Positions 1 through 64,000 of a DNA stretch of 64,000 nucleotides are shown in pieces. Under the pieces are notes generated by a model. The model had not been told where the DNA came from. It did no database searches and saw nothing but the letters and a program-made list of their open reading frames with translations. The DNA comes from Flaviaestuariibacter sp. (GTDB lineage: Bacteria; Bacteroidota; Bacteroidia; Chitinophagales; Chitinophagaceae). The DNA is taken from positions 62,001 through 126,000 of the forward strand of contig JAOQAI010000013.1 in NCBI GenBank assembly GCA_025963645.1, in the 5' to 3' direction. Each line of letters starts with the position of its first letter. Position 1 is the first letter of the stretch. Made by a program: the position numbers and the translations under genes.

Positions 1-593
1 TGAGCTACCTTTTCCAGGGTTAAGTTATTTTCATGACGGGTATACTCCGTTATTTTAGCTACTAACTGGTCAATTGATCTGAAGTTGTAATGAAGAATGG
101 AAAGGTCTTCTTTTGCAGGTATGGTAAAATAGTTATCCGGAAATTCAGGCACATTGTGTATCTGGCTACCCCAATTGACTTTAGACCTCTGGAAAAATCT
201 AAGCTGATGATCGGGCCACCAGCCTGTATGCTTCGTCCATTTGCCGAAGTGGATATTCTTACGGGGTATTTTTACAGAATCGTATTTGTTTTCGCCGGCA
301 ATAGTGGCCAGCAATTGCGATAGCTGGGGAGTTAATCTTTCATCGGCATCCAGCAAAAGCACCCATTGGTTAGAGGCTTTTTGAATAGCGAAATTTCTCG
401 CGGGTTCTACATAGCTACAATCGTCAAAATAAAAGATAACAGCGCCTAAGCCTTTTGCAATCTCAACCGTTTTATCCGTTGAATGCATATCCACTACAAC
501 GATTTCATCTACGATATTCTTAGCCGATAAAATACAATCTTCGATAAAAGCTTCTTCGTTCTTTGTATTTATTACAAGGCTAATCTTTGGCAT
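1..593 (-). CDS. Family 2 glycosyltransferase, 3' part cut by window edge
   Basis: About 197 N-terminal residues are visible. The start ATG at 593 opens MPKISLVINTKNEE, the usual beta1 strand of a GT-A fold, followed by VVVDMHSTD near residue 32-40 and the metal-binding LLLDADE near 80-85. The pattern matches the WaaE/KdtX-like branch of GT2, which adds sugars to lipopolysaccharide core or surface glycans at the inner face of the membrane. This is known of the family; the acceptor here is unknown. The C-terminus lies beyond base 1. A perfect TACATTTG box ends 3 nt before the start. It is transcribed away from the other polysaccharide genes. Confidence 0.85.
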   Translation of the reverse strand, partial: MPKISLVINTKNEEAFIEDCILSAKNIVDEIVVVDMHSTDKTVEIAKGLGAVIFYFDDCSYVEPARNFAIQKASNQWVLLLDADERLTPQLSQLLATIAGENKYDSVKIPRKNIHFGKWTKHTGWWPDHQLRFFQRSKVNWGSQIHNVPEFPDNYFTIPAKEDLSILHYNFRSIDQLVAKITEYTRHENNLTLEKVA

Positions 594-596
594 CAA

Positions 597-604
597 CAAA
601 TGTA
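597..604 (-). promoter_or_regulatory. Bacteroidota -7 box, TACATTTG
   Basis: A perfect TAnnTTTG match on the minus strand, 3 nt upstream of the glycosyltransferase ATG at 593. The spacing predicts a transcript with almost no leader. No clear -33 TTTG was scored. Confidence 0.5.
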
Positions 605-697
605 ACGATTCAAAAATAAGGGCATATAATCTGAGAACAGGGTGACAAGGCTATTCCAATATGCTTACTACCTAACCACAAAGCCTGTAAGAATGAA

Positions 698-910
698 TTA
701 GGCTACTTCATCTCCGCGACGGTTATCATCACGCTGCTGGTCCGTGTTATAAATGCCACGCCCCCGGCTGCCTTTCCGGTAGCCATTGGCTACATCCTCT
801 GCTATCGTATCCCAAAAATCTTTACGCGGTTGTGCCGTGTTTTTAGTAAGCTTGCCACTTCCGGATCGGGAAGCGGGCTCTCTTCCGGGTTCACTGTTTC
901 TCTGTCTCAT
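698..910 (-). CDS. Small basic hydrophilic protein, unknown function
   Basis: A 70-residue protein starting at ATG 910. It is rich in Arg, Gly, Asp and Asn, has no signal peptide or membrane segment, and holds a central DFWDTIAEDVANGYRKGSRG stretch that looks more protein-like than the rest. The reading frame stays open further upstream, but the residues before 910 look like noncoding sequence. It lies divergent to the small gene at 1044 with 133 bp between them. No family recognised. It may be a conserved small Bacteroidota protein; the call rests on frame quality and position only. Confidence 0.45.
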   Translation of the reverse strand: MRQRNSEPGREPASRSGSGKLTKNTAQPRKDFWDTIAEDVANGYRKGSRGRGIYNTDQQRDDNRRGDEVA

Positions 911-1043
911 GCTTGGCTGTTTTATAATTTCATGCAACCTTAAAGTATGCCCAAATAAATGGCAGTGTTTCTCGCCATTCCCCTGTTCATGGCACCAATT
1001 TAGTGGCGTTGAATAATATTTTTTAACCAATAAACAGCCAGCT

Positions 1044-1232
1044 ATGAATGATAAGCAGCCACAAAGCGAAGAAACAAAACAATGGGGCGAAGAACTGCGG
1101 CAGGATGAGAACACACGGCAGCAGCCAGATCCTTTTAAAGAAGTGCAGCAGAATACCGGCGGGGAAAGGTCTCCGGAAGAAGAAGCCGAAGCAGAACAGC
1201 AATACAAAGAGGCCCTTACCGAAAGAGACTGA
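1044..1232 (+). CDS. Small acidic Gln/Glu-rich protein, unknown function
   Basis: A 62-residue, highly charged protein with no Cys, no signal sequence and no hydrophobic core, so it is probably disordered or helical in isolation. Composition is dominated by Glu, Gln and Lys/Arg. The ATG follows an A/T-rich stretch (TTGAATAATATTTTTT) that could hold the promoter shared with the divergent gene ending at 698. Bacteroidota genomes carry many such short acidic proteins without assigned function. A second frame is open over the same bases but has poorer composition. Confidence 0.5.
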   Translation: MNDKQPQSEETKQWGEELRQDENTRQQPDPFKEVQQNTGGERSPEEEAEAEQQYKEALTERD

Positions 1233-1280
1233 TGGAATGCCATGATCAAACCTTGGCGTTCCTTTTGCATTTTTGCAGCC

Positions 1281-2165
1281 ATGCTACGAACCCTGATCTA
1301 TTCCCTGAGTGTGCTCATCCTTTTAAGCTGCAACGATATAGACCGTGTTATCGGTCGCGACAAGCCCAAGGCCGTTTCCTATTCCTATAGCTGCCTGGAC
1401 AGCGCCATTGGCGGCGCCAACGTCAACAAGCGCCTCGATAAGGTCGGCGATCTCATTCGCGACATCGGTGTTTCGGAAAAATCCGTCACCGACGAAGTAC
1501 AGACCGAATACGGCACCATGTTTCACGACCAGATGACGAAGGATGGCACCTTCAAGCTTATAACGGATGGCGCTCTGCAACGGCAGCTGTCCAAAGCCCT
1601 CAATGATCTTTTAGCTAAGCGGGAAACGCCATCGAAAATTCAATACGCCGTATACGCTTTGGAGGATACGGTGGTCAATGCCTTTACGTTTGGTGGCCGC
1701 ATCTACGTTACCCGCGCCATGCTGCAGAAATGTGCGGGCAAAACCGATCTCCTTTACGCCATCCTCGGCCACGAGATCGGACATTCCGAAATGGGGCATA
1801 TCAAAGCCACCATCCAGGAACTCGAATTGTCAACAAAGATTTTTGGTGAGCAAAGCGGCAGCACTTTCTACCAAATCAAAAAGTTTCTCACCGCTTCCTC
1901 TAACCAAAAGAACGAGCTCGAAGCCGATTATTACGGTATCAACCTTACCAACGAACTGGGCTATGATGTTTGCACCGCCGTCGCCTTCTGGAAAGAAATG
2001 GCCAGCAATGAAAATGGCTACAATAAAGTGGAAGATTTCTTTCGTACCCATCCTTTTTCCAACCTGCGGGCCGAATGCCTCACGGCGCATATCCGCACTA
2101 ACTTCGGAAAAGCCTGCGGCAGCCTGGATAAGGACAGCACCCTTCCGCAGGTTAAGCAATGGTAA
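1281..2165 (+). CDS. M48-family metalloprotease lipoprotein
   Basis: Predicted zinc endopeptidase of 294 residues. The N-terminus is a lipoprotein signal with lipobox LLSC at about residue 14-17, so the enzyme should be anchored in an envelope membrane facing the periplasm. The M48 motif HEIGH sits near residue 163 and the third zinc ligand is likely in the NELEAD segment near 213. M48 lipoproteins such as BepA/LoiP act in outer-membrane protein quality control; that role is inferred. I chose ATG 1281 over the in-frame ATG 1242 because it starts the signal peptide directly and follows a CATTTTTG box by 5 nt. Confidence 0.85.
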   Translation: MLRTLIYSLSVLILLSCNDIDRVIGRDKPKAVSYSYSCLDSAIGGANVNKRLDKVGDLIRDIGVSEKSVTDEVQTEYGTMFHDQMTKDGTFKLITDGALQRQLSKALNDLLAKRETPSKIQYAVYALEDTVVNAFTFGGRIYVTRAMLQKCAGKTDLLYAILGHEIGHSEMGHIKATIQELELSTKIFGEQSGSTFYQIKKFLTASSNQKNELEADYYGINLTNELGYDVCTAVAFWKEMASNENGYNKVEDFFRTHPFSNLRAECLTAHIRTNFGKACGSLDKDSTLPQVKQW

Positions 2166-2222
2166 AAGGGATTAAAGTTTTTGTAAAAGGGAAACGCTAT
2201 TCCCGCAAAAGGCTTCCTATGC

Positions 2223-2230
2223 TACCTTTG
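2223..2230 (+). promoter_or_regulatory. Bacteroidota -7 box, TACCTTTG
   Basis: Perfect TAnnTTTG match 10 nt upstream of the ATG at 2241, in the gap after the M48 gene. It probably starts the transcript that continues into the glycosyltransferase genes. Confidence 0.5.
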
Positions 2231-2240
2231 CCCTCTTCTT

Positions 2241-2462
2241 ATGAAACGAGCCGCTGTTATATTGCTTTTCATTTTTTGCGTTTTGCTTTTCACTTCAAGC
2301 CCTGCTGAAGCACAATGCTCCATCTGCACCAAAACCGCGCAGCAGTTGGGCGAGAAGCCTGCAAGGGGTTTGAATGCGGGTATCATCTACCTTGCGTTTG
2401 CGCCGCTGGCTATTATTGGCATTGTGGGTTATCGCTGGTGGAAACGGAATGGGATAGAATAG
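2241..2462 (+). CDS. Small membrane protein with exported CxxC motif
   Basis: A 73-residue protein. Residues 1-24 form a signal peptide ending AEAQ. The mature part begins CSICTKTAQQLGEKPARGLN, which carries a CxxC pair, followed by one transmembrane helix (about 46-66) and a basic end (WWKRNG). The topology places the CxxC on the periplasmic side, so a redox or metal-binding role is possible but unproven. Similar short proteins are common in Bacteroidota and usually annotated as hypothetical. It lies 12 nt before the glycosyltransferase at 2475. Confidence 0.75.
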   Translation: MKRAAVILLFIFCVLLFTSSPAEAQCSICTKTAQQLGEKPARGLNAGIIYLAFAPLAIIGIVGYRWWKRNGIE

Positions 2463-2474
2463 TTACTTTGCAAT

Positions 2475-3458
2475 ATGCAAGGAATTTCAGTGGTTATTCC
2501 CAACTACAATGGCGTAAGCTTATTTCCCCATACGCTTCCTACGGTTTATGCCGCACTTCAATCCCTTCAGCTGCCCTGGGAAATTATAATTGTTGATGAT
2601 GCGTCAACCGATGGCTCTGTTGCTTTTTTACAAAGTCATCATTCCCAGGTGCAGATTATTACAAACAAAACAAACAGTGGGTTCTCCGCAAGTGTGAACA
2701 GGGGAGTTCAGGCGGCACAATATGCATTAGTGCTCTTGTTAAACAGCGATGTTAAGCTTACAGATGAGTATATCTATCGCCTTTTGCCCTACTTCGCCAA
2801 GCCTCATACTTTCGGTGTGATGGGGCGCATTATAGGCTGGGACGATGAGCTCATCCAGGATGGGGCTAAATACCCATATTTCCATGGTGTGAAGCTTAAA
2901 ACCTCCGGCAATTATATCCTGGAAGAAGAAGCAGCTATGAAAGATGGACTTTACTCCATGTACCTGTCTGGCGCAAATGCGCTGGTGCGCAGGCAAGCCT
3001 ACCTTTCCCTTGGCGGATTGAATGAGTTATTTTCCCCTTTTTATGTAGAAGATTATGAATTATCCTTACGGGCCTGGCGTTTTGGTTACGCCTGCTATTA
3101 TGAACACCAGGCGCTGTGCCGGCACAAAACCTCCACCACTATCCGTTCGAGCAACCGTAAGCAGGAAATAGAAACTATTTATAACCGTAATAAAATGTAT
3201 TTGCATGCTATACATCTCACTACAGGAAAAAGATATGCCTATTTTGTGCAGTTGATGCTGGAGGCCTTGGCCCGGTTTTTTACAGGACGATGGTCATACT
3301 TTCGCTCCCTTTTGCTATTTATCAACTCTTATGGTAAGGTCAGAAAAGCAAGAGCCAAATTACTGAAACACGCAGAAAATGGCAACTTCCTTTCGGTGCA
3401 GCAGGTGGTAGATTTAATTTTGAACTCAATAAAGAATAAAAGAATAATACGGTTTTAA
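2475..3458 (+). CDS. Family 2 glycosyltransferase (WcaA/rhamnosyltransferase type)
   Basis: A 327-residue inverting GT-A enzyme. It shows SVVIPNYNG at the N-terminus, IIVDDASTDGS near 38-48, the metal-site NSD near 92-94, and an acceptor-side block SPFYVEDYELSLRAWRFGY near 190-210 typical of rhamnosyl/galactofuranosyl-like GT2 proteins. It probably transfers a sugar from a nucleotide donor to a lipid-linked glycan at the cytoplasmic face. Its stop is 1 nt before the glf start, so the two are very likely co-transcribed. The donor sugar cannot be read from sequence; UDP-galactofuranose is plausible from the context. Confidence 0.87.
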   Translation: MQGISVVIPNYNGVSLFPHTLPTVYAALQSLQLPWEIIIVDDASTDGSVAFLQSHHSQVQIITNKTNSGFSASVNRGVQAAQYALVLLLNSDVKLTDEYIYRLLPYFAKPHTFGVMGRIIGWDDELIQDGAKYPYFHGVKLKTSGNYILEEEAAMKDGLYSMYLSGANALVRRQAYLSLGGLNELFSPFYVEDYELSLRAWRFGYACYYEHQALCRHKTSTTIRSSNRKQEIETIYNRNKMYLHAIHLTTGKRYAYFVQLMLEALARFFTGRWSYFRSLLLFINSYGKVRKARAKLLKHAENGNFLSVQQVVDLILNSIKNKRIIRF

Positions 3459-3459
3459 T

Positions 3460-4575
3460 ATGGCAGAATTCGATTACGTTATTGTAGGGGCCGGGCTTTT
3501 TGGCACTACGTTCGCACACCAGGCAAAAAAAGCAGGAAAGAAATGCCTTGTAATAGACAAGCGGTCACATATCGGCGGCAATATTTATTGTAAGGATGTA
3601 GATGGCATCAACGTGCATCAATACGGCGCCCATATCTTTCATACCAATGACAAAAACATTTGGAACTTCGTCAATTCATTTGTTGAATTCAATCGTTACA
3701 CCAATTCGCCGGTAGCAAATCATGAAGGCAAGCTGTATAACCTGCCCTTCAACATGAATACGTTTCATCAGCTTTGGGGTGTTATCTCACCACAGGAAGC
3801 ACAAGAAAAGATTGCCGAACAAATTGCTTCGCTGAATATAACAGAGCCGCAAAACCTGGAAGAGCAAGCGCTTAAACTTGTAGGCCCTGACATTTACGAA
3901 AAGCTGATAAAGGGCTATACGGAAAAACAATGGGGGCGCAAAGCCACGGAGTTGCCGGCTTTCATTATCAAACGCCTGCCGGTGCGCTTTACTTTCGACA
4001 ACAATTATTTCAATGACAAGTACCAGGGCATACCGATCGGCGGCTACAACAAATTGTCGGAAGGCTTATTAGAAGGGATTGAGGTAAGGTTGAATACCAA
4101 CTTTGGTGACGATGTGGCTTATTTTAAATCTCTTGGGGACAAGCTTGTTTATACCGGCCCGCTGGATGAATACTACAATTATCAATTTGGAGAGTTGGAG
4201 TATCGCAGCCTTCGCTTCGAGCACAAGCAATTAGAGATGGAGAATTACCAGGGTAATGCGGTGGTAAATTATACGGAGTCGCATATTCCTTATACCCGCA
4301 TCATCGAGCATAAGCATTTTGAGTTTGGTACACAACCACATACAGTAATTACATACGAATATCCGGCGACGTGGGAGAAAGGTATGGAGCCTTATTACCC
4401 AATGAATGATGAAAAGAACAACCGGCGCTTCAAAGAGTATACTGCATTGAGCGAAGGCGAAGCTAATGTGTTATTTGGCGGACGCCTCGCCGAGTATCGT
4501 TATTATGATATGCACCAGGTGATCGGGTCAGCTTTGGTAAAGGCAAAACAAGAGCTGCACGCAGCTGTTTCATGA
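3460..4575 (+). CDS. glf: UDP-galactopyranose mutase
   Basis: A 371-residue flavoenzyme that interconverts UDP-galactopyranose and UDP-galactofuranose. The FAD-binding GAGLFG lies near residues 10-15, then DKRSHIGGNIY, and QYGAHIFHT with the conserved His region. The C-terminal segment NVLFGGRLAEYRYYDMHQVI is the family signature. The length matches bacterial Glf (about 370-390). It lies between GT2 genes and overlaps the next one by 4 nt (ATGA), implying translational coupling. Its presence is the best evidence that this cluster builds a galactofuranose-containing polysaccharide. Confidence 0.95.
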   Translation: MAEFDYVIVGAGLFGTTFAHQAKKAGKKCLVIDKRSHIGGNIYCKDVDGINVHQYGAHIFHTNDKNIWNFVNSFVEFNRYTNSPVANHEGKLYNLPFNMNTFHQLWGVISPQEAQEKIAEQIASLNITEPQNLEEQALKLVGPDIYEKLIKGYTEKQWGRKATELPAFIIKRLPVRFTFDNNYFNDKYQGIPIGGYNKLSEGLLEGIEVRLNTNFGDDVAYFKSLGDKLVYTGPLDEYYNYQFGELEYRSLRFEHKQLEMENYQGNAVVNYTESHIPYTRIIEHKHFEFGTQPHTVITYEYPATWEKGMEPYYPMNDEKNNRRFKEYTALSEGEANVLFGGRLAEYRYYDMHQVIGSALVKAKQELHAAVS

Positions 4576-5459
4576 AAGTAGTTGCTGTTATTGTAACGTA
4601 TAACAGAATGGCGCTACTGCAGGAATGCATAGCTGCCGTCCAGGCGCAGAACCGCACACCCGATGCTATTATCGTCATTAACAACAGTTCTACGGATGGC
4701 ACAGAGCAATGGTTGCAAACGCAGCGATTAACGACTATTACACAGCCTAACCAGGGTGGTGCCTGGGGTTTTCATACCGGTATTAAAAAGGCGTATGATG
4801 AGGGAGCCGACTGGGTATGGGTAATGGATGATGACACCATCCCTTACCCTGAAACGCTGGAAGCATTGTTGGTTCCGGCGGCAGCTATTACCGGTGCGGG
4901 ATTTTTTTCCAGTAAAGCCGTATGGACCGATGGCGCGCCGCATGCCATGAACCTACCCGAGATAAGTGCTTTTGTAAGTGGCTACCCATTTAATTATTTT
5001 GATGGTTGTGGAGCCCAGTTAGTAAAGTCAGCCACCTTCGTGTCCTGCCTCATCTCAAGAGAAGCGATAAGGCGGGTAGGCTTGCCGCTAAAAGAATTTT
5101 TTATATGGACGGATGACCATGAATATACGGACCGCATCATCCGGGCAGGGCTACCAGGCTTCTACGTTTCGCGGAGCATGGCGCTGCATAAAACGCCTTC
5201 CAACCATGGATCTGATATTTATAAGGATGCCGCTAAGGATATTTGGAAATATAAGTTCGGCATCCGTAATGAGCTGTTTTACATCCGCAACCGCAAAGGC
5301 AATTTTAAATTTTGGAGGCTTGTACTCAAGCGCCTTTTTGTCTTTCCGTTCCGTATTTTAAAGAAAAGAAAAGAAGCCAAATGGTTAATGATCAAAACAC
5401 TTTGGTCCGCTACCTTCAGCGCTATCTCCTTCCACCCAAAGCCCGACCAGGTTTCCTGA
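4572..5459 (+). CDS. GT2 glycosyltransferase, probable galactofuranosyltransferase
   Basis: A 295-residue GT-A enzyme. It begins VVAVIVTYNRMALLQECI, has VINNSSTDGT, then WVWVMDDDTIP near residue 80-90 (the DDD metal site) and FFIWTDDHEYTDRI near 175-188, followed by an HKTP histidine. A DDD site with a later WxDDxE and a His is the arrangement known from the GlfT1/GlfT2 galactofuranosyltransferases of mycobacteria, so with glf directly upstream a UDP-Galf donor is likely. This is inference from motifs and context. It resembles the next gene closely, suggesting a tandem duplication. Confidence 0.82.
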   Translation: MKVVAVIVTYNRMALLQECIAAVQAQNRTPDAIIVINNSSTDGTEQWLQTQRLTTITQPNQGGAWGFHTGIKKAYDEGADWVWVMDDDTIPYPETLEALLVPAAAITGAGFFSSKAVWTDGAPHAMNLPEISAFVSGYPFNYFDGCGAQLVKSATFVSCLISREAIRRVGLPLKEFFIWTDDHEYTDRIIRAGLPGFYVSRSMALHKTPSNHGSDIYKDAAKDIWKYKFGIRNELFYIRNRKGNFKFWRLVLKRLFVFPFRILKKRKEAKWLMIKTLWSATFSAISFHPKPDQVS

Positions 5460-5519
5460 TTTGATTAGGCAGCCTTCAGGTGCTATCTTGTACGCCGGTA
5501 TTCAAAAAACCTATTTTTA

Positions 5520-6419
5520 ATGACTGTAGTAGCTCTCATTGTAACCTATAACCGGCTGCAGTTATTGCAAGAGTGCATACAAAGCATCCGGCTGCAATCG
5601 AGCCGAGTTTCACAGATAGTAGTGGTGAACAATAGTTCCACCGATGGCACAACAGAGTGGCTGCAATTACAACCAGATGTGCTAATGGTGCTTCAACCCA
5701 ATGGAGGGGGTTCTGCCGGTTTTCATCGGGGCATTAAAGAAGCGGTTGCGCTAAATCCCGATTGGATCTGGGTAATGGATGATGATACCATTCCTTCTCA
5801 GCGTGCCCTGGCAGCTTTGACATCAGTATTGGGCAAACTGGAGGATAAGCCTTTTACCACAGGCTTCCTATCCAGCAAAGTAGTATGGACGGATGGCGCC
5901 CAGCATAATAAGAACACAACTCCTTTTTTAAGTAAAGAAGCCCTAGGGATAGATGGTGTAAGAGCTATACGATCGGGCACATTTGTTTCCCTGCTGCTCT
6001 CCACTGCGGCTGTTCGAAAAGTGGGGCTGCCTTTAAAAGACTTTTTTATCTGGTATGATGATGTTGAATTTACAGAGCGCATTACTAAGAATGGCTTTAA
6101 AGGCTTTTTAGTGGAAGAAAGTATAGTAACCCATAAGACACCTGATAACTTGGTAAACACAATCTATTCCGATGATAAAAAAGCGGCCTGGAAGTATTTC
6201 TATGGCACCCGTAATTATTTGTATCTGCGTAAACAAAAGAAAGGTGCATTTATTTATTACGCCTATGTGCTGAAGAATTTTTTTTATGTTCCCCTGCTTC
6301 TTTTGAACAAGCGAAAAAATGCCCGGTGGCACTTTATTAAAATACTCTGGAAGGGCACGCTGGCATCATTAACGTTCCAGCCTCAAAAGGAGTTGCTGCC
6401 GGGTCAGGAAACCCGGTAA
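5520..6419 (+). CDS. GT2 glycosyltransferase, paralogue of the preceding gene
   Basis: A 299-residue enzyme with the same motif order as its upstream neighbour: VVALIVTYNRLQLLQECI, VVNNSSTDGT, WIWVMDDDTIP, and FFIWYDDVEFTERI followed by VTHKTPDN. The DDD and WxDDxE sites are intact. The pair probably adds successive or alternating galactofuranose (or similar) residues, as GlfT1 and GlfT2 do; that division of labour is inferred. A 60-nt gap separates it from the previous stop. The last 16 bases overlap the 3' end of the convergent meaB gene. Confidence 0.82.
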   Translation: MTVVALIVTYNRLQLLQECIQSIRLQSSRVSQIVVVNNSSTDGTTEWLQLQPDVLMVLQPNGGGSAGFHRGIKEAVALNPDWIWVMDDDTIPSQRALAALTSVLGKLEDKPFTTGFLSSKVVWTDGAQHNKNTTPFLSKEALGIDGVRAIRSGTFVSLLLSTAAVRKVGLPLKDFFIWYDDVEFTERITKNGFKGFLVEESIVTHKTPDNLVNTIYSDDKKAAWKYFYGTRNYLYLRKQKKGAFIYYAYVLKNFFYVPLLLLNKRKNARWHFIKILWKGTLASLTFQPQKELLPGQETR

Positions 6420-7312
6420 GGTAAGAGCAGCCGGTATAAATTAAATCCTTCATTGGTCGCGGCCTTTTCTATCTCCTTTTTGATAACGGCTTTATCAATG
6501 TTTTGCATTCGCTCTTTTTGAATAAGCTGGTACAATTTTTCAGTTAGCAACCAGCTCTTCTTTTCATTAGCTATCGGATCTTTTAAAATTTGTTCAATAG
6601 CTGTAACCAGTTCCCCTGTACCTTTTCCTTCCTGTGCCACTGTAGCAATGATAGGCAGCTCTCGTAGGCGATTAGAAAAAGCCGGCGCCAACATGCTTCG
6701 CAAATTCTTTACAAAAGCACTGGCATCCGGCCGGTCGCTTTTATTGACAACGAAAATATCGGCAATTTCCATCAGGCCGGCCTTCATCGTTTGTATCTCA
6801 TCACCGGCTTCGGGCACCAATACCACCACCGTTACATCAGCAAGTCCTGCGATCTCTATCTCGCTTTGTCCAACACCCACTGTCTCTACAATGATATAAT
6901 CATAAGCCGCCGCCTTTAGCAGGTCACTGATCTCGATGATCTTTGGATGAAGCCCGCCCATTGCACCCCGGGTAGCCAGTGAACGGATAAAGACGGAAGG
7001 ATGCGTGTACCACTGGCTCATGCGGATGCGGTCGCCAAGAAGGGCACCTAAATTAAAGGGCGAAGAAGGATCGACACATAATACGGCTACTTTGTTACCG
7101 GCATTCACTAACTCCCCGATCAATCTATCTGTCAGAGTGCTTTTGCCGGCGCCCGGGGGGCCGGTAATGCCAATGATCTTAGGCGTACCATTTAGGGGCA
7201 AGGCTTCCATGAAATCTTTATAACCGGGCTGCTCCGCTTCTACAAAAGAGATGCTGCGGGCCAATGCCTTCACATCGCCGCTTATCAATTGTCCTAACAG
7301 GGATTGCCACAT
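6404..7312 (-). CDS. meaB: MeaB/ArgK G3E-family GTPase, methylmalonyl-CoA mutase chaperone
   Basis: A 302-residue GTPase that protects and gates cofactor loading of B12-dependent methylmalonyl-CoA mutase. The P-loop GPPGAGKST is at residues 51-59; LCVDPSSPFN, ETVGVGQSE and the base-specificity motif NKSD follow in the expected order. ATG 7312 gives the usual N-terminus (MWQSLLGQLISGD); the longer in-frame start would add an unlikely leader. No mutase gene is in the window, so its partner lies elsewhere. It is divergent from the ligase gene at 7340 with a 27-bp gap that must hold both promoters. Confidence 0.92.
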   Translation of the reverse strand: MWQSLLGQLISGDVKALARSISFVEAEQPGYKDFMEALPLNGTPKIIGITGPPGAGKSTLTDRLIGELVNAGNKVAVLCVDPSSPFNLGALLGDRIRMSQWYTHPSVFIRSLATRGAMGGLHPKIIEISDLLKAAAYDYIIVETVGVGQSEIEIAGLADVTVVVLVPEAGDEIQTMKAGLMEIADIFVVNKSDRPDASAFVKNLRSMLAPAFSNRLRELPIIATVAQEGKGTGELVTAIEQILKDPIANEKKSWLLTEKLYQLIQKERMQNIDKAVIKKEIEKAATNEGFNLYRLLLPYRVS

Positions 7313-7332
7313 GAAAAAGATTTGTACGTTTA

Positions 7333-7340
7333 CAAAAGTA
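7333..7340 (-). promoter_or_regulatory. Bacteroidota -7 box for meaB, TACTTTTG
   Basis: Perfect TAnnTTTG on the minus strand, 20 nt upstream of the meaB ATG. It overlaps the first base of the divergent gene starting at 7340. That gene has its own near-match TACGTTTA at 7325-7332, so the two promoters face each other within about 16 bp. Confidence 0.5.
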
Positions 7341-9316
7341 TGGTGGTTCAGACTAAGTACCGGCAGCAAACGCTGTTTATCGTTCTCCTTCTGTCGCTGG
7401 TCAGCTTGTTTGTGTCAAGGGCCGGGCTTTCCATCAGCATGGTGCTTTTTGTTTTGCTTACTTGTTTTCATAGAAATTTCGGAGAGCAAGTAAAAACGTG
7501 GTCGCGCAACCCGTTTCTTGTAGGGCTCACCTTGCTTTTTTTTATTCCCGCAATCTCCGCACTATGGAGTGAGAACAGCGGGGCATGGGCCTCTAACACA
7601 CGCATCAAACTGCCCTTGCTATTATACCCGGTAGCCTTTGCAGGAAGTTGGCAGCTTTCGCAAAAACAATGGCGCACCCTTGCGTTCAGTTTTATCGGGT
7701 TAGTGCTTTTAGGGGCTGCCTGGAGTATGGCTGGTTACCTGCAAAATCCTGCTGCACATAATGAAGCTTTTTTAAAGGCCAAAACTTTTGCAACACCCTT
7801 AGGTGATGATCATGTTCGGTTTAGCTGGCTCGTTAGTGTAGGTTTGTTGGCTATTTTTTTAATGTGGCAGCAAGCAGTCAAACGCATTCGCATTGTATTG
7901 GGTTTCGTGGCTATGCTGCTGGTTATTTACTTACATATACTTTCCGCCCGCACTGGCCTGGGTGCTTTTTATATTATTATCGGTGCTACTGTAGTGCGCT
8001 ATATCTGGCTGCGGCGGTCACCTATCAATAGTGTCTGGATCATTTGCTTTGCAATTTTGCTTCCCATTCTTGCATGGAATTATCTTCCTTCTTTTCAAAA
8101 CCGGATTAAGTATATCAGGTACGACTGGTCTTATGCCAAAGCCGGCACTTATTTGCCCGGCTCCAATGATGGCAACCGGTTGATGTCCATAAAAGCCGGT
8201 TGGGATATTTTGAAAGAAAACCCAATGGGCGTTGGCAGCGGTGATATAAGAGACGCTGCTAATGCCTGGTTTGATGAAACCGTGCCGGGCATGCTGGTCA
8301 CCGATCGCTATTTGCCAAGCAGTGAGTGGTTGGTGTATGGAGGCAGTGCTGGTTGGTTGGGTGTGATCGCTTTTTCAATCATCATGGCATTGCCGTTTTT
8401 CGTAAAAACAAGAGCCCGCTTTTTTTGGTGGGTGCTTCATGGCATTGCCGCCTTTAGTTTTTTGTTTGATATTGGATTAGAGGTTCAATACGGCGTTTTT
8501 CTTTATGCTTTTCTCGTATTGTGGTGGTGGAAATGGTTTACGCAAAAGGAAGAGGCGCTAAATAATAAGCACGAAATTTCGGTTGTGATCATTTGTAAAA
8601 ATGGTGAAGCAACGCTTGGTAAGACATTAGAAAGCGTCTTGCCATTAAGCAGGGATATTGTCGTTTACGACACGGGGAGTACGGATGCTACCTTTCAAAT
8701 TTTAGAGCGTTATGGCATACAACCTTATCATGGAAACTGGGAAGGCTTTGGAAAAGCCCGCAAGGCAGCCACAGTTTTGGCCAGGCACGATTGGGTGCTG
8801 ACAGTGGACGCGGATGAGTGGGTATCAAAAGAATTAGGGGAGGAGATAAGGATGATTTCTTTTAGTGAAAAAACGGCTTACCGCATTAAACTGGATAACC
8901 ACATGGGAAGCCAACCCATTCGCTGGGGCGCCTGGGGCAGCGATTATCGCATCCGACTTTTCAATAAAACATACATCAATTGGAACGAGGACCTGATTCA
9001 TGAAAAGCTGGTAATGCCCGATGGGATCCTATTAAAAAATTTAAACGGCAGGATCCTTCACCAGACCGCAAAAAGCTTTGAGGACTTTGGCCAAAAGTTA
9101 AAAGGCTATGCAGAACTTACAGCCAGGAAGTATTTAATAGAGGGTAAGAAAGCAACCTGGATAAAACGCCGCTTCGCACCGTCATTTACGTTCCTGAAAC
9201 ACTATTTGTTTCGGCTGGGCTTCCTGGATGGAGCCGCCGGCTGGCGGCTTTCGGCGCTTTTGGCGGCTTATACCCGCGAGAAATACCAGTTTTTATATAG
9301 CTTGCAAAAAGGGTAA
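7340..9316 (+). CDS. O-antigen ligase/polymerase fused to a family 2 glycosyltransferase
   Basis: A 658-residue two-domain protein. Residues 1 to about 400 are polytopic, with roughly ten hydrophobic helices and a large loop holding NPMGVGSGDIRDA, as in the Wzy_C/O-antigen ligase family, which joins or polymerises undecaprenol-linked glycans at the periplasmic face. From about residue 411 a cytosolic-type GT2 domain begins (ISVVIICKNGEATLGKTLES, VYDTGSTD, LTVDADEWV), close to the WaaE/KdtX branch. The frame is continuous without weak spots, so the fusion looks real. It sits beside the Galf cluster. I chose ATG 7340 because it directly precedes the first helix. Confidence 0.85.
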   Translation: MVVQTKYRQQTLFIVLLLSLVSLFVSRAGLSISMVLFVLLTCFHRNFGEQVKTWSRNPFLVGLTLLFFIPAISALWSENSGAWASNTRIKLPLLLYPVAFAGSWQLSQKQWRTLAFSFIGLVLLGAAWSMAGYLQNPAAHNEAFLKAKTFATPLGDDHVRFSWLVSVGLLAIFLMWQQAVKRIRIVLGFVAMLLVIYLHILSARTGLGAFYIIIGATVVRYIWLRRSPINSVWIICFAILLPILAWNYLPSFQNRIKYIRYDWSYAKAGTYLPGSNDGNRLMSIKAGWDILKENPMGVGSGDIRDAANAWFDETVPGMLVTDRYLPSSEWLVYGGSAGWLGVIAFSIIMALPFFVKTRARFFWWVLHGIAAFSFLFDIGLEVQYGVFLYAFLVLWWWKWFTQKEEALNNKHEISVVIICKNGEATLGKTLESVLPLSRDIVVYDTGSTDATFQILERYGIQPYHGNWEGFGKARKAATVLARHDWVLTVDADEWVSKELGEEIRMISFSEKTAYRIKLDNHMGSQPIRWGAWGSDYRIRLFNKTYINWNEDLIHEKLVMPDGILLKNLNGRILHQTAKSFEDFGQKLKGYAELTARKYLIEGKKATWIKRRFAPSFTFLKHYLFRLGFLDGAAGWRLSALLAAYTREKYQFLYSLQKG

Positions 9317-9357
9317 CAGCATGAGTTGTTGTGCATCAAATTTGCAGCGAAATCTTT

Positions 9358-9993
9358 ATGACGAATTTCATCCCGATATTTCCCTTGAGCCTGGTGGTGT
9401 ATCCTGGTGAAGCCTTGAATCTTCACATTTTTGAGCCGCGCTACAAACAATTGATCGCTGAATGCTACCGTGAGAAAAAACCCTTTGGTATTCCGGCGGT
9501 AGTGAATGATAAAATGCAGGAGTTCGGCACCCTGGTGGAAATCACAGAGCTGACGGCCGTGCATGATAATGGCGAGATGGATATTAAAACAAGGGGTGAC
9601 CGGGTGTTCCGGATTTTAGAAGTGATCAAAGAGGTTCCGGATAAACTGTATTGCGGCGCCATTGTTAACTACCCCCGCAATTTTCACTCAATAAAACCGG
9701 ATGTGGTAGAGAAACTGGTGACAGCCATCAGGGAGTTACATAAACTTTTACAGGTATCAAAGGATTTTAAAAAAAGCGACGAAGAACTTACCAGCTATGA
9801 CCTGGCACATCATGTAGGATTGAGTATCGAAGAAGAGTATGAACTGTTGCCCCTGATGGAAGAGCGGCAGCGAATGGAATACCTGCGGCGGCATCTTGCC
9901 AAAGGGTTACCGGCATTAGCCGAAATGGAGGCACTAAAAGAACGGATCAAAATGAACGGGCACTTTAAAAATTTGTCCGGATTTCATTTGTGA
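9358..9993 (+). CDS. LON peptidase substrate-binding domain protein
   Basis: A 211-residue protein made only of the LON N-terminal (LAN) domain: MTNFIPIFPLSLVVYPGE, LHIFEPRYKQLI and TRGDRVFRILEV are the classic motifs. There is no AAA+ or Ser-Lys protease domain, so it may be a stand-alone substrate-recognition factor. Such short LON proteins are common in bacteria, but their function is not established. ATG 9358 starts at the domain; an earlier in-frame start adds nine unlikely residues. Its stop is 18 nt before coaX, and this order suggests one transcript. Confidence 0.87.
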   Translation: MTNFIPIFPLSLVVYPGEALNLHIFEPRYKQLIAECYREKKPFGIPAVVNDKMQEFGTLVEITELTAVHDNGEMDIKTRGDRVFRILEVIKEVPDKLYCGAIVNYPRNFHSIKPDVVEKLVTAIRELHKLLQVSKDFKKSDEELTSYDLAHHVGLSIEEEYELLPLMEERQRMEYLRRHLAKGLPALAEMEALKERIKMNGHFKNLSGFHL

Positions 9994-10011
9994 TTGGCTC
10001 ATTTTTGCGCC

Positions 10012-10740
10012 ATGTCCACTACGCTCTGCCTCGACTTCGGCAATACCCGTTTAAAACTAGCCTTATTCAGGGAAGGCACTTTAGAAGAGATCATTTTCCT
10101 AAAGCAGCATGCATTGGAGCATTTAGAAGAGATCTTAAACCGCTACCAACCGCGCTATTCTATCCTTTCATCGGTTATTGAGCACGAGGCGGCCATCGAG
10201 GAGTTATTGAAAAAGAGAACGGCATTTCACCGGTTATCCAATCAATCACAATTGGGACTTACCATTCCGGTGGGCAAGCCCGAAACCATGGGCGCCGATC
10301 GTATTGCCGTTGCCGCCGCAGCTGTTCACCGCTTTCCGCATCAGAACAACCTCGCCATTACTTTAGGCACGTGCATCACTTATAATTTTATTAATAGCCG
10401 GCACCAGTTCTTAGGTGGTTCCATTTCTCCGGGCATGGAGATGCGCTTTCGGTCCATGCATGAATACACGGCTAAATTGCCTTTGGTCAAGGGTGATTGG
10501 AATGTGCCGTTGATTGGCTATGATACGGCTACGAACCTGCAATCCGGCGTGGTCTTGGGCATGGCAAAAGAGATAGAAGGAATCATTGAAATTTATGAAA
10601 GCCGCTATGGCAACTTTAACGCCCTTTTAACCGGGGGTGATTTACCCATTCTCCTTCCACACTTAAAAAAAGAGATATTTGCAGACCCCGAATTAATTTT
10701 TAAAGGTCTGTATGCCATTAGTACCGTCAATCATGCTTAA
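10012..10740 (+). CDS. coaX: Type III pantothenate kinase
   Basis: A 242-residue ASKHA-fold kinase that phosphorylates pantothenate, the first step of coenzyme A synthesis. The phosphate-binding LDFGNTRLK is at residues 7-15, MGADRIAVAAAA near 91-102, the second phosphate motif TLGTCITYN near 116-124, and GGSISPGMEMR next. The length fits the family (about 240-260). ATG 10012 was chosen because it starts the ATP motif and follows a CATTTTTG box by 4 nt. The 3' end overlaps the next gene by 8 nt, indicating coupling. Confidence 0.93.
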   Translation: MSTTLCLDFGNTRLKLALFREGTLEEIIFLKQHALEHLEEILNRYQPRYSILSSVIEHEAAIEELLKKRTAFHRLSNQSQLGLTIPVGKPETMGADRIAVAAAAVHRFPHQNNLAITLGTCITYNFINSRHQFLGGSISPGMEMRFRSMHEYTAKLPLVKGDWNVPLIGYDTATNLQSGVVLGMAKEIEGIIEIYESRYGNFNALLTGGDLPILLPHLKKEIFADPELIFKGLYAISTVNHA

Positions 10741-12073
10741 GAGAAAGAAAACTTTATTGATACGAACAGTCCTCACCTTGGTTTCATTGGCAACAATTGG
10801 CGCCCTTTCCGCTCAAAATAATTCACCCTATTCCCGCTATGGCGTTGGCGATCAAACACCAAGTACTCATATAGTTAACCGCGCTATGGGTGGCGTGGCA
10901 ACCGCAGACGCTGATTTTCTGCATATCAACTTTAGTAATCCTGCCTCTTACTCGGCCTTCCAGGTAGGGACGGAAGCAAGGTCAAAAAAGATCATTTCCG
11001 GAAGGGTGTTGCTGGATGCGGGTATCAATTTTGAAAGCCGCACCTTGCGTGAGCCCAACAATCCTCTTAAGTTTACCGCTACCGATCTTTATTTTTCTTA
11101 CGTACAAATAGGCATTCCGCTTCGCAAAGGATGGGGATTGAGCTTCGGTTTACGTCCGTTATCCCGCATTGGCTATAAGATTGATCAAAACAAACGTATT
11201 AATAATATTGATAGCTCCATTGCGGAATACGAAGGCAGCGGCGGTACCTACCTTCCTACTATCGGTACGGGCTTTGCCATTAAAAATTTCAGCGCCGGTG
11301 TTAATATCGGTTACCTGTTTGGCCGCCGCGAAACCAGCACTGCTTTTGGTCTGGTAAACGATACGGTTCAATATTACGACGCTACTTACCGTACGTCCAC
11401 CTCTTTTGGCAGCCTGTATGCCAATGCCGGCCTGCAATACACCGTATTCCTTGATAAGGAGAAAAGAGATTATTTGCGGTTAGGCGCAACCGGTAGCATG
11501 AAGCAAACGCTGAAAGCCACACAAGACCAAACGATAGGCACATTCATTGTAGACCCTACCGGAATTGTAGATACGGTTTATTCCGTTAAGGGCAACAGGG
11601 GAGAAGTGATCTACCCGGCTTCTTATTCATTCGGCGTTATGGCCGGTGGTTCTAATGCGCGGAATGGCGCCTGGCAACTGGGCGCTGATGTGATTCATAC
11701 TGCCTGGAGCGATTTCCGTTTCTATGGCGCAAAAGATGCTGTAGAAAGCAACACGCAGATCCGGGTAGGCGGTTCTTTGCGCCCAGACCTGGGTCGTAAT
11801 TATTTCAGTGCCGTTACCTACCGGGCCGGCTTTTATGCAGGCAGCGATTATATAACTGCCGGTGGTAAATTGCCCGCCTGGGGTGCTTCGGTTGGATTTG
11901 GTTTACCGATTGCCAATTACTCCCGTTTAAGCCAGCAATACACAGTAGTGAACCTCGCTCTGGAATACAACAAACGTGGCAATAACGATAACCCACTGAA
12001 GGAAAATATGTTTCGCTTATCGGTGGGGCTTAATTTTAGCGACTTCTGGTTCAATAAACGCAAGTATGACTAA
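10733..12073 (+). CDS. Predicted outer-membrane beta-barrel protein
   Basis: A 446-residue exported protein. A signal peptide (about 1-28, ending LSAQ) is followed by NNSPYSRYGVGDQTPSTHI and many alternating hydrophobic strands with Gly/Tyr/Asn turns, as in FadL/OmpP1-like barrels. The N-terminal SPYSRYG(V/I)GD motif is frequent in a Bacteroidota outer-membrane family of unknown function. It overlaps coaX by 8 nt and lptC by 8 nt, so the three genes are translationally linked. Linkage to lptC hints at envelope or lipopolysaccharide biogenesis; that is inference. Confidence 0.8.
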   Translation: MLKRKKTLLIRTVLTLVSLATIGALSAQNNSPYSRYGVGDQTPSTHIVNRAMGGVATADADFLHINFSNPASYSAFQVGTEARSKKIISGRVLLDAGINFESRTLREPNNPLKFTATDLYFSYVQIGIPLRKGWGLSFGLRPLSRIGYKIDQNKRINNIDSSIAEYEGSGGTYLPTIGTGFAIKNFSAGVNIGYLFGRRETSTAFGLVNDTVQYYDATYRTSTSFGSLYANAGLQYTVFLDKEKRDYLRLGATGSMKQTLKATQDQTIGTFIVDPTGIVDTVYSVKGNRGEVIYPASYSFGVMAGGSNARNGAWQLGADVIHTAWSDFRFYGAKDAVESNTQIRVGGSLRPDLGRNYFSAVTYRAGFYAGSDYITAGGKLPAWGASVGFGLPIANYSRLSQQYTVVNLALEYNKRGNNDNPLKENMFRLSVGLNFSDFWFNKRKYD

Positions 12074-12626
12074 GCTTCAGCGCTATATCAACTCTTTTAA
12101 ACAAGCAGCTCTTTTTGGAAGCTGCTTGTTTATTTTGGGCTGTGGTAATGATACCAAAACCATTAATGCCTGGACAGGCAGTCAACTGCTGGTAGATGAA
12201 GTGCGATCGGTAAGTACGCTTTTTAGCCAGGACGGGGTAATGCGGGCTAATTTAAAAGCACCGCTGATGCTGCGCTATGGTATTGACACCCTGATCACTG
12301 AATTTCCAAAATCGCTGCATGTTGATTTTTATGACTCGCTTGTAAAAGTGGAAAGCTGGGTAGATGCGAAATACGGCAAATATTTTCAGAACCTGAATAA
12401 GGTGCTGCTGCGCGATAGCGTCCAGGTCATTAATCTTAAGGGGGACACATTGCATACCAGTGAACTGTGGTGGGACCAAACTGCTAAACAATTTTATACG
12501 GATTCAGCGGTTCGCATCATCCAGGAAGGCAAGCGCATCCGCGGCGGGAAAGGCATGGAAGCCTCCCAAGACCTGAATAATGTGACGATCAAATATCCAA
12601 CGGGTACGGTGCTGGTGGGAATGTGA
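12066..12626 (+). CDS. lptC: LptC-type LPS export component, lipoprotein
   Basis: A 186-residue protein with a signal and lipobox ILGC at about 23-26, followed by the LptC beta-jellyroll (PF06835): VRSVSTLFSQDGVMRANLKAPLM and, later, LHTSELWWDQTAKQFYTDSAVRI, the family hallmark. LptC binds lipopolysaccharide extracted by LptBFG and passes it to LptA. In Bacteroidota the protein is often a lipoprotein rather than bearing the single helix of E. coli LptC. The start overlaps the previous gene by 8 nt. The convergent gene ends 22 nt downstream with no clear terminator between. Confidence 0.87.
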   Translation: MTKLQRYINSFKQAALFGSCLFILGCGNDTKTINAWTGSQLLVDEVRSVSTLFSQDGVMRANLKAPLMLRYGIDTLITEFPKSLHVDFYDSLVKVESWVDAKYGKYFQNLNKVLLRDSVQVINLKGDTLHTSELWWDQTAKQFYTDSAVRIIQEGKRIRGGKGMEASQDLNNVTIKYPTGTVLVGM

Positions 12627-12647
12627 TCCTAACAAAGGCAACACGAT

Positions 12648-15600
12648 TTACCGGATCAAAGTAACGGTACCTTTCCGTACTAAGGTCGCTCCTTTGAAAT
12701 CGACTCCTTCTGCTATCCAAACAAAGCTTTCTACAGGAGCGGGTTTGCCATTGATCTTTCCATCCCATCCCCTATTTTCGGTAAGCGTGGAAAAAACCAG
12801 GTTGCCCCAGCGATTATATAACCTGAAGTAATTCAGCTTCTTCATGCCAATCGGAAGAGGACGCAGTATGTCGTTCCGTCCATCGGCATTGGGCGTGAAA
12901 GCCGTGGGTACATAAATATCGGCTTGTTTATAAACCTTCACCATCACTTCATCCCTGCCTTCGCATCCTTCTGGTGTAGTTAGTATAAACTGGTAAGTAA
13001 TATCCCTGTCTAACACGGCTACGGGATCTGCTATTGCTGGATTACTTAATCCCCTCACGGGTTGCCATACAAAGGATGTAGCGCCACTATTGCTTGTTTC
13101 TAATCCCTGGAGTTGCAAAGGTTGGCCTTCCGCAATGGCGGTGTCTCTTCCGGCGAAAGCCTTTACCGAAGGCACGACACTAATGCGGATCGAATCACTT
13201 TTTAACGACCAACACCCATTTCCATCTTGCACCATCAGCGAATAATCCGTTTGTTTTTTAGGTTGGATGGATGGATTGGATACAAAAGGATCGCTGACTT
13301 CAGCAGCAGGCTGCCAGCTATAGTTTAGGCCGCCACTTCCTGAAAGATTGATTTTTTTGCCGATGCAAATACTGGAATCAATGCCGGCATAGGCAAAAGG
13401 TGCTTGCCATACAGTGAGGGTAACCGAATCAAGGGCCGTACAGGCTCCTAATATAGCTGTCACATAATACGTTGTTGTTGTATCGGGTTTAGCTGTTGTA
13501 GTTGGTGAACCTGCATTTGAAACCAGCCCACCAGTCCATGAGAATTGCGTTGCATTGCTCACCGCTGCCAGTATTTGAATAACTCCTTCACAAATTGTTG
13601 CATTCGTGCCGGCATCCAATGTCAGGTTATTGGTTATCGGCACCATTAAATTCGCGGTTACCTGGCATCCATTTGCATCTTTTACCAAAATGGACGTGGT
13701 TCCCGGCGGCACCGACAGTATATTGTCCTGCTGAAAAGCGCCACCATTGGCAGAAAATTGATAACCTCCAGCGCCACCCGCTACAAAGACGGTGATGCTC
13801 CCATTACCTACACAACCGGCAGGGGTAACCACTGGTGCCGGGGTTAGCAGAAGCGGGACGGGTGGCGGCACTATAACGGGATGGCTGCTGGTACAGCCAT
13901 TGGCATCCCGCACGGCGACAGTATAAGTGCCGGGTGTAACGGCAAAAGAGGCAGCGGGTGAAAACGATGTACCATCGAGTGCAAACTGGTAGGGCGATAA
14001 CCCCCCGGTACCGGTTACGGCAATGGAACCGATAGACGTTACACAGGCCGGCGGCACCACCGTTTGGGTAAAGCCCAGATCGGGATAGGCTTGTGTCAGG
14101 GTAACGGACAAACTGTCCACACAACCCGTAACATCTTTGATATATATTTTGTAGTTGCCCACCGCTAATCCGGTAAAGCTGGAATCGGAGCCATAGGCGC
14201 CACCATTCAGCCGGTATTGTACGGGTAGCTGCCACTCCGGTCCGCCACCTGCCCGGATTTCGCCAGTGGCGGCGCCAGTGCAATTAACGTCTCTTTTTGA
14301 TAGTAACTCCAGCTTCTTGGTGAAAAAGCGTACGGAATCTTTGGCTACGCAGGAGCCGAGTGTGGCAGTGCAATAGTAAACAGTGCCATCTGCCGGTGTG
14401 GCTACCGGGTTATGAATATTGACATTGCTAAGCGTAGCACCCGGTGACCATTGGTAATCGGAAAAAGTAGAAGTGGTTTGCAGTTGCACCGTACTACCAT
14501 TGCAAAAAGCGTCACGCGGAGAAATGGCCAGGGTATCGTAGTCGCGAATCTGGATAGTAATGCTGTCTGTGAACAGCGTCGAGGCGCAAGTGCCACCGGC
14601 AGACAGGTAAATTTTGAGATACTCAATGCCTTCCGGTACATTTTCTACAATAGGTATTATGGGAATAAATAGGGAAGTGGCGCCACCAGGAATGCTAACA
14701 GCAGTGGGCAGCATGGCTACGTCTGTGCCGTTGATGGCCGTACCGCTGAAGGAAAGCGTTGCCGGTTGAGGCGTTGGCTGCGCCGTTGGCCGGGAGATGG
14801 TGATGCCTCCTGTATGACATCCTTCTACCAGGTAGGGGCTGCCGCCAATTACAGGGTTGCTATTAGTGATGGAAAGAGAATTGGAACTAAGGCTACGGGC
14901 TTCGAGGAAAACACCGGAATCATATTGAGCATCGCCGGCATCAGCAATAGCGATTTTAAGGTGATAGGTTTGGCAAGGTGTTACAGCGGTCGTTGCTATC
15001 AGTACAACGGTGTGGCCGTCGTATTTAAATTGAAGGTTGCCCGCATTGTTATGATAATATTGTAAAAAGGGGGAGCCCGCACCCATATTGGTACAATACG
15101 AGATATTGCTTCCTCCTGCATTTCCTGGTCCGTTGTTGATGCTATTGATGGAGACCGGAATAGTTGTTCCGGGCACTAACGCCAGATTGATCTTTCCCGT
15201 AATGCCCGGACCACTAAGAAAAAAAGCAAATACGTCATTATACTTATTACAAGCCCATTCAGGATATTCTTCTGAGCCAAACACATACCGAAACCGAATG
15301 CTATCGCCTTGCGGCACAAAATCAAATTCCAGAACGGAAGCGTCTTTTGTATCCTGGTTCCGATCCACCAGCAGTCCGGTTAAGTCATCATCGCCATCCC
15401 CTGTTGAGGGTGGAACGGAGGTGCTGGCCGTTGCAGAGGAAGGGCCGCTGGCCCCCGTTGCGAGACCACTGGTTAATAATATACCGCTATCCAATGAAAT
15501 GCTGGTTCCTGAAACGTTTCTAAAAAAGCCGGTATTGCTTAAGGGACCGGTCAGCTGCACATTGCTGATCTGCACACCTTCACCCACCAGCTTTTGCGCC

Positions 15601-15704
15601 AAAGCCTGGGCATTCGCTGGGGCGGTGATCGTTAATTGCGCTACACATCGGGAAGAAGGGATAGCAAAAAGGAGGAAAATGGCGAGGCGAAGCAGCAGTT
15701 GCAT
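12648..15704 (-). CDS. Choice-of-anchor L surface protein with T9SS type-B sorting domain
   Basis: A 1018-residue secreted protein. Signal peptide 1-22 (ending CVAQ). Residues about 25-270 match the choice-of-anchor L domain (LLTSGLATGASGP, FRYVFGSEEYPEWA, NDVFAFFLSGPG). Then come several Ig-like/SprB-type repeats of 70-80 residues, each with a CxG/NGC pattern. The last about 90 residues, from DIYVPTAFTPNADGRNDIL through YNRWGNLVFST to GWDGKINGKPAP, are the gliding-motility-associated (type B) C-terminal signal of the type IX system. It is probably an adhesin displayed on the cell surface. A TACCTTTA box lies 20 nt before the start. Confidence 0.93.
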   Translation of the reverse strand: MQLLLRLAIFLLFAIPSSRCVAQLTITAPANAQALAQKLVGEGVQISNVQLTGPLSNTGFFRNVSGTSISLDSGILLTSGLATGASGPSSATASTSVPPSTGDGDDDLTGLLVDRNQDTKDASVLEFDFVPQGDSIRFRYVFGSEEYPEWACNKYNDVFAFFLSGPGITGKINLALVPGTTIPVSINSINNGPGNAGGSNISYCTNMGAGSPFLQYYHNNAGNLQFKYDGHTVVLIATTAVTPCQTYHLKIAIADAGDAQYDSGVFLEARSLSSNSLSITNSNPVIGGSPYLVEGCHTGGITISRPTAQPTPQPATLSFSGTAINGTDVAMLPTAVSIPGGATSLFIPIIPIVENVPEGIEYLKIYLSAGGTCASTLFTDSITIQIRDYDTLAISPRDAFCNGSTVQLQTTSTFSDYQWSPGATLSNVNIHNPVATPADGTVYYCTATLGSCVAKDSVRFFTKKLELLSKRDVNCTGAATGEIRAGGGPEWQLPVQYRLNGGAYGSDSSFTGLAVGNYKIYIKDVTGCVDSLSVTLTQAYPDLGFTQTVVPPACVTSIGSIAVTGTGGLSPYQFALDGTSFSPAASFAVTPGTYTVAVRDANGCTSSHPVIVPPPVPLLLTPAPVVTPAGCVGNGSITVFVAGGAGGYQFSANGGAFQQDNILSVPPGTTSILVKDANGCQVTANLMVPITNNLTLDAGTNATICEGVIQILAAVSNATQFSWTGGLVSNAGSPTTTAKPDTTTTYYVTAILGACTALDSVTLTVWQAPFAYAGIDSSICIGKKINLSGSGGLNYSWQPAAEVSDPFVSNPSIQPKKQTDYSLMVQDGNGCWSLKSDSIRISVVPSVKAFAGRDTAIAEGQPLQLQGLETSNSGATSFVWQPVRGLSNPAIADPVAVLDRDITYQFILTTPEGCEGRDEVMVKVYKQADIYVPTAFTPNADGRNDILRPLPIGMKKLNYFRLYNRWGNLVFSTLTENRGWDGKINGKPAPVESFVWIAEGVDFKGATLVRKGTVTLIR

Positions 15705-15879
15705 AAACGGCGTTCAGGTAATTAAAGGTAAGAAATCTGGCCATTGCCCCTTAGTTTTTACGCATCATCTTATAATTAAAGGTACTTTATTCCAGGGCAG
15801 TAATTCCAGCCTCAGCACCCCAAAATTTAACTACTCAAATCTTTAGCAATCGACCTTTCAAAACGTACCTTCGCCGGCT

Positions 15880-18195
15880 ATGCAAGACTATTTGAAGGGA
15901 TTGAACGAGCGTCAACTGGAAGCAGTAACTACCATTGAAGGGGCGCTCATGATCGTGGCCGGAGCCGGCAGCGGAAAGACCAAAGTATTAACTACACGCA
16001 TTGCGCACCTGATGTCAAAAGGCGTGGATTCATTCAACATATTAGCCCTCACCTTTACGAACAAAGCTGCCGCTGAAATGAAGGAGCGGGTGGAACATAT
16101 TCTCGCTAACCGCGAAGCTCGCAATCTTTATATCGGTACGTTTCACTCAGTGTTTGCCCGCATGCTTCGTGCCGAGGCTCCTAAGATCGGTTATCCAAGC
16201 GCCTTTACCATTTATGATACGGACGATGCGAAGAGTGTAGTAAAAGCAGTGACGAACGAGTTAAATTTAGACGTACAGCATTACAAGCCTAACGTAGTTT
16301 ACAACCGGATTTCCAGCGCCAAGAATGCCTTAGTTGGTCCAAAAGAATACATGGCGGATTATCACTTGCAGCAGGAAGACATGCGGGCCAACCGTCCTAT
16401 GATCGGGCATATCTATGATGCCTATGCCAAGCGCTGTTTCAAGAACGGCGCGATGGATTTTGATGACCTGCTTTTTAAGATGTACGAGTTGCTGAAGGGC
16501 TTCCCGGAAGTGCTGAGCAAATACCAGCGGAAGTTTAAATTCATTATGATTGATGAGTACCAGGATACCAACCCGGCGCAGTACGAGATCATCAAGCTGC
16601 TGGGTGCCATGCACGAAAATGTTTGCGTGGTAGGCGATGATGCGCAAAGCATTTATTCATTTCGGGGCGCTACCATTCAAAACATACTGCAGTTTCAGAA
16701 AGACTATGATGATGTGAAGGTGATCATGCTGGAGCAGAATTACCGCAGCACACAAAACATCCTGACGATCGCAAACGAGGTCATCAAGAATAATAAAGGA
16801 CAGATTCCAAAGACGCTTTTTACAGAGAATGTGACCGGCGAAAAGATAAAGCTGGTGCGCACCATGACGGATAATGATGAAGGCAAGTATGTTGCCGACG
16901 CTATCCAGGAACTACGGTTGCGCAATCATTATGGCAATAAGGATTTCGCTATCCTGTATCGTACCAATGCGCAAAGCCGCTCTTTCGAGGAAAGCCTGCG
17001 TCGTATGAATATTCCGTACACTATTTTTGGTGGCATTTCCTTCTACCAGCGCAAGGAGATTAAGGACTTTCTTTCCTACCTGCGTTTGATCGTAAATCCA
17101 AAAGACGAAGAGGCGCTGAAACGCATTATCAATTACCCGGTTCGTGGTATCGGTAAAACTTCTATTGACCGCGCCATCGCTTCTGCCAACGAGAATAATA
17201 TCTCCATGTGGGAAGTGCTGGAAGCCGCACCGATGTTCGGTTTCAAGACAGGCACCTTGCAAGCCATCGAAGAATTTGTGATGATGATCCGTTCTTTCAA
17301 AAGCATGCTCGATACGAAGAATGCGTACGATATTGCGTTTCATGTGGGCAAGCAAACTTCCTTTATAAAAGAACTCTTTAATGACAAGAGTACGGAAGGC
17401 ATGCAGCGTTATGAAAACATCCAGGAGTTGTTGAACTCTATAAAAGAATTCACTGAAACGCCCGGGAATGAAGAAAGTGGTGAAGTTGGTGACAAAGGGT
17501 TGAGTTCTTATCTGCAACAAATTGTATTGCTCACCGATAGCGACCAAAAAGACCCGAATGCGGACACCGTGAAGCTGATGACGATACATGCTGCCAAAGG
17601 GTTAGAGTACCCGGTAGTGTTTGTAGGTGGCTTGGAAGAAAGTCTTTTTCCCAATGCCATGAGTCTGAACACCCGCGATGAACTGGAAGAAGAAAGGCGG
17701 CTTTTCTATGTAGCTATCACCCGTGCCAAAGCCCGCTTATACCTTACCTATGCCAATACCCGCTATCGTTTTGGGCAATTGGTGCAAAGCGATGCCAGCC
17801 GTTTTGTTGCCGAGATACCCGAGGCCTACCTGGATCATAGTTATGCCGGTGGTGGTGTCAAGAATCAAGCGTCTTCTTCCAGGTGGGGCGGTGGCAGTGC
17901 GTTTGAGCGAATGAATCGTAGTGCAGGTAGCGATCAAAAAGAGAAAACGGTAGTATCTACTTTACTCAGCAACGCCAAGCAAAAGGAAGTGACGCATACA
18001 CCTTCTACTGATTTTACGCCCTGCGATATTTCGAAACTGGAGGTAGGCAATAAAGTGGAACACCAGAAGTTTGGCTTTGGAGAGATTATCACACTGGAAG
18101 GTTCGGCACATAACCCCGTGGCAACGATCAAGTTTGATCAAAATGGCGAGAAGAAGATCATGCTGAATTATGCGAAGCTGATGATCGTGGGATAA
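15880..18195 (+). CDS. pcrA: UvrD/PcrA-type ATP-dependent DNA helicase
   Basis: A 771-residue superfamily 1A helicase, translocating 3'-5' on single-stranded DNA for repair and replication restart. The Q-motif LNERQLEAV is at 8-16, Walker A GAGSGKT at 28-34, motif II DEYQDTN, motif III GDDAQSIYSFRGA, motif IV QNYRS, motif V TIHAAKGLEYPVVF and motif VI VAITRAK. The C-terminal Tudor-like tail (KVEHQKFGFGEI near 720-731) is the PcrA RNA-polymerase contact region. The length fits PcrA/UvrD. The start follows a TACCTTCG near-box by 6 nt. The gene stands alone. Confidence 0.95.
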   Translation: MQDYLKGLNERQLEAVTTIEGALMIVAGAGSGKTKVLTTRIAHLMSKGVDSFNILALTFTNKAAAEMKERVEHILANREARNLYIGTFHSVFARMLRAEAPKIGYPSAFTIYDTDDAKSVVKAVTNELNLDVQHYKPNVVYNRISSAKNALVGPKEYMADYHLQQEDMRANRPMIGHIYDAYAKRCFKNGAMDFDDLLFKMYELLKGFPEVLSKYQRKFKFIMIDEYQDTNPAQYEIIKLLGAMHENVCVVGDDAQSIYSFRGATIQNILQFQKDYDDVKVIMLEQNYRSTQNILTIANEVIKNNKGQIPKTLFTENVTGEKIKLVRTMTDNDEGKYVADAIQELRLRNHYGNKDFAILYRTNAQSRSFEESLRRMNIPYTIFGGISFYQRKEIKDFLSYLRLIVNPKDEEALKRIINYPVRGIGKTSIDRAIASANENNISMWEVLEAAPMFGFKTGTLQAIEEFVMMIRSFKSMLDTKNAYDIAFHVGKQTSFIKELFNDKSTEGMQRYENIQELLNSIKEFTETPGNEESGEVGDKGLSSYLQQIVLLTDSDQKDPNADTVKLMTIHAAKGLEYPVVFVGGLEESLFPNAMSLNTRDELEEERRLFYVAITRAKARLYLTYANTRYRFGQLVQSDASRFVAEIPEAYLDHSYAGGGVKNQASSSRWGGGSAFERMNRSAGSDQKEKTVVSTLLSNAKQKEVTHTPSTDFTPCDISKLEVGNKVEHQKFGFGEIITLEGSAHNPVATIKFDQNGEKKIMLNYAKLMIVG

Positions 18196-18206
18196 CACGA
18201 ATGGAG

Positions 18207-18226
18207 AGCGAATGGACACGAATGGT
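18207..18226 (+). repeat. Left arm of inverted repeat around GxxExxY pseudogene
   Basis: Units of the form cgaatgg repeat here (three copies between 18198 and 18225). The 20 bases 18207-18226 are the reverse complement of 18627-18645 with one mismatch and one missing base. The arm begins 11 nt after the helicase stop. Confidence 0.75.
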
Positions 18227-18250
18227 TTACTTTACTGTAAACCGAAACTC

Positions 18251-18624
18251 ATGCCCGACGTCTTCTTTAAGGACGAATCATATAAACTGATTGGAGCTTG
18301 CATGGAAGTGCATAATCAGTTAGGTATGGGTTTCAAGGAGGTCATTTATAAAGACGCGATAGAGATAGAATTTAATGCAGCTCAAATTCCATTCGAACGA
18401 GAGAAAGGTTTTAAAATTTAATACAAAGGCATCTTACTTAAAAGAAAATATATTGCCGATTTATTGTTTATAATAACATTATGCTTGAAGTAAAGTCTGC
18501 TCCTTATATAGTTGACAGCTTCATGGCGCAAACCACTAACTACTTAAAGGTCTCCGGCTTGAAGCTTGGTATCATCATCAACTTTGGCGAAAAGCGCCTT
18601 AACTATCAACGCATCGTCTTTTAG
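18251..18624 (+). pseudogene. GxxExxY protein (PDDEXK_3-like), broken
   Basis: Remnant of a roughly 124-residue GxxExxY protein (PF13366, PD-(D/E)XK nuclease-like). Visible pieces: MPDVFFKDESYKLIGACMEV, the signature GMGFKEVIYKDAIEIE, FEREKGFKI, then an in-frame TAA at 18419-18421, YKGILLKRKYIAD, and after a one-base deletion in a T-run near 18455, NNIMLEVKSAPYIVDSF and SGLKLGIIINFGEKRLNYQR up to the natural stop. The nuclease-like core (LEVKS) is still readable but out of frame. One nonsense and one frameshift make a functional product unlikely. It is bracketed by inverted repeats. Confidence 0.85.
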
Positions 18625-18626
18625 AC

Positions 18627-18645
18627 ACCATTCGAGTCATTCGCT
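18627..18645 (+). repeat. Right arm of inverted repeat around GxxExxY pseudogene
   Basis: Nineteen bases reading accattcgagtcattcgct, inverted relative to 18207-18226. They begin 2 nt after the pseudogene stop, so the arms hug the reading frame on both sides. Confidence 0.75.
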
Positions 18646-18758
18646 CCTGATTCATGTTATTCCTTTCAGGTTAATCAATGTGAAAAAAAGTTAATGCCCT
18701 TTTTAAACCTTTTTCTTTTGCTCCCCTCTATGCTTACATAACTTTAAAACACTTAACC

Positions 18759-19556
18759 ATGAAATCAGCAAAAACCTCCCTTTTAGTAGCGATTGCCGCT
18801 TTTGCCACTACAGCTTCTTTCGCACAAGTAGGTATAGGCGTTACTAACACTACCAATGCCGCCGTCAACAAAAGTGTAAATGCTACTGCCGCTACAGGTG
18901 CTGCCGCTACGGCTGCTACCAAAGCTACCACAGCCACTACCGGCGCCGCTAAAGCTGCCGTCTCGGCAGGTGCATCTAAAGCAATAGAAGTAAAAGGAAC
19001 AGCCGTGGGTGCTACCAATGCTGCTGTAACAAAAGGCGTTGAAACGGGTACCGGAGTAAAAAACGAAGCTAAGAGTGCCGCTGATGTAAAAGCAGGCGCC
19101 AGGGTAAATTCTCAGGCTTCTGTACATGCCTCTGATGAAGCAAAGGCGAATGCCAATGAAAATTCTGCCGTGTTCGGTGCAAAAGCTGACGGTGCTGTTA
19201 ATGTTAATACGGGTGCCGATGTGCAGGTAAACGGTAGGCAAGCAGCCGACAGGATAGAAGATGGAGCTACCAAAGTAAAGACCAAAGTAAAAACGGAAGG
19301 CGATGCTACCGTAGAAAAGACCAAAGAAGTAAAAGCTGGCGTAAAGACTAAAGTAAAGTCTGAGACCCGTGCTAAATCTCAGGGTGCCATTCACGCATCT
19401 GACGAAGCCAAAGAACAGGCGAACAGCAAGTCTGCGGTAATCAATGCGGATAATAGCACTTCTACAGAAGGTAGCGTAAAAGCCGATAAAGGCGGCGTTT
19501 CTGCCAGCAATAACGCTTCCAGCAAAACGAAAGTAAAAGTTTCTAAAAAAGGCTAA
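18759..19556 (+). CDS. Exported Ala/Lys/Thr-rich low-complexity protein
   Basis: A 265-residue protein with a signal peptide (1-22, ending SFAQ) and then almost only Ala, Thr, Lys, Val, Asn, Ser and Gly. Two copies of a block recur: SQASVHASDEAKANAN near 113-128 and SQGAIHASDEAKEQAN near 207-222, each followed by a Ser-Ala-Val stretch, plus several KVKTKVK/KTKVKSE elements. No Cys or Trp is present. The pattern recalls LEA-like or coiled, hydration-type proteins, but no family is recognised. A strong terminator follows at once. It was probably highly expressed; that is a guess from the clean single-gene unit. Confidence 0.75.
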   Translation: MKSAKTSLLVAIAAFATTASFAQVGIGVTNTTNAAVNKSVNATAATGAAATAATKATTATTGAAKAAVSAGASKAIEVKGTAVGATNAAVTKGVETGTGVKNEAKSAADVKAGARVNSQASVHASDEAKANANENSAVFGAKADGAVNVNTGADVQVNGRQAADRIEDGATKVKTKVKTEGDATVEKTKEVKAGVKTKVKSETRAKSQGAIHASDEAKEQANSKSAVINADNSTSTEGSVKADKGGVSASNNASSKTKVKVSKKG

Positions 19557-19575
19557 TTCCTAATCCGCCTATCCT

Positions 19576-19608
19576 GCATCCCATTCCCGGAGAATGGGAT
19601 GCCTTTTT
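19576..19608 (+). terminator. Rho-independent terminator after low-complexity gene
   Basis: A perfect 11-bp stem (gcatcccattc with gaatgggatgc), 5-nt loop ccgga, followed by ctttttaa. It lies 19 nt after the stop at 19556. Confidence 0.9.
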
Positions 19609-19622
19609 AAACACCCTTTACC

Positions 19623-20459
19623 ATGAAAAAAATTGTTGTCCTACTTGCCTTGTTTGCCTCCCTGGCAGCAGTTGCGCAAACCGACAGTACAAAGACAAAA
19701 CCGGTCTTCAAACTAAGCGCCAATTACAACAGCAACCTGCACTATTATGGTCGCACGGATAGTCTTAAAAGCAGTGGCTTTTTTCCACTGGCGGAACTGT
19801 GGATCACACCAAAATTTTACGTGAACGCGGCGCCGATATTTGTCAATAATACAGCGCAAAGCTTTGACTATGCCGGAACGGTTGCCACTATTGGTTACCA
19901 GAATGTTTCGGATAAATGGATCTCCGGTATCTATGCGCTGAAACCCTTTTACGAAGCGGGCAGCGACCTGGTGCAATCGGCTTTGAAAGCACAAACAGGC
20001 GTCAACATCTCGCGGCTAACTAAAGTAGTCAACTTTAATATTGGTGCGGATGCAAAATTCAGCGACAATATTGATTTTGGCGCCAGTGCAGGATTGGATC
20101 ATATTTTTCGTATCCAGAATAAGGATAACAGCGTGATCGTTTTAGATCCTTCGATTTATGTTTACTGCGGTACGCAACGTTTTTCCCGCACCTATACAAA
20201 GCGGCAGAATAATGGGCTGCCCGTGCCCATTGGACCTGGTAATAACCAGCAACAAGTAACCGAAAACGTCAACAGCTTTGCTATTCTTTCTTATGAAGCT
20301 TCTATGCCGATCATTTATGCAAAGGGCAAATGGATGGTTATTGCGACACCGGCTTATGTGATTCCGCAAAACTTGCTAACCGTTACAAATCGTCCGGATT
20401 TGTCGGAGCATGGAGAAAATATGTTTTATGGTACGGTGGGATTAAAATATACTTTTTAG
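19623..20459 (+). CDS. Predicted outer-membrane beta-barrel, unknown function
   Basis: A 278-residue exported protein: signal peptide 1-18 (AAVAQ), then amphipathic strands with aromatic girdle residues and a C-terminal YTF, typical of outer-membrane barrels recognised by BamA. The alternating pattern (FKLSANYNSNLHYYGRTDS, LWITPKFYVNAAP, KWISGIYALKPFYEAGSD) suggests about 12 strands. No conserved enzyme motif is visible. It lies directly after the terminator of the low-complexity gene, so it needs its own promoter in the 14-nt gap or read-through. Function unknown. Confidence 0.75.
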   Translation: MKKIVVLLALFASLAAVAQTDSTKTKPVFKLSANYNSNLHYYGRTDSLKSSGFFPLAELWITPKFYVNAAPIFVNNTAQSFDYAGTVATIGYQNVSDKWISGIYALKPFYEAGSDLVQSALKAQTGVNISRLTKVVNFNIGADAKFSDNIDFGASAGLDHIFRIQNKDNSVIVLDPSIYVYCGTQRFSRTYTKRQNNGLPVPIGPGNNQQQVTENVNSFAILSYEASMPIIYAKGKWMVIATPAYVIPQNLLTVTNRPDLSEHGENMFYGTVGLKYTF

Positions 20460-20546
20460 GGTGAGGTATTGTCAAGCGATTGTTAAGTGTTTCGTCAATA
20501 CACCCTCAAAAAGCCATTAGCTAACTAAACCCACCCTGCTTTCCTG

Positions 20547-20554
20547 TAAATTTG
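20547..20554 (+). promoter_or_regulatory. Bacteroidota -7 box for the NifU-type gene, TAAATTTG
   Basis: Perfect TAnnTTTG match 19 nt upstream of the ATG at 20574, in an intergenic gap of 114 bp. Confidence 0.5.
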
Positions 20555-20573
20555 TACTTCAAAACAGTGCATC

Positions 20574-21170
20574 ATGATCAAAACAGGCAATCCCGTTATC
20601 AGCATATATACCGAAATGACGCCGAACCCGGAAACGATGAAGTTCGTCGCCAACAAATTATTGTATCCCGGCAAAAGCGTTGATTTCCAGGATGTGGAAA
20701 GCGCTAAGCCTTCACCGCTTGCAACGGAACTATTTGGTTTTCCATTTATCAAAGCGGTCTTTATCGCGTCCAACTTTGTAACCCTAAGTAAAACGCCGGA
20801 AACGGATTGGGCCGATGTGATCCCTTCCATCCGTGAATTTTTGAAGGAGTACCTGGAAGAAGGCAAGTCGGTCATCAACGAAGAAGAACTGGCGACGGTG
20901 AAGCAGGAAAGCTCTAATGAAGTAAGCGCTGACGACGATGACGTAGTAAAGCGTGTAAAAGAACTCCTGGAAAACTACGTGAAGCCTGCCGTTGAAATGG
21001 ATGGCGGCGCTATACAGTTTAAAAGCTATAATGATGGCGTAGTAAACCTGATGCTGCAGGGAAGCTGCAGTGGTTGTCCTTCCTCTATGATCACGCTAAA
21101 AGCCGGCATTGAAGGCATGATGAAGCGGATGATACCGGAAGTGAAAGAAGTAGTAGCCGAAGCTGAATAA
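20574..21170 (+). CDS. NifU/NFU-type iron-sulfur scaffold protein
   Basis: A 198-residue protein. Residues 1-90 are the Nfu N-terminal domain (ISIYTEMTPNPETMKFV, LFGFPFIKAVFIASNFVTL), and 120-195 the NifU C-terminal domain with VKPAVEMDGGAIQF and the cluster-binding CSGCPSS. Such proteins carry [4Fe-4S] clusters from the assembly machinery to client enzymes in the cytosol. The domain order is that of mitochondrial NFU1 and bacterial homologues. A TAAATTTG box precedes it and a hairpin terminator follows, making it a one-gene unit. Confidence 0.92.
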   Translation: MIKTGNPVISIYTEMTPNPETMKFVANKLLYPGKSVDFQDVESAKPSPLATELFGFPFIKAVFIASNFVTLSKTPETDWADVIPSIREFLKEYLEEGKSVINEEELATVKQESSNEVSADDDDVVKRVKELLENYVKPAVEMDGGAIQFKSYNDGVVNLMLQGSCSGCPSSMITLKAGIEGMMKRMIPEVKEVVAEAE

Positions 21171-21188
21171 AATAGTAGTTGATAGTTT

Positions 21189-21217
21189 AAATCCCGCTAC
21201 TGGCGGGATTTTTATTT
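21189..21217 (+). terminator. Rho-independent terminator after NifU-type gene
   Basis: Nine-bp stem (aaatcccgc with gcgggattt), 5-nt loop, then tttattt. It begins 18 nt after the stop at 21170. Confidence 0.85.
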
Positions 21218-21233
21218 GCAGTAGCTCATAAAT

Positions 21234-21806
21234 ATGAAAAGCATTCCGTTACTAGCGCTGGTAATTTTATTCTCTTCCTGCGGCGTGCAGCATCGCTTTG
21301 CGGGTAAAGAAGGAGCTGCGGCTGACACCTCCTATATCTACACCTTGCCCTACCCTAAAGGCGTATCACACCTTCTCATACAAGGGTATAATTCAAAACT
21401 TTCGCACCGGGGACGGATCATGCTTGATTTTAAAATGGACAAAGGCTCCAGCATTACAGCCGCACGAGCCGGAGCAGTGATAAGAGCAGTAGATAGCTTC
21501 TCGAAGGGGGGCTTCAATAAAAAATATTTGGGCAAGGCTAATCAAATCGTCATCAAACATGCTGATGGATCGCAAGCAGCGTATGCACACATTCAGAAAG
21601 GCGGTGCACTTGTCAGAGTAGGAGATTCTGTACGAACCGGGCAGCCTATTGCTAAAAGTGGCAGCGTTGGTTATTCCGCTTTTCCGCACCTGCATTTTGT
21701 TGTGTGGGGACCAACGCCAAGAGGAAGGGTGCAATTGCCTACACGGTTTTATACAAAGAAAGGAGTGCAATACCTGCGTCCGGGCAGGTGGTATAAAGCA
21801 CCATAG
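21234..21806 (+). CDS. M23-family (LytM) metallopeptidase lipoprotein
   Basis: A 190-residue lipoprotein with lipobox LFSSC at about 12-16. The LytM zinc site is readable: HRGRIMLDF (first His and Asp) near 58-66, an AYAHIQKGG helix near 115, and PHLHF near 149-153 carrying the HxH pair. M23 enzymes cut peptide cross-links in peptidoglycan, or act as amidase activators when ligands are missing; here all ligands seem present. It is anchored in the envelope. It stands between a terminator and a hairpin-bearing 215-bp gap. Confidence 0.87.
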   Translation: MKSIPLLALVILFSSCGVQHRFAGKEGAAADTSYIYTLPYPKGVSHLLIQGYNSKLSHRGRIMLDFKMDKGSSITAARAGAVIRAVDSFSKGGFNKKYLGKANQIVIKHADGSQAAYAHIQKGGALVRVGDSVRTGQPIAKSGSVGYSAFPHLHFVVWGPTPRGRVQLPTRFYTKKGVQYLRPGRWYKAP

Positions 21807-21901
21807 ATGATTGCATGAACGAAAAAGGTGGCCATTTTTAAACAAATGGGGTTCTCCATCTTACCAAACAGGAAATAGTGGCGAAAGCGGGCTTTTAGGA
21901 A

Positions 21902-21941
21902 GCGAAAAAACGCATTACAATCGTGTAAAACGTTTTTTCGC
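21902..21941. other. Intergenic hairpin with A6/T6 arms
   Basis: A perfect 11-bp inverted repeat (gcgaaaaaacg with cgttttttcgc) separated by 18 nt, in the 215-bp gap between the M23 gene and the ABC transporter. Because each arm ends in a T-run on one strand it could terminate weakly in either direction, or be a dyad operator for the exporter genes downstream. Confidence 0.5.
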
Positions 21942-22021
21942 CCACGGGATTTTACACCCATGTAATAGGTCGCAATGGTAACTCCTCTTCTTTTTGTATG
22001 TTTAGTCCTTCAACGCTGTTT

Positions 22022-22930
22022 ATGAACTACGCAATAGAAACAAGGGAACTTTCCTTTTCCTTTCGCAATGGGTTTCCCGTGGTGGATCGCCTGTCGCTGC
22101 AAGTGCCAATGGGCAGTATATATGGCTTTTTGGGGCCGAATGGTGCGGGAAAGACCACCACCATCCGCATGCTGACCGGCATGTTATTATCAGACCGGGA
22201 TAATATTTTTATTAACGGCGCTTCGCTGCAAAAAAGCATTCCGCAGGTATTTGAAAAGATAGGAGCGCTTATTGAAAATCCGTCGCTTTACCTGCATCTT
22301 ACCGCCATCGAAAACCTTCGGATGATCACTACGTTAAGAGGATTGCCTAAAGCCCGTATGGATGCGGTTCTGGAGATTGTTGGACTCACTGGTGCTGCCC
22401 GCCGCAAGGTGAAAGAGTTTTCCTTAGGCATGAAGCAACGCCTGGGAATAGCGATGGCGCTGCTGCCCGACCCAAGCCTGCTGATCTTAGACGAACCGGC
22501 TAACGGACTCGATCCATCGGGCATTATCGAGATACGGGAGTTGCTGAAAAGATTAAACAGCGAAGGCAAAACCATATTTGTTTCCAGTCACCTGCTGGCA
22601 GAGATCGAAAAGACCTGCACACATATCGGTGTCATTCATAAGGGCAGCCTTCGCTACCAGGATACATTGGAAGCTATGCAGCAAACCGCCAGCGCTTCCG
22701 GTGAAGTAGTGTTTCGGATTCCGGCCGCGGCAGAGCGGCTCGTCAACCTTCAGGGTCATCATCCCGACTGCCGGCAAGTGGGCACAGATGAAGTGCTGTT
22801 TCCGTTTGCAAAGCGCGAAGATGTAGCCCTTCTCAACCAGCAATTGGTAGGAGCCGGTGTGCCGGTTGAAGGTATACAAGTACGTGGCGGGCTCGAAGAT
22901 TGGTTCATGCGCCTTACTCAAAAAAACTAA
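22022..22930 (+). CDS. ABC transporter ATP-binding protein (BcrA/NatA type)
   Basis: A 302-residue ATPase. Walker A GPNGAGKTT is near 38-46, the signature FSLGMKQR stands where LSGGQ is usual (as in antibiotic-resistance BcrA proteins), Walker B LLILDEPANGLDP follows and the switch is SSHLLAE. It should drive the ABC-2 type permease encoded 8 nt downstream. Substrates of this branch include lantibiotics, bacitracin and Na+; which applies here is unknown. I prefer ATG 22022 to the in-frame ATG 21998 because it begins the conserved domain. Confidence 0.9.
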   Translation: MNYAIETRELSFSFRNGFPVVDRLSLQVPMGSIYGFLGPNGAGKTTTIRMLTGMLLSDRDNIFINGASLQKSIPQVFEKIGALIENPSLYLHLTAIENLRMITTLRGLPKARMDAVLEIVGLTGAARRKVKEFSLGMKQRLGIAMALLPDPSLLILDEPANGLDPSGIIEIRELLKRLNSEGKTIFVSSHLLAEIEKTCTHIGVIHKGSLRYQDTLEAMQQTASASGEVVFRIPAAAERLVNLQGHHPDCRQVGTDEVLFPFAKREDVALLNQQLVGAGVPVEGIQVRGGLEDWFMRLTQKN

Positions 22931-22938
22931 AACTGATT

Positions 22939-25141
22939 ATGAACTTATTTCTATCCACGCACGGCAAAACCTTCCGTGCCGAATGGCAAAAACTAAAGCG
23001 TACGGGCATCTTCTGGCTTTGCCTGGGAGCAGCGCTTTTCATCCCTATCATCAATACGCTGGTTGGGTTCCTGATGGATGCAGACCCTTCCGCGGAAAAT
23101 GCCTGGGGTAGTTTCTTGCAAAACAATTTCGTGGGATTTACCGGCTTTTTCTTCCCGCTTTTTTTAGTGATTACGATGGTGCGGCTGGTGTACTTAGAGC
23201 ACCGGTCTGATACCTGGAAACTAATGGAAACGCAACCGGTAGCACGATTGTCGCTCTATATTGTGAAGTATGAAGTGGCGTTATTGATCTCTCTTTTATG
23301 CCTGATCGGTTTGCTGCTGTTTGCACTCCTGGGCGGCGCCATTTTAGGAGCAGCAAAGCCGGACACCGGGTTTGTTAAAAGCAGCATTCCGTGGGCCGAG
23401 GTTTTTGGGGCATTGGTGCGCTACTGGATTGCTTCCTGGGCACTGCTCGCTATTCAATATTTCCTGTCGCTGCTCATCAAAAGCTTTGCTTGGCCAATGA
23501 CCATTGGCCTGGTGGCCATCATTGCGGGCGGCATGTTTGCAGGCTTTAAAGTATTGGGCTGGTTTCCCTACAGCGCTATCGTTTACACCAGCGCCTCCTA
23601 CAAGGGCAGCAATACCGGCGGCTTCTTATTGCATCACGAACTGCTAAGTTTGGCTTGGGCGGCGCTTTTTTTATGGCTCGGGTTCCAATTGTTTATTAAG
23701 CGTGGTTTTGCAGCGGCCTTTATCCGTGGAGGAAGGCAGCTGGCACAAACGCTGGGTGTGATAGCCATTTTTGCTATTCTTTTTTGGATCGTCACAAAGC
23801 CTTCCGTTTCAAGCCCGTATGCTAAAACGGTGCTGACAGGCACTTTGGAAATGGATAAGCTGCCAGGCGAAGTGCAATTGCTGCAGGCGCCAGCTTTTAA
23901 TGTCGTTATGAGTGGCAAGGTCGCTAATGGCAGGTTCCATCTTTCAACAGATAATGCAATCCCCAAAGGCATTTACTACCTGCGGGCCGGCAGCGTAAGG
24001 ATGCCGGTTTTCTTTGGTGCAAAAGACAGCCTGCATGTGGCGCTGACTACTGGCAAAAGAGGAACGGAACTAAAGTTTGGCGGCACCCGCATGGCGGAAA
24101 ATAGCTTCCTGAAAGAGTATGAGCCGGGCACCGGGTACCTGCAGAATTATGGACATACGCTGACACCGTTCGAATATTCTTCGAGGGTAATGGATCGGTG
24201 GGAAAGTGAGGGCAAAGAAATTGACCGCTATAAAACCGTGGACAACGTGAAGCCGGCGGAAGATTTTATTGCCTGGCAGAAAAAAGACATTGGCTGTATA
24301 TTTATTGCAGCTGCTCGATGTGGAATATCCTAAATCTTTTGCGGTGTATTACCCGAACGATACGCTTAAATGGGGCAAGTCGGTAGAGCGACTGCGCAAG
24401 CAGGTTTCGCTGTCAGACACAACCCTTGCTACCAATGAAAAATATATTGGTTACCTATCTGACTACTGGCGGCTGAAAACAGCAAACGCATCGAATAGGG
24501 ACAGCGCTTTTTTTGCCGCTGCGCAAAGCATACCTACGCCGGCATTGCGAAATGCCGTTTTGTATAAAGAACTGGAATCACGAATAGCTAGCACGAATGA
24601 TAGCGTGCGGCGAAATGGCTGGCTGCAACAATGGCTGCCGGCTGTAAGCAATGTTGTCTTTCAACAGCAGTTACAAGAACAAGCAGCACGGATGAACAGC
24701 CTGCAAAAAGGTCGCCCGGCACCCGCTTTTGCCGCTCTTGGAATGAACGATAAAGACTTCAACTTATCCTTGCTTTCGCGCCGCTATATTGTAATAGATG
24801 TATGGGCTACCTGGTGCGGCCCCTGCAAGCGGGAGAAGCCGCATTTTGAAGAATTAGCGGAGCGCTACACAAGTGAAAACGTAGCCTTTGTAAGCCTTTC
24901 AATAGATGAAGACAAAGACGCCTGGCGCCGCGGTCTTTCCGATGCCTCTAAAAGGGTTTTGCAATTATGGGCTAAAAATGCAGCGGAGGATTTTGGTAAA
25001 TCCTATGCGGTGGCCAGCATCCCGCGATTTATCTTAATTGACCCGAAAGGCCGGATCGTGAATGCGCAAATGCCACCGCCATCCGACCCCGAGTTTGAAG
25101 CGACATTGAAACGGGAGATCCCATATTTGGATAGGTATTAA
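22939..25141 (+). pseudogene. ABC-2 permease fused to DUF4369-like and TlpA thioredoxin domains, frameshifted
   Basis: Two open frames join into one protein of about 733 residues if one base is dropped. The first (22939-24333) has six or seven transmembrane helices in residues 20-285, then a beta-rich segment resembling DUF4369 (near 300-400). At the A6 run 24280-24285 the frame moves by +1; with five A the codons read AWQKKTLAVYLLQLLDVEYP without a break, continuing to 25141. The last about 140 residues are a TlpA/AhpC-like thioredoxin with WATWCGPCKRE and a cis-Pro ASIPRF. The exporter ATPase is 8 nt upstream. Alternatives to decay are a sequence error or slippage at the A-run. Confidence 0.85.
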
Positions 25142-25203
25142 AGCCGCTGCCAATGATGTGTAATCCATAGCTAAAAGGGAAAGATGGGTACGCAATTTCG
25201 ATT

Positions 25204-25211
25204 TAGGTTTG
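25204..25211 (+). promoter_or_regulatory. Bacteroidota -7 box for pnuC, TAGGTTTG
   Basis: Perfect TAnnTTTG match, 7 nt before the ATG at 25219. The 77-bp gap upstream shows no TPP-type riboswitch sequence, arguing against a thiamine-linked PnuT. Confidence 0.5.
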
Positions 25212-25218
25212 TAAACGT

Positions 25219-25863
25219 ATGCCATCCATTTTAGAGCAGTTCATTACGGGCATGAAAGCCACTACGCCGCTTGAATACATTGCCGTCTTTACAGGCATCG
25301 TCAGCGTATGGTTTTCCAAGAAAGAAAACATCCTCGTCTACCCGGTTGGCTTGATCAATACGGGCATTTATGCCTACCTGAGCATCAGGGGCGAATTGTA
25401 CGGCGAAGCCAGCGTGAATGTGTATTACACGGTCATGAGCATCTGGGGCTGGATTATCTGGACGAGAAGAAATGAACGGCAGGAACTGGTACATCGTATA
25501 ACCTATAGTGGTGATAGGGAATGGGGGTACCAGTTACAATTCTTCGTAAGCATTTATATGATTATTTTCTTCTCGCTTACCTATTTAAAAGATAATTTTT
25601 CTGCTAATACCATTCCCGCGCTGGATGCTTTTGCATCGGCTGCGGCCTTTACAGGCATGTGGCTGATGGCAAAGAAAAAAGTGGAAAGCTGGTATTGGTG
25701 GATCGCGACGAACATTACTTCCATACCGCTTTATTTCGCAAAAGGATATGTGTTTACGAGTGTTCTCTTTTTTGTGTTATTAATGTTAGCCTTCTTTGGA
25801 TTGGCAGAGTGGAAGGTGCGGGCTAAGAAGGCTTTACAGGATCAAAAATTGGAGTTGCCATGA
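25219..25863 (+). CDS. pnuC: PnuC-family nicotinamide riboside transporter
   Basis: A 214-residue protein with about seven hydrophobic helices and the PnuC signatures VYPVGLINTGIYAYL, YYTVMSIWGWIIW (the W-rich substrate site) and ESWYWWIATNI. PnuC proteins move vitamin precursors by facilitated diffusion across the inner membrane, with trapping by phosphorylation. The next gene, overlapping by 4 nt (ATGA), encodes an NadR-type kinase, so nicotinamide riboside is the most likely substrate. This assignment is from family and context. Length and topology are normal. Confidence 0.92.
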   Translation: MPSILEQFITGMKATTPLEYIAVFTGIVSVWFSKKENILVYPVGLINTGIYAYLSIRGELYGEASVNVYYTVMSIWGWIIWTRRNERQELVHRITYSGDREWGYQLQFFVSIYMIIFFSLTYLKDNFSANTIPALDAFASAAAFTGMWLMAKKKVESWYWWIATNITSIPLYFAKGYVFTSVLFFVLLMLAFFGLAEWKVRAKKALQDQKLELP

Positions 25864-26405
25864 TGGTAAAAAAGATCGTCATCATCGGTCCTGAATCTAC
25901 TGGTAAAAGCACCTTGTGTGAAGGTTTAGCCGCGCATTATAAAACCGTTTGGTGCCCGGAATATGCACGGCGCTATTTGGAAGAGCGGGGCGCGAAATAT
26001 ACTTACAACGACCTTTTAGAAATAGCCCAGGGGCAACAACGTTTGGAGGATGAACTTTTAAAAGAAGCTAATGCACCTTTTTATTTTATCGATACGAATC
26101 AATACGTGATGAAGGTTTGGTGCGAAGTGGTGTTTGAAGATTGCCATTCCTGGATCATTAAACAAATTGCTGAAAGGCGTTATGATTTTTACCTCCTATG
26201 CGATGTGGACCTGCCTTGGGTAGCCGATGGCTTGCGGGAATATCCTGACCTGGCACAACGGCAACGCTTGGCTAAAATGTATAAAGATATTTTGGTAAGC
26301 AGTGGTACACCCTGGGCACTTATTTCCGGGAGCCCTTCGGAGCGGCTGCAGCGGGCTGTTTCGGTTTTGGAGACGGCTTTTCCGAAAGAGGCTTTTTCCG
26401 AATAA
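25860..26405 (+). CDS. NadR-like nicotinamide riboside kinase (AAA P-loop)
   Basis: A 181-residue P-loop kinase: VIIGPESTGKST near 7-18 (Walker A), WCPEYARRYLEERG near 30-43 and LLCDVDLPWVADGLRE near 117-132 match the C-terminal ribosylnicotinamide-kinase domain of NadR. It lacks the NMN adenylyltransferase domain and the DNA-binding domain of full NadR. With pnuC directly upstream and coupled, it should phosphorylate imported nicotinamide riboside to NMN in the cytosol. A second ATG at 25863 is also possible. Its last 86 bases overlap the convergent mtgA gene. Confidence 0.87.
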   Translation: MMVKKIVIIGPESTGKSTLCEGLAAHYKTVWCPEYARRYLEERGAKYTYNDLLEIAQGQQRLEDELLKEANAPFYFIDTNQYVMKVWCEVVFEDCHSWIIKQIAERRYDFYLLCDVDLPWVADGLREYPDLAQRQRLAKMYKDILVSSGTPWALISGSPSERLQRAVSVLETAFPKEAFSE

Positions 26406-27099
26406 CGGCTTGCACATCCGGGTCAGTTTCAAGGTAGCGCATTTGTCCTTGTATCCAATTGCTTCTGCCCCTGATAAAAGAAGTGGCCGGTTGCGGACGT
26501 AAGCGTTTTGGAGCAGGTAAGCAAGCGGCTACTAAAGAAGCTTCTTTACGAGTTAGTTTAACGGCAGGCTTCTTAAAATAATGTTGCGCTGCCGCTTCCA
26601 CCCCATAAATCCCTTTACCCATCTCAATCACATTCAGGTACACTTCCATTATCCGGCGCTTGCCCCAGATCCATTCGATCATTTTTGTAAAATAGATCTC
26701 TAATCCCTTGCGAATCCAGCTTCTGCCTTGCCAGAGAAAAACATTCTTAGCCACCTGCTGGCTGATGGTGCTGGCGCCACGGATGCGGTTGGGTTTTTTC
26801 TTGTTGTATTTCATTGCCTTCTCAATGCTCTTCCAATCAAACCCGCTGTGGTCGGGAAAGATCTGGTCTTCGGAAGCGATAACGGCAAGCTTCATCGAGG
26901 GAGGGATTTCGTTGCCGGAAATATAATCCCGCTTCAATCCATCGCCAGCTATCCAACTGCTTAACTGCGTGATGGTAACAGGTGGGTTCACCCATTTGAG
27001 CAAAACGATATAAAGTAACTGCCCGATAAATAAGACAAGGAAAAGTCTTTTAATGGCACGCCAGATACGGTTGCCCTTTCCCTTTTTCCGCTTCTTCAT
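26320..27099 (-). CDS. mtgA: Monofunctional peptidoglycan glycosyltransferase
   Basis: A 259-residue membrane-anchored GT51 enzyme that polymerises lipid II into glycan strands. An N-terminal helix (about 15-35) precedes the five GT51 motifs: ASEDQIFPDHSGFDW with the catalytic Glu, RGASTISQQVAKNVFLW, RKGLEIYFTKMIE, KRRIMEVYLNVIEMGKGIYG and KEASLVAACLPAPKRLRP. A Lys/Pro/Ala-rich tail of about 25 residues extends beyond the usual end. That tail is what overlaps the NR-kinase gene on the other strand. Its start overlaps the LysE gene stop by 4 nt, so they are likely one transcript. Confidence 0.93.
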   Translation of the reverse strand: MKKRKKGKGNRIWRAIKRLFLVLFIGQLLYIVLLKWVNPPVTITQLSSWIAGDGLKRDYISGNEIPPSMKLAVIASEDQIFPDHSGFDWKSIEKAMKYNKKKPNRIRGASTISQQVAKNVFLWQGRSWIRKGLEIYFTKMIEWIWGKRRIMEVYLNVIEMGKGIYGVEAAAQHYFKKPAVKLTRKEASLVAACLPAPKRLRPQPATSFIRGRSNWIQGQMRYLETDPDVQAVIRKKPLSEKPSPKPKQPAAAAPKGSRK

Positions 27100-27740
27100 C
27101 CCTGCGGCAATTTATCGCTGAAGAACAGAAGTCCGCAAAGCAGCACAACGCCAAAGCCAATTAGAATAGCACCATTCAAGCGGCTGATCAGTTGTATGTT
27201 TTTTAAGGTAAGGCGCTGGCGGATTCGGTTCGCTAGAAACACTTTTGCAAGGTCGGAAACGAAGACCAGCACCAATGCGATGGAGAAGATAAGAATGCGT
27301 TGATTCAGGCTATCCTCTGCAAATGTTGTAGAGGTAGCCAGCCAGAAAAGGATGATAGCGGGGTTCAGGATGTTCATGAAAAACCCGGTTATCACCAGCT
27401 TTAGATAATCACGTTTCCGAAAACTTAATTGTTGCTTGCCTTCTTTATTGACAGCTACTTTTTTAAAGAAAAGAAAATACACGCCAACAGAGATGAGAAA
27501 AATGCTGCCGGTGATGCCAACGATCTCTTTTCGTTCTATCAGTGAATTAAATAACTCGGTAAAAAGATTAGCCGCAACCGCTAACGCGATATCGCTCAGC
27601 GAAACGCCGGCCACAAAAGCGAGCCCGCCTTTTACGCCATTATTGATGCTTTGTTTGATAATGGTAAAAAGGATCGGCCCAACTGCAATGCTAAGCAGCA
27701 GCCCTAATGTTAATCCTTTTATTAAAGCATAGGCAACCAT
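27096..27740 (-). CDS. LysE/RhtB-family amino-acid exporter
   Basis: A 214-residue inner-membrane protein with six helices and the family start ALIKGLTLGLLLSIAVGPILFTIIKQSINNG (GP motif near 21-22), followed by GLAFVAGVSLSDIALAV. The second half has GFFMNILNPAIILFW, the Asn-Pro motif of LysE translocators. The family exports amino acids or small metabolites by proton antiport; the substrate is unknown. It is coupled to mtgA through a 4-nt overlap. Upstream lies the four-helix-bundle element, whose left repeat arm begins 17 nt before the start codon. Confidence 0.87.
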   Translation of the reverse strand: MVAYALIKGLTLGLLLSIAVGPILFTIIKQSINNGVKGGLAFVAGVSLSDIALAVAANLFTELFNSLIERKEIVGITGSIFLISVGVYFLFFKKVAVNKEGKQQLSFRKRDYLKLVITGFFMNILNPAIILFWLATSTTFAEDSLNQRILIFSIALVLVFVSDLAKVFLANRIRQRLTLKNIQLISRLNGAILIGFGVVLLCGLLFFSDKLPQG

Positions 27741-27756
27741 AGAACAAGTAGAAAAT

Positions 27757-27790
27757 TTAAAGTACGAGGTACGAAGTTAGAAGTACGAAG
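27757..27790 (+). repeat. Left inverted-repeat arm of four-helix-bundle element
   Basis: Three copies of a tacgaag/tacgagg unit in 34 bp. Bases 27763-27777 (tacgaggtacgaagt) are an exact 15-nt reverse complement of 28189-28203. The arm ends 6 nt before the gene's stop codon. Confidence 0.8.
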
Positions 27791-27796
27791 CTAACT

Positions 27797-28150
27797 TCAG
27801 TTGCTTTGATTAGCTCGTGCGGTCCTTAATGAAGAGACTATGATTTTTAGAATTTCAGCCCCCTCGCTTATTAAGCCAAGAATAATTTCGGCCTCGCCTT
27901 TGTTGAACTCTAAAAGTAATTCAAGGAAGTAAATGGTCTCGTCTGTTTCTTCTTCTACAATTTTTAATTTGTTTATGAAGTCAGCCGTTGATTTAGCCCG
28001 TTGCGATGCTCTGTAGTTTGCGCCAATCGAAGACGAGCATCTAATCAGTTGGGAACAATAGGCTTTGTTGATTGTATTGTAAGAGAGCGATGCAACCAGT
28101 TTTCCCACTTGTACTGCATAGTTAAAAGTCCGTTTCTTTAAATCAGTCAT
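27797..28150 (-). CDS. Four-helix-bundle protein (23S rRNA intervening-sequence protein family)
   Basis: A 117-residue all-helical protein. Its signatures LIRCSSSIGANYRASQRAKS near 43-62 and FINKLKIVEEETDETIYFLELL near 66-87 define the S23/IVP four-helix bundle (TIGR02436), related to the Avd accessory protein of diversity-generating retroelements. Members were first seen inside intervening sequences of 23S rRNA genes; their biochemical role is not settled. Here the gene sits between protein genes, flanked by inverted repeats. ATG 28150 is favoured over an in-frame upstream start because the family begins there. The gene looks intact. Confidence 0.92.
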   Translation of the reverse strand: MTDLKKRTFNYAVQVGKLVASLSYNTINKAYCSQLIRCSSSIGANYRASQRAKSTADFINKLKIVEEETDETIYFLELLLEFNKGEAEIILGLISEGAEILKIIVSSLRTARANQSN

Positions 28151-28188
28151 AATACAATTGAATGATATTTCAAACAACCGTGCTCCAC

Positions 28189-28220
28189 ACTTCGTACCTC
28201 GTAATTCTTACTTCGTACTT
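28189..28220 (+). repeat. Right inverted-repeat arm, running into the GH3 3' end
   Basis: Units cttcgta / cctcgta repeat three times. Bases 28189-28203 pair exactly with 27763-27777. The arm overlaps the GH3 gene: its final codons GCA AGT ACG AAG TAA (ASTK-stop) are themselves a repeat unit. Confidence 0.8.
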
Positions 28221-29740
28221 GCTAAGAATTGGGTCCAATCCTCCAGCATCTTTCCTTTTAATACCCGCGGAAATTTATGCTGGCTTCCCAACTTTCCTTT
28301 GCTCTCCATGAATTTTAGAAATGTATCCTCTGATAATTTTTCCAGGAAAACTTCTTTTAGGGCACTGGTGCGTTCTACGGCATAATCGTCGTTCAACTCG
28401 CATAAGCGCTGGTCAATCTTTTTTGCAAGCATATCCGCTTCCACGTTATCATCGCAGGCTACATACCATTTGTGTGCAAAAAAGTTTTGGTAAGGATAAC
28501 CGATCACCGTGTATTCCGGGATAGAGATATTCAGTTCTTCGCTGACAAGCTGCACCGCCCGGTTCATATTCTCCACGCTCAGGTGTTCACCGACAAGGCT
28601 TAGGAAATGCTTGGTGCGGCCCGTGATCACCACCTCCGAACGCTCCAGGTCTACAAAACGCAATGTATCGCCGATCAGGTAGCGCCAGGCGCCGGCATTA
28701 GTGCTCATAAGCAACGCATATTCCCGTCCCATCTCCACTTCGTGGATCATTAAGGCTTCCGGGTTATCGACCATCTTTCCATCCGCATCGAAGTTTTTAT
28801 CATCAAAAGGCACAAACTCCATGAAGATATTATTACTTAGGATCAACTTCATGCCCTTGGCATCTTCACGGTCTTTGAAGCCGATAAAGCCTTCGCTGGA
28901 AAGATAGTTTTCGATGTAAATAATGGGCTTGCCCAGCAGCTTTTCAAACCCTTTTTTATACGGCTCAAACGCTACGCCGCCATGCACAAAAAAGCCAAGG
29001 TTTGGCCAAATATCATGTATCGTATTTACTTTATAATGCTGCACGATCATCTCCATGCACATCTGGCACCAGGCCGGCACACCAACTATATAACCAATAT
29101 CCCAATCCGGCGCTTTCTCTACGATCTCATTCAGTTTTTCATTCCAGTCCTGTATCTTGGCGATCCGCCCGCCGGGTTTGTAAAACGTCTGAAACCAGAA
29201 GGGACGGTTCTTGGCAAGAATGCCGCTGAGGTCACCGGAATACCAGCCCGCTGCGCCTTTTTGCAGATCAGTGGCGCCGCCCAACATCAGGAAGCCCTTA
29301 GTAATGGCGTTGCGTGGTAAATGACTATAAGTAAACACAGATAGCAGTTGGCGCAAATAATTCTCTTTGTTGCTACGCAGCATGTCCTTCGTTACCGGGA
29401 TGTATTTACTGGCAGATTCAGAAGTGCCGGAGCTAAGCGCATAGTATTTGATCTTTCCCGGCCAAGCAACGTCGGGCACGCCCTCCAGCGTTTTTTTCCA
29501 CCACTCTTGGTAAATTTTATTGTAGTCGTGAACCGGCACGCCTTCCTGAAAAGCTTTATCTACCTGCTTGTTCATCAGGATATCATCAAACCTGTATTGT
29601 TGTCCAAATGAAGTGAACCGGGCTTTTTTCAATAACTTTTTTAACACCCGCAACTGCTGCCGTTGCGGATCGTTTTCGGGTATCCGCAGCGCAGTGGCAA
29701 TTGCTTTCGGTAATTTAAAATCTATCAGTCGCGCCATCAA
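28208..29740 (-). CDS. GH3-family acyl-adenylate-type protein
   Basis: A 510-residue protein of the GH3 auxin-responsive promoter family, which belongs to the ANL adenylating fold. The ATP motif region YALSSGTSESASKYIPVT near 108-125 and GGVAFEPYKKGFEKLLG near 254-270, YLSSEGFIGF, and YRYLIGDTLRFVD-like (WRYLIGDTLRFVD) near 350-362 are clear. Plant members conjugate amino acids to acyl hormones; the bacterial substrate is unknown. Soluble, no signal peptide. The last four codons are built from the neighbouring repeat, so the original C-terminus may have been altered. Confidence 0.88.
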   Translation of the reverse strand: MMARLIDFKLPKAIATALRIPENDPQRQQLRVLKKLLKKARFTSFGQQYRFDDILMNKQVDKAFQEGVPVHDYNKIYQEWWKKTLEGVPDVAWPGKIKYYALSSGTSESASKYIPVTKDMLRSNKENYLRQLLSVFTYSHLPRNAITKGFLMLGGATDLQKGAAGWYSGDLSGILAKNRPFWFQTFYKPGGRIAKIQDWNEKLNEIVEKAPDWDIGYIVGVPAWCQMCMEMIVQHYKVNTIHDIWPNLGFFVHGGVAFEPYKKGFEKLLGKPIIYIENYLSSEGFIGFKDREDAKGMKLILSNNIFMEFVPFDDKNFDADGKMVDNPEALMIHEVEMGREYALLMSTNAGAWRYLIGDTLRFVDLERSEVVITGRTKHFLSLVGEHLSVENMNRAVQLVSEELNISIPEYTVIGYPYQNFFAHKWYVACDDNVEADMLAKKIDQRLCELNDDYAVERTSALKEVFLEKLSEDTFLKFMESKGKLGSQHKFPRVLKGKMLEDWTQFLASTK

Positions 29741-29789
29741 ATAATTTAATCGTTAGTGAATAAAGGTAAGACCTAAGAATGGCAAAATA

Positions 29790-31751
29790 TCAGCTTCCCA
29801 ACTGCCTGTAATTTTTTAGGATTGCCTGCAAGTCCTGCGTCACTTCATAGTCCCGGGCATACCATTCGTCTAATTGCTCCAGGCTTTCTGATGGCAAGGA
29901 CTGTGCTAGCAGATGGACAGCTCCATTTGGGGATATAACGCCTTTTCGTAAAGAAGGTATTTGCTTAGAGTTGGTGATATATCCAACCCATGTTTTTTTG
30001 CCGCTCAATACATTTCCGCAATTCCGGAAAAAAGAAAGCGGATGCTTTACGAGAATGGCATGAATGGGAAAAGTTAGGAAAGCCAGTATTGAAAACAATA
30101 CATCAAACAGGCGCTTCATACGGCAATAATAGGGTTTCGATAAATTATAAGAGGGTGTAGCAATCGCTTCGCCTGTGCTGCCCTTAGAATCGCTTCCAAC
30201 AATGCTGCTACTGCCTGCTGCATAATACCGCAAGCGAAATGAGCCTTTTAAAGCATGGGTGATGCTGATCACCGCTTTATAAGATAATTGACCCGTGCAC
30301 AAAACCAGTTCCTTCGCATTTAGTGCGCTGGCAGTTGGTCCCACTTCTTCAATTGGCGCAATGGCTTTTTCTTTATGGCTATCTATACTAATGCGGCCAA
30401 TGATCTTAGTGTCCAGGTTATTCTTTTGCAATAGAGTGCTGGCTTGCTCAAATTCGGTTGCCGACCCTGCTACAAGCAGGAAAGGCTGTTCCACTTTTTC
30501 GACCGGTTCTTGCAAAAATTTCACTTTTAATAAGGACCAGCGAAGAATACTGATGGCAACAAAGGCAAGCATCGCTCCAAAGAACAGGATGCCTCTTGAA
30601 AACCGCAAACTTTCAGGCAGGAGCGCATATACGGCTAATAAAACCAAGGTCGCGAAAACGGTTGAACGGAGCAGGTTCATACGGCGGTAAACCTTATCAT
30701 AAAGCCCCGCGTAATAAGCCGTCACGAGATAGGTAAGTGTAAAGGCGGGAAAAGAAATCTGCAACAGCTTGTCTGGGTAAACAATTTCGGGTCGCACATA
30801 GCCTACCCATGCTTCTTTTACTACCCAAAAAGAAAAAAGGATCAATACAGCGTCTATAAATGGCAATCCTGTCCAGCGCAGAAATTTAGCGAATGCGGCG
30901 AGTGCAGCTCTTATAGCAATGGCCACTTGTATGGCAAACCGGAAAACCCGTGCTTCCGCGCCACCGTAGTGCTTGCGCACAAATTTGTTCATGGCGCTAT
31001 AGAAAAGCCGCACATAGTTGAGGCTGCCGCGCTTCGTGCTTTCGCCTTTAAAATGAATAATGGTCGTATCAGCAATATAATAGTTTTTATAACCGGCGGC
31101 TTGTATGCGATAACTCAGGTCCACATCTTCGCCATACATAAAGAAGCTTTCATCAAACGATCCTACCTTCTCCAATACATCTTTCCGGATGAACATAAAA
31201 GCCCCGGCCAGTACATCCACTTCACTGTTCTGGACTTCGGATAAATGGCCTAAATGGTAGCGACCAAATGTCCTGGATTTTGAAAAAAGCAGCGATAAGC
31301 CAAAAAGCTTATACAATGCCGTCAGGGGCGATGGAAAGGAACGCTTTGATTCTTTTAAAAAAGCGCCTGTGCCATCGATCATGCGAACACCGGCCGCACC
31401 GGCATCGGTGTGTTGCCGAAAGAATTGGATACAGGTATGCAGGCTGTCTTCGGCTAAGAGGGTATCAGGGTTAAGAAATAAAATATATTCTCCGCTCGAT
31501 ACAGATAATCCTTGATTGCACGCTTTGGCAAAACCTGTATTTTGATTATTAGTTATGAACCTCACTTCCGGGAAACGGGCTCCTAAATAGTCCAGGCTTC
31601 CATCATTACTGTTATTGTCCACGATGATCACTTCTGCCGCTATGCCGGCGGTGGCCTTTGCCACGGAGTGCAGGCATTGCTCCAGGAAATACCGGACATT
31701 ATAATTAACGATGATGATGGATACTTGCACGGCTTGATCTGAAAAGGTCAA
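29790..31751 (-). CDS. GT2 glycosyltransferase fused to a degenerate polyprenyl sugar-phosphotransferase module
   Basis: A 653-residue protein in three parts. Residues 1-265 are a GT2 domain ([55 protein letters not shown]), like rhamnosyltransferases. Residues about 290-410 carry four or five helices and then a Rossmann-like segment ([17 protein letters not shown]), as in WbaP-type transferases. The end ([42 protein letters not shown]) matches the two ends of the bacterial sugar-transferase domain, but the middle part that normally holds the catalytic Asp-Glu and the KFRTM motif is missing. So the priming activity is probably lost while the membrane module stays. Confidence 0.83.
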
Positions 31752-31772
31752 ATATAGTTGTCTGGACTAAGA

Positions 31773-31849
31773 AGTTGATTAGTTGATTGGTTGACAAGTT
31801 GATTGGTTAAAAGAAACACTACACTGTAAATGGCCCTAACTAATCAACT
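31773..31849. repeat. Intergenic palindromic element of agttgatt units
   Basis: Two agttgatt units in tandem (31773-31788) and further variants to 31806; bases 31773-31784 are an exact 12-nt reverse complement of 31838-31849. It fills most of the 120-bp gap between the divergent genes at 31751 and 31872, just upstream of the suhB promoter box. Confidence 0.7.
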
Positions 31850-31860
31850 GTTCCCGCACT

Positions 31861-31868
31861 TACCTTTG
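31861..31868 (+). promoter_or_regulatory. Bacteroidota -7 box for inositol monophosphatase, TACCTTTG
   Basis: Perfect TAnnTTTG match ending 3 nt before ATG 31872. This decides the start against the in-frame ATG at 31830, which lies upstream of the box. Confidence 0.55.
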
Positions 31869-31871
31869 CCT

Positions 31872-32651
31872 ATGCTCAAAAAGACCCTACTCAAAGCGGT
31901 TCATGCGGCGGCGGAAGTGATTCGTGGCTTTGACGATCAGGATTTTCTGGTTTCCAATAAAGAAGGCATCAATAACCTCGTGACGGAGGTGGACCATGTT
32001 TCCGAAAAGGTCATTATACAAACGATAAAAGACGCCTTTCCCACCCATGATATTATAAGTGAAGAAGTAGGGGAGTTGCTCCAGGATTCCGAATACAAAT
32101 GGATCATTGACCCGATAGATGGCACCGTGAACTTTGCGCACCGCATTCCCATTTGCTGTATTTCTATTGGGATAGAAAAGTCCGGCGAAATGATCATGGG
32201 CGCTGTTTTCAATCCCTTCATGAATGAGCTGTATGTAGCGGAAAGAGGTGAAGGCGCTACGCTGAATGATAAAAAGATCAGCGTTTCTAAAAAGGAAAAA
32301 GTGATCAATGCCTGTCTGGTTACCGGCTTTCCTTATACCTATCTCGATGAACCGAATGGACCGCTGCAAACCTTCGAGCGGTTTATCCGCAAGGGAGTTC
32401 CTGTGCGGCGCTTAGGCTCCGCTGCCATTGATCTGTGCTGGGTTGCTGCCGGGCGGTTCGATGGATTTTACGAACATAAGCTACAGGCCTGGGACAGTGC
32501 CGCCGGTTTCATCATTGTAGAAGAAGCGGGTGGTAAGGTAACCAACCTGCAAGGCGAGCCGTATTCACCTTATCAGCCGGGGATTATTGCGAGCAATGGC
32601 GTGATTCATGAAGAGTTGGTGCAGGTTGTCAATCATGGTTGGACTTCGTAA
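31872..32651 (+). CDS. suhB: Inositol monophosphatase family protein
   Basis: A 259-residue Mg2+-dependent phosphatase. The metal-site motifs are EVDHVSE near 37-43, SEEVGE near 66-71, the signature WIIDPIDGTVNFAHRIP near 79-95 and AWDSAAGFIIVEEAGG near 206-221. It may act on myo-inositol phosphates or related sugar phosphates in the cytosol, or serve the SuhB role in rRNA transcription; sequence cannot decide. The start at 31872 gives the usual MLKKTLLKAVHAAAEVI. The stop codon overlaps the promoter box of the next gene. Confidence 0.92.
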   Translation: MLKKTLLKAVHAAAEVIRGFDDQDFLVSNKEGINNLVTEVDHVSEKVIIQTIKDAFPTHDIISEEVGELLQDSEYKWIIDPIDGTVNFAHRIPICCISIGIEKSGEMIMGAVFNPFMNELYVAERGEGATLNDKKISVSKKEKVINACLVTGFPYTYLDEPNGPLQTFERFIRKGVPVRRLGSAAIDLCWVAAGRFDGFYEHKLQAWDSAAGFIIVEEAGGKVTNLQGEPYSPYQPGIIASNGVIHEELVQVVNHGWTS

Positions 32652-32656
32652 ATTTG
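32649..32656 (+). promoter_or_regulatory. Bacteroidota -7 box for DUF433 gene, TAAATTTG
   Basis: Perfect TAnnTTTG starting at the suhB stop codon and ending 4 nt before ATG 32661. It suggests the DUF433-DUF5615 pair can be transcribed independently of suhB, leading on into thiL. Confidence 0.5.
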
Positions 32657-32660
32657 AATC

Positions 32661-32894
32661 ATGCAATACCAGGAAGCATATATCGAGGTGAATCCAAAAG
32701 TGATGATGGGAAAGCCAGTTATTAAAGGAACGCGTATCACGGTGGAATTGATTATTGAAAAACTGGCTGCTGGGGAAAATGAAACCACCATTCTTACCGA
32801 TTACCCTTCGCTTAGTAGAGAAGCAATACTGGCGGCGTTACAATTTGCTGCCAACAATTTAAAGGCGGACCATATTTATCCAATTGCTTCCTGA
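32661..32894 (+). CDS. DUF433 protein, putative antitoxin (copy 1)
   Basis: A 77-residue protein: EVNPKVMMGKPVIKGTRITVELIIEKLAAGE then LTDYPSLSREAILAALQFA are the full DUF433 domain, a small winged-helix-like fold. DUF433 genes are usually paired with a DUF5615 PIN-like gene and are considered the antitoxin/DNA-binding half of a toxin-antitoxin system; the role is predicted, not shown here. Its TGA overlaps the ATG of the next gene by one base. A related but distinct copy lies at 40955. Confidence 0.9.
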   Translation: MQYQEAYIEVNPKVMMGKPVIKGTRITVELIIEKLAAGENETTILTDYPSLSREAILAALQFAANNLKADHIYPIAS

Positions 32895-33262
32895 TGCCGG
32901 AAGTTTTACGATTTATAGCAGATGAGGGTGTAGAGAAGACAATCGTTCTGGCTTTACGCGTTCAGTATGATGTTATTTATATTGCTGAAGCAGCACAAGG
33001 TTCCAACGATGATTTCATTTTAGAATTGGCGCAAAAAGAAAACAGGTTGCTGATCACACTGGATAAAGATTTTGGGGAGCTCGTATTTCGGTTAAATAAG
33101 GCACATGCCGGTGTGATATTATGCCGTATGCAAGGCCTTACGAACGAAGATAAAGCAGCATTAGTCGTAACGACGATAGATAAGTATCATATCGAATTGC
33201 TTCAATCATTCACCGTTATACAACCTAAAAACATTAGAATCAGAAAACGAATTGACACATAA
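32894..33262 (+). CDS. DUF5615 PIN-like protein, putative toxin (copy 1)
   Basis: A 122-residue Mut7-C/PIN-like protein: LRFIADEGVEKTI with the first acidic residues near 9-10, DDFILELAQKENRLLITLDKDFGELV near 40-65 carrying the DKDF acidic pair, and AGVILCRMQGLT. PIN-like proteins are Mg2+-dependent RNases; this subgroup is predicted to be a toxin. Start and stop overlap both neighbours by one base (TGATG, TAATG), so DUF433, DUF5615 and thiL should be translated from one message. The link with thiL is probably positional rather than functional. Confidence 0.88.
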   Translation: MPEVLRFIADEGVEKTIVLALRVQYDVIYIAEAAQGSNDDFILELAQKENRLLITLDKDFGELVFRLNKAHAGVILCRMQGLTNEDKAALVVTTIDKYHIELLQSFTVIQPKNIRIRKRIDT

Positions 33263-34287
33263 TGGAAAGAACAGAAATAGGATCCCTCGGTGAGTTTGGT
33301 TTGATCGATCATCTCACGAAAAATATAGAAATTCAAAACGCTTCTACCGTTATTGGGGTGGGAGATGATGCCGCCGTACTGGATCACTTTGGCAAGCAGG
33401 TAGTGGTCACCAATGATCTGTTGGTGGAAGGCGTGCATTTCGACCTGATGTACACACCGCTTAAGCATCTTGGCTATAAAGCGGTAGCGGTGAACGTGAG
33501 CGACATCTGCGCCATGAACGCTACACCTACGCAGATCATACTCGGCCTGGCTTTCAGCAACCGTTTCTCGCTGGAAGCGCTGGATGAATTTTACGAAGGC
33601 GTCTATGCCGCCTGCGAGCATTACGGCGTGGACCTTGTCGGTGGCGATACCACCACTTCTCAGAAAGGATTTATAATTTCCTGCACGGCTATCGGCGAGG
33701 TTGCACCGGACCAGTATGTGCGGCGCAGCGGCGCCAAAAAAGGCGACCTGCTTTGCGTAAGCGGCGACCTGGGCGGCGCTTATTTAGGGCTTACTTTATT
33801 GGAAAGGGAGAAGCAGGTGTACCTCGAAGCGCCCACCGTGCAGCCCGACCTGGAAGACGAGAAATATATCATTGGTCGCATCCTGAAACCCGAGGCCCGC
33901 AAAGACATCATTACCTTTTTGGGTGAGGCCGGCATCATGCCCACGTCAATGATCGACATCAGCGATGGATTGAGTTCTGAAATATTACATCTCTGTAAGC
34001 ACAGCGAGGTAGGCTGCCTGTTGTATGAAGACAAGCTTCCCATTGCCGAAGACACCCGCCTGGCGGCCTTTAAATTCAACCTCGATCCTACCGCTTGTGC
34101 GTTAAGCGGTGGCGAGGATTATGAATTGCTGTTCACTATAAGGCAGGAGGATTTTGAGAAGATCGGCAATACAAATGATATTTCCATCGTTGGGTACATC
34201 ACTGATGCGGAAGACCGTGCGCACATCCTGACCAAAGGCGGCAGCAAGCACCGCATAGAAGCGCAGGGGTGGAATGCTTTTAAATAG
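33262..34287 (+). CDS. thiL: Thiamine-monophosphate kinase
   Basis: A 341-residue enzyme that phosphorylates thiamine monophosphate to the active cofactor. GVGDDAAVLD near 33-42 and VTNDLLVEGVHFDL near 49-62 hold the Mg-ATP aspartates, AVNVSDICAMNATP near 75-88, GGDTTTS near 128-134 and ALSGGEDYELLFT near 279-291 follow, all family signatures of the PurM-like fold. ATG overlaps the DUF5615 stop (TAATG). No other thiamine gene is nearby, so its operon partner is unusual. Third codon positions here are more GC-rich than in the genes to the left. Confidence 0.94.
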   Translation: MERTEIGSLGEFGLIDHLTKNIEIQNASTVIGVGDDAAVLDHFGKQVVVTNDLLVEGVHFDLMYTPLKHLGYKAVAVNVSDICAMNATPTQIILGLAFSNRFSLEALDEFYEGVYAACEHYGVDLVGGDTTTSQKGFIISCTAIGEVAPDQYVRRSGAKKGDLLCVSGDLGGAYLGLTLLEREKQVYLEAPTVQPDLEDEKYIIGRILKPEARKDIITFLGEAGIMPTSMIDISDGLSSEILHLCKHSEVGCLLYEDKLPIAEDTRLAAFKFNLDPTACALSGGEDYELLFTIRQEDFEKIGNTNDISIVGYITDAEDRAHILTKGGSKHRIEAQGWNAFK

Positions 34288-34305
34288 AAGGTTGCCTTAC
34301 ACACT

Positions 34306-36006
34306 ATGAAAACCGCTCTCCTTTATTTGTTGGCTATTGGATTACTAAGCAGTTGCGTTGTCAGCAAACGCTATCCTCAAAAGCTGCCCCTGACCAAGAC
34401 AGCGGCGGATTATGCCCTGTTCCAGTCCATCCTCCAGGAAGATCACCCTGGTATTTACTGGTACACCCCAAAGGATAGCATGGATTATTATTTCGGGCGG
34501 GGAAAAGCCATGCTGCAGGATTCCATGAGCGAGCCGGCCTTTCGCAATGTGCTGAATTATGTGCTGTCCAAGATCCGCTGCGGGCACACCTCCGCCCGCC
34601 TGTCGAAAGATTATGGGAAGAGCAATGATACCCTGCGCAACCGGTTCTTTCCCCTTGTATTAAAGATCTGGCCCGATACGGCGCTTATCACCCAGAACCT
34701 CCACCGGAAGGACAGCCTCGTCACCCGCGGCGCCGTGCTTACCGCTATTGATGGACGACCCATGCAACAGGTAGTGGATTCGCTGTTTCAGTACCTTTCC
34801 ACCGACGGCTACAACCTCACGCATAAATACCAAACCCTCAGCAACCGTGGCTCTTTTGGCAGTTTATACACTTCCGTATTCGGCTATAAGCCTTCTTATG
34901 CCGTTGATTTTATTGACACCTTGGGACAACCACGCAGGGCTGCTATTTCCATTTATACCGTTCCAAAAGATACCACCCGGCGACCAATGCCCCGTCCCAG
35001 CCCTTCCCGCAAAGAGCGCCGCGCCTTGGACCTCGCAGCCAACCGCAGCCTGCGCATGGATACGGCACTGAACACCGCTTTTATGGAGCTGAATACGTTT
35101 ACAAAAGGTGGCAAGCTGCGGCCTTTCTTCCGGCAAACCTTTAAGAAGCTGCGCAAGGAAGGCATTCCCAACCTGGTGATTGACCTGCGCAGCAATGGCG
35201 GCGGCAATGTGACCAACTCCAACCTGCTCACCAAGTACATCTCCGATCATCCCTTCAAAATAGCCGATTCGCTTTATGCCGTCACCCGCAACAGCCGGTA
35301 TAAGGGCTACCAGCAAAGCGTCTTTTGGAACCGCCTGTTCATGATCTTTTTTACACGGAAGAAGAGCGATGGGGCCTATCATTTTACCTGGTTCGAGAAC
35401 CGCTATTTCAAACCTAAAAAGAAAAATCATTACGATGGTGCCGTGTACGTGCTGAACGGCGGCAATACCTTCTCCGCCTCCACGCTCTTTGGCAGCGCGG
35501 TGGGCTTTCAGCAAAATGTGACGCTGGTAGGCGAAGAGACCGGCGGTGGCGCTTATGGCAATAACGCATGGCTGATCCCGGACATGACCCTGCCCAACAC
35601 AGGGGTGCGTTTCCGCTTGCCGCTGTTCCGGTTGGTGATAGATAAGGAGCAGCCTAAAGGCTTTGGCGTGCAGCCCGAAGTGTTTGCCGGTCCCACGGTG
35701 GAAGCTATCCGAAAGAACCGCGATTATAAAACAGAAGCTGTGGTGAACCTGATAAAGAGTCGTAAGGATACCTGCGTAACCGGAGTGGTGACCTATGCCG
35801 GTGATCCCTTGGCCGATGGCTTTGGGTGGGTAATCAATGTGTCTGAAGAAAGCCCGCCCATTATTGTAGGCATTAACCTGCCTGCTGCTTACCGGGTGGA
35901 AGGTCTGAAGGTAGAAGCCTGCGTTTACAAGACGGGTGCGAAGGTTCCCTGCCATTGCATTACACAGCCGGATGGCTATGCCATCCGCACTATTAAACGC
36001 TTATAG
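34306..36006 (+). CDS. S41-family peptidase, lipoprotein
   Basis: A 566-residue lipoprotein with lipobox LLSSC at about 13-17. An N-terminal helical region (YALFQSILQEDHPGIYWYTP, IRCGHTSARL) precedes a PDZ-like linker (RGAVLTAIDGRPMQQVVDSL) and the S41 core: LVIDLRSNGGGNVTNS near 291-306, and GNTFSAST near 389-396 with the nucleophile Ser. A Lys-type general base is expected downstream near GEETGGG. Tail-specific proteases of this kind degrade envelope proteins. The gene's last 6 bases overlap the convergent nitrilase. High GC3 leaves a long open frame on the other strand that is not a gene. Confidence 0.87.
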   Translation: MKTALLYLLAIGLLSSCVVSKRYPQKLPLTKTAADYALFQSILQEDHPGIYWYTPKDSMDYYFGRGKAMLQDSMSEPAFRNVLNYVLSKIRCGHTSARLSKDYGKSNDTLRNRFFPLVLKIWPDTALITQNLHRKDSLVTRGAVLTAIDGRPMQQVVDSLFQYLSTDGYNLTHKYQTLSNRGSFGSLYTSVFGYKPSYAVDFIDTLGQPRRAAISIYTVPKDTTRRPMPRPSPSRKERRALDLAANRSLRMDTALNTAFMELNTFTKGGKLRPFFRQTFKKLRKEGIPNLVIDLRSNGGGNVTNSNLLTKYISDHPFKIADSLYAVTRNSRYKGYQQSVFWNRLFMIFFTRKKSDGAYHFTWFENRYFKPKKKNHYDGAVYVLNGGNTFSASTLFGSAVGFQQNVTLVGEETGGGAYGNNAWLIPDMTLPNTGVRFRLPLFRLVIDKEQPKGFGVQPEVFAGPTVEAIRKNRDYKTEAVVNLIKSRKDTCVTGVVTYAGDPLADGFGWVINVSEESPPIIVGINLPAAYRVEGLKVEACVYKTGAKVPCHCITQPDGYAIRTIKRL

Positions 36007-36792
36007 CAAGATTTCGAAGCTATCCGCGTCCTTCCAAAAAGGCAGCTTTTCCCGCACCGCTTCCAAATGCGCTTTGTCCAGCGTTATCGTAAACACATCT
36101 TCTTCGTGTGCTTTGGTATAAAGCACTTCACCCATCGGGTCCACCACGCTGCTGTCGCCGCTGTGGTAAATACCATTTCCGTCCTCGCCAATGCGGTTCA
36201 CGCCGATCACGTAGCATTGGTTTTCGATGGCACGGGCCTGAAGGAGCGTTTTCCAGGCCCTGTTGCGCCGCTCGGGCCAGTTGGCTACATAGATCAGCAC
36301 ATCATATTCAAAGCCTTCGTCGGTGTATTGCTGTCGGGCCCACACCGGGAAGCGCAGGTCGTAGCACACCTGCAGGTTGATGCGCCAGCCGTTGACCGAT
36401 GCGATGAACCGCTTGCTGCCGGCGGTATAGTGCTCGTCTTCCCCCGCATACGCAAAGCGGTGGCGCTTATCGTAGGTGCCGTATTGCCCGTTGGGCAGCA
36501 TCCAGATCAGCCGGTTGTAAAAATCTTCCCCGTCGCGGATCATGAGCGAACCCGTAAGGATCACCTTGCTCGCAGCCGCCATCTCCTTCATCCAGCTTAC
36601 GCTTGGTCCCTCCATATCTTCTGCCAGGGTCTCCGGCTTCATGCTAAAGCCGGTGGAGAACATTTCGGGGAGGATAACTACCTGCGTCTTGCCGGAAAGC
36701 GCTTTTATTTTTTCTTCGAAATAGGCGCGGTTGACCGCCGGGTCTTCCCATTGGAGCGGCGCCTGGATGAGAGAGAGAGTTATGGAGGACAT
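36001..36792 (-). CDS. Nitrilase-superfamily amidohydrolase (omega-amidase type)
   Basis: A 263-residue carbon-nitrogen hydrolase. The catalytic triad is visible: Glu in VVILPEMFSTGF near 38-49, Lys in YDKRHRF near 108-114, and Cys in NLQVCYDLRFP near 139-149. FSTGFSM and the RxxENQCYVIGVNR segment match YafV/NIT2-type omega-amidases, which hydrolyse alpha-keto acid amides and related damage products. Cytosolic, no signal. It is transcribed toward the S41 gene and ends inside its last codons. A TAACTTG sequence 5 nt before the ATG is a weak promoter match. Confidence 0.92.
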   Translation of the reverse strand: MSSITLSLIQAPLQWEDPAVNRAYFEEKIKALSGKTQVVILPEMFSTGFSMKPETLAEDMEGPSVSWMKEMAAASKVILTGSLMIRDGEDFYNRLIWMLPNGQYGTYDKRHRFAYAGEDEHYTAGSKRFIASVNGWRINLQVCYDLRFPVWARQQYTDEGFEYDVLIYVANWPERRNRAWKTLLQARAIENQCYVIGVNRIGEDGNGIYHSGDSSVVDPMGEVLYTKAHEEDVFTITLDKAHLEAVREKLPFWKDADSFEILL

Positions 36793-36984
36793 GGGCGCAA
36801 GTTAGGAAAGGAGCGGATGGCGGCAAAAGCAGTTTCCGTCAGGGGGAACGAGGGCTTTGTAATGGCGAGCGCCAGTTTACCCGGAACGCCAGCTAACGGT
36901 AGCAACACCCTGCGCCCCTCCGCCGTTGTGATCGCCAGTTTACCTTGAGCTCCGGCGAAGGAAGCGATCTCAAGTGCTTCTCCT

Positions 36985-37013
36985 CATTGCGAGCGCCTCG
37001 CGAAGCAATCTCG
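36985..37013. repeat. Dispersed-type palindrome, cattgcgag...gaagcaatctcg
   Basis: A palindrome with attgc/gcaat outer arms and gcgag/ctcgc inner arms. It has the form of the cattgcgag-N-gaagcaatct repeats that recur between genes in many bacterial genomes. Only one copy is seen in this window. Confidence 0.5.
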
Positions 37014-37126
37014 TGCGGCTTGAGATGCTCTCAAAAGCAATGGGTGACCGTCCGAAAACCGCAAGGGGATTTCTGCAACCCTGCACCTTTTCCCGTTCTG
37101 CCACACCTCCAAAGCTCCCTACGAGC

Positions 37127-37441
37127 CGTTCCGGGCACTGTCCCAACCGTCCCAGACACTTTACCAGGCGTCCCAGGCGCTGTCCCGGGCATCCCAGGCA
37201 CTTTACTAGCCATTCCAGACGCTTGACATGCGGTTCCAGACGCTTGACATTTGATTCCAGACGTTTGACATGCCCTCCCAGACAGTTGACATGTCGTTCC
37301 AGGCCTTTGACATGCCATTCCCGCGATCTTCCCACCTATTCCCGGCACCTGACATGCCATTCCCAAGGGCTGACCTGTCGTTCTCGGAATCTGCTATGCC
37401 ATTCCCGCAACCCTACAAGCCATTACCAAGAGGTATGATTT
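37127..37441. repeat. Degenerate 21-bp tandem repeat array, 15 units
   Basis: Fifteen consecutive 21-bp units can be laid out with no indels, with a partial sixteenth after 37441. The consensus is roughly cattccagacgcttgacatg plus c. The most conserved parts are the (t)tcc near the unit start and the ttgacatg end. The first four units diverge in the second half (ctgtccc, ctttacc). Translated, it gives heptads in every frame, e.g. HVKRLEx on the minus strand. No gene call is made. Confidence 0.85.
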
Positions 37442-37476
37442 TTCAGACGCTTTTAGAGATGACACCCCGTTCCCTT

Positions 37477-37502
37477 GTCCTCCTGAGCGGCAGCGAAGGA
37501 CC
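37477..37502. repeat. Dispersed-type palindrome, gtcctcctgagcgg...gaaggacc
   Basis: A hairpin with gtcct/aggac arms around cctgagcggcagcga. It resembles the widespread cctgagcg...cgaaggac intergenic repeat class. It sits 36 bp to the right of the 21-bp array. Confidence 0.45.
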
Positions 37503-37600
37503 TGTGGATGGCAGTAATGCACCTCTCCCTAAATGAAACACGAGCTATTTGGCTGGGTGGGGAAGTTTGGATAATATCGTCTAACTGTCACTATTGATTT

Positions 37601-38053
37601 ATGCAAGAAGAATTCCTGAGTTTAGAAATCATTTGGAAAGATGAACACATGGTAGAACTCGAAATAACAGCATGCAATAAATATTTTAAAGGTATTACGC
37701 AAGTATATGACCAAGCTGAATGCATTTATGAATTAGCAGAGCAGCTAATCGGATTTAGTGGCATATCCGAAACTCTGTTTTATGAAAGTGGCAAAAAAGA
37801 TAGTTATGCTTATTTCTCACTCAAGTTTTATCCTGTTGGCACAAATGGACTAATTGGAGTACAAATAAATCTGGAGGAAAATGTAACAACTGCATTTAGA
37901 CCTGAGGAGAAATCAAAGCTTATTCTGGAAATTATTATTGAACCTTCAGCGCTTGATGAATTTCAAAAGTTCTTAAAAACCATGGCAGTTAAGCAAAGTG
38001 GAAAGGCACAGTTGGTTGGTAGAAATGGGTTTAAGATCCATCTGATAACATAA
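37601..38053 (+). CDS. Hypothetical protein, AT-rich orphan
   Basis: A 150-residue soluble protein without signal peptide, Cys-rich motif or repeats apart from one internal Cys pair region (ITACNKYF, DQAECIYE). The predicted fold is mixed alpha/beta with strands SLEIIWKDEHMVELEITAC and SYAYFSLKFYPVG. No family recognised; size and style resemble small immunity-type proteins of polymorphic toxin loci, but no toxin gene adjoins, so this is only a thought. Its codons are clearly richer in A and T than those of neighbours. It follows the repeat island, which fits recent acquisition. Confidence 0.7.
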   Translation: MQEEFLSLEIIWKDEHMVELEITACNKYFKGITQVYDQAECIYELAEQLIGFSGISETLFYESGKKDSYAYFSLKFYPVGTNGLIGVQINLEENVTTAFRPEEKSKLILEIIIEPSALDEFQKFLKTMAVKQSGKAQLVGRNGFKIHLIT

Positions 38054-38073
38054 CATACTTTAATAAACAACCC

Positions 38074-38552
38074 ATGCAGCCCCAACTTAAAACCATCCCC
38101 AAAACCTACCTGGTCGGCAGCCGGCTCTCCAGGTCCTTAGCCCACAACCGCACCGGCGATCTCTGGAAAAGCTTTATGCCGGGGCGCAAGAAGGTTCAAA
38201 CGAGCAGTTCCTTCCTCTACTCCCTGCAAGGTTTACGATCCTTCCTATTTCGAAGACTTTAATCCTGCCAACGTATTCGAAAAATGGGCGGCAGCGGAAG
38301 TGACCGGTTTTTTATGCTGTGCCGCAGGGTATGGAAACCTTCGAATTGCCCGCTGGTCTTTATGCTTTCTTCCACTACAAAGGCCGGCGCACGGATACGA
38401 AGATCTTTACTTACATCTTTCATACCTGGCTGCCACATTCCGATTATGTGCTGGATAACCGTCCCCATTTTGAATTATTAGGCGATAAGTACAAGAACAT
38501 CGACCCCGGCTCGGAAGAGGAAATATGGATACCGGTTCGGGAAAGGGGATAA
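38074..38552 (+). pseudogene. GyrI-like (effector-binding) domain protein, two frameshifts
   Basis: A protein of about 158 residues broken in three frames. Piece 1 (from 38074) reads KTYLVGSRLSRSLAHNRTGD and LWKSFMPGRKKVQ; at the caagg near 38229 an extra base moves the frame. Piece 2 reads VYDPSYFEDFNPANVFEKWA; an extra base in the T6 run near 38310 moves it again. Piece 3 reads VPQGMETFELPAGLYAFFHY and ends SEEEIWIPVRERG. All parts match the GyrI-like small-molecule-binding family in order. Both disruptions are +1. It is not expected to make a full product. Confidence 0.87.
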
Positions 38553-38561
38553 GCACTACGG

Positions 38562-39182
38562 TTAAACCACTGCTTGCGGCGCCATGGCAGGCGGCTTCAC
38601 CTTCCGGTAGTGAGGAGATGTAACAACATATCCCAGCACATCTAAAATGGTCCGCAAAACAATAAACACCAGCCCCGGTTCCCAACCCAAAAAAGCGGGC
38701 AGCAGGATGGTGAGGTGCATGGGCACAATGCGGATATAAGGCTGAACGAAAAGGGCTCCCAGCTTTGGCGGCTCGCGGCGGTACTGCAGCTTATGCTGCA
38801 CAAAGAACACCACCTGGCTAAAGAAGATGCAAAGGATGGCGATCTTGAAAAATCCCATATCTACCCGGCCAAAGCCGTTCTGCGTACCCAGGAAGATGAG
38901 GTACACGAAATGAAAGAACCCATAATGCCCGAGGAAGAACCAGGCGGCACAGCCTCTTCCCATTGGCTTACCATCCAGTTTCAGATCGACGGTCACCGCG
39001 GTTGGCGTGGTCATCATTTCCAGGAAAGTGAAGAGCCCGATGAGTACGCTTTGGCACCAGTAGAGCCACAGGATGGTATCGTACTGCGCCGGGTCCTGCC
39101 GGAACTCGTTCAGCAGGTAAATATTGATAGCCAATACCGCATAGAAAGAGGGGTCTGAAAGCAGTTTGCGAAGCAGCGTCAT
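38562..39182 (-). CDS. DUF6498-type polytopic membrane protein
   Basis: A 206-residue inner-membrane protein with five or six hydrophobic helices. The segments ILWLYWCQSVLIGLFTFLEM near 38-57, FFLGHYGFFHFVYLIFLG near 82-99 and FVQPYIRIVPMHLTILLPAF near 145-164 match DUF6498, a family of unknown function with conserved aromatic and His residues within the membrane. There is no enzymatic motif. It is convergent with the GyrI-like pseudogene (gap 9 nt) and is followed upstream by a 284-bp gap in which I saw no gene or strong hairpin. Confidence 0.75.
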   Translation of the reverse strand: MTLLRKLLSDPSFYAVLAINIYLLNEFRQDPAQYDTILWLYWCQSVLIGLFTFLEMMTTPTAVTVDLKLDGKPMGRGCAAWFFLGHYGFFHFVYLIFLGTQNGFGRVDMGFFKIAILCIFFSQVVFFVQHKLQYRREPPKLGALFVQPYIRIVPMHLTILLPAFLGWEPGLVFIVLRTILDVLGYVVTSPHYRKVKPPAMAPQAVV

Positions 39183-39466
39183 GGTTTGCTAAAATTAGAA
39201 TGGTTGCTTGTTATCCTTATACCGCGTGGGTGGTATTTCTTTACAATTGCGATAGGATCAAACCTGGCAGATCGTTTCCATACCCTCCGGTTTTTGATCA
39301 TGGCTGTCTTTATCATCAAGGCAACCCCGGCATGATATTGTAATAGAATCCCCCGTTAACGGCAATAATTTTTACAATGGCAATACTGAATGTACAACCA
39401 AACCAGGGAAGCCCGGTCGGTATAGCTTTTAATTGATCAATAATTGGAAACAGAAAAAAACAACTA

Positions 39467-40189
39467 ATGATGTCACCGGAAGAAAATCGCAAGACCCGCC
39501 TGCAAAAGCTAAGCGGTTCAGAGTTCGAGATCGCAGATGGCGAGCCTGATATCCGCGGATGGGATGTGAAGGATGCGGCAGGCAGGCAATTGGGCGAAGT
39601 GGAAGAATTGATCTTCGATTACCAAAGTCAGAAAGTGCGCTACCTCGTAGTGGACCTGGAAGAGAACGACTATGGCCTGGACGACCGTGATGTGCTGGTG
39701 CCCATTGGCATTGCCGAACTGCACGAGTCGGATGACGATGTGATACTGACAGGCGTTACGGCGGACCAGTTACGTGCCCTGCCGGAATACGTCGAAGAGC
39801 GGTTTGACACCGAACATGAAACGGGGGTTCGGAATGTGTTCGGCGGGTTAGGCGCCGCTGCGGAAGCGGGTGGCAGCAGCCAGGATGATTTTTACAACCA
39901 CGATCATTTTAACGAGGGGAACCTTTATCGTAACCGCCGTGGCGCCGGTGCTGATCAGGGTGATGCGTCAAGGAGATCACGACCTCGAACGGCATTACGT
40001 TGCGGGCACGTACCCGTGATTAGGAAGGACTTTATTAATACTGAAACAGGCGAAGCAAGGGTGCTTCGCCTGTTTCTATTTCGGTATAAAGGATATTGCA
40101 TTGCCTGCCATGTTTTACACGGCTTTGCTTTTACACCTGCATTTGTCCCAAGGCTCCTACGTGGCCAACGCTTTAGTCCGTTTTGTTAG
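39467..40189 (+). CDS. PRC-barrel domain protein, C-terminus probably frameshifted
   Basis: The first about 155 residues are a PRC-barrel protein: IRGWDVKDAAGRQLGEVEEL and VRYLVVDLE form the barrel core, and FYNHDHFNEGNLYRNRR is a tail common in Bacteroidota homologues. Such proteins are thought to be stress-linked RNA- or surface-binding adaptors. After about 39941 the continuous frame gives implausible, Arg/Cys-rich sequence and reads through a 15-bp terminator to 40189. Shifting by +1 at 39942 gives APVLIRVMRQGDHDLERHYV and a stop at 40017-40019, before the terminator. The real end is therefore probably 40019. Start context is A-rich. Confidence 0.75.
   Translation: MMSPEENRKTRLQKLSGSEFEIADGEPDIRGWDVKDAAGRQLGEVEELIFDYQSQKVRYLVVDLEENDYGLDDRDVLVPIGIAELHESDDDVILTGVTADQLRALPEYVEERFDTEHETGVRNVFGGLGAAAEAGGSSQDDFYNHDHFNEGNLYRNRRGAGADQGDASRRSRPRTALRCGHVPVIRKDFINTETGEARVLRLFLFRYKGYCIACHVLHGFAFTPAFVPRLLRGQRFSPFC
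40043..40080 (+). terminator. Rho-independent terminator, 15-bp perfect stem
   Basis: gaaacaggcgaagca pairs with tgcttcgcctgtttc around the loop aggg, then tattt. It lies 24 nt after the predicted frameshifted stop at 40019 but inside the uncorrected frame, which supports the shorter gene end. Confidence 0.88.
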
Positions 40190-40241
40190 CAGTTTTAACA
40201 ATTAGCCCCAGCATAGACCTGTATCTTAGCCCCGTAGCGCT

Positions 40242-40249
40242 TACTTTTG
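40242..40249 (+). promoter_or_regulatory. Bacteroidota -7 box, TACTTTTG
   Basis: Perfect TAnnTTTG match 20 nt upstream of ATG 40270. It makes the upstream in-frame TTG start at 40183 unlikely because that would lie before the promoter. Confidence 0.5.
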
Positions 40250-40269
40250 TTACTCCAAACGCATCACCG

Positions 40270-40926
40270 ATGAAGTTCGAAAAAATACATAATAAAGGAC
40301 AGGCACAGATATTCCGCAGTCCTGCACTGGAGGCGCTTACCAAAGCACACCCGCTGGTTATATGGGGCATGTACCTGCCGGTTATTATCGGGTTTCCTAT
40401 TTATGCGATTCGCCATTTCGATTTCAAGATCGGTCCGATCGCTTTTCTTTTTATCACCGGCATGCTTTCCTGGACCTTGTTTGAATACATCATGCACCGC
40501 TGGGTGTTTCACATGATCGCGGAGAGCGAACGCAGCCGCCGCATTATTTACGTAATGCATGGAAATCACCACCATTATCCCCGCGATAAGGAACGCCTCT
40601 TCATGCCGCCGGTACCCAGCCTTATCATTGCTTCGGCCATCTTTGGGTTGATGTACCTGGCGATGGGCAATAACGCCTTTATATTCTTCCCGGGCTTTAT
40701 GATGGGCTACCTGATGTATGGCTCCATGCACTTTGCCATCCACGCCTGGAACCCGCCTTTTAAATGGATGAAGCCGCTCTGGCGCAATCATCACCTGCAT
40801 CATTACAAGGATGAGGGCAAAGGCTACGGCGTAAGCACTACCATCTGGGACAGGGCTTTCGGTACCATGTTCGATCTGAAGAAGGAGAAAGAGGATAAGG
40901 AAAAGGTGAAGGAGTTGATGTATTGA
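40270..40926 (+). CDS. Fatty acid hydroxylase / sterol desaturase family protein
   Basis: A 218-residue di-iron membrane enzyme with four hydrophobic helices. The His clusters are complete: EYIMHRWVFH near 77-86, MHGNHHHYP near 99-107, MHFAIHAW near 156-163 and NHHLHHYKDEG near 175-185. The match is to Scs7/FA2H-like enzymes, which alpha-hydroxylate acyl chains of ceramides. Bacteroidota make sphingolipids, so hydroxylation of such lipids is a reasonable guess. ATG 40270 is chosen by promoter position and the typical MKFEK start. Confidence 0.88.
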   Translation: MKFEKIHNKGQAQIFRSPALEALTKAHPLVIWGMYLPVIIGFPIYAIRHFDFKIGPIAFLFITGMLSWTLFEYIMHRWVFHMIAESERSRRIIYVMHGNHHHYPRDKERLFMPPVPSLIIASAIFGLMYLAMGNNAFIFFPGFMMGYLMYGSMHFAIHAWNPPFKWMKPLWRNHHLHHYKDEGKGYGVSTTIWDRAFGTMFDLKKEKEDKEKVKELMY

Positions 40927-40954
40927 GTTTTATAAAATACTGTTACTCTTAGAT

Positions 40955-41194
40955 ATGGAACTAAAAGATCTTATTAGTATTGATCCGGAAGTGCTTTCCG
41001 GGCAACCGGTTTTCAAAGGCACGAGAGTTCCTATCGAAACCCTGTTCGATCATTTGGAGGCTGGTATAGCCATGGAAGAATTTTTAGAAGATTTTCCTAC
41101 TGTTTCAAAAGAGCAGGCTATTGGGGTTTTAGAAGTTGCCAATAAATTTCTAACTGCGAAAAATATTGCCGCTCTTTATGAGATTGCTGCTTGA
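40955..41194 (+). CDS. DUF433 protein, putative antitoxin (copy 2)
   Basis: A 79-residue protein: LISIDPEVLSGQPVFKGTRV then IETLFDHLEAGIAMEEFLEDFPTVSKEQAIGVLEVA. It is the canonical DUF433 form and differs clearly from copy 1 (GQPVFKGTRVPIE here, GKPVIKGTRITVE there), so it is not a recent duplicate. It should be the regulatory partner of the PIN-like gene that overlaps its 3' end by 17 nt. It lies 28 nt after the hydroxylase. Confidence 0.9.
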   Translation: MELKDLISIDPEVLSGQPVFKGTRVPIETLFDHLEAGIAMEEFLEDFPTVSKEQAIGVLEVANKFLTAKNIAALYEIAA

Positions 41195-41504
41195 TGAGAA
41201 CTTACCAAAGCGCTTAAAAACTGACTTCATTGAACATGAAGTCTACACTGTTAGAGACAAAGGATGGAATGGTATTAAAAATGGTGAGCTATTGCAGCTA
41301 CTAATGGATGATGGTTTTGATACACTATTGACATTTGATAAAAACTTGCAACACCAACAAAATTTTCAGAAATACACTATTGCTGTCTTTGTACTTTCAG
41401 CATCTAACAACACTTACTTAGAACTTACTAAGTTGTCTCCAAAGGTTTCTACCCATTTGGCGATCGAAGTACTGCCAGTAGGACCTATTGTTATTACGGA
41501 ATAA
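41178..41504 (+). CDS. DUF5615 PIN-like protein, putative toxin (copy 2)
   Basis: A 108-residue Mut7-C/PIN-like protein: MRLLLDENLPKRLKTDFIEH near 1-20 with the first acidic pair, GIKNGELLQLLMDDGFDTLLTFDKNLQHQQNF near 36-67. It has the DKNLQHQQN variant typical of one DUF5615 subgroup in place of the DKDFGEL of copy 1, so the two pairs belong to different lineages. ATG 41178 is chosen because the family begins MRxLLDE; an upstream TTG in frame is less likely. The 17-nt overlap with DUF433 implies coupled translation. Confidence 0.88.
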   Translation: MRLLLDENLPKRLKTDFIEHEVYTVRDKGWNGIKNGELLQLLMDDGFDTLLTFDKNLQHQQNFQKYTIAVFVLSASNNTYLELTKLSPKVSTHLAIEVLPVGPIVITE

Positions 41505-41541
41505 TTCAATGAAAATTCACGGGTCTGGATGATTGCTCTTA

Positions 41542-42609
41542 TCACCCTTCCTGCTTCGTCAACTTCTCCGCATTCTCCGCAAACTGCAACGCATCGATCA
41601 ATTCGCCAATGCCGCCATTCAGTACCTCCTGCATGTTATAAAGTGTCAGCCCAATGCGATGGTCCGTAATGCGACCCTGCGGGAAATTATAAGTGCGGAT
41701 CTTGGCACTGCGGTCACCGCTGCTAACGAGGGTTTTACGGTGGCGGGAGATTTCTTCTTCCTGCTTGCGCACCTGCTCTTCGTATAACCGTGTACGCAGC
41801 ATCGTCATCGCCTTTTCGCGGTTTCCCAGCTGGGAGCGCTCCGTCTGGCACACCACCACTACACCGGTTGGTATATGTGTCAGGAATACTTTCGTTTCCA
41901 CTTTGTTCACGTTCTGTCCGCCGGCGCCACCGCTTCGGGCCGTTTCCATCTTCACGTCGCTTTCCTTCAATTCAAAATCAATCTCCTCGGCTTCCGGCAT
42001 CACGGCTACGGTTGCGGCACTGGTATGCACCCGCCCGCTGCCTTCAGTGTCCGGAACCCGTTGCACCCGGTGCACACCGCTTTCAAATTTGAGGGTGCCA
42101 TACACATCATCGCCCACCACTTCTATCTGCACTTCTTTATAGCCGCCTACCGTGCCTTCGCTTTCGCTGAGAAGGGCGGTTTTCCAGCCGCGGCTTTCGC
42201 AATATTTCAGGTACATCCGCACCAGGTCGCCTGCAAATAGTGAGGCTTCATCTCCGCCCGTACCAGCCCGTATCTCCAGTATCGCATTCTTCTCGTCCTG
42301 CGGATCTTTCGGTATCAGCATTTGCCGCACCGTGCTTTCCAGCTTCGTTAGCTTCTCTTCCGTTTCCGGCAGTTCTGTCTTCGCCAACTCCCGCATCTCT
42401 TCATCGGAGCCGGCAAGGGCTTCTTTATAAAAAGAAACATCATCCAGTAGCTTGCGGTATTCGTTATAATGGTTCACGATCTTTTCGAGGCTGCGGTATT
42501 CCTTGCTTAGTTGACCGAACTTTTTGTTATCGGCAATGATCTCCGGGTTGGTGAGGGCCACACCAATATCTTGAAAACGGGCATTGATCGCTTCGAGTTT
42601 GTCCAGCAT
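41542..42609 (-). CDS. prfA: Peptide chain release factor 1
   Basis: A 355-residue class I release factor that reads UAA and UAG. The GGQ loop lies in [16 protein letters not shown] near 226-241, and the anticodon-like PxT tripeptide appears as PDT in [18 protein letters not shown], marking RF1 rather than RF2 (SPF). [21 protein letters not shown] is the usual domain near the end. ATG 42609 gives the standard [12 protein letters not shown] start; the longer frame adds 15 unlikely residues. It diverges from the amidohydrolase gene with 59 bp between. Confidence 0.95.
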
Positions 42610-42625
42610 AAGAAAAATAGGGTGG

Positions 42626-42633
42626 CAAAAGTA
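42626..42633 (-). promoter_or_regulatory. Bacteroidota -7 box for prfA, TACTTTTG
   Basis: Perfect TAnnTTTG on the minus strand, 16 nt before the prfA ATG. The divergent gene has the near-match TACTTTAG at 42657-42664, 4 nt before its own ATG. Confidence 0.5.
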
Positions 42634-42668
42634 CGCATTTGCACCCATCAACACCCTACTTTAGCGCC

Positions 42669-43820
42669 ATGCGCTACCGCAAGCTAAAAGGCGATTTTAT
42701 TTTTGATGGTTTCGAAATGCAGGAAGGCAAAGTGCTGATCGTGGATGAATCCGGAAAGGTAGAAGCGCTGGTGCCCGAAAACGAAGCCCCGGATGCGGAA
42801 TATCATGCCGGCATTTTGTCCCCCGGTTTTATTAATTGTCATTGTCACCTGGAGCTAAGCCACATGAAGGGTCTGATACCGGAAGGAACGGGGCTGGTGG
42901 ATTTTGTTTTGGGCGTGGTGACGCAGCGGCATTTTGCAGAGGATGAAATAAGAGAAGCAATTGCTAAAGCCGAAGCAGATATGAAAGCGGCTGGCATTGT
43001 AGCCGTTGGTGATATTTGCAACAATACTCTCACACTTGAACAGAAACAAAAGAGTAATCTGCGCTACCATAATTTTATTGAAGCCAGCGGCTGGCTGCCT
43101 TCTGTTGCCGATGTACGGTTCAGCAGGGCATTAGGTATTTATAAGGAATTCACCACTCACCACTCACCACTCACTACTCTCGTTCCGCATGCCCCTTACT
43201 CGGTGTCAGCCGAATTATGGCGGCAGCTAAAGCCTTATTTTAAAAACAATACCGTCTCTATTCATAACCAGGAAACGGCACACGAGAATGACTTTTTCCA
43301 AACCGGCAGCGGCGATTTTCAGCGGATGTACGAGTTGATGAAGATTGATAACAGTCATCATCAGCCAACCGGTAAAACAAGCGTGCAATCTTATTTCCAT
43401 CATCTCTCAGAGGCTTCCCGGTTGCTCTTAGTGCATAATACTTTTACTTCGCAGGAAGACCTTGACTTTATTCAAAATTCAAAATTCAAAATTCAAAATT
43501 TCTTGTGCCTGTGCGTGAATGCTAATCTATACATTGAAAAAGCATTGCCACCGTTAGAATTACTCCGCTCTAATAACATGACGATTGTATTGGGAACGGA
43601 TAGTCTTGCCAGCAATTGGAGTTTGAGCATTGCAGACGAAATGCGAACGATGCGGAAACATTTTCCAGCTATACCCTTAGTCGAAATGCTGCGTTGGGCT
43701 ACAAGCAATGGGGCAAATGCATTGGGAATTATTGATCGCTTTGGAAGTTTTGAGGCGGGGAAAAAACCGGGTGTGCTTTGTCTGCAACCGGAAAGTCTTT
43801 TAGTGCGTAGCTTAGCTTAA
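42669..43820 (+). CDS. Amidohydrolase-family metalloenzyme (TRZ/ATZ type)
   Basis: A 383-residue deaminase-like hydrolase with the TIM-barrel metal motifs SPGFINCHCHLELSHMKG near 46-63 (HxH), LVPHAPYSVS near 174-183, VSIHNQETAHEN near 197-208, LLLVHNTFTS near 252-261 and GTDSLASNWSLS near 308-319. It resembles SsnA/TrzF-like and menaquinone-route deaminases; the substrate is unknown. Two short tandem arrays, caccact x4 and ttcaaaa x4, are embedded in the coding frame (TTHHSPLTT and QNSKFKIQN), lengthening surface loops. The frame survives both. The last 9 bases overlap recO. Confidence 0.85.
   Translation: MRYRKLKGDFIFDGFEMQEGKVLIVDESGKVEALVPENEAPDAEYHAGILSPGFINCHCHLELSHMKGLIPEGTGLVDFVLGVVTQRHFAEDEIREAIAKAEADMKAAGIVAVGDICNNTLTLEQKQKSNLRYHNFIEASGWLPSVADVRFSRALGIYKEFTTHHSPLTTLVPHAPYSVSAELWRQLKPYFKNNTVSIHNQETAHENDFFQTGSGDFQRMYELMKIDNSHHQPTGKTSVQSYFHHLSEASRLLLVHNTFTSQEDLDFIQNSKFKIQNFLCLCVNANLYIEKALPPLELLRSNNMTIVLGTDSLASNWSLSIADEMRTMRKHFPAIPLVEMLRWATSNGANALGIIDRFGSFEAGKKPGVLCLQPESLLVRSLA
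43151..43178 (+). repeat. In-gene tandem array, caccact x4
   Basis: Four consecutive 7-nt units (three exact caccact, one cactact) inside the amidohydrolase gene, encoding the loop TTHHSPLTT. Confidence 0.85.
43471..43500 (+). repeat. In-gene tandem array, ttcaaaa x4
   Basis: Four exact ttcaaaa units plus tt inside the amidohydrolase gene, encoding IQNSKFKIQNF. The insertion separates LVHNTFTSQEDLD from CVNANLYIE. Confidence 0.85.
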
Positions 43821-44549
43821 TATTTCCCGCAACACCGGCAGTGTTTTCAGGTGTCCAAACTCCGGGATATGCAGCGCATAATAGGTTTCGAGGGCCTGCA
43901 GCATTCGGCGGCGCATCTCGCTGTTCAATTTCAGGTCTTCTAATTCGTTTGGTATTTGCACTTTTAAAATATGCGCCACGGCTTCGGCTTCTTTGCCTTC
44001 TAAATAGTGCGGGTGGCGTGGTTGGTTGGCAATAAAAACACCTTCCTGAAGATCGAGGTAGTTCAGCTCCTCGGTGTGTTCATCAGAAATGCGAAACCCA
44101 AAAAATACCGCCAAGTGCAGTGCAAAGAATAGCGGAAAATTAGCGGTTACGGTAGGTGTAGCGCTATCCAAGTGCAGCAACGCATCTTCCAGGAAATAAA
44201 ACAATTCATTATTCGGCTCTGGTTCTTTTAAGCTTTTCGTCAGCAGCTCAATAGCAAAAACTGCTACTGCGTTCTTAAACACATCGGAAAAAAGATGGCT
44301 GTATAGGTGCGCCCATTTGTATTCCTTTATGCGCTGCAGGTTCTTGAAGTCATTGTGGTAAACTACCAGGTCCAAATAAGCACCAGGCTGAAAGTAGGAC
44401 GCCTTTGCCGTGCCCTTTGATGATGCCTGCCGTACGCCATTAACGATATAGGATTGCAACCCAAAGAGTTCCGTAAAAGCGGTAACAATGAGGCTGCTCT
44501 CGCCAAACTTTACCGTACGCAGTACAATTCCTTTTGTTTTATGAACCAT
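43812..44549 (-). CDS. recO: DNA repair protein RecO
   Basis: A 245-residue protein: OB-fold start MVHKTKGIVLRTVKFGESSLIVTAFTELFG, VNGVRQASSKGTAKASYFQPGAYLDLVVYH, then the helical domain (LLTKSLKEPEPNNELFYFLEDAL). RecO loads RecA on gapped DNA together with RecR. The Bacteroidota form lacks the four-Cys zinc site of E. coli-like members, as here. It lies downstream of porZ on the same strand; this recO-porZ neighbourhood is, to my knowledge, common in the phylum. A 27-nt-armed hairpin sits in the 90-bp gap between them. Confidence 0.92.
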   Translation of the reverse strand: MVHKTKGIVLRTVKFGESSLIVTAFTELFGLQSYIVNGVRQASSKGTAKASYFQPGAYLDLVVYHNDFKNLQRIKEYKWAHLYSHLFSDVFKNAVAVFAIELLTKSLKEPEPNNELFYFLEDALLHLDSATPTVTANFPLFFALHLAVFFGFRISDEHTEELNYLDLQEGVFIANQPRHPHYLEGKEAEAVAHILKVQIPNELEDLKLNSEMRRRMLQALETYYALHIPEFGHLKTLPVLREILS

Positions 44550-44561
44550 GTGTGAGAGTTA

Positions 44562-44630
44562 TGAATTATGAGTTATGAATTATGAATGTTATAACCAGCA
44601 CGACATTCTTAATTCATAACTCATAATTCT
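44562..44630. repeat. Intergenic palindromic element of ttatgaat units
   Basis: Left arm 44562-44588 and right arm 44604-44630 pair over 27 nt with two mismatches around a 15-nt loop. The arms consist of repeated gaattatga/gttatgaat units. The element nearly fills the porZ-recO gap. Confidence 0.85.
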
Positions 44631-44639
44631 CAATTACAC

Positions 44640-46934
44640 TTATTTACTAATAAATACCACTTTACCCGCCGCACGTTCCGCCTGTCCTTCATTTGTTACT
44701 AAAATCAGGTAAACGCCACTGGCAACGGATTGCCCTTTATAATCTTTACCGTTCCAGGTGGCTTGTCCGCCGGCAGAACGGGTTTGATAAACCAGCCGCC
44801 CGTTAAGCTCCGTGATCTTGACAAAGCTGCCCGTTTTTAATCCTTTAATGCCAATAAGTCCATTATGGTTGGGCGGAACCGGGTTTGGAAACACTACAAC
44901 GTCACTCATCGTTTCGCTGCCTTCGGTTGCGGTTCCCCGAAAGGCGGAAATACCTTTATCGGTTCCGAAGAATACCTCGCCGGTAGCGCCATTAATGCCA
45001 ATATGTTTTACATCATTGCTTAACAACGGGCTATTCTCTTCTGTATAATGAGCGATCAAAATGTCACCATCCGGGCTTACCAGCCAAACACCGTTTTGAG
45101 TGGCTACCCATTTACGGTCGGCGCCATCTACGGCTATGCTGCGCACCTCTTCTCCTTTGAATAAATAATTAGCGAAGTTTCCTCCACTGACGATGGGTAG
45201 AATAGCTTCACAAGTAGTGGAGAACACTGCTTCTGGGCATTGGATAACACCAATTCCATCAGAAGTACCTACCCAGATAAAACCGCTTTTGTCTTTTGCA
45301 ATGGATAGAACATCTCCTGCCGGGAGGTTGCCATTGCCGGCACCTGCACTATACCGTTTCCACTGATCGTCACCTAAGTTTTGAATCGAAGCTCCATGGC
45401 TGAAAACGATCAGCCCGTTGCCCTTTGGCCCCACGATCCATTTTTGATCCGCATCATCAATCAATACCTGTGCTGCTGCGTTTTGATTGAGCAGGAAAGG
45501 TGCTGTGAAAGATTGCCAGCTGCCGTCATTTTTCAAGACATGCAGAAACTTATCAGCGCCATAATTAACCACCCAAAGATTATTCGCCAGGTCGAATGCT
45601 AAACCAGATACGCGGTAACTCGTCGGGTCGCCAATTGTCGCACTAATAGGGGAAGTTTGTTTATAAATCTGAAAAGAGTTTGCGCCTTTTATATGCACCA
45701 ATCCCCCTCCGTAGGAGCCACCCCAGACTGTTTCATCCCGCGGATCAACGGCAACCGTAATAAAGTCCAGTACCGAATCCAGTTGAGGGGTATTGAAACT
45801 ATTATAACCCGTCCATTGCCCATCTCCTAATCTAAAAATACCGTTGCGATTATACTGATAGATCCAGCTTTCATTCACCGATCCTGCTGCCGCGTAAACA
45901 ATATCATTATAGGCAATGATCTCCCCGGTGGCGATGCCTCCCGGTGAGTTGGGAACAAAGGATTCATAACTGTTGCCAGTCCATTTGGAAAGCCCGCCAA
46001 ACCGGTCAGCCACCCAGGTTTCGCCGCCGGTTATAATAGCTTTTTGCGGATAGGAAATGGGTGCTGCCTGTTGAATGGTTTTGAAAGTTGTTCCATCAAC
46101 ATTCAACAATAGAACACGGCTAATGCCACCTAATACATTGCTTTGTGCGATGACTAATTTAGTATCAGTGGCATTGACCGAAACAATCGGAAAGCCATTG
46201 GCAAAAAAGAGGCTCCAGGTTGCACCTGTTTGCACAAAAACGCTATCCCGCTGCCAGGCAAATAACTTTCCAGCCATGCTAAACACGCCTTTGCAAGCGG
46301 TGGCTGATAACCCATTACTGCCAGATAGATTGCCCCAGGCGCTAAAATCAGCCGGATTGGAGGTTGTGACCGGAGTGCGCTTCAACCCTTGTTCGGTGGC
46401 TGCATAAAAGAAGGCGACGTCCTTAGCGAACATATTGGTCTTTACCGGCTGCCCGCCATTGCCAATGAGCCAGGTGTCAGCCGTTTCGTATTTGACGGTA
46501 TTCAATATCAATACCCCGAAACCGGTTGACAGATAAGCACGATCGCCGTCTGTATAGATATGATAAATAGATTTATCACCGGCAATATTTTCCCGCTTCA
46601 GGTCGGGTATATTATTGATGCGCTTGGTGTCTATCACATCAATATTGCTGTTGGTATACGCAATGAAAAGCTTATCCCCGGTTTGGTCAAAATGGATCGT
46701 GCTAATGCCTGTTTCGCTAAGTCCTGATACCTTGGAAAGGCGGCTGATCTCACCGTCTTCCCGGCTTACACTGAAAAGGCTGTAAGGCGTTGCGGCATAT
46801 ATCTTTTGGGAAGAAGCCGTTACGTCAATCGTGCTGTTATAGGGTAGATGCTCCCGCCAGTTTCCAATAGGCGGGAGGGTATTCTGGGCTTTCGCCATGA
46901 GGCTGAAAAGCAATAAAACCAATAGGTATCTCAC
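44640..46934 (-). CDS. porZ: PorZ-like T9SS attachment-complex protein, two beta-propellers
   Basis: A 764-residue exported protein starting at GTG 46934 (signal peptide 1-16, AKAQ). The N-terminus IGNWREHLPYNSTIDVTASS is the PorZ propeller entry; propeller blades recur through residue about 670 (WVADRFGGLSKWTGNSYESF, GFIWVGTSDGIGVIQC, RKWVATQNGVWLVSPDG, GEVFFGTDKGISAFRG). The last about 85 residues are a T9SS C-terminal domain (FPNPVPPNHNGLIGIKGLKT, NGRLVYQT, LASGVYLI-like). PorZ presents A-LPS to PorU, which attaches cargo to the cell surface. The naming rests on domain order and the recO neighbour. A TACATTTG box lies 4 nt before the GTG. Confidence 0.82.
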   Translation of the reverse strand: MRYLLVLLLFSLMAKAQNTLPPIGNWREHLPYNSTIDVTASSQKIYAATPYSLFSVSREDGEISRLSKVSGLSETGISTIHFDQTGDKLFIAYTNSNIDVIDTKRINNIPDLKRENIAGDKSIYHIYTDGDRAYLSTGFGVLILNTVKYETADTWLIGNGGQPVKTNMFAKDVAFFYAATEQGLKRTPVTTSNPADFSAWGNLSGSNGLSATACKGVFSMAGKLFAWQRDSVFVQTGATWSLFFANGFPIVSVNATDTKLVIAQSNVLGGISRVLLLNVDGTTFKTIQQAAPISYPQKAIITGGETWVADRFGGLSKWTGNSYESFVPNSPGGIATGEIIAYNDIVYAAAGSVNESWIYQYNRNGIFRLGDGQWTGYNSFNTPQLDSVLDFITVAVDPRDETVWGGSYGGGLVHIKGANSFQIYKQTSPISATIGDPTSYRVSGLAFDLANNLWVVNYGADKFLHVLKNDGSWQSFTAPFLLNQNAAAQVLIDDADQKWIVGPKGNGLIVFSHGASIQNLGDDQWKRYSAGAGNGNLPAGDVLSIAKDKSGFIWVGTSDGIGVIQCPEAVFSTTCEAILPIVSGGNFANYLFKGEEVRSIAVDGADRKWVATQNGVWLVSPDGDILIAHYTEENSPLLSNDVKHIGINGATGEVFFGTDKGISAFRGTATEGSETMSDVVVFPNPVPPNHNGLIGIKGLKTGSFVKITELNGRLVYQTRSAGGQATWNGKDYKGQSVASGVYLILVTNEGQAERAAGKVVFISK

Positions 46935-46938
46935 TCTT

Positions 46939-46946
46939 CAAATGTA
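46939..46946 (-). promoter_or_regulatory. Bacteroidota -7 box for porZ, TACATTTG
   Basis: Perfect TAnnTTTG on the minus strand, 4 nt before the GTG at 46934. This spacing supports the GTG start, since no ATG lies nearby in frame. Confidence 0.55.
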
Positions 46947-47078
46947 TCGAATCGTATTCAAAGAGTATGTTAGAATAGGAAGTGTAATGCCAGTTTATGC
47001 CGCACAAACAACTGGTATTTTTTCGGTATGCGATGGATGACGTATTCTTACAGCACCAATTAAAAAAGAATGGTTACC

Positions 47079-47972
47079 ATGAAAAAGACCTGGCTCCTGC
47101 TTGCTGCTTACCTGTTTTCAATTACAGGTTTTGCCCAAACTGACAATACGCAAAATGCCTTGCTATGGAAAGTAAGTGGCAATGGCTTAGCAAAGCCTTC
47201 TTAACTGTTTGGCACCTATCATTTTCTCACCAATGCTTTTGTAGATACACTGCCGGCAGTAGGGCAGGCTTACGGTTCGGCTGATATGATTGTAGGAGAA
47301 ATGGTCATGGAGCCCTCCCTACAAAAAGAATTATTAGAAGCAACGCAACTGAAGGGCATCACCTTGAAAGAAGTATTGCCGGATACACTTTACACTAAAG
47401 TAGCGGCCTGGTTTTCGGCAAATGCCGGTATGGAACTGAGACAGCTTCATTCCTTCAGCCCGATGGTGGTAATGACGGTTGTAATGGCGGTAACCCAGCA
47501 GAAATATTTTCCTAATAAACCTGGAGAAGTGCAGCTGGATGACTATTTCCAGCAGCAAGGAAGGAAACAGGGTAAGAAAGTGAGGGGTTTGGAAACAATG
47601 GAAGTGCAAATCAATGCGCTGTTCAGGCAAATGAGTTTGCAGCGGCAGGTTGTTTTATTGAACGAGCTTTTTGGTCAGCAAAGCCTGCAGGAAATGATCG
47701 GTGTTATGAACAATGCCTACGTATCGCAGGACATGAACAAGCTGCGCCAGCTAATGTTCGAAGGCAGCTATACGCCAGGCGAATTGAAAGTATTGCTTAC
47801 TGACCGTAATGTTGCCTGGATGCGGCAATTGCCGGGATTAATGAAAGAGCACTCTCTTTTTGTAGCGGTTGGTGCCTTGCATCTTGTAGGAGAAGTTGGT
47901 CTGGTAGAGGCTTTGCGTGGTTTGGGCTACACGGTTGAGCCGGTTAAACTCCGGGGAGCTAATGTTCTATAA
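47079..47972 (+). pseudogene. TraB/GumN family protein with an internal stop
   Basis: Full length would be about 297 residues. The start (MKKTWLLLAAYLFSITGFAQ) is a signal peptide; residues 22-41 read TDNTQNALLWKVSGNGLAKP, then TAA at 47202-47204 where homologues have Tyr in the PSYLFGTYHF motif. The same frame continues with LFGTYHFLTNAFVDTLP, GEMVMEP and the C-terminal VAVGALHLVGEVGLVEALRG, all TraB/GumN hallmarks. One C-to-A change would explain it. The rest of the frame is clean, so the loss is recent, or the codon is read through. Confidence 0.87.
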
Positions 47973-48002
47973 AAGCATATGCAAAAGGCAAACGCGGCTT
48001 CC

Positions 48003-48458
48003 TCACTTTTTAAAGGCGCTCTCATAAACAGCGATCCATTTCTCCGGTGTCATTTTCGAAGCCAATTCACCAATCAAATCAAATGGTATCCGGTCAGGCT
48101 TTTTAAAGCGAATGCAACTTTTACCCATGTCTAACTTTCCAATATTGAGGTTTTCATAAGACTCTTCAAACCATTGCAGCAATTCAGGGCTTGCATACAA
48201 TCCCATGTGGTAAATAGCTATGAAATTTTTCTGGGAAGCGACACTTAAGAATGGTAATGCCTGTTTAGGATTGCAATGATAGCCCGGTGGGTAAAGGGAA
48301 TGGGGCACAACATACGTCAGGATGCCATAGCTCATGCCTTCCTCGAAACCCGGAGGCAGGTTTTTGATCATGGTAGTACGCAATTGGTTCATAGCAGCCT
48401 TTCTATCGGCAGGCAGTTCCGACATATATTGTTCCGGCGAGATGGCAGTGGATTGCAT
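48003..48458 (-). CDS. DUF1801 domain protein
   Basis: A 151-residue soluble protein: YMSELPADRKAAMNQLRTTM near 11-30 and GFEEGMSYGILTYVVP near 37-52 mark the YdhG/DUF1801 fold, related to frataxin-like iron chaperones. FLSVASQKNFIAIYHMGLY near 69-87 and MGKSCIRFKKPDRIPFDLIGELA near 110-132 complete it. Function in bacteria is not established. It is convergent with the TraB/GumN pseudogene (30-nt gap) and divergent from the MBL-fold gene. Confidence 0.87.
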   Translation of the reverse strand: MQSTAISPEQYMSELPADRKAAMNQLRTTMIKNLPPGFEEGMSYGILTYVVPHSLYPPGYHCNPKQALPFLSVASQKNFIAIYHMGLYASPELLQWFEESYENLNIGKLDMGKSCIRFKKPDRIPFDLIGELASKMTPEKWIAVYESAFKK

Positions 48459-48614
48459 TGTATTTTGGTTTCTATCAAAATTAAGGGTGTTTCGTAAGCT
48501 TGCTGATTGATGCCAAAATTTATTAGAGACCAGGTAAAATTCTCACTACCAATTATAAATATATTAAGGATGATACCTGTTGGGTCTGCCTTGCCCTTTG
48601 TACTTTCGCCGTCC

Positions 48615-49463
48615 ATGTCGCTTTTCATTACTTCACTCAACTCCGGCAGCAATGGCAATTGCTATTATATTGGTAATGAAAATGAGGCGGTGCTTGTTGA
48701 TGTTGGCATTTCCTGCCGCGAAGTAGAAAAGCGTCTGAAGGATTTGGGGCTTTCCATGCAAAAGGTAAAGGCAGTCTTCGTATCGCACGAACATTCTGAT
48801 CATATCCGGGGCTTGGGGATGCTTTCCAATAAATATGGGTTGCCCGTTTATATTACCGCACCTACACTTCGTAATGGCAGGCTTTATTTAAATAAAGAAC
48901 TGATTCGAGATTTCACCACGATGGCGCCCGTACAGGTTGGCGATCTGCTTATTACTGCCTTTCCTAAAATTCATGATGCGGCAGATCCTTATAGCTTTAC
49001 GGTTTCTTATAAACGTCTTAAAGTAGGCGTGTTTACCGATATCGGTGCACCCTGCGATCAGCTGGCGCGGCATTTCAGCCAATGCCATGCGGTGTTCCTG
49101 GAATCTAACTACGATACAACCATGCTGGATAAAGGCAATTATCCTTATTACCTGAAGTCCCGCATTCGTGGCGGTCAGGGGCATTTGTCCAACGACCAGG
49201 CGCTGGAGCTGTTCAGAAGCCACCGGTCACCCTCCCTCACGCACTTGTTATTATCACACTTATCCAAGAATAATAATTGCCCCAAGCTTGTTGAAGAATT
49301 ATTTGCGGCTCATGCCGAAGGCGTTCAGATCGTTATTGCTTCGCGGTATGCTGCCACGCCTGTTTATGAAATTACCGGAAGTAATGTGGTAGTTTCTAAA
49401 ATGCAATTACCGGTGGACAAACAACAAGCACAGCTATCTTTTTTTAAGAACACATCTCAATAA
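48615..49463 (+). CDS. MBL-fold metallohydrolase, WalJ/YycJ type
   Basis: A 282-residue metallo-beta-lactamase-fold enzyme. The zinc motif HEHSDH is near 60-65, preceded by SLNSGSNGNCYYIG (family start) and VDVGISCREVEKRL; later FTDIG, LESNYD and HLSKNN supply further ligands. WalJ/YycJ proteins have been described as 5'-3' exonucleases linked to mismatch repair or cell-wall signalling. ATG 48615 fits the family start and follows a TACTTTCG near-box by 6 nt; the in-frame start 36 codons earlier is before that box. Cytosolic, single-gene unit. Confidence 0.9.
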   Translation: MSLFITSLNSGSNGNCYYIGNENEAVLVDVGISCREVEKRLKDLGLSMQKVKAVFVSHEHSDHIRGLGMLSNKYGLPVYITAPTLRNGRLYLNKELIRDFTTMAPVQVGDLLITAFPKIHDAADPYSFTVSYKRLKVGVFTDIGAPCDQLARHFSQCHAVFLESNYDTTMLDKGNYPYYLKSRIRGGQGHLSNDQALELFRSHRSPSLTHLLLSHLSKNNNCPKLVEELFAAHAEGVQIVIASRYAATPVYEITGSNVVVSKMQLPVDKQQAQLSFFKNTSQ

Positions 49464-49649
49464 TTAAAAATACTTAGTTGTAGGTATTGGAATATCCAGG
49501 TTTTACGCTTACTCTTGCACTCCAATCCCAATCCTATCAATCGCCGGACTATTCTATTGCATGATTGCCATTGCTATTAATGGCTTTCCCCGGTAGATTC
49601 TAACCATTTGATACCAACACTGCGTTTAATCTTTTAAAAATTAATGTTT

Positions 49650-50051
49650 ATGAGAAAAATCCTCATGGGGTTAGTGCTGTTTTTTGCAGCTACTATCAGC
49701 GTCAATGCGCAACTTTCGTCCGAAAAAATTTACAAAGACTGGAGCAACCACATCGAAAGCAAAAACATTGTGGATGTGTCGTACCGGATTCTTAACTGCA
49801 ATGGTATTGACCAGGTGCATTTTTTGGTGTTCAATGAAAACATGATTGACCAGCAGGTGACTTTCACCGTTGAGATCAATGATGAGGCAAGCAAAGCAAA
49901 GATCGTTAAGGAAATTACGTTTGCAGCGGCAAAAGCTACGATCTACAAAGCTAATTGCGATACAAACAGCAAGACGGCTCACTTAAAGCTTACACTTCCA
50001 AAGGGGTATAATCCCAAAACGACTTCTGTAAAAGTCACTTTTAAACCATAA
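49650..50051 (+). CDS. Small exported protein, unknown function
   Basis: A 133-residue protein with a signal peptide ending SVNAQ at about 20. The mature part (KIYKDWSNHIESKNIVDVSY, VTFTVEINDEASKAKIVKEI, AHLKLTLPKGYNPKTTSVKV) is all beta and looks like one small Ig-like or fibronectin-type sandwich with a Cys pair (NCNG, ANCDT). It ends 9 nt before the giant surface protein and is probably co-transcribed with it. The ATG at 49650 is preferred over 49644 because it starts the signal peptide directly. Confidence 0.75.
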   Translation: MRKILMGLVLFFAATISVNAQLSSEKIYKDWSNHIESKNIVDVSYRILNCNGIDQVHFLVFNENMIDQQVTFTVEINDEASKAKIVKEITFAAAKATIYKANCDTNSKTAHLKLTLPKGYNPKTTSVKVTFKP

Positions 50052-50060
50052 ACCACTGTC

Positions 50061-53000
50061 ATGAGAAGAATTTTATCCTTTCTGCTCTTTTGCTGCTTGA
50101 TAGCTGTACAGCAGACGGCACAGGCCCAGGCTTGTAATACGCCGGTTATCAATTCCGTTTCGCCTAATACGGGCTATATCGGAAGCACTGTTGTGATTAA
50201 TGGCGCTAACTTTGACGCCAACCCGGCTAACAACCAGGTTTTCTTTGGCGCTACAAAAGCCAATATCATTTCCTCCAGTTTCAGCACACTTACTGTTACG
50301 GTACCGATAGGGACTACCTACGCACCTATCAGCGTTAAAAATGGTTGTGGTCTTATCAGTGCTTCTACCATTCCGTTCAACGGGATCTTCTGCGGCACCA
50401 ATATCACCTCTGACACTTATAATACCGTTAGCTACTCAGCTAATGTTTCCGGTGGCTACCAGATGCTCTCGCAGGATATGGACCTTGATGGTAAACCGGA
50501 TGTATTGGTTTGCGGCTTTACTACTAATAAAGTATCTATCATGCGCAACCTTAGTACGCCTGGTAACTTCGACTTTGCCACAAAGTTTGATTTAGACTTT
50601 TCCGGGGCCACCCGTTGCATTGCCCCAGCCGACTATGATGGCGATGGTAAAATCGACCTGATTGTTGTGGATAATGGCATCAACGGTGTTCGGATATTCC
50701 GCAACACATCCGTGCCGAACGCTTTGAGTTTCGCCACATCTACTACTATTCCTAACATTGGCGGCTACCAATGCGCAGCCGGCGATTTAAACAACGATGG
50801 AAAACTGGATCTTGTGGTAGGATCGGGTAGTGATGTTATCACTTTCCGCAACACCTCCACTGCGGGTAATATTTCTTTTGTGCAATCTACCTCTATAAAT
50901 GTGGGTGGATTTGTAACAGGCTTAGTCGTAACAGATGTGGATGGTGATGGCGTAAAAGATATTGGTACCGCTGATGCCAGTGGAAATAAAGCCATTGCAG
51001 TTCGTAACACTACTACTGCAAATGCGACGACCTTCTCTTTCGGCGCTTTACAATCCTATACAACCGGCGATTATCCATACCGCTTGTTTGTAGGTGATTT
51101 CGATAAAGATGGAAAAATTGATTTCGTTACAAATGACCACAGTGGCGCCACTGTTTCTGTATTTCGCAATACATCTTCTCAAGGTGCCATTTCATTTGAA
51201 AACCGTGTCGTGTTGTCTAGCCCTTCTTCCAACTACCGCATTGGTGTAGGTGATGCTGATGGAGACGGTCGTCCGGATATTGTGACCAAATCAAGTGGAG
51301 AGAATCTATTCTCTGTTTATAAGAATGTGAGCACTGGTGCAGGTAATATCGCTTTTAACGACCGTCTTGACTATCCTGGTCAAGCGGAGGTGAGTGGTGT
51401 GGTTATCGCTGATCTCGATGGCGATTATGTACCGGATATCTCTACCAGCGGAACAGGTTATAATACCTTACGGGTGCATCGTAATAACAGCACGGTAACA
51501 GATAATACGCTGCCAACGGCAAGCTGCAAAAATATTATTGCAGGCCTGAATCCAAATGGCACGGTTACCATTACTGCTCAAATGATCGATAATGGAAGTA
51601 GTGATGCCTGCGGTATTGCTTCTTTAAAGATTAACAATGGTGATTCTGTTACGTTTACATGCCAGAACCTGGGAGCTAACTCTGTAACATTAAAGGTGAC
51701 AGACCGGGCGGGTAATGTAAGCACTTGTACAGCCATCGTAACCGTAGCACAAGCTGCTATTATCGTTGCTGGCCAATCTACAGTTTGCCAAGGTCAATCT
51801 GTTCCACTTACGGCTAACTTAGGTGACAGTTACCAATGGTTCAAGAATGGAGTTGCTATAACTGGGGCTACTTCTCAGAACTATACTGCAACCACTACAG
51901 GTAACTATACGGTAAGCGTTACTAACGCTGGCGGTTGTTCTGGTACTTCTGCATCTACTGCCGTTACCATTACTGAAAACCCAACGATCTCCGTTACGGC
52001 ATCCGGTTCAACGGATCTTTGCCAGGGTAACACAGTAACCTTAACTGCCGGCGCTGCCAGCTTCTATTCCTGGAGCAATGGTGCGGGTACGCAATCCATT
52101 ACTGTGGGTACGGCTGGTTCATATACAGTAAGTGTGTTTGATGCTAACGGCTGTTCCGCCACATCATCGCCTGTTGTTGTAACGATTAAGGCTGGGGCTC
52201 TACCAACAGCTTCTATCACTGCCAGCGGCGCTACTTCTTTCTGCCAGGGCGAAAGCGTGGTATTGACAGCAGCAGCAGCCAATAGCTATGAGTGGAGCAA
52301 CGGCGCTACTTCTCAGTCAATTACCGCGTCACAAAGCGGTAGTTATTCCGTAAAGGTGACCAATGCAGATGGCTGCTTCACTACATCAGCTCCAACAGCT
52401 GTTATCGTAAAAGAAAAGCCAACCGTTAATGCGGGCCAGGATGTTACCATGTGTAATACGCCAACCCAGCTAAATGCAGTAGGCGCCAGCGCCACTCCTC
52501 CGGCACCGGTCAATACAACTTTATGTTTGTTTGACGCACCGGGTGGTAATGGTAACTGCCAGTTTGGTACTGACCTGTGTAATGATGGTTACACATTTTT
52601 ATCAAGTGGCAACTACTCTGCTACAACTACAGCAGGTAGCGCTAGCACAATTACCTTTAAGATTTACTATACTTGTTCAGAAGCCACTTTCAACTTCCGC
52701 TTGAATGGTAATATTGTGGGTTCTTTCACAGAGAATGGAAGCGGATGCACTTGTGCCGCTAGCGGTCAGGGTACCTATCCTCGTACCTTTACATTTAATG
52801 CCGCTCAGTTCCAGCAATTCTGGAATAGTGGCTCGAATACCTTGAGTGTGGACTTTTCTGCTCCGGGACAACAAGTGGCGCTTTCTGGGATCACTGCTAC
52901 AATAGCTTCTCCCGGTGCTACTTATAGCTGGTCACCAGCAGCAGGTCTAAGCAATGCATCCATTGCTAACCCGATTGCCAATCCAACTACAACTACAACC

Positions 53001-55079
53001 TACACCGTAACCTACGCATTAGGCAATGGTTGCTTTGCAACTGATAATGTAGTAGTGAACGTTCAATGCAACCTGCCGCCAGTTGCCCGTTGCAAGCCGG
53101 TAATAGTAAATGCAAACCCTCTGACATGCAAGGGTAGTGCGACTATAAATCAGTTTAACAATGGTTCTTCTGATCCTGATGGAGATGCCATGACGTTTAG
53201 CATTTCACCTGCTGGACCTTACGCTATCGGAACGACTCAGGTTACATTAACTGTAACAGATTCAAAAGGTGCCAGCAGTTCGTGCGTCACTACTATTACC
53301 GTTAGAGATGTAAATGGTCCTGCCATTACGCTTCCTGCTGGTATCACTGTCGCTGCTCCTGCAGGTCAGTGTCAAACTGCCGCCGCTAACGTAACCTTAG
53401 GAACTGCCACTGCGCTTGATTGTTCCGGCGTTGCTTCAATAACTAATAATGCGCCATCTGTTTATCCGGTCGGTGCAACAATTGTTACATGGACAGCTAC
53501 CGATAATTTAGGTAACATAAGCCAGGCTGTGCAAGCCGTAAATGTAGTCAGCAATGATCCGCCGGTATTGGCTACAGCACCTTCAATTGTAGCCGGTGCT
53601 TGTACTGCCATTAACGTTGTTGCGCCAGCTGCCACAAATCTATGTGGAAGCAATAGCGAATGCATAACGGACAAAATCGATAGCTATGCCACCGGCAATG
53701 TCAGCGGTCAATCGCCAAGATGGACGCCGTGGGATGGCGGGGAAAGTGCTATCGTGTCGACTGCACAGGCATTCAGCGCACCAAATAGCGTAAGAGTGTC
53801 TGACTTCCAGGATCAATTGTTCCTTTTGGGTAATAAGTCTTCAGGTAAATGGACACTTAGCTGGAAAATGTATATTCCTGCAGGTCGCGTTGCCTATTAC
53901 AACACCCAACGTTTTGAAACACCAGGACTTGAGTGGGGGCAACAGGTTTACTTCAACCAGAATGACTCAGGAATTCTCCAGGCGGCTGGTTCGAATATTC
54001 CGTTCACCTACGTTCGTGGTCAATGGATGGATGTGAAACAAACATTCAACCTGGATGCTGATCAAACAACTTTATCCATTAATGGAGTAGCTGTTCACAC
54101 ATGGCAGTTCTCTAAACTGATAAACGGCAACCCTGGTTCGAAGCAAATTGGAGCCATTGACTTCTTTGGCGCTAACGGAAATGGCAATAACGCCGTTTAC
54201 TTTATCGATGATATTTCCTTCTGCGGTGGCAATGATCCGGTTGTAACAGGTTCTCGCAGCGATGCGCTTCCACTTACAGCATCTTATCCTGTTGGAACAA
54301 CGACCATCACCTGGACGGCTACCGGCGGAAATGGTGCTTCGTCAGCTACTATGCAGACAGTAACTGTGGCTCCATTGCCAACAGCTGCTATTGCAGTAAC
54401 CCGTTCCAACACCACGTTCACTGGCTTGGATAACAATACCATTGCATTAGGTTATGGCGCACAAACGCTTACACTCACAGCAAGCGGTGGCGGCTCTTAT
54501 ACCTGGAGCACTGGCGCCACTACGGCTGTTATCAATGTCAGCCCAACGGCTACAACTACCTATACTGTAACGGTGACTGATCAGTATGGTTGCAAAAGCA
54601 ATAAATCGGTAACGATCACTGTAATTGATGTTCGTTGTGGTAATAAGATGGACAAAGTGTTGGTATGCCATAAGACAGGCAGCGCTAAAAATCCATGGAA
54701 TCAGATCTGCATCAGTCCGAATGCAGTGGCTACCCATCTTGGTAACGGAGGGTATTTGGGAACTTGTAATGTGGCTTCGGTTACTGCTCGTGAAGGCATT
54801 ACGAAGCCTGTGGCAGAGGAAGTAAAAGCCACAGTGCTTAGCTATCCAAATCCAAGCCGCGGTTTAGTAAATGTTCGCCTGAACAGCTTTGCTGCCGGTA
54901 AGGTAGTGATCCAGGTATTGGACGGCAATGGCAAGGCAATCGCTACGCACCAGACCACGGTTTCCTACAAAGTGGAAGACCTGACGCTGGACCTGTCGCA
55001 CTTGTCTTCCGGTGTTTACAATCTGAAAGTAAGCGGTGGTAAAGATGTTCGCTACTCCAAAGTAGTGATCGTTCGCTAA
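50061..55079 (+). CDS. Giant T9SS-secreted surface protein with TIG, FG-GAP, Ig-like and HYR domains
   Basis: A 1672-residue exported protein. Signal peptide 1-23 (TAQAQ). An IPT/TIG domain (INSVSPNTGYIGSTVVINGA) lies near 28-115. Seven FG-GAP/VCBS Ca-binding blades follow (DLDGKPDV, DYDGDGKIDL, DLNNDGKLDL, DVDGDGVKDI, DFDKDGKIDF, DADGDGRPDI, DLDGDYVPDI), making one beta-propeller to about 480. Then Ig-like repeats with CQG...SW/WSNG motifs (about 565-830), HYR domains (about 1015-1190) and a concanavalin-like block (about 1210-1390). The last 80 residues (LSYPNPSRGLVNVRL, LSSGVYNLKVSGG) are a type-A T9SS signal. It is probably an adhesin; ligand unknown. Confidence 0.92.
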   Translation: MRRILSFLLFCCLIAVQQTAQAQACNTPVINSVSPNTGYIGSTVVINGANFDANPANNQVFFGATKANIISSSFSTLTVTVPIGTTYAPISVKNGCGLISASTIPFNGIFCGTNITSDTYNTVSYSANVSGGYQMLSQDMDLDGKPDVLVCGFTTNKVSIMRNLSTPGNFDFATKFDLDFSGATRCIAPADYDGDGKIDLIVVDNGINGVRIFRNTSVPNALSFATSTTIPNIGGYQCAAGDLNNDGKLDLVVGSGSDVITFRNTSTAGNISFVQSTSINVGGFVTGLVVTDVDGDGVKDIGTADASGNKAIAVRNTTTANATTFSFGALQSYTTGDYPYRLFVGDFDKDGKIDFVTNDHSGATVSVFRNTSSQGAISFENRVVLSSPSSNYRIGVGDADGDGRPDIVTKSSGENLFSVYKNVSTGAGNIAFNDRLDYPGQAEVSGVVIADLDGDYVPDISTSGTGYNTLRVHRNNSTVTDNTLPTASCKNIIAGLNPNGTVTITAQMIDNGSSDACGIASLKINNGDSVTFTCQNLGANSVTLKVTDRAGNVSTCTAIVTVAQAAIIVAGQSTVCQGQSVPLTANLGDSYQWFKNGVAITGATSQNYTATTTGNYTVSVTNAGGCSGTSASTAVTITENPTISVTASGSTDLCQGNTVTLTAGAASFYSWSNGAGTQSITVGTAGSYTVSVFDANGCSATSSPVVVTIKAGALPTASITASGATSFCQGESVVLTAAAANSYEWSNGATSQSITASQSGSYSVKVTNADGCFTTSAPTAVIVKEKPTVNAGQDVTMCNTPTQLNAVGASATPPAPVNTTLCLFDAPGGNGNCQFGTDLCNDGYTFLSSGNYSATTTAGSASTITFKIYYTCSEATFNFRLNGNIVGSFTENGSGCTCAASGQGTYPRTFTFNAAQFQQFWNSGSNTLSVDFSAPGQQVALSGITATIASPGATYSWSPAAGLSNASIANPIANPTTTTTYTVTYALGNGCFATDNVVVNVQCNLPPVARCKPVIVNANPLTCKGSATINQFNNGSSDPDGDAMTFSISPAGPYAIGTTQVTLTVTDSKGASSSCVTTITVRDVNGPAITLPAGITVAAPAGQCQTAAANVTLGTATALDCSGVASITNNAPSVYPVGATIVTWTATDNLGNISQAVQAVNVVSNDPPVLATAPSIVAGACTAINVVAPAATNLCGSNSECITDKIDSYATGNVSGQSPRWTPWDGGESAIVSTAQAFSAPNSVRVSDFQDQLFLLGNKSSGKWTLSWKMYIPAGRVAYYNTQRFETPGLEWGQQVYFNQNDSGILQAAGSNIPFTYVRGQWMDVKQTFNLDADQTTLSINGVAVHTWQFSKLINGNPGSKQIGAIDFFGANGNGNNAVYFIDDISFCGGNDPVVTGSRSDALPLTASYPVGTTTITWTATGGNGASSATMQTVTVAPLPTAAIAVTRSNTTFTGLDNNTIALGYGAQTLTLTASGGGSYTWSTGATTAVINVSPTATTTYTVTVTDQYGCKSNKSVTITVIDVRCGNKMDKVLVCHKTGSAKNPWNQICISPNAVATHLGNGGYLGTCNVASVTAREGITKPVAEEVKATVLSYPNPSRGLVNVRLNSFAAGKVVIQVLDGNGKAIATHQTTVSYKVEDLTLDLSHLSSGVYNLKVSGGKDVRYSKVVIVR

Positions 55080-55100
55080 TATTGCTTAATTGGTTATTAT

Positions 55101-55134
55101 AAAAACAGCCCCTCTTGCAGGGGCTGTTTTTATT
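55101..55134 (+). terminator. Terminator after giant surface-protein gene
   Basis: A 13-bp stem (aaaaacagcccct with aggggctgttttt), loop cttgc, then atttac. The A/T flanks are symmetric, so it can act in both directions. Confidence 0.9.
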
Positions 55135-55171
55135 TACAGATAGTCGTGCAGTTTGCTCAAGTAATGTGCAT

Positions 55172-55199
55172 AAAAAAAAGCCTTCCATAAGAAGGCTTT
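55172..55199 (-). terminator. Terminator after transketolase gene (minus strand)
   Basis: On the minus strand, aaagccttc and gaaggcttt pair around a 5-nt loop and are followed by a run of T. It lies 20 nt past the transketolase stop, facing the other terminator. Confidence 0.88.
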
Positions 55200-55218
55200 A
55201 AAGAGGTGAACAAAGAAC

Positions 55219-56175
55219 TTACCCTTTCCGGCTGATCACTTTTTCCGCTGCAGCAATAATATCAGGAATATCTAAGCCATACTTTTTCATCAATTGATCC
55301 GGGGTGCCGCTTTCACCAAAAGTATCTTTCGTACCAACATATTCAATGGGTATAGGAAAGTGTTTGGCGGCTACCTGTGCAATGGCATCACCTAATCCGC
55401 CAATGATATTATGTTCTTCAGCAGTGACCGCGCAACGTGTTTTTTTGATGGAAGCCAGTACCGCTTCTTCATCCAACGGCTTTATGGTATGAATATTAAT
55501 TACTTCAACGCTTAATCCTTTTTCTTGTAGTGCAGCGCCGGCTTGAATAGCATTCCAAACCAAATGCCCGCAAGCAAAAATGGTAACATCCGTCCCTTCA
55601 GAAAAGGTTTGCGCTTTACCAATAACAAAATCATTTTCTTTGGTGAACATGGGCCAAGCCGGACGGCCAAAACGCAGGTATACCGGTCCGTGATAATCAG
55701 CAATGGCAATGGTTGCGGCCTTGGTTTGAGCGTAATCGCAAGGCACAATTACCGTCATGCCCGGCAGCATTTTCATCAGGCCAATATCTTCCAGTATCTG
55801 GTGCGTGGCGCCATCTTCTCCCAGCGTAACGCCGGCATGAGACGCACAGATCTTTACGTTCTTATCGCTATAGGCCACACTCTGGCGAATCTGGTCATAG
55901 ACCCTTCCCGTGGAAAAATTGGCAAACGTGGTTGTATATGGAATCTTTCCACCAATGGTCAAGCCGGCAGCTATGCCAATCATATTTGCTTCTGCTATGC
56001 CTACCTGTATAAAACGCTCAGGAAACTCTTTGATAAACTGCTGTAGTTTCAAAGACCCAGCAAGGTCAGCGGTTAAAGCCACTACATCTTTGTTCGTGCG
56101 AGCCACTTCTACAATGCCATCGCCAAAACCGCTGCGGGTATCTTTCTTTCCGGTAGATTGAATGTCTTTTAACAT
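55219..56175 (-). CDS. Transketolase C-terminal subunit
   Basis: A 318-residue protein with only the pyrimidine-binding (PYR) and C-terminal domains of transketolase: TRSGFGDGIVEVARTNKDVV, FIQVGIAEANMIGIAAGLTIGG with the catalytic Glu that binds the thiamine ring, FANFSTGRVYDQIRQSVAYS and GATHQILEDIGLMK. The N-terminal diphosphate-binding half must come from a separate gene, as in many Bacteroidota and archaea, but none lies next to it here. The holoenzyme transfers two-carbon units in the pentose phosphate pathway. ATG 56175 follows a perfect TATATTTG by 4 nt. Confidence 0.92.
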   Translation of the reverse strand: MLKDIQSTGKKDTRSGFGDGIVEVARTNKDVVALTADLAGSLKLQQFIKEFPERFIQVGIAEANMIGIAAGLTIGGKIPYTTTFANFSTGRVYDQIRQSVAYSDKNVKICASHAGVTLGEDGATHQILEDIGLMKMLPGMTVIVPCDYAQTKAATIAIADYHGPVYLRFGRPAWPMFTKENDFVIGKAQTFSEGTDVTIFACGHLVWNAIQAGAALQEKGLSVEVINIHTIKPLDEEAVLASIKKTRCAVTAEEHNIIGGLGDAIAQVAAKHFPIPIEYVGTKDTFGESGTPDQLMKKYGLDIPDIIAAAEKVISRKG

Positions 56176-56179
56176 GGCG

Positions 56180-56187
56180 CAAATATA
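56180..56187 (-). promoter_or_regulatory. Bacteroidota -7 box for transketolase half, TATATTTG
   Basis: Perfect TAnnTTTG on the minus strand, 4 nt before ATG 56175. It places transcription start at or beside the start codon and lies in the 22-bp gap after galE, so this gene can be expressed apart from galE. Confidence 0.55.
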
Positions 56188-56197
56188 GGGTGAGGTA

Positions 56198-57256
56198 TCA
56201 GTTAAGCTGCGGAGGCGTTGTGGCAAAAAGCTTTTCATCTTCCTTCAACTTTACTTCCCATTTCCAGGCGGTGCTCATCATCTCTTCCAGGTCGTATTTA
56301 GGCGCCCATCCCAAAGCGGTTTTGGCCTTATCATTATTCGCATAAATAGCTACTACGTCTCCTGGGCGGCGCGGACCGATCTCATAGTTTAGCTTTTGCC
56401 CGCTCACTTTTTCAAATGCCTGGATGGCTTCCAGAACAGAAACACCATTGCCGGTCCCAAGATTAAATATCTCGGTTCCTGTTTCGCTTTTTTCCTGCTC
56501 TAAATATTGAATAGCTAATGTGTGGGCATGAGCTATATCCGAGACGTGGATATAATCGCGGATACAACTGCCGTCGCGGGTATCATAATCAGCTCCATGA
56601 ACCGTCATGCCCGGAATTTTGCCAATAGCTGTCTGGGTGATGGCCGGTACGAGGTTCTGCGGCCGTCCAATAGGCAATTCGCCAATATGATTAGAAGGAT
56701 GCGCACCTACCGGGTTAAAGTAGCGCAGCAAAATGCATTTAGAAGCAGGGAACTGTTTTTGAAAATCGGTAAGGATGCGTTCACCCATTTGCTTGGTAGC
56801 TCCATAGGGTGATTCTGCAGGCTTTTGCGGGGTTTCTTCTGTAACTATGCTATTATCGGGATTGCCATAAACAGTGCAGCTGGAAGAGAAAACAAACCAG
56901 GGAGTTTTAAACTCCTGCACACATTTCAGCAGGTTGATGAGCGATGCCATATTGTTCTCATAGTACATCAGCGGTTGCTCAACCGATTCGCCTACGGCTT
57001 TATACGCCGCAAAGTGGATAATGCCTTTGATGTCCGTATTTTCCTGAAAAATGGCAAAAGTTTCATCGAAGCTGCAAAGGTCCACTTTGTAGTTCTTTAC
57101 AGACTTACCGGTGATTTTTTTAATGCCCTCTAATATGCCTGCATTCGAACGGGAATTATTATCAACACAAATTACCTCGTAACCGTTCTCTATTAAATCC
57201 ACTATCGTGTGAGAGCCAATATAGCCGCACCCGCCTGTCACTAATATTTTTGCCAT
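56198..57256 (-). CDS. galE: UDP-glucose 4-epimerase
   Basis: A 352-residue short-chain dehydrogenase-type epimerase that interconverts UDP-glucose and UDP-galactose. The NAD-binding VTGGCGYIGSHT is at 6-17, DNNSRS near 32-37, the catalytic SSSCTVYG near 123-130 and YGATKQMGE near 150-158, and RPGDVVAIYAN near the end. The length is normal. It supplies UDP-galactose, the substrate of the mutase encoded at 3460, so both ends of the window may feed the same galactofuranose route; that link is inferred. It is 22 bp from the transketolase gene. Confidence 0.95.
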   Translation of the reverse strand: MAKILVTGGCGYIGSHTIVDLIENGYEVICVDNNSRSNAGILEGIKKITGKSVKNYKVDLCSFDETFAIFQENTDIKGIIHFAAYKAVGESVEQPLMYYENNMASLINLLKCVQEFKTPWFVFSSSCTVYGNPDNSIVTEETPQKPAESPYGATKQMGERILTDFQKQFPASKCILLRYFNPVGAHPSNHIGELPIGRPQNLVPAITQTAIGKIPGMTVHGADYDTRDGSCIRDYIHVSDIAHAHTLAIQYLEQEKSETGTEIFNLGTGNGVSVLEAIQAFEKVSGQKLNYEIGPRRPGDVVAIYANNDKAKTALGWAPKYDLEEMMSTAWKWEVKLKEDEKLFATTPPQLN

Positions 57257-57301
57257 GCTCGTAAGATTAAGAGCTGCAAAACTCGGGATTTCCGCTCAGG
57301 T

Positions 57302-58747
57302 TTAGATAAATAGATTCACAACAAAATATACCAATGCTGCCAGCAAAGCGCTCACCGGTATGGTAAGCACCCATGCCCATAGCAGGTTGATAGTAACGCC
57401 CCAGCGTACGGCAGACAAGCGTTTGGTGGCACCCACACCAATAATGGCGCCGGTGATGGTATGCGTAGTGCTGACTGGGATTTTTAATGCTTCTGTCACA
57501 AAGAGAGTAATAGCGCCAGCCGTTTCCGCTGCTACGCCTTCAAATGGTGTGACCTTCGTGATCCGTGTACCCATGGTTTTGATGATCTTCCACCCACCGC
57601 TCATGGTGCCAAGGCTAATGGCTGCATAGCAGGCAAGCGGCACCCAGTTGGGCATGTGATCAAGGCTAAATTGCGCAGGATCGTAAGCAACCAGCGCTGC
57701 CATAATGATCCCCATTACTTTCTGTGCATCATTGCCACCATGCCCAATAGAAAAGGCTGCCGAAGAAACCAGCTGCAGGCGCTTGAACCAAGCTGTTGAA
57801 TTGGAAGCATTAAGCGTATTAAGCCAGAAGGTAAAGACCGCAAGCGCAAACAGGATAATGGCCAAGAGGAACCACTTAAAGTTTTGTCCGTAGAACAAAA
57901 CGTTATTGAAATGCGCTTTATAATTAGTGATGTAGGAAGTGGCAGTTGTTTTTGCAACACCTTCTTTATCAATTACGGAAAGCTGCATGGCATCACCATT
58001 CGTCATGTCGCGGAAGGCGCTGTTCACATCCTGTTGATCGGCAATGGGTTTGCCATTGATCGTTGTAATAACCTGGCCTTTTTTAAGACCCATGCGGCTG
58101 GCAGGTGAGTTCGTTGTAATGGCACTAACCTTCATTCCAGCTGTTTCTTTCTCGAGCTTCATGCCGGAAAGTTCTGCCCTGTTTGTAGTGGTAAAGGCTG
58201 TCAGGAACCACACCAGCCCCGAAATGATAAGTATAGAAAGGATCTTGGGGCCTATGCCTTTCCGGAACGAATACATAAACCAAAGCGATATGATCAAGGC
58301 CATCAGCATACCTACCAATGGTGCAATCAGGATGAAAGAGGCGGTACGAAGAATCACATCACTGTTAACTGCTGCAAAGCCCCCGGCTGCAATACCCGCT
58401 CCTGCAAATCCACCGATCAATGTATGCGAAGAAGAAGAAGGAATGCCGAACCACCAGGTAAGCAGGTTCCAGGCAATGGCCGCTATCAGCCCGCTAAATA
58501 CCACCATAAGCATACGGGCACTTTCAATGGCATCGGGTTTAACGGTCTTGGCAACCGTATTAGCAACCCCATGATCCTTGAAGATAAAAAAGGCAACAAA
58601 ATTGAAAACGGCTGCCCAGACCACTGCCTGGAAAGGCGTTAACACTTTTGTAGAAACAACAGTGGCAATGGAGTTGGCGGCGTCATGAAATCCATTGATA
58701 TAATCGAAGATCAATGCGAGGGCTATAATAACAATCAGGAAAGTCAT
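57302..58747 (-). CDS. PiT-family inorganic phosphate transporter with inserted PDZ domain
   Basis: A 481-residue inner-membrane protein. The family motif INGFHDAANSIATVVSTKVL is at about 13-32, repeated in the second half as SAAFSIGHGGNDAQKVMG near 330-348; GIPSSSSHTLIGG and VSTTHTITGAIIGVG are the paired PiT signatures. Between helices, at about 200-270, is an extra soluble segment: SAITTNSPASRMGLKKGQVI, TINGKPIADQQDVNSAFRD, which is a recognisable PDZ domain (GLKKGQVITTING is its core). Ordinary bacterial PiT proteins do not have this. The DUF47 gene upstream on the same strand is its usual partner. Confidence 0.9.
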   Translation of the reverse strand: MTFLIVIIALALIFDYINGFHDAANSIATVVSTKVLTPFQAVVWAAVFNFVAFFIFKDHGVANTVAKTVKPDAIESARMLMVVFSGLIAAIAWNLLTWWFGIPSSSSHTLIGGFAGAGIAAGGFAAVNSDVILRTASFILIAPLVGMLMALIISLWFMYSFRKGIGPKILSILIISGLVWFLTAFTTTNRAELSGMKLEKETAGMKVSAITTNSPASRMGLKKGQVITTINGKPIADQQDVNSAFRDMTNGDAMQLSVIDKEGVAKTTATSYITNYKAHFNNVLFYGQNFKWFLLAIILFALAVFTFWLNTLNASNSTAWFKRLQLVSSAAFSIGHGGNDAQKVMGIIMAALVAYDPAQFSLDHMPNWVPLACYAAISLGTMSGGWKIIKTMGTRITKVTPFEGVAAETAGAITLFVTEALKIPVSTTHTITGAIIGVGATKRLSAVRWGVTINLLWAWVLTIPVSALLAALVYFVVNLFI

Positions 58748-58756
58748 AGAGAGTAT

Positions 58757-58837
58757 TTGATGATATGATGATTCGGCGATTTGATGATATGGTGTCAGAT
58801 TTCAACCATTATCAAATTATCAAATCGTCAAATCAGC
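58757..58837. repeat. Intergenic element of gatttgat-type units in opposed orientation
   Basis: Units like tttgatgatatg repeat in 58757-58794 and their complements (tatcaaat, tcaaatcg) in 58806-58837, giving an imperfect inverted repeat with cgatttgatgatatggt and accattatcaaattatc as inner arms. It fills the gap between the PiT and DUF47 genes. Confidence 0.75.
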
Positions 58838-58844
58838 TAATTGC

Positions 58845-59489
58845 TTAGGCGTATTTCACAATAATAGACTCGATAACATTAGCAGCATCCTCGCACTTGT
58901 CCGTTACATCTTCCAGCACCTGGTAGATCTCCCGCTTTTTAATGATCTCTTTTGCATCCGGCTCCATGCTGAAGAGGCGTTCGATGAACATGTCGCTGAT
59001 GTCGTCCGCCTGGTTTTCGATGCTGTTGATACGAACCAGTGAATCAGTGATGCGGCGGATATTCTTCATGTCACGCAATTCCGCAACAGCGGCTTTTACC
59101 TCACTGGTACTTTGCACAATCAGTTCGGCTAAACGCTGGATCCCATCGTCGGTAGGATTAACATGATAGAGCTTTATCTTTTTTGCAGAAGCATAGATAT
59201 AGTCCGCAATATCATCGAGGGCACTGGCCAGGAAGTGAATATCCTCGCGGTCGAAGGGCGTAATGAAGTTGCGTCCTAATTCCGTGAATACACGGTGTGT
59301 CAGCTCATCATTGGCATGTTCCAGGTCCTCTATCGGTTTGATCATATTCTGCCGCTTTGCATAGTCCGGCTCGGCTACCAAAGCTGCCAGCTGAAGCGCC
59401 ATCGTGTGCCCGTTGGCAGCCACTTCTTCAAACAGGCTATAAAATACTTTATCCTTCGGAGAGAACATTTTCATGAATGAGAACGCCAT
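58845..59489 (-). CDS. DUF47/PhoU-like Pit accessory protein
   Basis: A 214-residue all-helical protein of the PhoU-like DUF47 family: FSPKDKVFYSLFEEVAANGH, IKPIEDLEHANDELTHRVFTELGRNFITPFDREDIHFLA, LDDIADYIYASAKK and YQVLEDVTDKCEDAANVIESI. The repeated E/DxxxD patterns bind metal ions in PhoU. DUF47 genes usually precede PiT transporters and are thought to gate phosphate uptake. Here the order is the same, DUF47 then PiT, with the repeat element between. A TACTTTTG box lies 22 nt before the ATG. Confidence 0.92.
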   Translation of the reverse strand: MAFSFMKMFSPKDKVFYSLFEEVAANGHTMALQLAALVAEPDYAKRQNMIKPIEDLEHANDELTHRVFTELGRNFITPFDREDIHFLASALDDIADYIYASAKKIKLYHVNPTDDGIQRLAELIVQSTSEVKAAVAELRDMKNIRRITDSLVRINSIENQADDISDMFIERLFSMEPDAKEIIKKREIYQVLEDVTDKCEDAANVIESIIVKYA

Positions 59490-59511
59490 AAATAGATTTT
59501 TATAAGATGAG

Positions 59512-59519
59512 CAAAAGTA
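59512..59519 (-). promoter_or_regulatory. Bacteroidota -7 box for DUF47-PiT, TACTTTTG
   Basis: Perfect TAnnTTTG on the minus strand, 22 nt before the DUF47 ATG at 59489, in the 111-bp gap shared with the divergent porin. Confidence 0.5.
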
Positions 59520-59600
59520 GTATTGTTAACCACCCTGATTTTTGATAACGTAGAAATAATAATTATTTAATATTGGGCCTTGAACTTTACTATAAAAATC

Positions 59601-60923
59601 ATGCGAACCGGGGTCAAGCCTTTTGGAAAACTCCAAACCTTACTACTGCCTTTCCTGTGCGTCTTTACAATTACTGCTTCCGGGCAACGGTATTTGTCCG
59701 ATTATGATTCCACGCTTTTCATAAGAGATACGGTGCGCCCCGTGGTGAAACGGTTTGAAAACCTACATATTGGTGCTTACATTCAACCCCAATACCAGGT
59801 GGCCAGTGAAAAAGGGGCAGCTACTTTTGCAGGGGGCAATTTTCAAAAGCTGTCAGATAACCGGTTTATGCTCCGGCGGGCACGGGTAAAGATTGATTAT
59901 AAGCTACCTGGCAAGGACGGGGTGTTTCCGGCGGCGCTTTTCACCTTCCAGTTTGAGGCTACAGAGCGGGATGTGAATGTGAGGGATATGTTTGTACGTA
60001 TCTATGAGCCGGGTAAAAACAATTTTTCGCTTACGACCGGGCTATTTGCACGCCCATTCGGCTACGAGGTAAACCTTTCCTCCTCGTTCCGCGAGACCCC
60101 GGAACGGGGACGTATGTCGCAAACCCTGATGCCCAGTGAGCGGGACCTGGGCGCTATGGTATCTTATGAAAAACAAAAGCCTAAGCGCCAAGGGCTACAG
60201 CTTAAATACGATATTGGGTTATTTAATGGGCAGGGAAAATCCGGACCGGCAGAATTTGATTCCTATAAAGACCTGATCAGCCGGTTAACCCTAAAACCGC
60301 TCCATCTCTCGTCCAATATATTGCTTAGTGGAGGGCTTTCATTTTTAAGCGGAGGCTGGGCACAGGCCACCCGGCATGTTTATCAAATAAAAGAGGGAAA
60401 TGGCGCCGCTGTATTCGCTGTTGATTCTTCGCTGAAAAACATAGGTGCAAAAGCTGAACGGCAATACTATGGCGCTGACCTGCAACTGGCTTACGAGCAT
60501 GGATGGGGCAAAACCGAAATAAGAGGAGAATATTGGAGAGGAAAACAGCCGGGTACACAAAACACTACGGTGAACCCTGGAACTCTACCGGAAGGACCCA
60601 CCTACATCCGCGACTTCGATGGGGCTTTCTTTTATTTCCTGCAAAATATTGTGAATAAGAAGTGGGAGCTTGTAGTAAAATACGACTGGTATGACCCTAA
60701 CCGAAAAGTGAAGAAGGAAGAGATCGGTAGCACCGGGGGTAATTTTGGTGCAGGTGATATCCGGTTCAATACAGTAGGGATCGGGATGACGCATTATTTT
60801 ACAAATACACTTAAGCTATTGGTGTACTACGATGCTGTGCAGAATGAAAAAACGCTTTTAAGCGGATACACCGGTGACCTAAAAGATAATGTGCTGACCT
60901 GCCGCATACAAATGCGGTTTTAG
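59601..60923 (+). CDS. Porin O/P-family outer-membrane protein
   Basis: A 440-residue barrel protein. Signal peptide to about 28 (TASGQ). It carries IGAYIQPQYQ near 54, RFMLRRARVKIDYKLPGK near 86-103, FQFEATERDVNVRDMFVRIYEP near 114-135 and RPFGYEVNLSSS near 155-166, the Porin_O_P (phosphate-selective porin) motifs, and ends in MRF. It is divergent from DUF47-PiT, so an outer-membrane route for phosphate is a sensible inference. ATG 59601 is taken over an upstream TTG in frame. Selectivity cannot be read from sequence. Confidence 0.85.
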   Translation: MRTGVKPFGKLQTLLLPFLCVFTITASGQRYLSDYDSTLFIRDTVRPVVKRFENLHIGAYIQPQYQVASEKGAATFAGGNFQKLSDNRFMLRRARVKIDYKLPGKDGVFPAALFTFQFEATERDVNVRDMFVRIYEPGKNNFSLTTGLFARPFGYEVNLSSSFRETPERGRMSQTLMPSERDLGAMVSYEKQKPKRQGLQLKYDIGLFNGQGKSGPAEFDSYKDLISRLTLKPLHLSSNILLSGGLSFLSGGWAQATRHVYQIKEGNGAAVFAVDSSLKNIGAKAERQYYGADLQLAYEHGWGKTEIRGEYWRGKQPGTQNTTVNPGTLPEGPTYIRDFDGAFFYFLQNIVNKKWELVVKYDWYDPNRKVKKEEIGSTGGNFGAGDIRFNTVGIGMTHYFTNTLKLLVYYDAVQNEKTLLSGYTGDLKDNVLTCRIQMRF

Positions 60924-61107
60924 AAAGATTTCTTATTGCTGATTGGTTATCTTGCCCTTAGAGCATTCATTTCCACAACGTGTAATATTATAATACCTAA
61001 AGCATTCGCCTGCTTTTCACATTGATTTTGGTTTTGATATGTTGAACTGGGGAGTTTGTCGTAAATTGCTATCCCTTCGCCCTGCTATCCCTTACTAAAC
61101 TACTGCC

Positions 61108-63255
61108 GTGAAAACCTTGTCCATCCACCATCGCTATCCATCTGTCGAGCAATTAAAAAAAATGTTCGACTCCTCGCTGGATGTGATTTGCTCCTTTGAT
61201 TCAAAAGGATGTTTTATAGAAGTAAGTAATGCCTGCAGGCAGGTGTGGGGTTATGCACCGGAAGAGCTTATTGGCCGACCTTATATGGAACTGGTAATGG
61301 AAGACGATCACGAGCAAACTATTGAAGCGGCAACCCGCATTACAAAGGGCGAAAACATGACGAATTTTGAAAATCGTTATTGCTGTAAGGATGGTCGTAT
61401 TGTGCCCATGGTGTGGTCGGCGCACTGGAACGAGAAGGAAAAAGTGATGTTCTGCATTGCCCGGGATGCTTCTCAAAAAAAGGCAAAAGAAGAATTGCAA
61501 AGCCGGTATGAGAAGGAACTGTACCAGCAAAATGGGCAAATGCAGGAAATGCTGGAACGCATCACCGACGGCTTCTTTGCCTTAGACGCATCCTTTACTA
61601 TTACTTATTGGAATACCCAGGCAGAAGTGATCTTGGGGCGAAAGCGGGAAGAGGCGCTTGGCAAAAATCTTTGGGATATCTATCCCGATATTGAAAACAC
61701 GCCCTTTGCAAGCAATTATAAAAAGGCGCTGCATGAACAGGTGTCGGTAAGTTTTGAAGCTTTTTTTGCGCCACATGATCGGTGGTACGAGGTAGGCGTC
61801 CACCCGTCTCAAGGCGGTATCAGTGTATTTTTCCGCGATGTAACCGAACACAAGCGGGAAGAAGAGAGACGGAAAAATTATGAAGCCCACATCAAGAACC
61901 AGAACAAACAGCTGGTTAATATTTTGGAAAGTACCAATGATGGTTTCATTGCGGTAGACACGAACTGGAAAGTGACCTATTGGAACCGGCAGGCAGAAAT
62001 AATATTGGGCACTAAGCGGCAGGAAGCATTGGGCAATACCTTTTGGGACATACTTCCAAAAGGTATAGAGAAAGATCATTTTTTCAATGAATGTCATAGG
62101 GCCTTGTCCCAAGGTGTGGCCATTGAATTTGAAAACTACACGCCTCAATACAAAATTTGGTTTGAAAACCGGATATATCCTTCTAATGACGGGTTATATA
62201 TCTTCTTTCAAAACATTGATGAAAAGAAACAAGCTGAAACAGAGCTGCAGCGGTTATCATTGGTAGCAAAAGAAACAGAGAACGCTGTCGTGTTTATCAC
62301 ACCAGACCGGAAAACAACATGGGTGAATGCCGCCTTTACCCGAATGACCGGGTATGCTCCTGAAGAAGTGATAGGAAATACCCCAGCCAAACTTTTAGAA
62401 GGCCCGGGTACTGATCCTGTCACAGTAAAATTTATCCACGAGCAATACAAGACAGAAAAACCTTTCCAGGTGGAGATACTGAATTACAAAAAAAGCGGTG
62501 AACCCTTTTGGTCAGAACTTCATATCCAGCCCCTTTTTGATGCAACAGGAAAGTTGGAGCAGTTCTTTAGTTTGCGAAAGGATATTACCAAACGGAAAGC
62601 CCTGGAGAAAGAACTGGAAGTGCAACAAAAGAAAACAACAGCTGCAGTAATTGCTGCGCAGGAAAAGGAGCGGGCACAAGTAAGCCTGGAACTGCATGAT
62701 AATGTAAACCAGGTATTAACCACGATAAAGCTCTACATGGAGCTTTGCAGGGATGGCGTTGGAAATACACAGGAGATACTGGAACGCAGCATCGGGCTCA
62801 TGCAGGAATCCATCACTGAAATTCGCAGTCTTTCCAAACGCTTGTCGGCTCCTTCGCTTGGTAATATCAAGTTGCAGGAATCAATAAAAGATCTGCTGGA
62901 CACGGTGGCTGCTACCGGCAAGCTCGTTATCTCGCTGGATATGGAGGATATGAGTGATGTGGATGTAAACCAGGAGGTACATCTTGCCTTGTACCGTATC
63001 TTACAAGAGCACCTGACCAATATCCTGAAACATGCCAAAGCTCAAAGTGTGCAAGTAATCCTACAAGATTCGAAGGGCACGATTCAACTGGTAGTGATAG
63101 ACGACGGGCAAGGCTTTGACATACAAAGGAAGCGCAATGGCATTGGCATCACCAATATGATAACCCGGGCAGAAAATAGTAAAGGCATGCTTAGTCTAAA
63201 CAGCGCCCCGGGCTGTGGCTGTGAATTGAAAGTGAGTATTCCCCGATTTGGGTGA
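61108..63255 (+). CDS. Four-PAS sensor histidine kinase, NarL/HisKA_3 type
   Basis: A 715-residue kinase starting at GTG 61108. It has no signal peptide or membrane helix, so it senses in the cytosol. PAS1 about 15-125 (CSFDSKGCFIEVSNACRQVW), PAS2 about 150-250 and PAS3 about 268-375 are near duplicates (TYWNTQAEVILGRKREEALG and TYWNRQAEIILGTKRQEALG), PAS4 about 390-505 (GYAPEEVIGNTPAKLLEGPG). The H-box LELHDNVNQVLTTIKLY is near 527-543 and the ATPase domain ends with DDGQGFD and GIGITNMITRAE. No response regulator follows in the window. The start codon could also be a later ATG. Confidence 0.9.
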   Translation: MKTLSIHHRYPSVEQLKKMFDSSLDVICSFDSKGCFIEVSNACRQVWGYAPEELIGRPYMELVMEDDHEQTIEAATRITKGENMTNFENRYCCKDGRIVPMVWSAHWNEKEKVMFCIARDASQKKAKEELQSRYEKELYQQNGQMQEMLERITDGFFALDASFTITYWNTQAEVILGRKREEALGKNLWDIYPDIENTPFASNYKKALHEQVSVSFEAFFAPHDRWYEVGVHPSQGGISVFFRDVTEHKREEERRKNYEAHIKNQNKQLVNILESTNDGFIAVDTNWKVTYWNRQAEIILGTKRQEALGNTFWDILPKGIEKDHFFNECHRALSQGVAIEFENYTPQYKIWFENRIYPSNDGLYIFFQNIDEKKQAETELQRLSLVAKETENAVVFITPDRKTTWVNAAFTRMTGYAPEEVIGNTPAKLLEGPGTDPVTVKFIHEQYKTEKPFQVEILNYKKSGEPFWSELHIQPLFDATGKLEQFFSLRKDITKRKALEKELEVQQKKTTAAVIAAQEKERAQVSLELHDNVNQVLTTIKLYMELCRDGVGNTQEILERSIGLMQESITEIRSLSKRLSAPSLGNIKLQESIKDLLDTVAATGKLVISLDMEDMSDVDVNQEVHLALYRILQEHLTNILKHAKAQSVQVILQDSKGTIQLVVIDDGQGFDIQRKRNGIGITNMITRAENSKGMLSLNSAPGCGCELKVSIPRFG

Positions 63256-63364
63256 AACCTAAAAAAGGTCAGGAATAATATTTACAGCCATTTACAGTCG
63301 AAATTTTAAAAGCGGTATTATTATTGCATTATAAATATTCTCATAAGCAGTTAGTTTTGGTTGC

Positions 63365-63393
63365 GACCCCTGTTTCCACAGGGGTCTCTTTTT
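63365..63393 (+). terminator. Rho-independent terminator, 110 nt past the kinase
   Basis: A 9-bp stem (gacccctgt with acaggggtc), loop ttcc, then tcttttt. The unusual distance from the kinase stop leaves room for a long 3' untranslated region or a small RNA. Confidence 0.85.
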
Positions 63394-63501
63394 GTGCATA
63401 AGCAAGGTTGACGCTCTCCGAAGAAGTATTAAGGTTCTATTAGCATATAGCAGAAAATAAATATGGGTGGTTTGTGTTTATAGGGGCTCAATCCACGCTC
63501 C

Positions 63502-64000
63502 ATGAAGAAATTGATTTTCCTGCTTCCGTTGCTGTTTATTGCGACGTTTTCTTTTTCTTTTCGTAAAGCGCCTTCCCGTGCAAAAGTGTCCATTGCATCG
63601 GTTAGCCGGTCACTGGCTTTCCCCGTTGCGGGAACTAAGAGCAAGATAAAGGATCAATGGGGCGCCAGCCGTGGCGGTGGCATCCGCCGGCATAAAGGCA
63701 TTGATATCCATGCCCGCAAGGGAACGCCATTAATTGCCGTGTGCGATGGGGTGATCGTAGAAAAGGCACATACGCCAATCGGTGGAAAGACCTTATGGCT
63801 AAAATCAGCCAAACACGGATGGACAGCCTATTATGCGCACCTGGATAAGCAATTGGTGAAAGAAGGGCAGCGTGTGAAGAAGGGACAAGTTATTGGCACG
63901 GTGGGAAATACAGGTAATGCCCGCTTAACTCCACCTCACCTGCATTTTGGCATTTCAGGGGGCAGGGGCTGGGTGAACCCAATGCCATATGTGAAGAATG
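63502..64000 (+). CDS. M23-family (LytM) peptidase, 3' end cut by window edge
   Basis: About 166 residues are visible from ATG 63502. A signal-like hydrophobic start (KLIFLLPLLFIATFSFSF) is followed by a linker and the LytM domain: RHKGIDIHARKGTPLIAVCDG near 63-83 gives the His and Asp ligands, AYYAHLDKQ near 113-121, and PPHLHFGI near 147-154 the HxH pair. It is a zinc endopeptidase of peptidoglycan, in the periplasm. The C-terminus lies beyond the window. It differs from the M23 lipoprotein at 21234 in signal type and loops. Confidence 0.9.
   Translation, partial: MKKLIFLLPLLFIATFSFSFRKAPSRAKVSIASVSRSLAFPVAGTKSKIKDQWGASRGGGIRRHKGIDIHARKGTPLIAVCDGVIVEKAHTPIGGKTLWLKSAKHGWTAYYAHLDKQLVKEGQRVKKGQVIGTVGNTGNARLTPPHLHFGISGGRGWVNPMPYVKN

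Follow-up and report, generated by a model that had tools for sequence, protein, structure and literature searches.

The gene for an S23 four-helix-bundle protein that lies between a GH3-family and a LysE-family gene in the window (the 64-kb stretch of Flaviaestuariibacter DNA analysed here) is enclosed by a hairpin built from short tandem repeats. This element, about 470 nt long, belongs to a large family of hairpin elements, and the evidence set out below points to S23 genes in repeat-built hairpins as a widespread, little-described kind of genetic element. Our explanation, to which we give a probability of roughly two in three, is that the S23 protein of such a hairpin element is a pentamer that recognises the repeat arms of its own element in single-stranded form and serves the spread of the arrays in trans, the intervening sequence (IVS) of 23S rRNA being the rRNA-borne case.

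The coordinates of the element and its neighbours are given in Table 1. The original prediction, made from the window alone, had described arms of tacgaag/tacgagg units around a four-helix-bundle gene, with limits at 27757 and 28220 and an exact inverted match of 15 nt. The element is located there, but its limits were drawn slightly too tight, since the arms reach 27745 and 28221. The 15 nt at 27763-27777 (TACGAGGTACGAAGT) recur without mismatch, as the reverse complement, at 28189-28203. In the 64-kb window there are nine such exact inverted pairs of 15 nt, no more than 500 nt apart and located at four places; five Markov shuffles contained none. The 15-nt match is only one stretch within a longer degenerate array: the arms extend past this core (27745-27787 and 28179-28221) and are 74% complementary over 43 nt. 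With up to two mismatches TACGARGTACGARG occurs eight times in the 64 kb (0.47 expected), and seven of these occurrences are in the two arms. The enclosed gene (27797-28150, minus strand) matches PF05635 (E 2e-12) and TIGR02436 (E 2e-18) and passes the curated cut-offs of both families (47.5 vs 33.8 bits and 66.7 vs 24 bits, respectively); the AF2 model of its product is a four-helix bundle (pLDDT 94.5).

Table 1. Positions of the S23 element, its host flanks and a gene-less hairpin in the window
Feature	Position	Strand	Remarks
Left arm	27745..27796		Degenerate 7-nt array (TACGAGG TACGAAG TTAGAAG TACGAAG), downstream of S23; a few other bases on outer side
S23 / four-helix-bundle gene	27797..28150	-	117 aa from ATG at 28150; ORF opens with TTG at 28177
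Right arm	28179..28221		Inverted array copy, upstream of S23; minus strand AAGTACG AAGTAAG AATTACG AGGTACG AAG
GH3 terminal codons and stop	28208..28222	-	GCA AGT ACG AAG TAA, within right arm
GH3-family gene (host flank, upstream)	28208..29740	-	PF03321
LysE-family gene (host flank, downstream)	27096..27740	-	PF01810
Gene-less inverted pair of 7-nt arrays	44553..44635		GAGTTAT/GAATTAT unit, inner loop 9 nt

As had been supposed, the right arm provides the last codons and the stop of GH3 (28208-29740, minus strand). Other GH3 orthologues of the same genus end in different codons; the exception is L149, which carries an array. Folding of the element around its gene in RNA had also been proposed, and such a structure is predicted. 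In the predicted fold of the minus-strand RNA 27741-28230 the two arms pair to give a terminal stem. Its energy is -125.8 kcal/mol, compared with -103.1 (sd 5.4) for shuffled sequences (z -4.2), and none of 100 shuffles equalled it.

The arrangement is not peculiar to the window. TIGR02436 was detected in 49 of 58 genomes (that of the window and its relatives) with 0 to 18 matches each, and the window's own genome, which is 63% complete, contained 12. Our main set comprised 134 loci with 135 genes, mostly the best matches of a longer list; three genes were left out because of short flanks and 132 were counted. For each gene the 170 nt upstream were compared with the reverse complement of the downstream side, and a score of 23, the 99th percentile of shifted controls, served as threshold. 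An arm pair above this score was present at 109 of the 132 genes and in 8 of 1155 shifted windows, which come from the same loci and may themselves include gene-less arrays. Mismatched arm pairs assembled from different loci exceeded it in 120 of 3000 cases. All 11 loci examined in the window's genome (of its 12 matches) possessed an arm pair. A second set was collected with a query carrying the SIPSNIAE motif and represents one branch of the family (one of its 86 loci, L198, was left out); here 69 of 85 genes and 18 of 780 controls scored above the threshold. The original prediction was to be abandoned if relatives lacked flanking inverted repeats, and most genes of both sets have them.

Within the second set, arm pairs were found at 56 of 69 genome loci without an other-phylum label, at five of six loci on viral contigs and at eight of ten loci labelled as other phyla. 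Two of the latter were close to the threshold (24 and 28), and as all of these loci come from metagenome bins the phylum labels may be wrong. S23 matches were also found in 29 plasmid records; eight were sampled, all of them cyanobacterial, and seven scored above 23. A plasmid of Pseudanabaena galeata (L376) has long direct, not inverted, arrays at S23 and stayed below the threshold. No arm pair at threshold was seen at 23 of the 132 and 16 of the 85 genes, some of which have arrays that are recognisable by eye. No 23S rRNA context was evident at 16 loci on viral contigs or from other phyla, where Rfam gave no match at its gathering thresholds. Together these counts point to S23 within inverted arrays as a general pattern in the several bacterial phyla sampled. 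As a separate observation, in L376 and in L382 (a plasmid of Anabaena sp. 90) the S23 gene is part of a type I-D CRISPR operon, with cas6 on one side and cas4 on the other. The 23S rRNA IVP is named among CRISPR associations in a figure legend of PMC10910872.

The arms are periodic. Bases match at a lag of 7 with a frequency of 0.49, compared with 0.26 in control stretches, and there is an echo of 0.45 at lag 14. The best period was 7 at 81 and 8 at 23 of the 109 loci. Five units were counted in 82 of 216 arms, four in 44 and six in 41. The sequence of the unit varies between loci, and it goes with the S23 protein subfamily even at unrelated sites. This was examined, like arm likeness and orientation, with genes over the arm threshold only (109 of 132, and 64 of 79 in the named set). 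Across 5753 locus pairs without homologous neighbours, protein identity and arm similarity were correlated with a Mantel r of 0.305; the maximum of 2000 permutations was 0.092 (p<=0.0005) and an opposite-strand control gave 0.006. Common descent could explain part of this correlation, but at 40-60% protein identity, where unconstrained DNA would be scrambled, arm likeness is still 0.33-0.37 compared with about 0.20. The period behaves similarly: it was shared by 45 of 45 locus pairs with at least 60% protein identity, and by a fraction of 0.78 of pairs with at least 40% identity, compared with 0.65 by permutation (maximum 0.76). Close pairs in which both members have period 8 were not in excess (33; permutation mean 24.6, maximum 53).

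The two arms of one element also resemble each other, the own opposite arm being a better match than the arms of relatives in 77 of 98 cases. Among the korB orthologues, variable bases within the unit did not pair strictly from arm to arm. Conservation along the unit was only a little more uneven than by chance (variance 0.032 vs 0.025, 156 arms), so that a unit made of a conserved core and a spacer is weakly supported. An exclusion between co-resident elements (13 pairs, p 0.036) is suggestive only. A search for specificity residues by column-wise partial correlation was dropped, as the best r was 0.16 and equally large values occurred with negative sign. At L128 the unit of the subfamily is present in reversed form and one arm counts 17 units.

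Arrays of this type are not confined to S23 genes. In a scan of 864 kb (800 kb of the complete relative G003 and the 64-kb window) we found 68 arrays of period 7 and 18 of period 8, compared with one and none, respectively, when each block was shuffled once by a Markov model. Periods 9 to 15 together yielded a single array; for period 5 there were 15 arrays and 11 in shuffles, for period 6 there were 13 and 2, respectively. Merging left 86 arrays, of which nine are beside S23. An inverted partner without S23 was seen for 39, another 22 are solo, and the other 16 fall in a naive long reading frame. With a distance of up to 1500 nt allowed, the 864 kb contained 34 inverted pairs: five around S23, 28 around loops of 9-180 nt and one of another kind. 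In other words, five of the six gene-sized inverted pairs hold S23. The sixth, at 43464-44587 of the window, spans a 245-codon ORF that is not S23. Its left partner is an array within a 393-codon gene, and on the right it uses the left arm of the hairpin 44553-44635 (Table 1). We read this one exception as a cross-match because the right partner pairs better with 44605-44635. The unit of the hairpin itself recurs at S23 genes of another subfamily (L057 and L135).

The 72 arrays of G003 that are remote from S23 resemble the S23 arms of the same genome with a score of 0.537, while equal-sized sets of S23 arms from other genomes gave 0.376 (sd 0.033) against the same arrays, and none of 500 sets scored as high. 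Short inverted arrays without a gene, built from the units of its own S23 genes, are scattered over the sampled genome of G003.

It might be argued that arrays of period 7 or 8 are by-products of polymerase slippage, that template switching keeps the arms alike and that S23 merely sits between them. PMC4679880 indeed cites an earlier survey in which heptamers were the commonest class of repeat in most repeat-rich genomes and slippage was proposed, and arrays without an inverted partner exist (22 of 86). However, slippage predicts neither the coupling of unit and subfamily at unrelated sites nor the presence of S23 in five of six gene-sized pairs in the 864 kb, nor does it predict gene-less arrays that match the S23 units of their own genome. 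We consider this explanation very improbable.

Several arrays seen on the way deserve mention. Two of period 7 (43144-43184 and 43464-43506 of the window) are located in one gene of 393 codons (42639-43820, plus strand), so units of this length can sit in coding sequence without a break of the frame. A period-8 array at 58808-58841 of the window had no inverted partner above the threshold. L008 (region G000:C12:166280) is a long direct array of TACGAAG/TGCGAAG without an S23 match nearby, and L007 and L015 are shorter arrays of the same unit.

Orthologous junctions with and without the gene were compared at three places. LysE adjoins GH3 in 16 of 17 GH3 orthologues of the genus and is absent from this place in one. 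S23 genes, sought by tblastn (L163-L175 were left out as distant GH3 paralogues), were present at the junction in two of the 17, a gene-less inverted array was recognised by eye in two, and in 12 LysE adjoins GH3 with neither. In G012 the S23 gene between GH3 and LysE has the opposite orientation and uses the same unit as the window element. A junction that always contained the gene would have spoken against insertion as originally predicted, and the junction is mostly without it. Between glgA and glgC, S23 was found only in the window's genome among 16 compared, and there, too, the stop codon of the gene upstream is part of the arm. S23 was present at the junction before korB in seven of 17 cases (one partial), absent in six with the same upstream neighbour, and in four the neighbour was not found; truncated or distant matches were left out at the glgC and korB junctions (L318-L321, L339-L341). 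From presence and absence at these three junctions we conclude that the elements come and go. No target duplication was visible by eye at the three junctions, whose flanks are too diverged for a clear reading. Co-resident S23 genes were not more alike than those from different genomes (identity of at least 50% in 6 of 197 vs 154 of 4931 pairs), which speaks against recent bursts of copying within a genome. S23 genes also appear to decay in place: three of the approximately 13 copies in G003 look broken by a stop or a change of frame (L025, L369/L374 and L371/L375).

The elements have a preferred direction. Where both neighbours could be called, S23 ran with a tandem pair in 71 of 101 cases and against it in six cases, while 14 neighbour pairs were convergent and 10 divergent; in the named set it ran with the tandem pair in 52 of 53. 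The stop codon of a neighbour was inside the arm in 47 of 109 cases in which the 3' end of a neighbour faces an element. Sense placement and stops in the arms fit an element that is read from host transcripts. The same orientation between tandem genes, and upstream arrays that often abut the S23 start codon, could also be explained by autoregulation only. S23 would then bind the array in its own 5' leader and control its own translation, the downstream array would act as a terminator or stabiliser, and the element would be immobile. Gene-less inverted arrays at many sites, presence and absence of S23 at one junction and the likeness between the arms of one element speak against this, and we give it very little credence.

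How could an S23 protein and its arms work together? The model of the window's S23 protein matches 2RLD (Z 17.7) and 2GSC (Z 16.7). The latter, Xcc0516, is described in PMC4990558 (citing Lin 2006) as a toroidal homopentamer, and the same article speaks of S23 proteins as having no known function. Next came Avd (4DWL, Z 14.0) and the Avd chains of a reverse-transcriptase complex from a diversity-generating retroelement, DGR (8UB8, Z 14.1); PMC10053308 describes PF05635 and Avd as homologous. The Avd score alone is weak because a designed helix bundle matches about as well (Z 13.9). Recognition of the arms by S23 is the best-supported step that we infer. The S23 ring, a homopentamer in solved relatives, would bind the single-stranded array of the element that encodes it, probably as part of the operon transcript. 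Each subunit would take about one unit, much as TRAP binds spaced NAG triplets. Unit counts of about five would agree with this without proving it. A period of 7 nt is out of step with the DNA helix, and therefore single-stranded RNA or DNA wrapped on the ring is favoured. The paired arms would form an RNA hairpin that may be cut by RNase III-type enzymes, as in the IVS of 23S rRNA, and such cutting would make an insertion inside an operon tolerable. The S23 protein might serve the spread of arrays in trans together with a partner enzyme, and the 23S rRNA IVS would be the same kind of element placed in an rRNA gene.

In RAYT/REPIN systems one protein gene is located between inverted repeats, gene-less inverted pairs are dispersed over the genome, and repeat and protein subfamily are coupled; the REP itself is palindromic and has a tetranucleotide tag. 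A DNA-level mechanism of this type has to be weighed for S23. The protein would bind the arrays as single-stranded DNA hairpins, copying would be left to a Y1 (HUH) transposase encoded elsewhere or to the replication machinery, and RNA pairing would be incidental. The REPIN-like layout of the gene-less inverted pairs agrees with this, as does the correlation between the numbers of S23 and Y1 matches (rho 0.63 in 47 genomes at least 90% complete, 0.55 in the 34 outside the window's genus), although these are match counts in which a split gene counts twice and the correlation ignores phylogeny. However, G024 and G037 have three and six S23 matches, respectively, and no Y1 match, and the strong sense orientation of S23 elements speaks for RNA. 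The Y1 loci themselves served as a positive control for the arm test: 12 of 20 scored above 23, but by eye they carry REP-like palindromes in the related genomes and not 7-nt arrays (lag-7 match 0.12-0.44), which sets the S23 and Y1/REP systems apart. GGTAG-like tags accompany the REP-like palindromes that flank the Y1 transposase genes of L345, L347, L350 and L360. On balance we hold the DNA-level mechanism to be unlikely and prefer recognition of single-stranded arms, probably in RNA.

Other ideas were tried and dropped. A reverse transcriptase is not a required partner, as the numbers of PF00078 and S23 matches, again with split genes counted twice, were uncorrelated in 47 genomes (rho 0.06). 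Phage cargo was rejected since only six relatives of the query were present in the viral collection and the best PHROGs match had an E value of 0.019. With regard to a defence role, PADLOC gave no match at E 1.

The IVS has so far been studied as an oddity of 23S rRNA, and S23 now obtains a likely ligand, the repeat of its own arms. Because the unit changes with the subfamily, a simple binding assay, in which swapped units act as built-in controls, can test the function of S23. Next to RAYT with its REPINs, S23 would be a second protein, unrelated to the first, that appears to be associated with hairpin repeats, and S23 elements are a possible source of the heptamer repeats reported in several phyla. 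More tentatively, we suggest a new class of protein and repeat in many phyla, in which pentameric S23 places a private unit of 7 or 8 nt per subunit on single-stranded arrays and which might have given rise to the 23S rRNA IVS, to the heptamers of cyanobacteria, Xanthomonas and Beggiatoaceae and to the gene-less hairpins of Bacteroidota. Among the matches listed in a search of the open-access literature none linked S23 genes at large with inverted arrays of heptamers.

Like the 23S rRNA IVS, the window element has paired ends that enclose an S23 ORF, and like the IVS of Coxiella it has tandem heptamers upstream of this ORF. PMC4990558 describes GACAGAT heptamers just upstream of the Coxiella S23 gene, with a copy number that varies by strain, and a 28-bp terminal stem with excision by RNase III in vitro; Leptospira and Brucella are also named there as having an IVS. 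The heptamers and the stem strengthen the kinship with the IVS on which the original prediction had been built. In contrast to the IVS, the window element is not located in a 23S rRNA gene but has GH3 and LysE genes as neighbours, and its relatives are dispersed, use many different units and include gene-less versions. The window element has the anatomy of an IVS without its location, and the 23S IVS is best regarded as a single case within this family.

The layout of RAYT/REPIN is shared in that the S23 gene lies between inverted repeats, unit and subfamily go together, and 28 gene-less pairs with loops of 9-180 nt occur in 800 kb of G003 and the window (one of them in the window). Unlike RAYT, the element encodes an S23 four-helix bundle and no HUH (Y1) transposase, and unlike REPs its arms are arrays of 7 or 8 nt and not palindromes. 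With the DGR protein Avd the S23 model shares a similar fold (Z about 14), but unlike in DGRs there was no PF00078 match in G000 (63% complete) or in ten genomes that are at least 95% complete and have five or more S23 matches. TRAP is a ring protein that binds spaced short RNA repeats (NAG triplets), and the likeness of S23 to it would be an analogy in binding mode. Finally, S23 arms resemble the heptamers of Xanthomonas (GGGAATC), Nostoc and Beggiatoaceae (TAACTGA) in being tandem units of 7 nt. The article on Xanthomonas (PMC4692102) reports 70 and 75 inverted pairs of GGGAATC in two genomes, and TAACTGA arrays are reported from Beggiatoaceae, cyanobacteria and five Bacteroidetes (PMC4679880). 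The word S23 does not occur in the main text of either article, and the link of these heptamers to S23 is proposed here.
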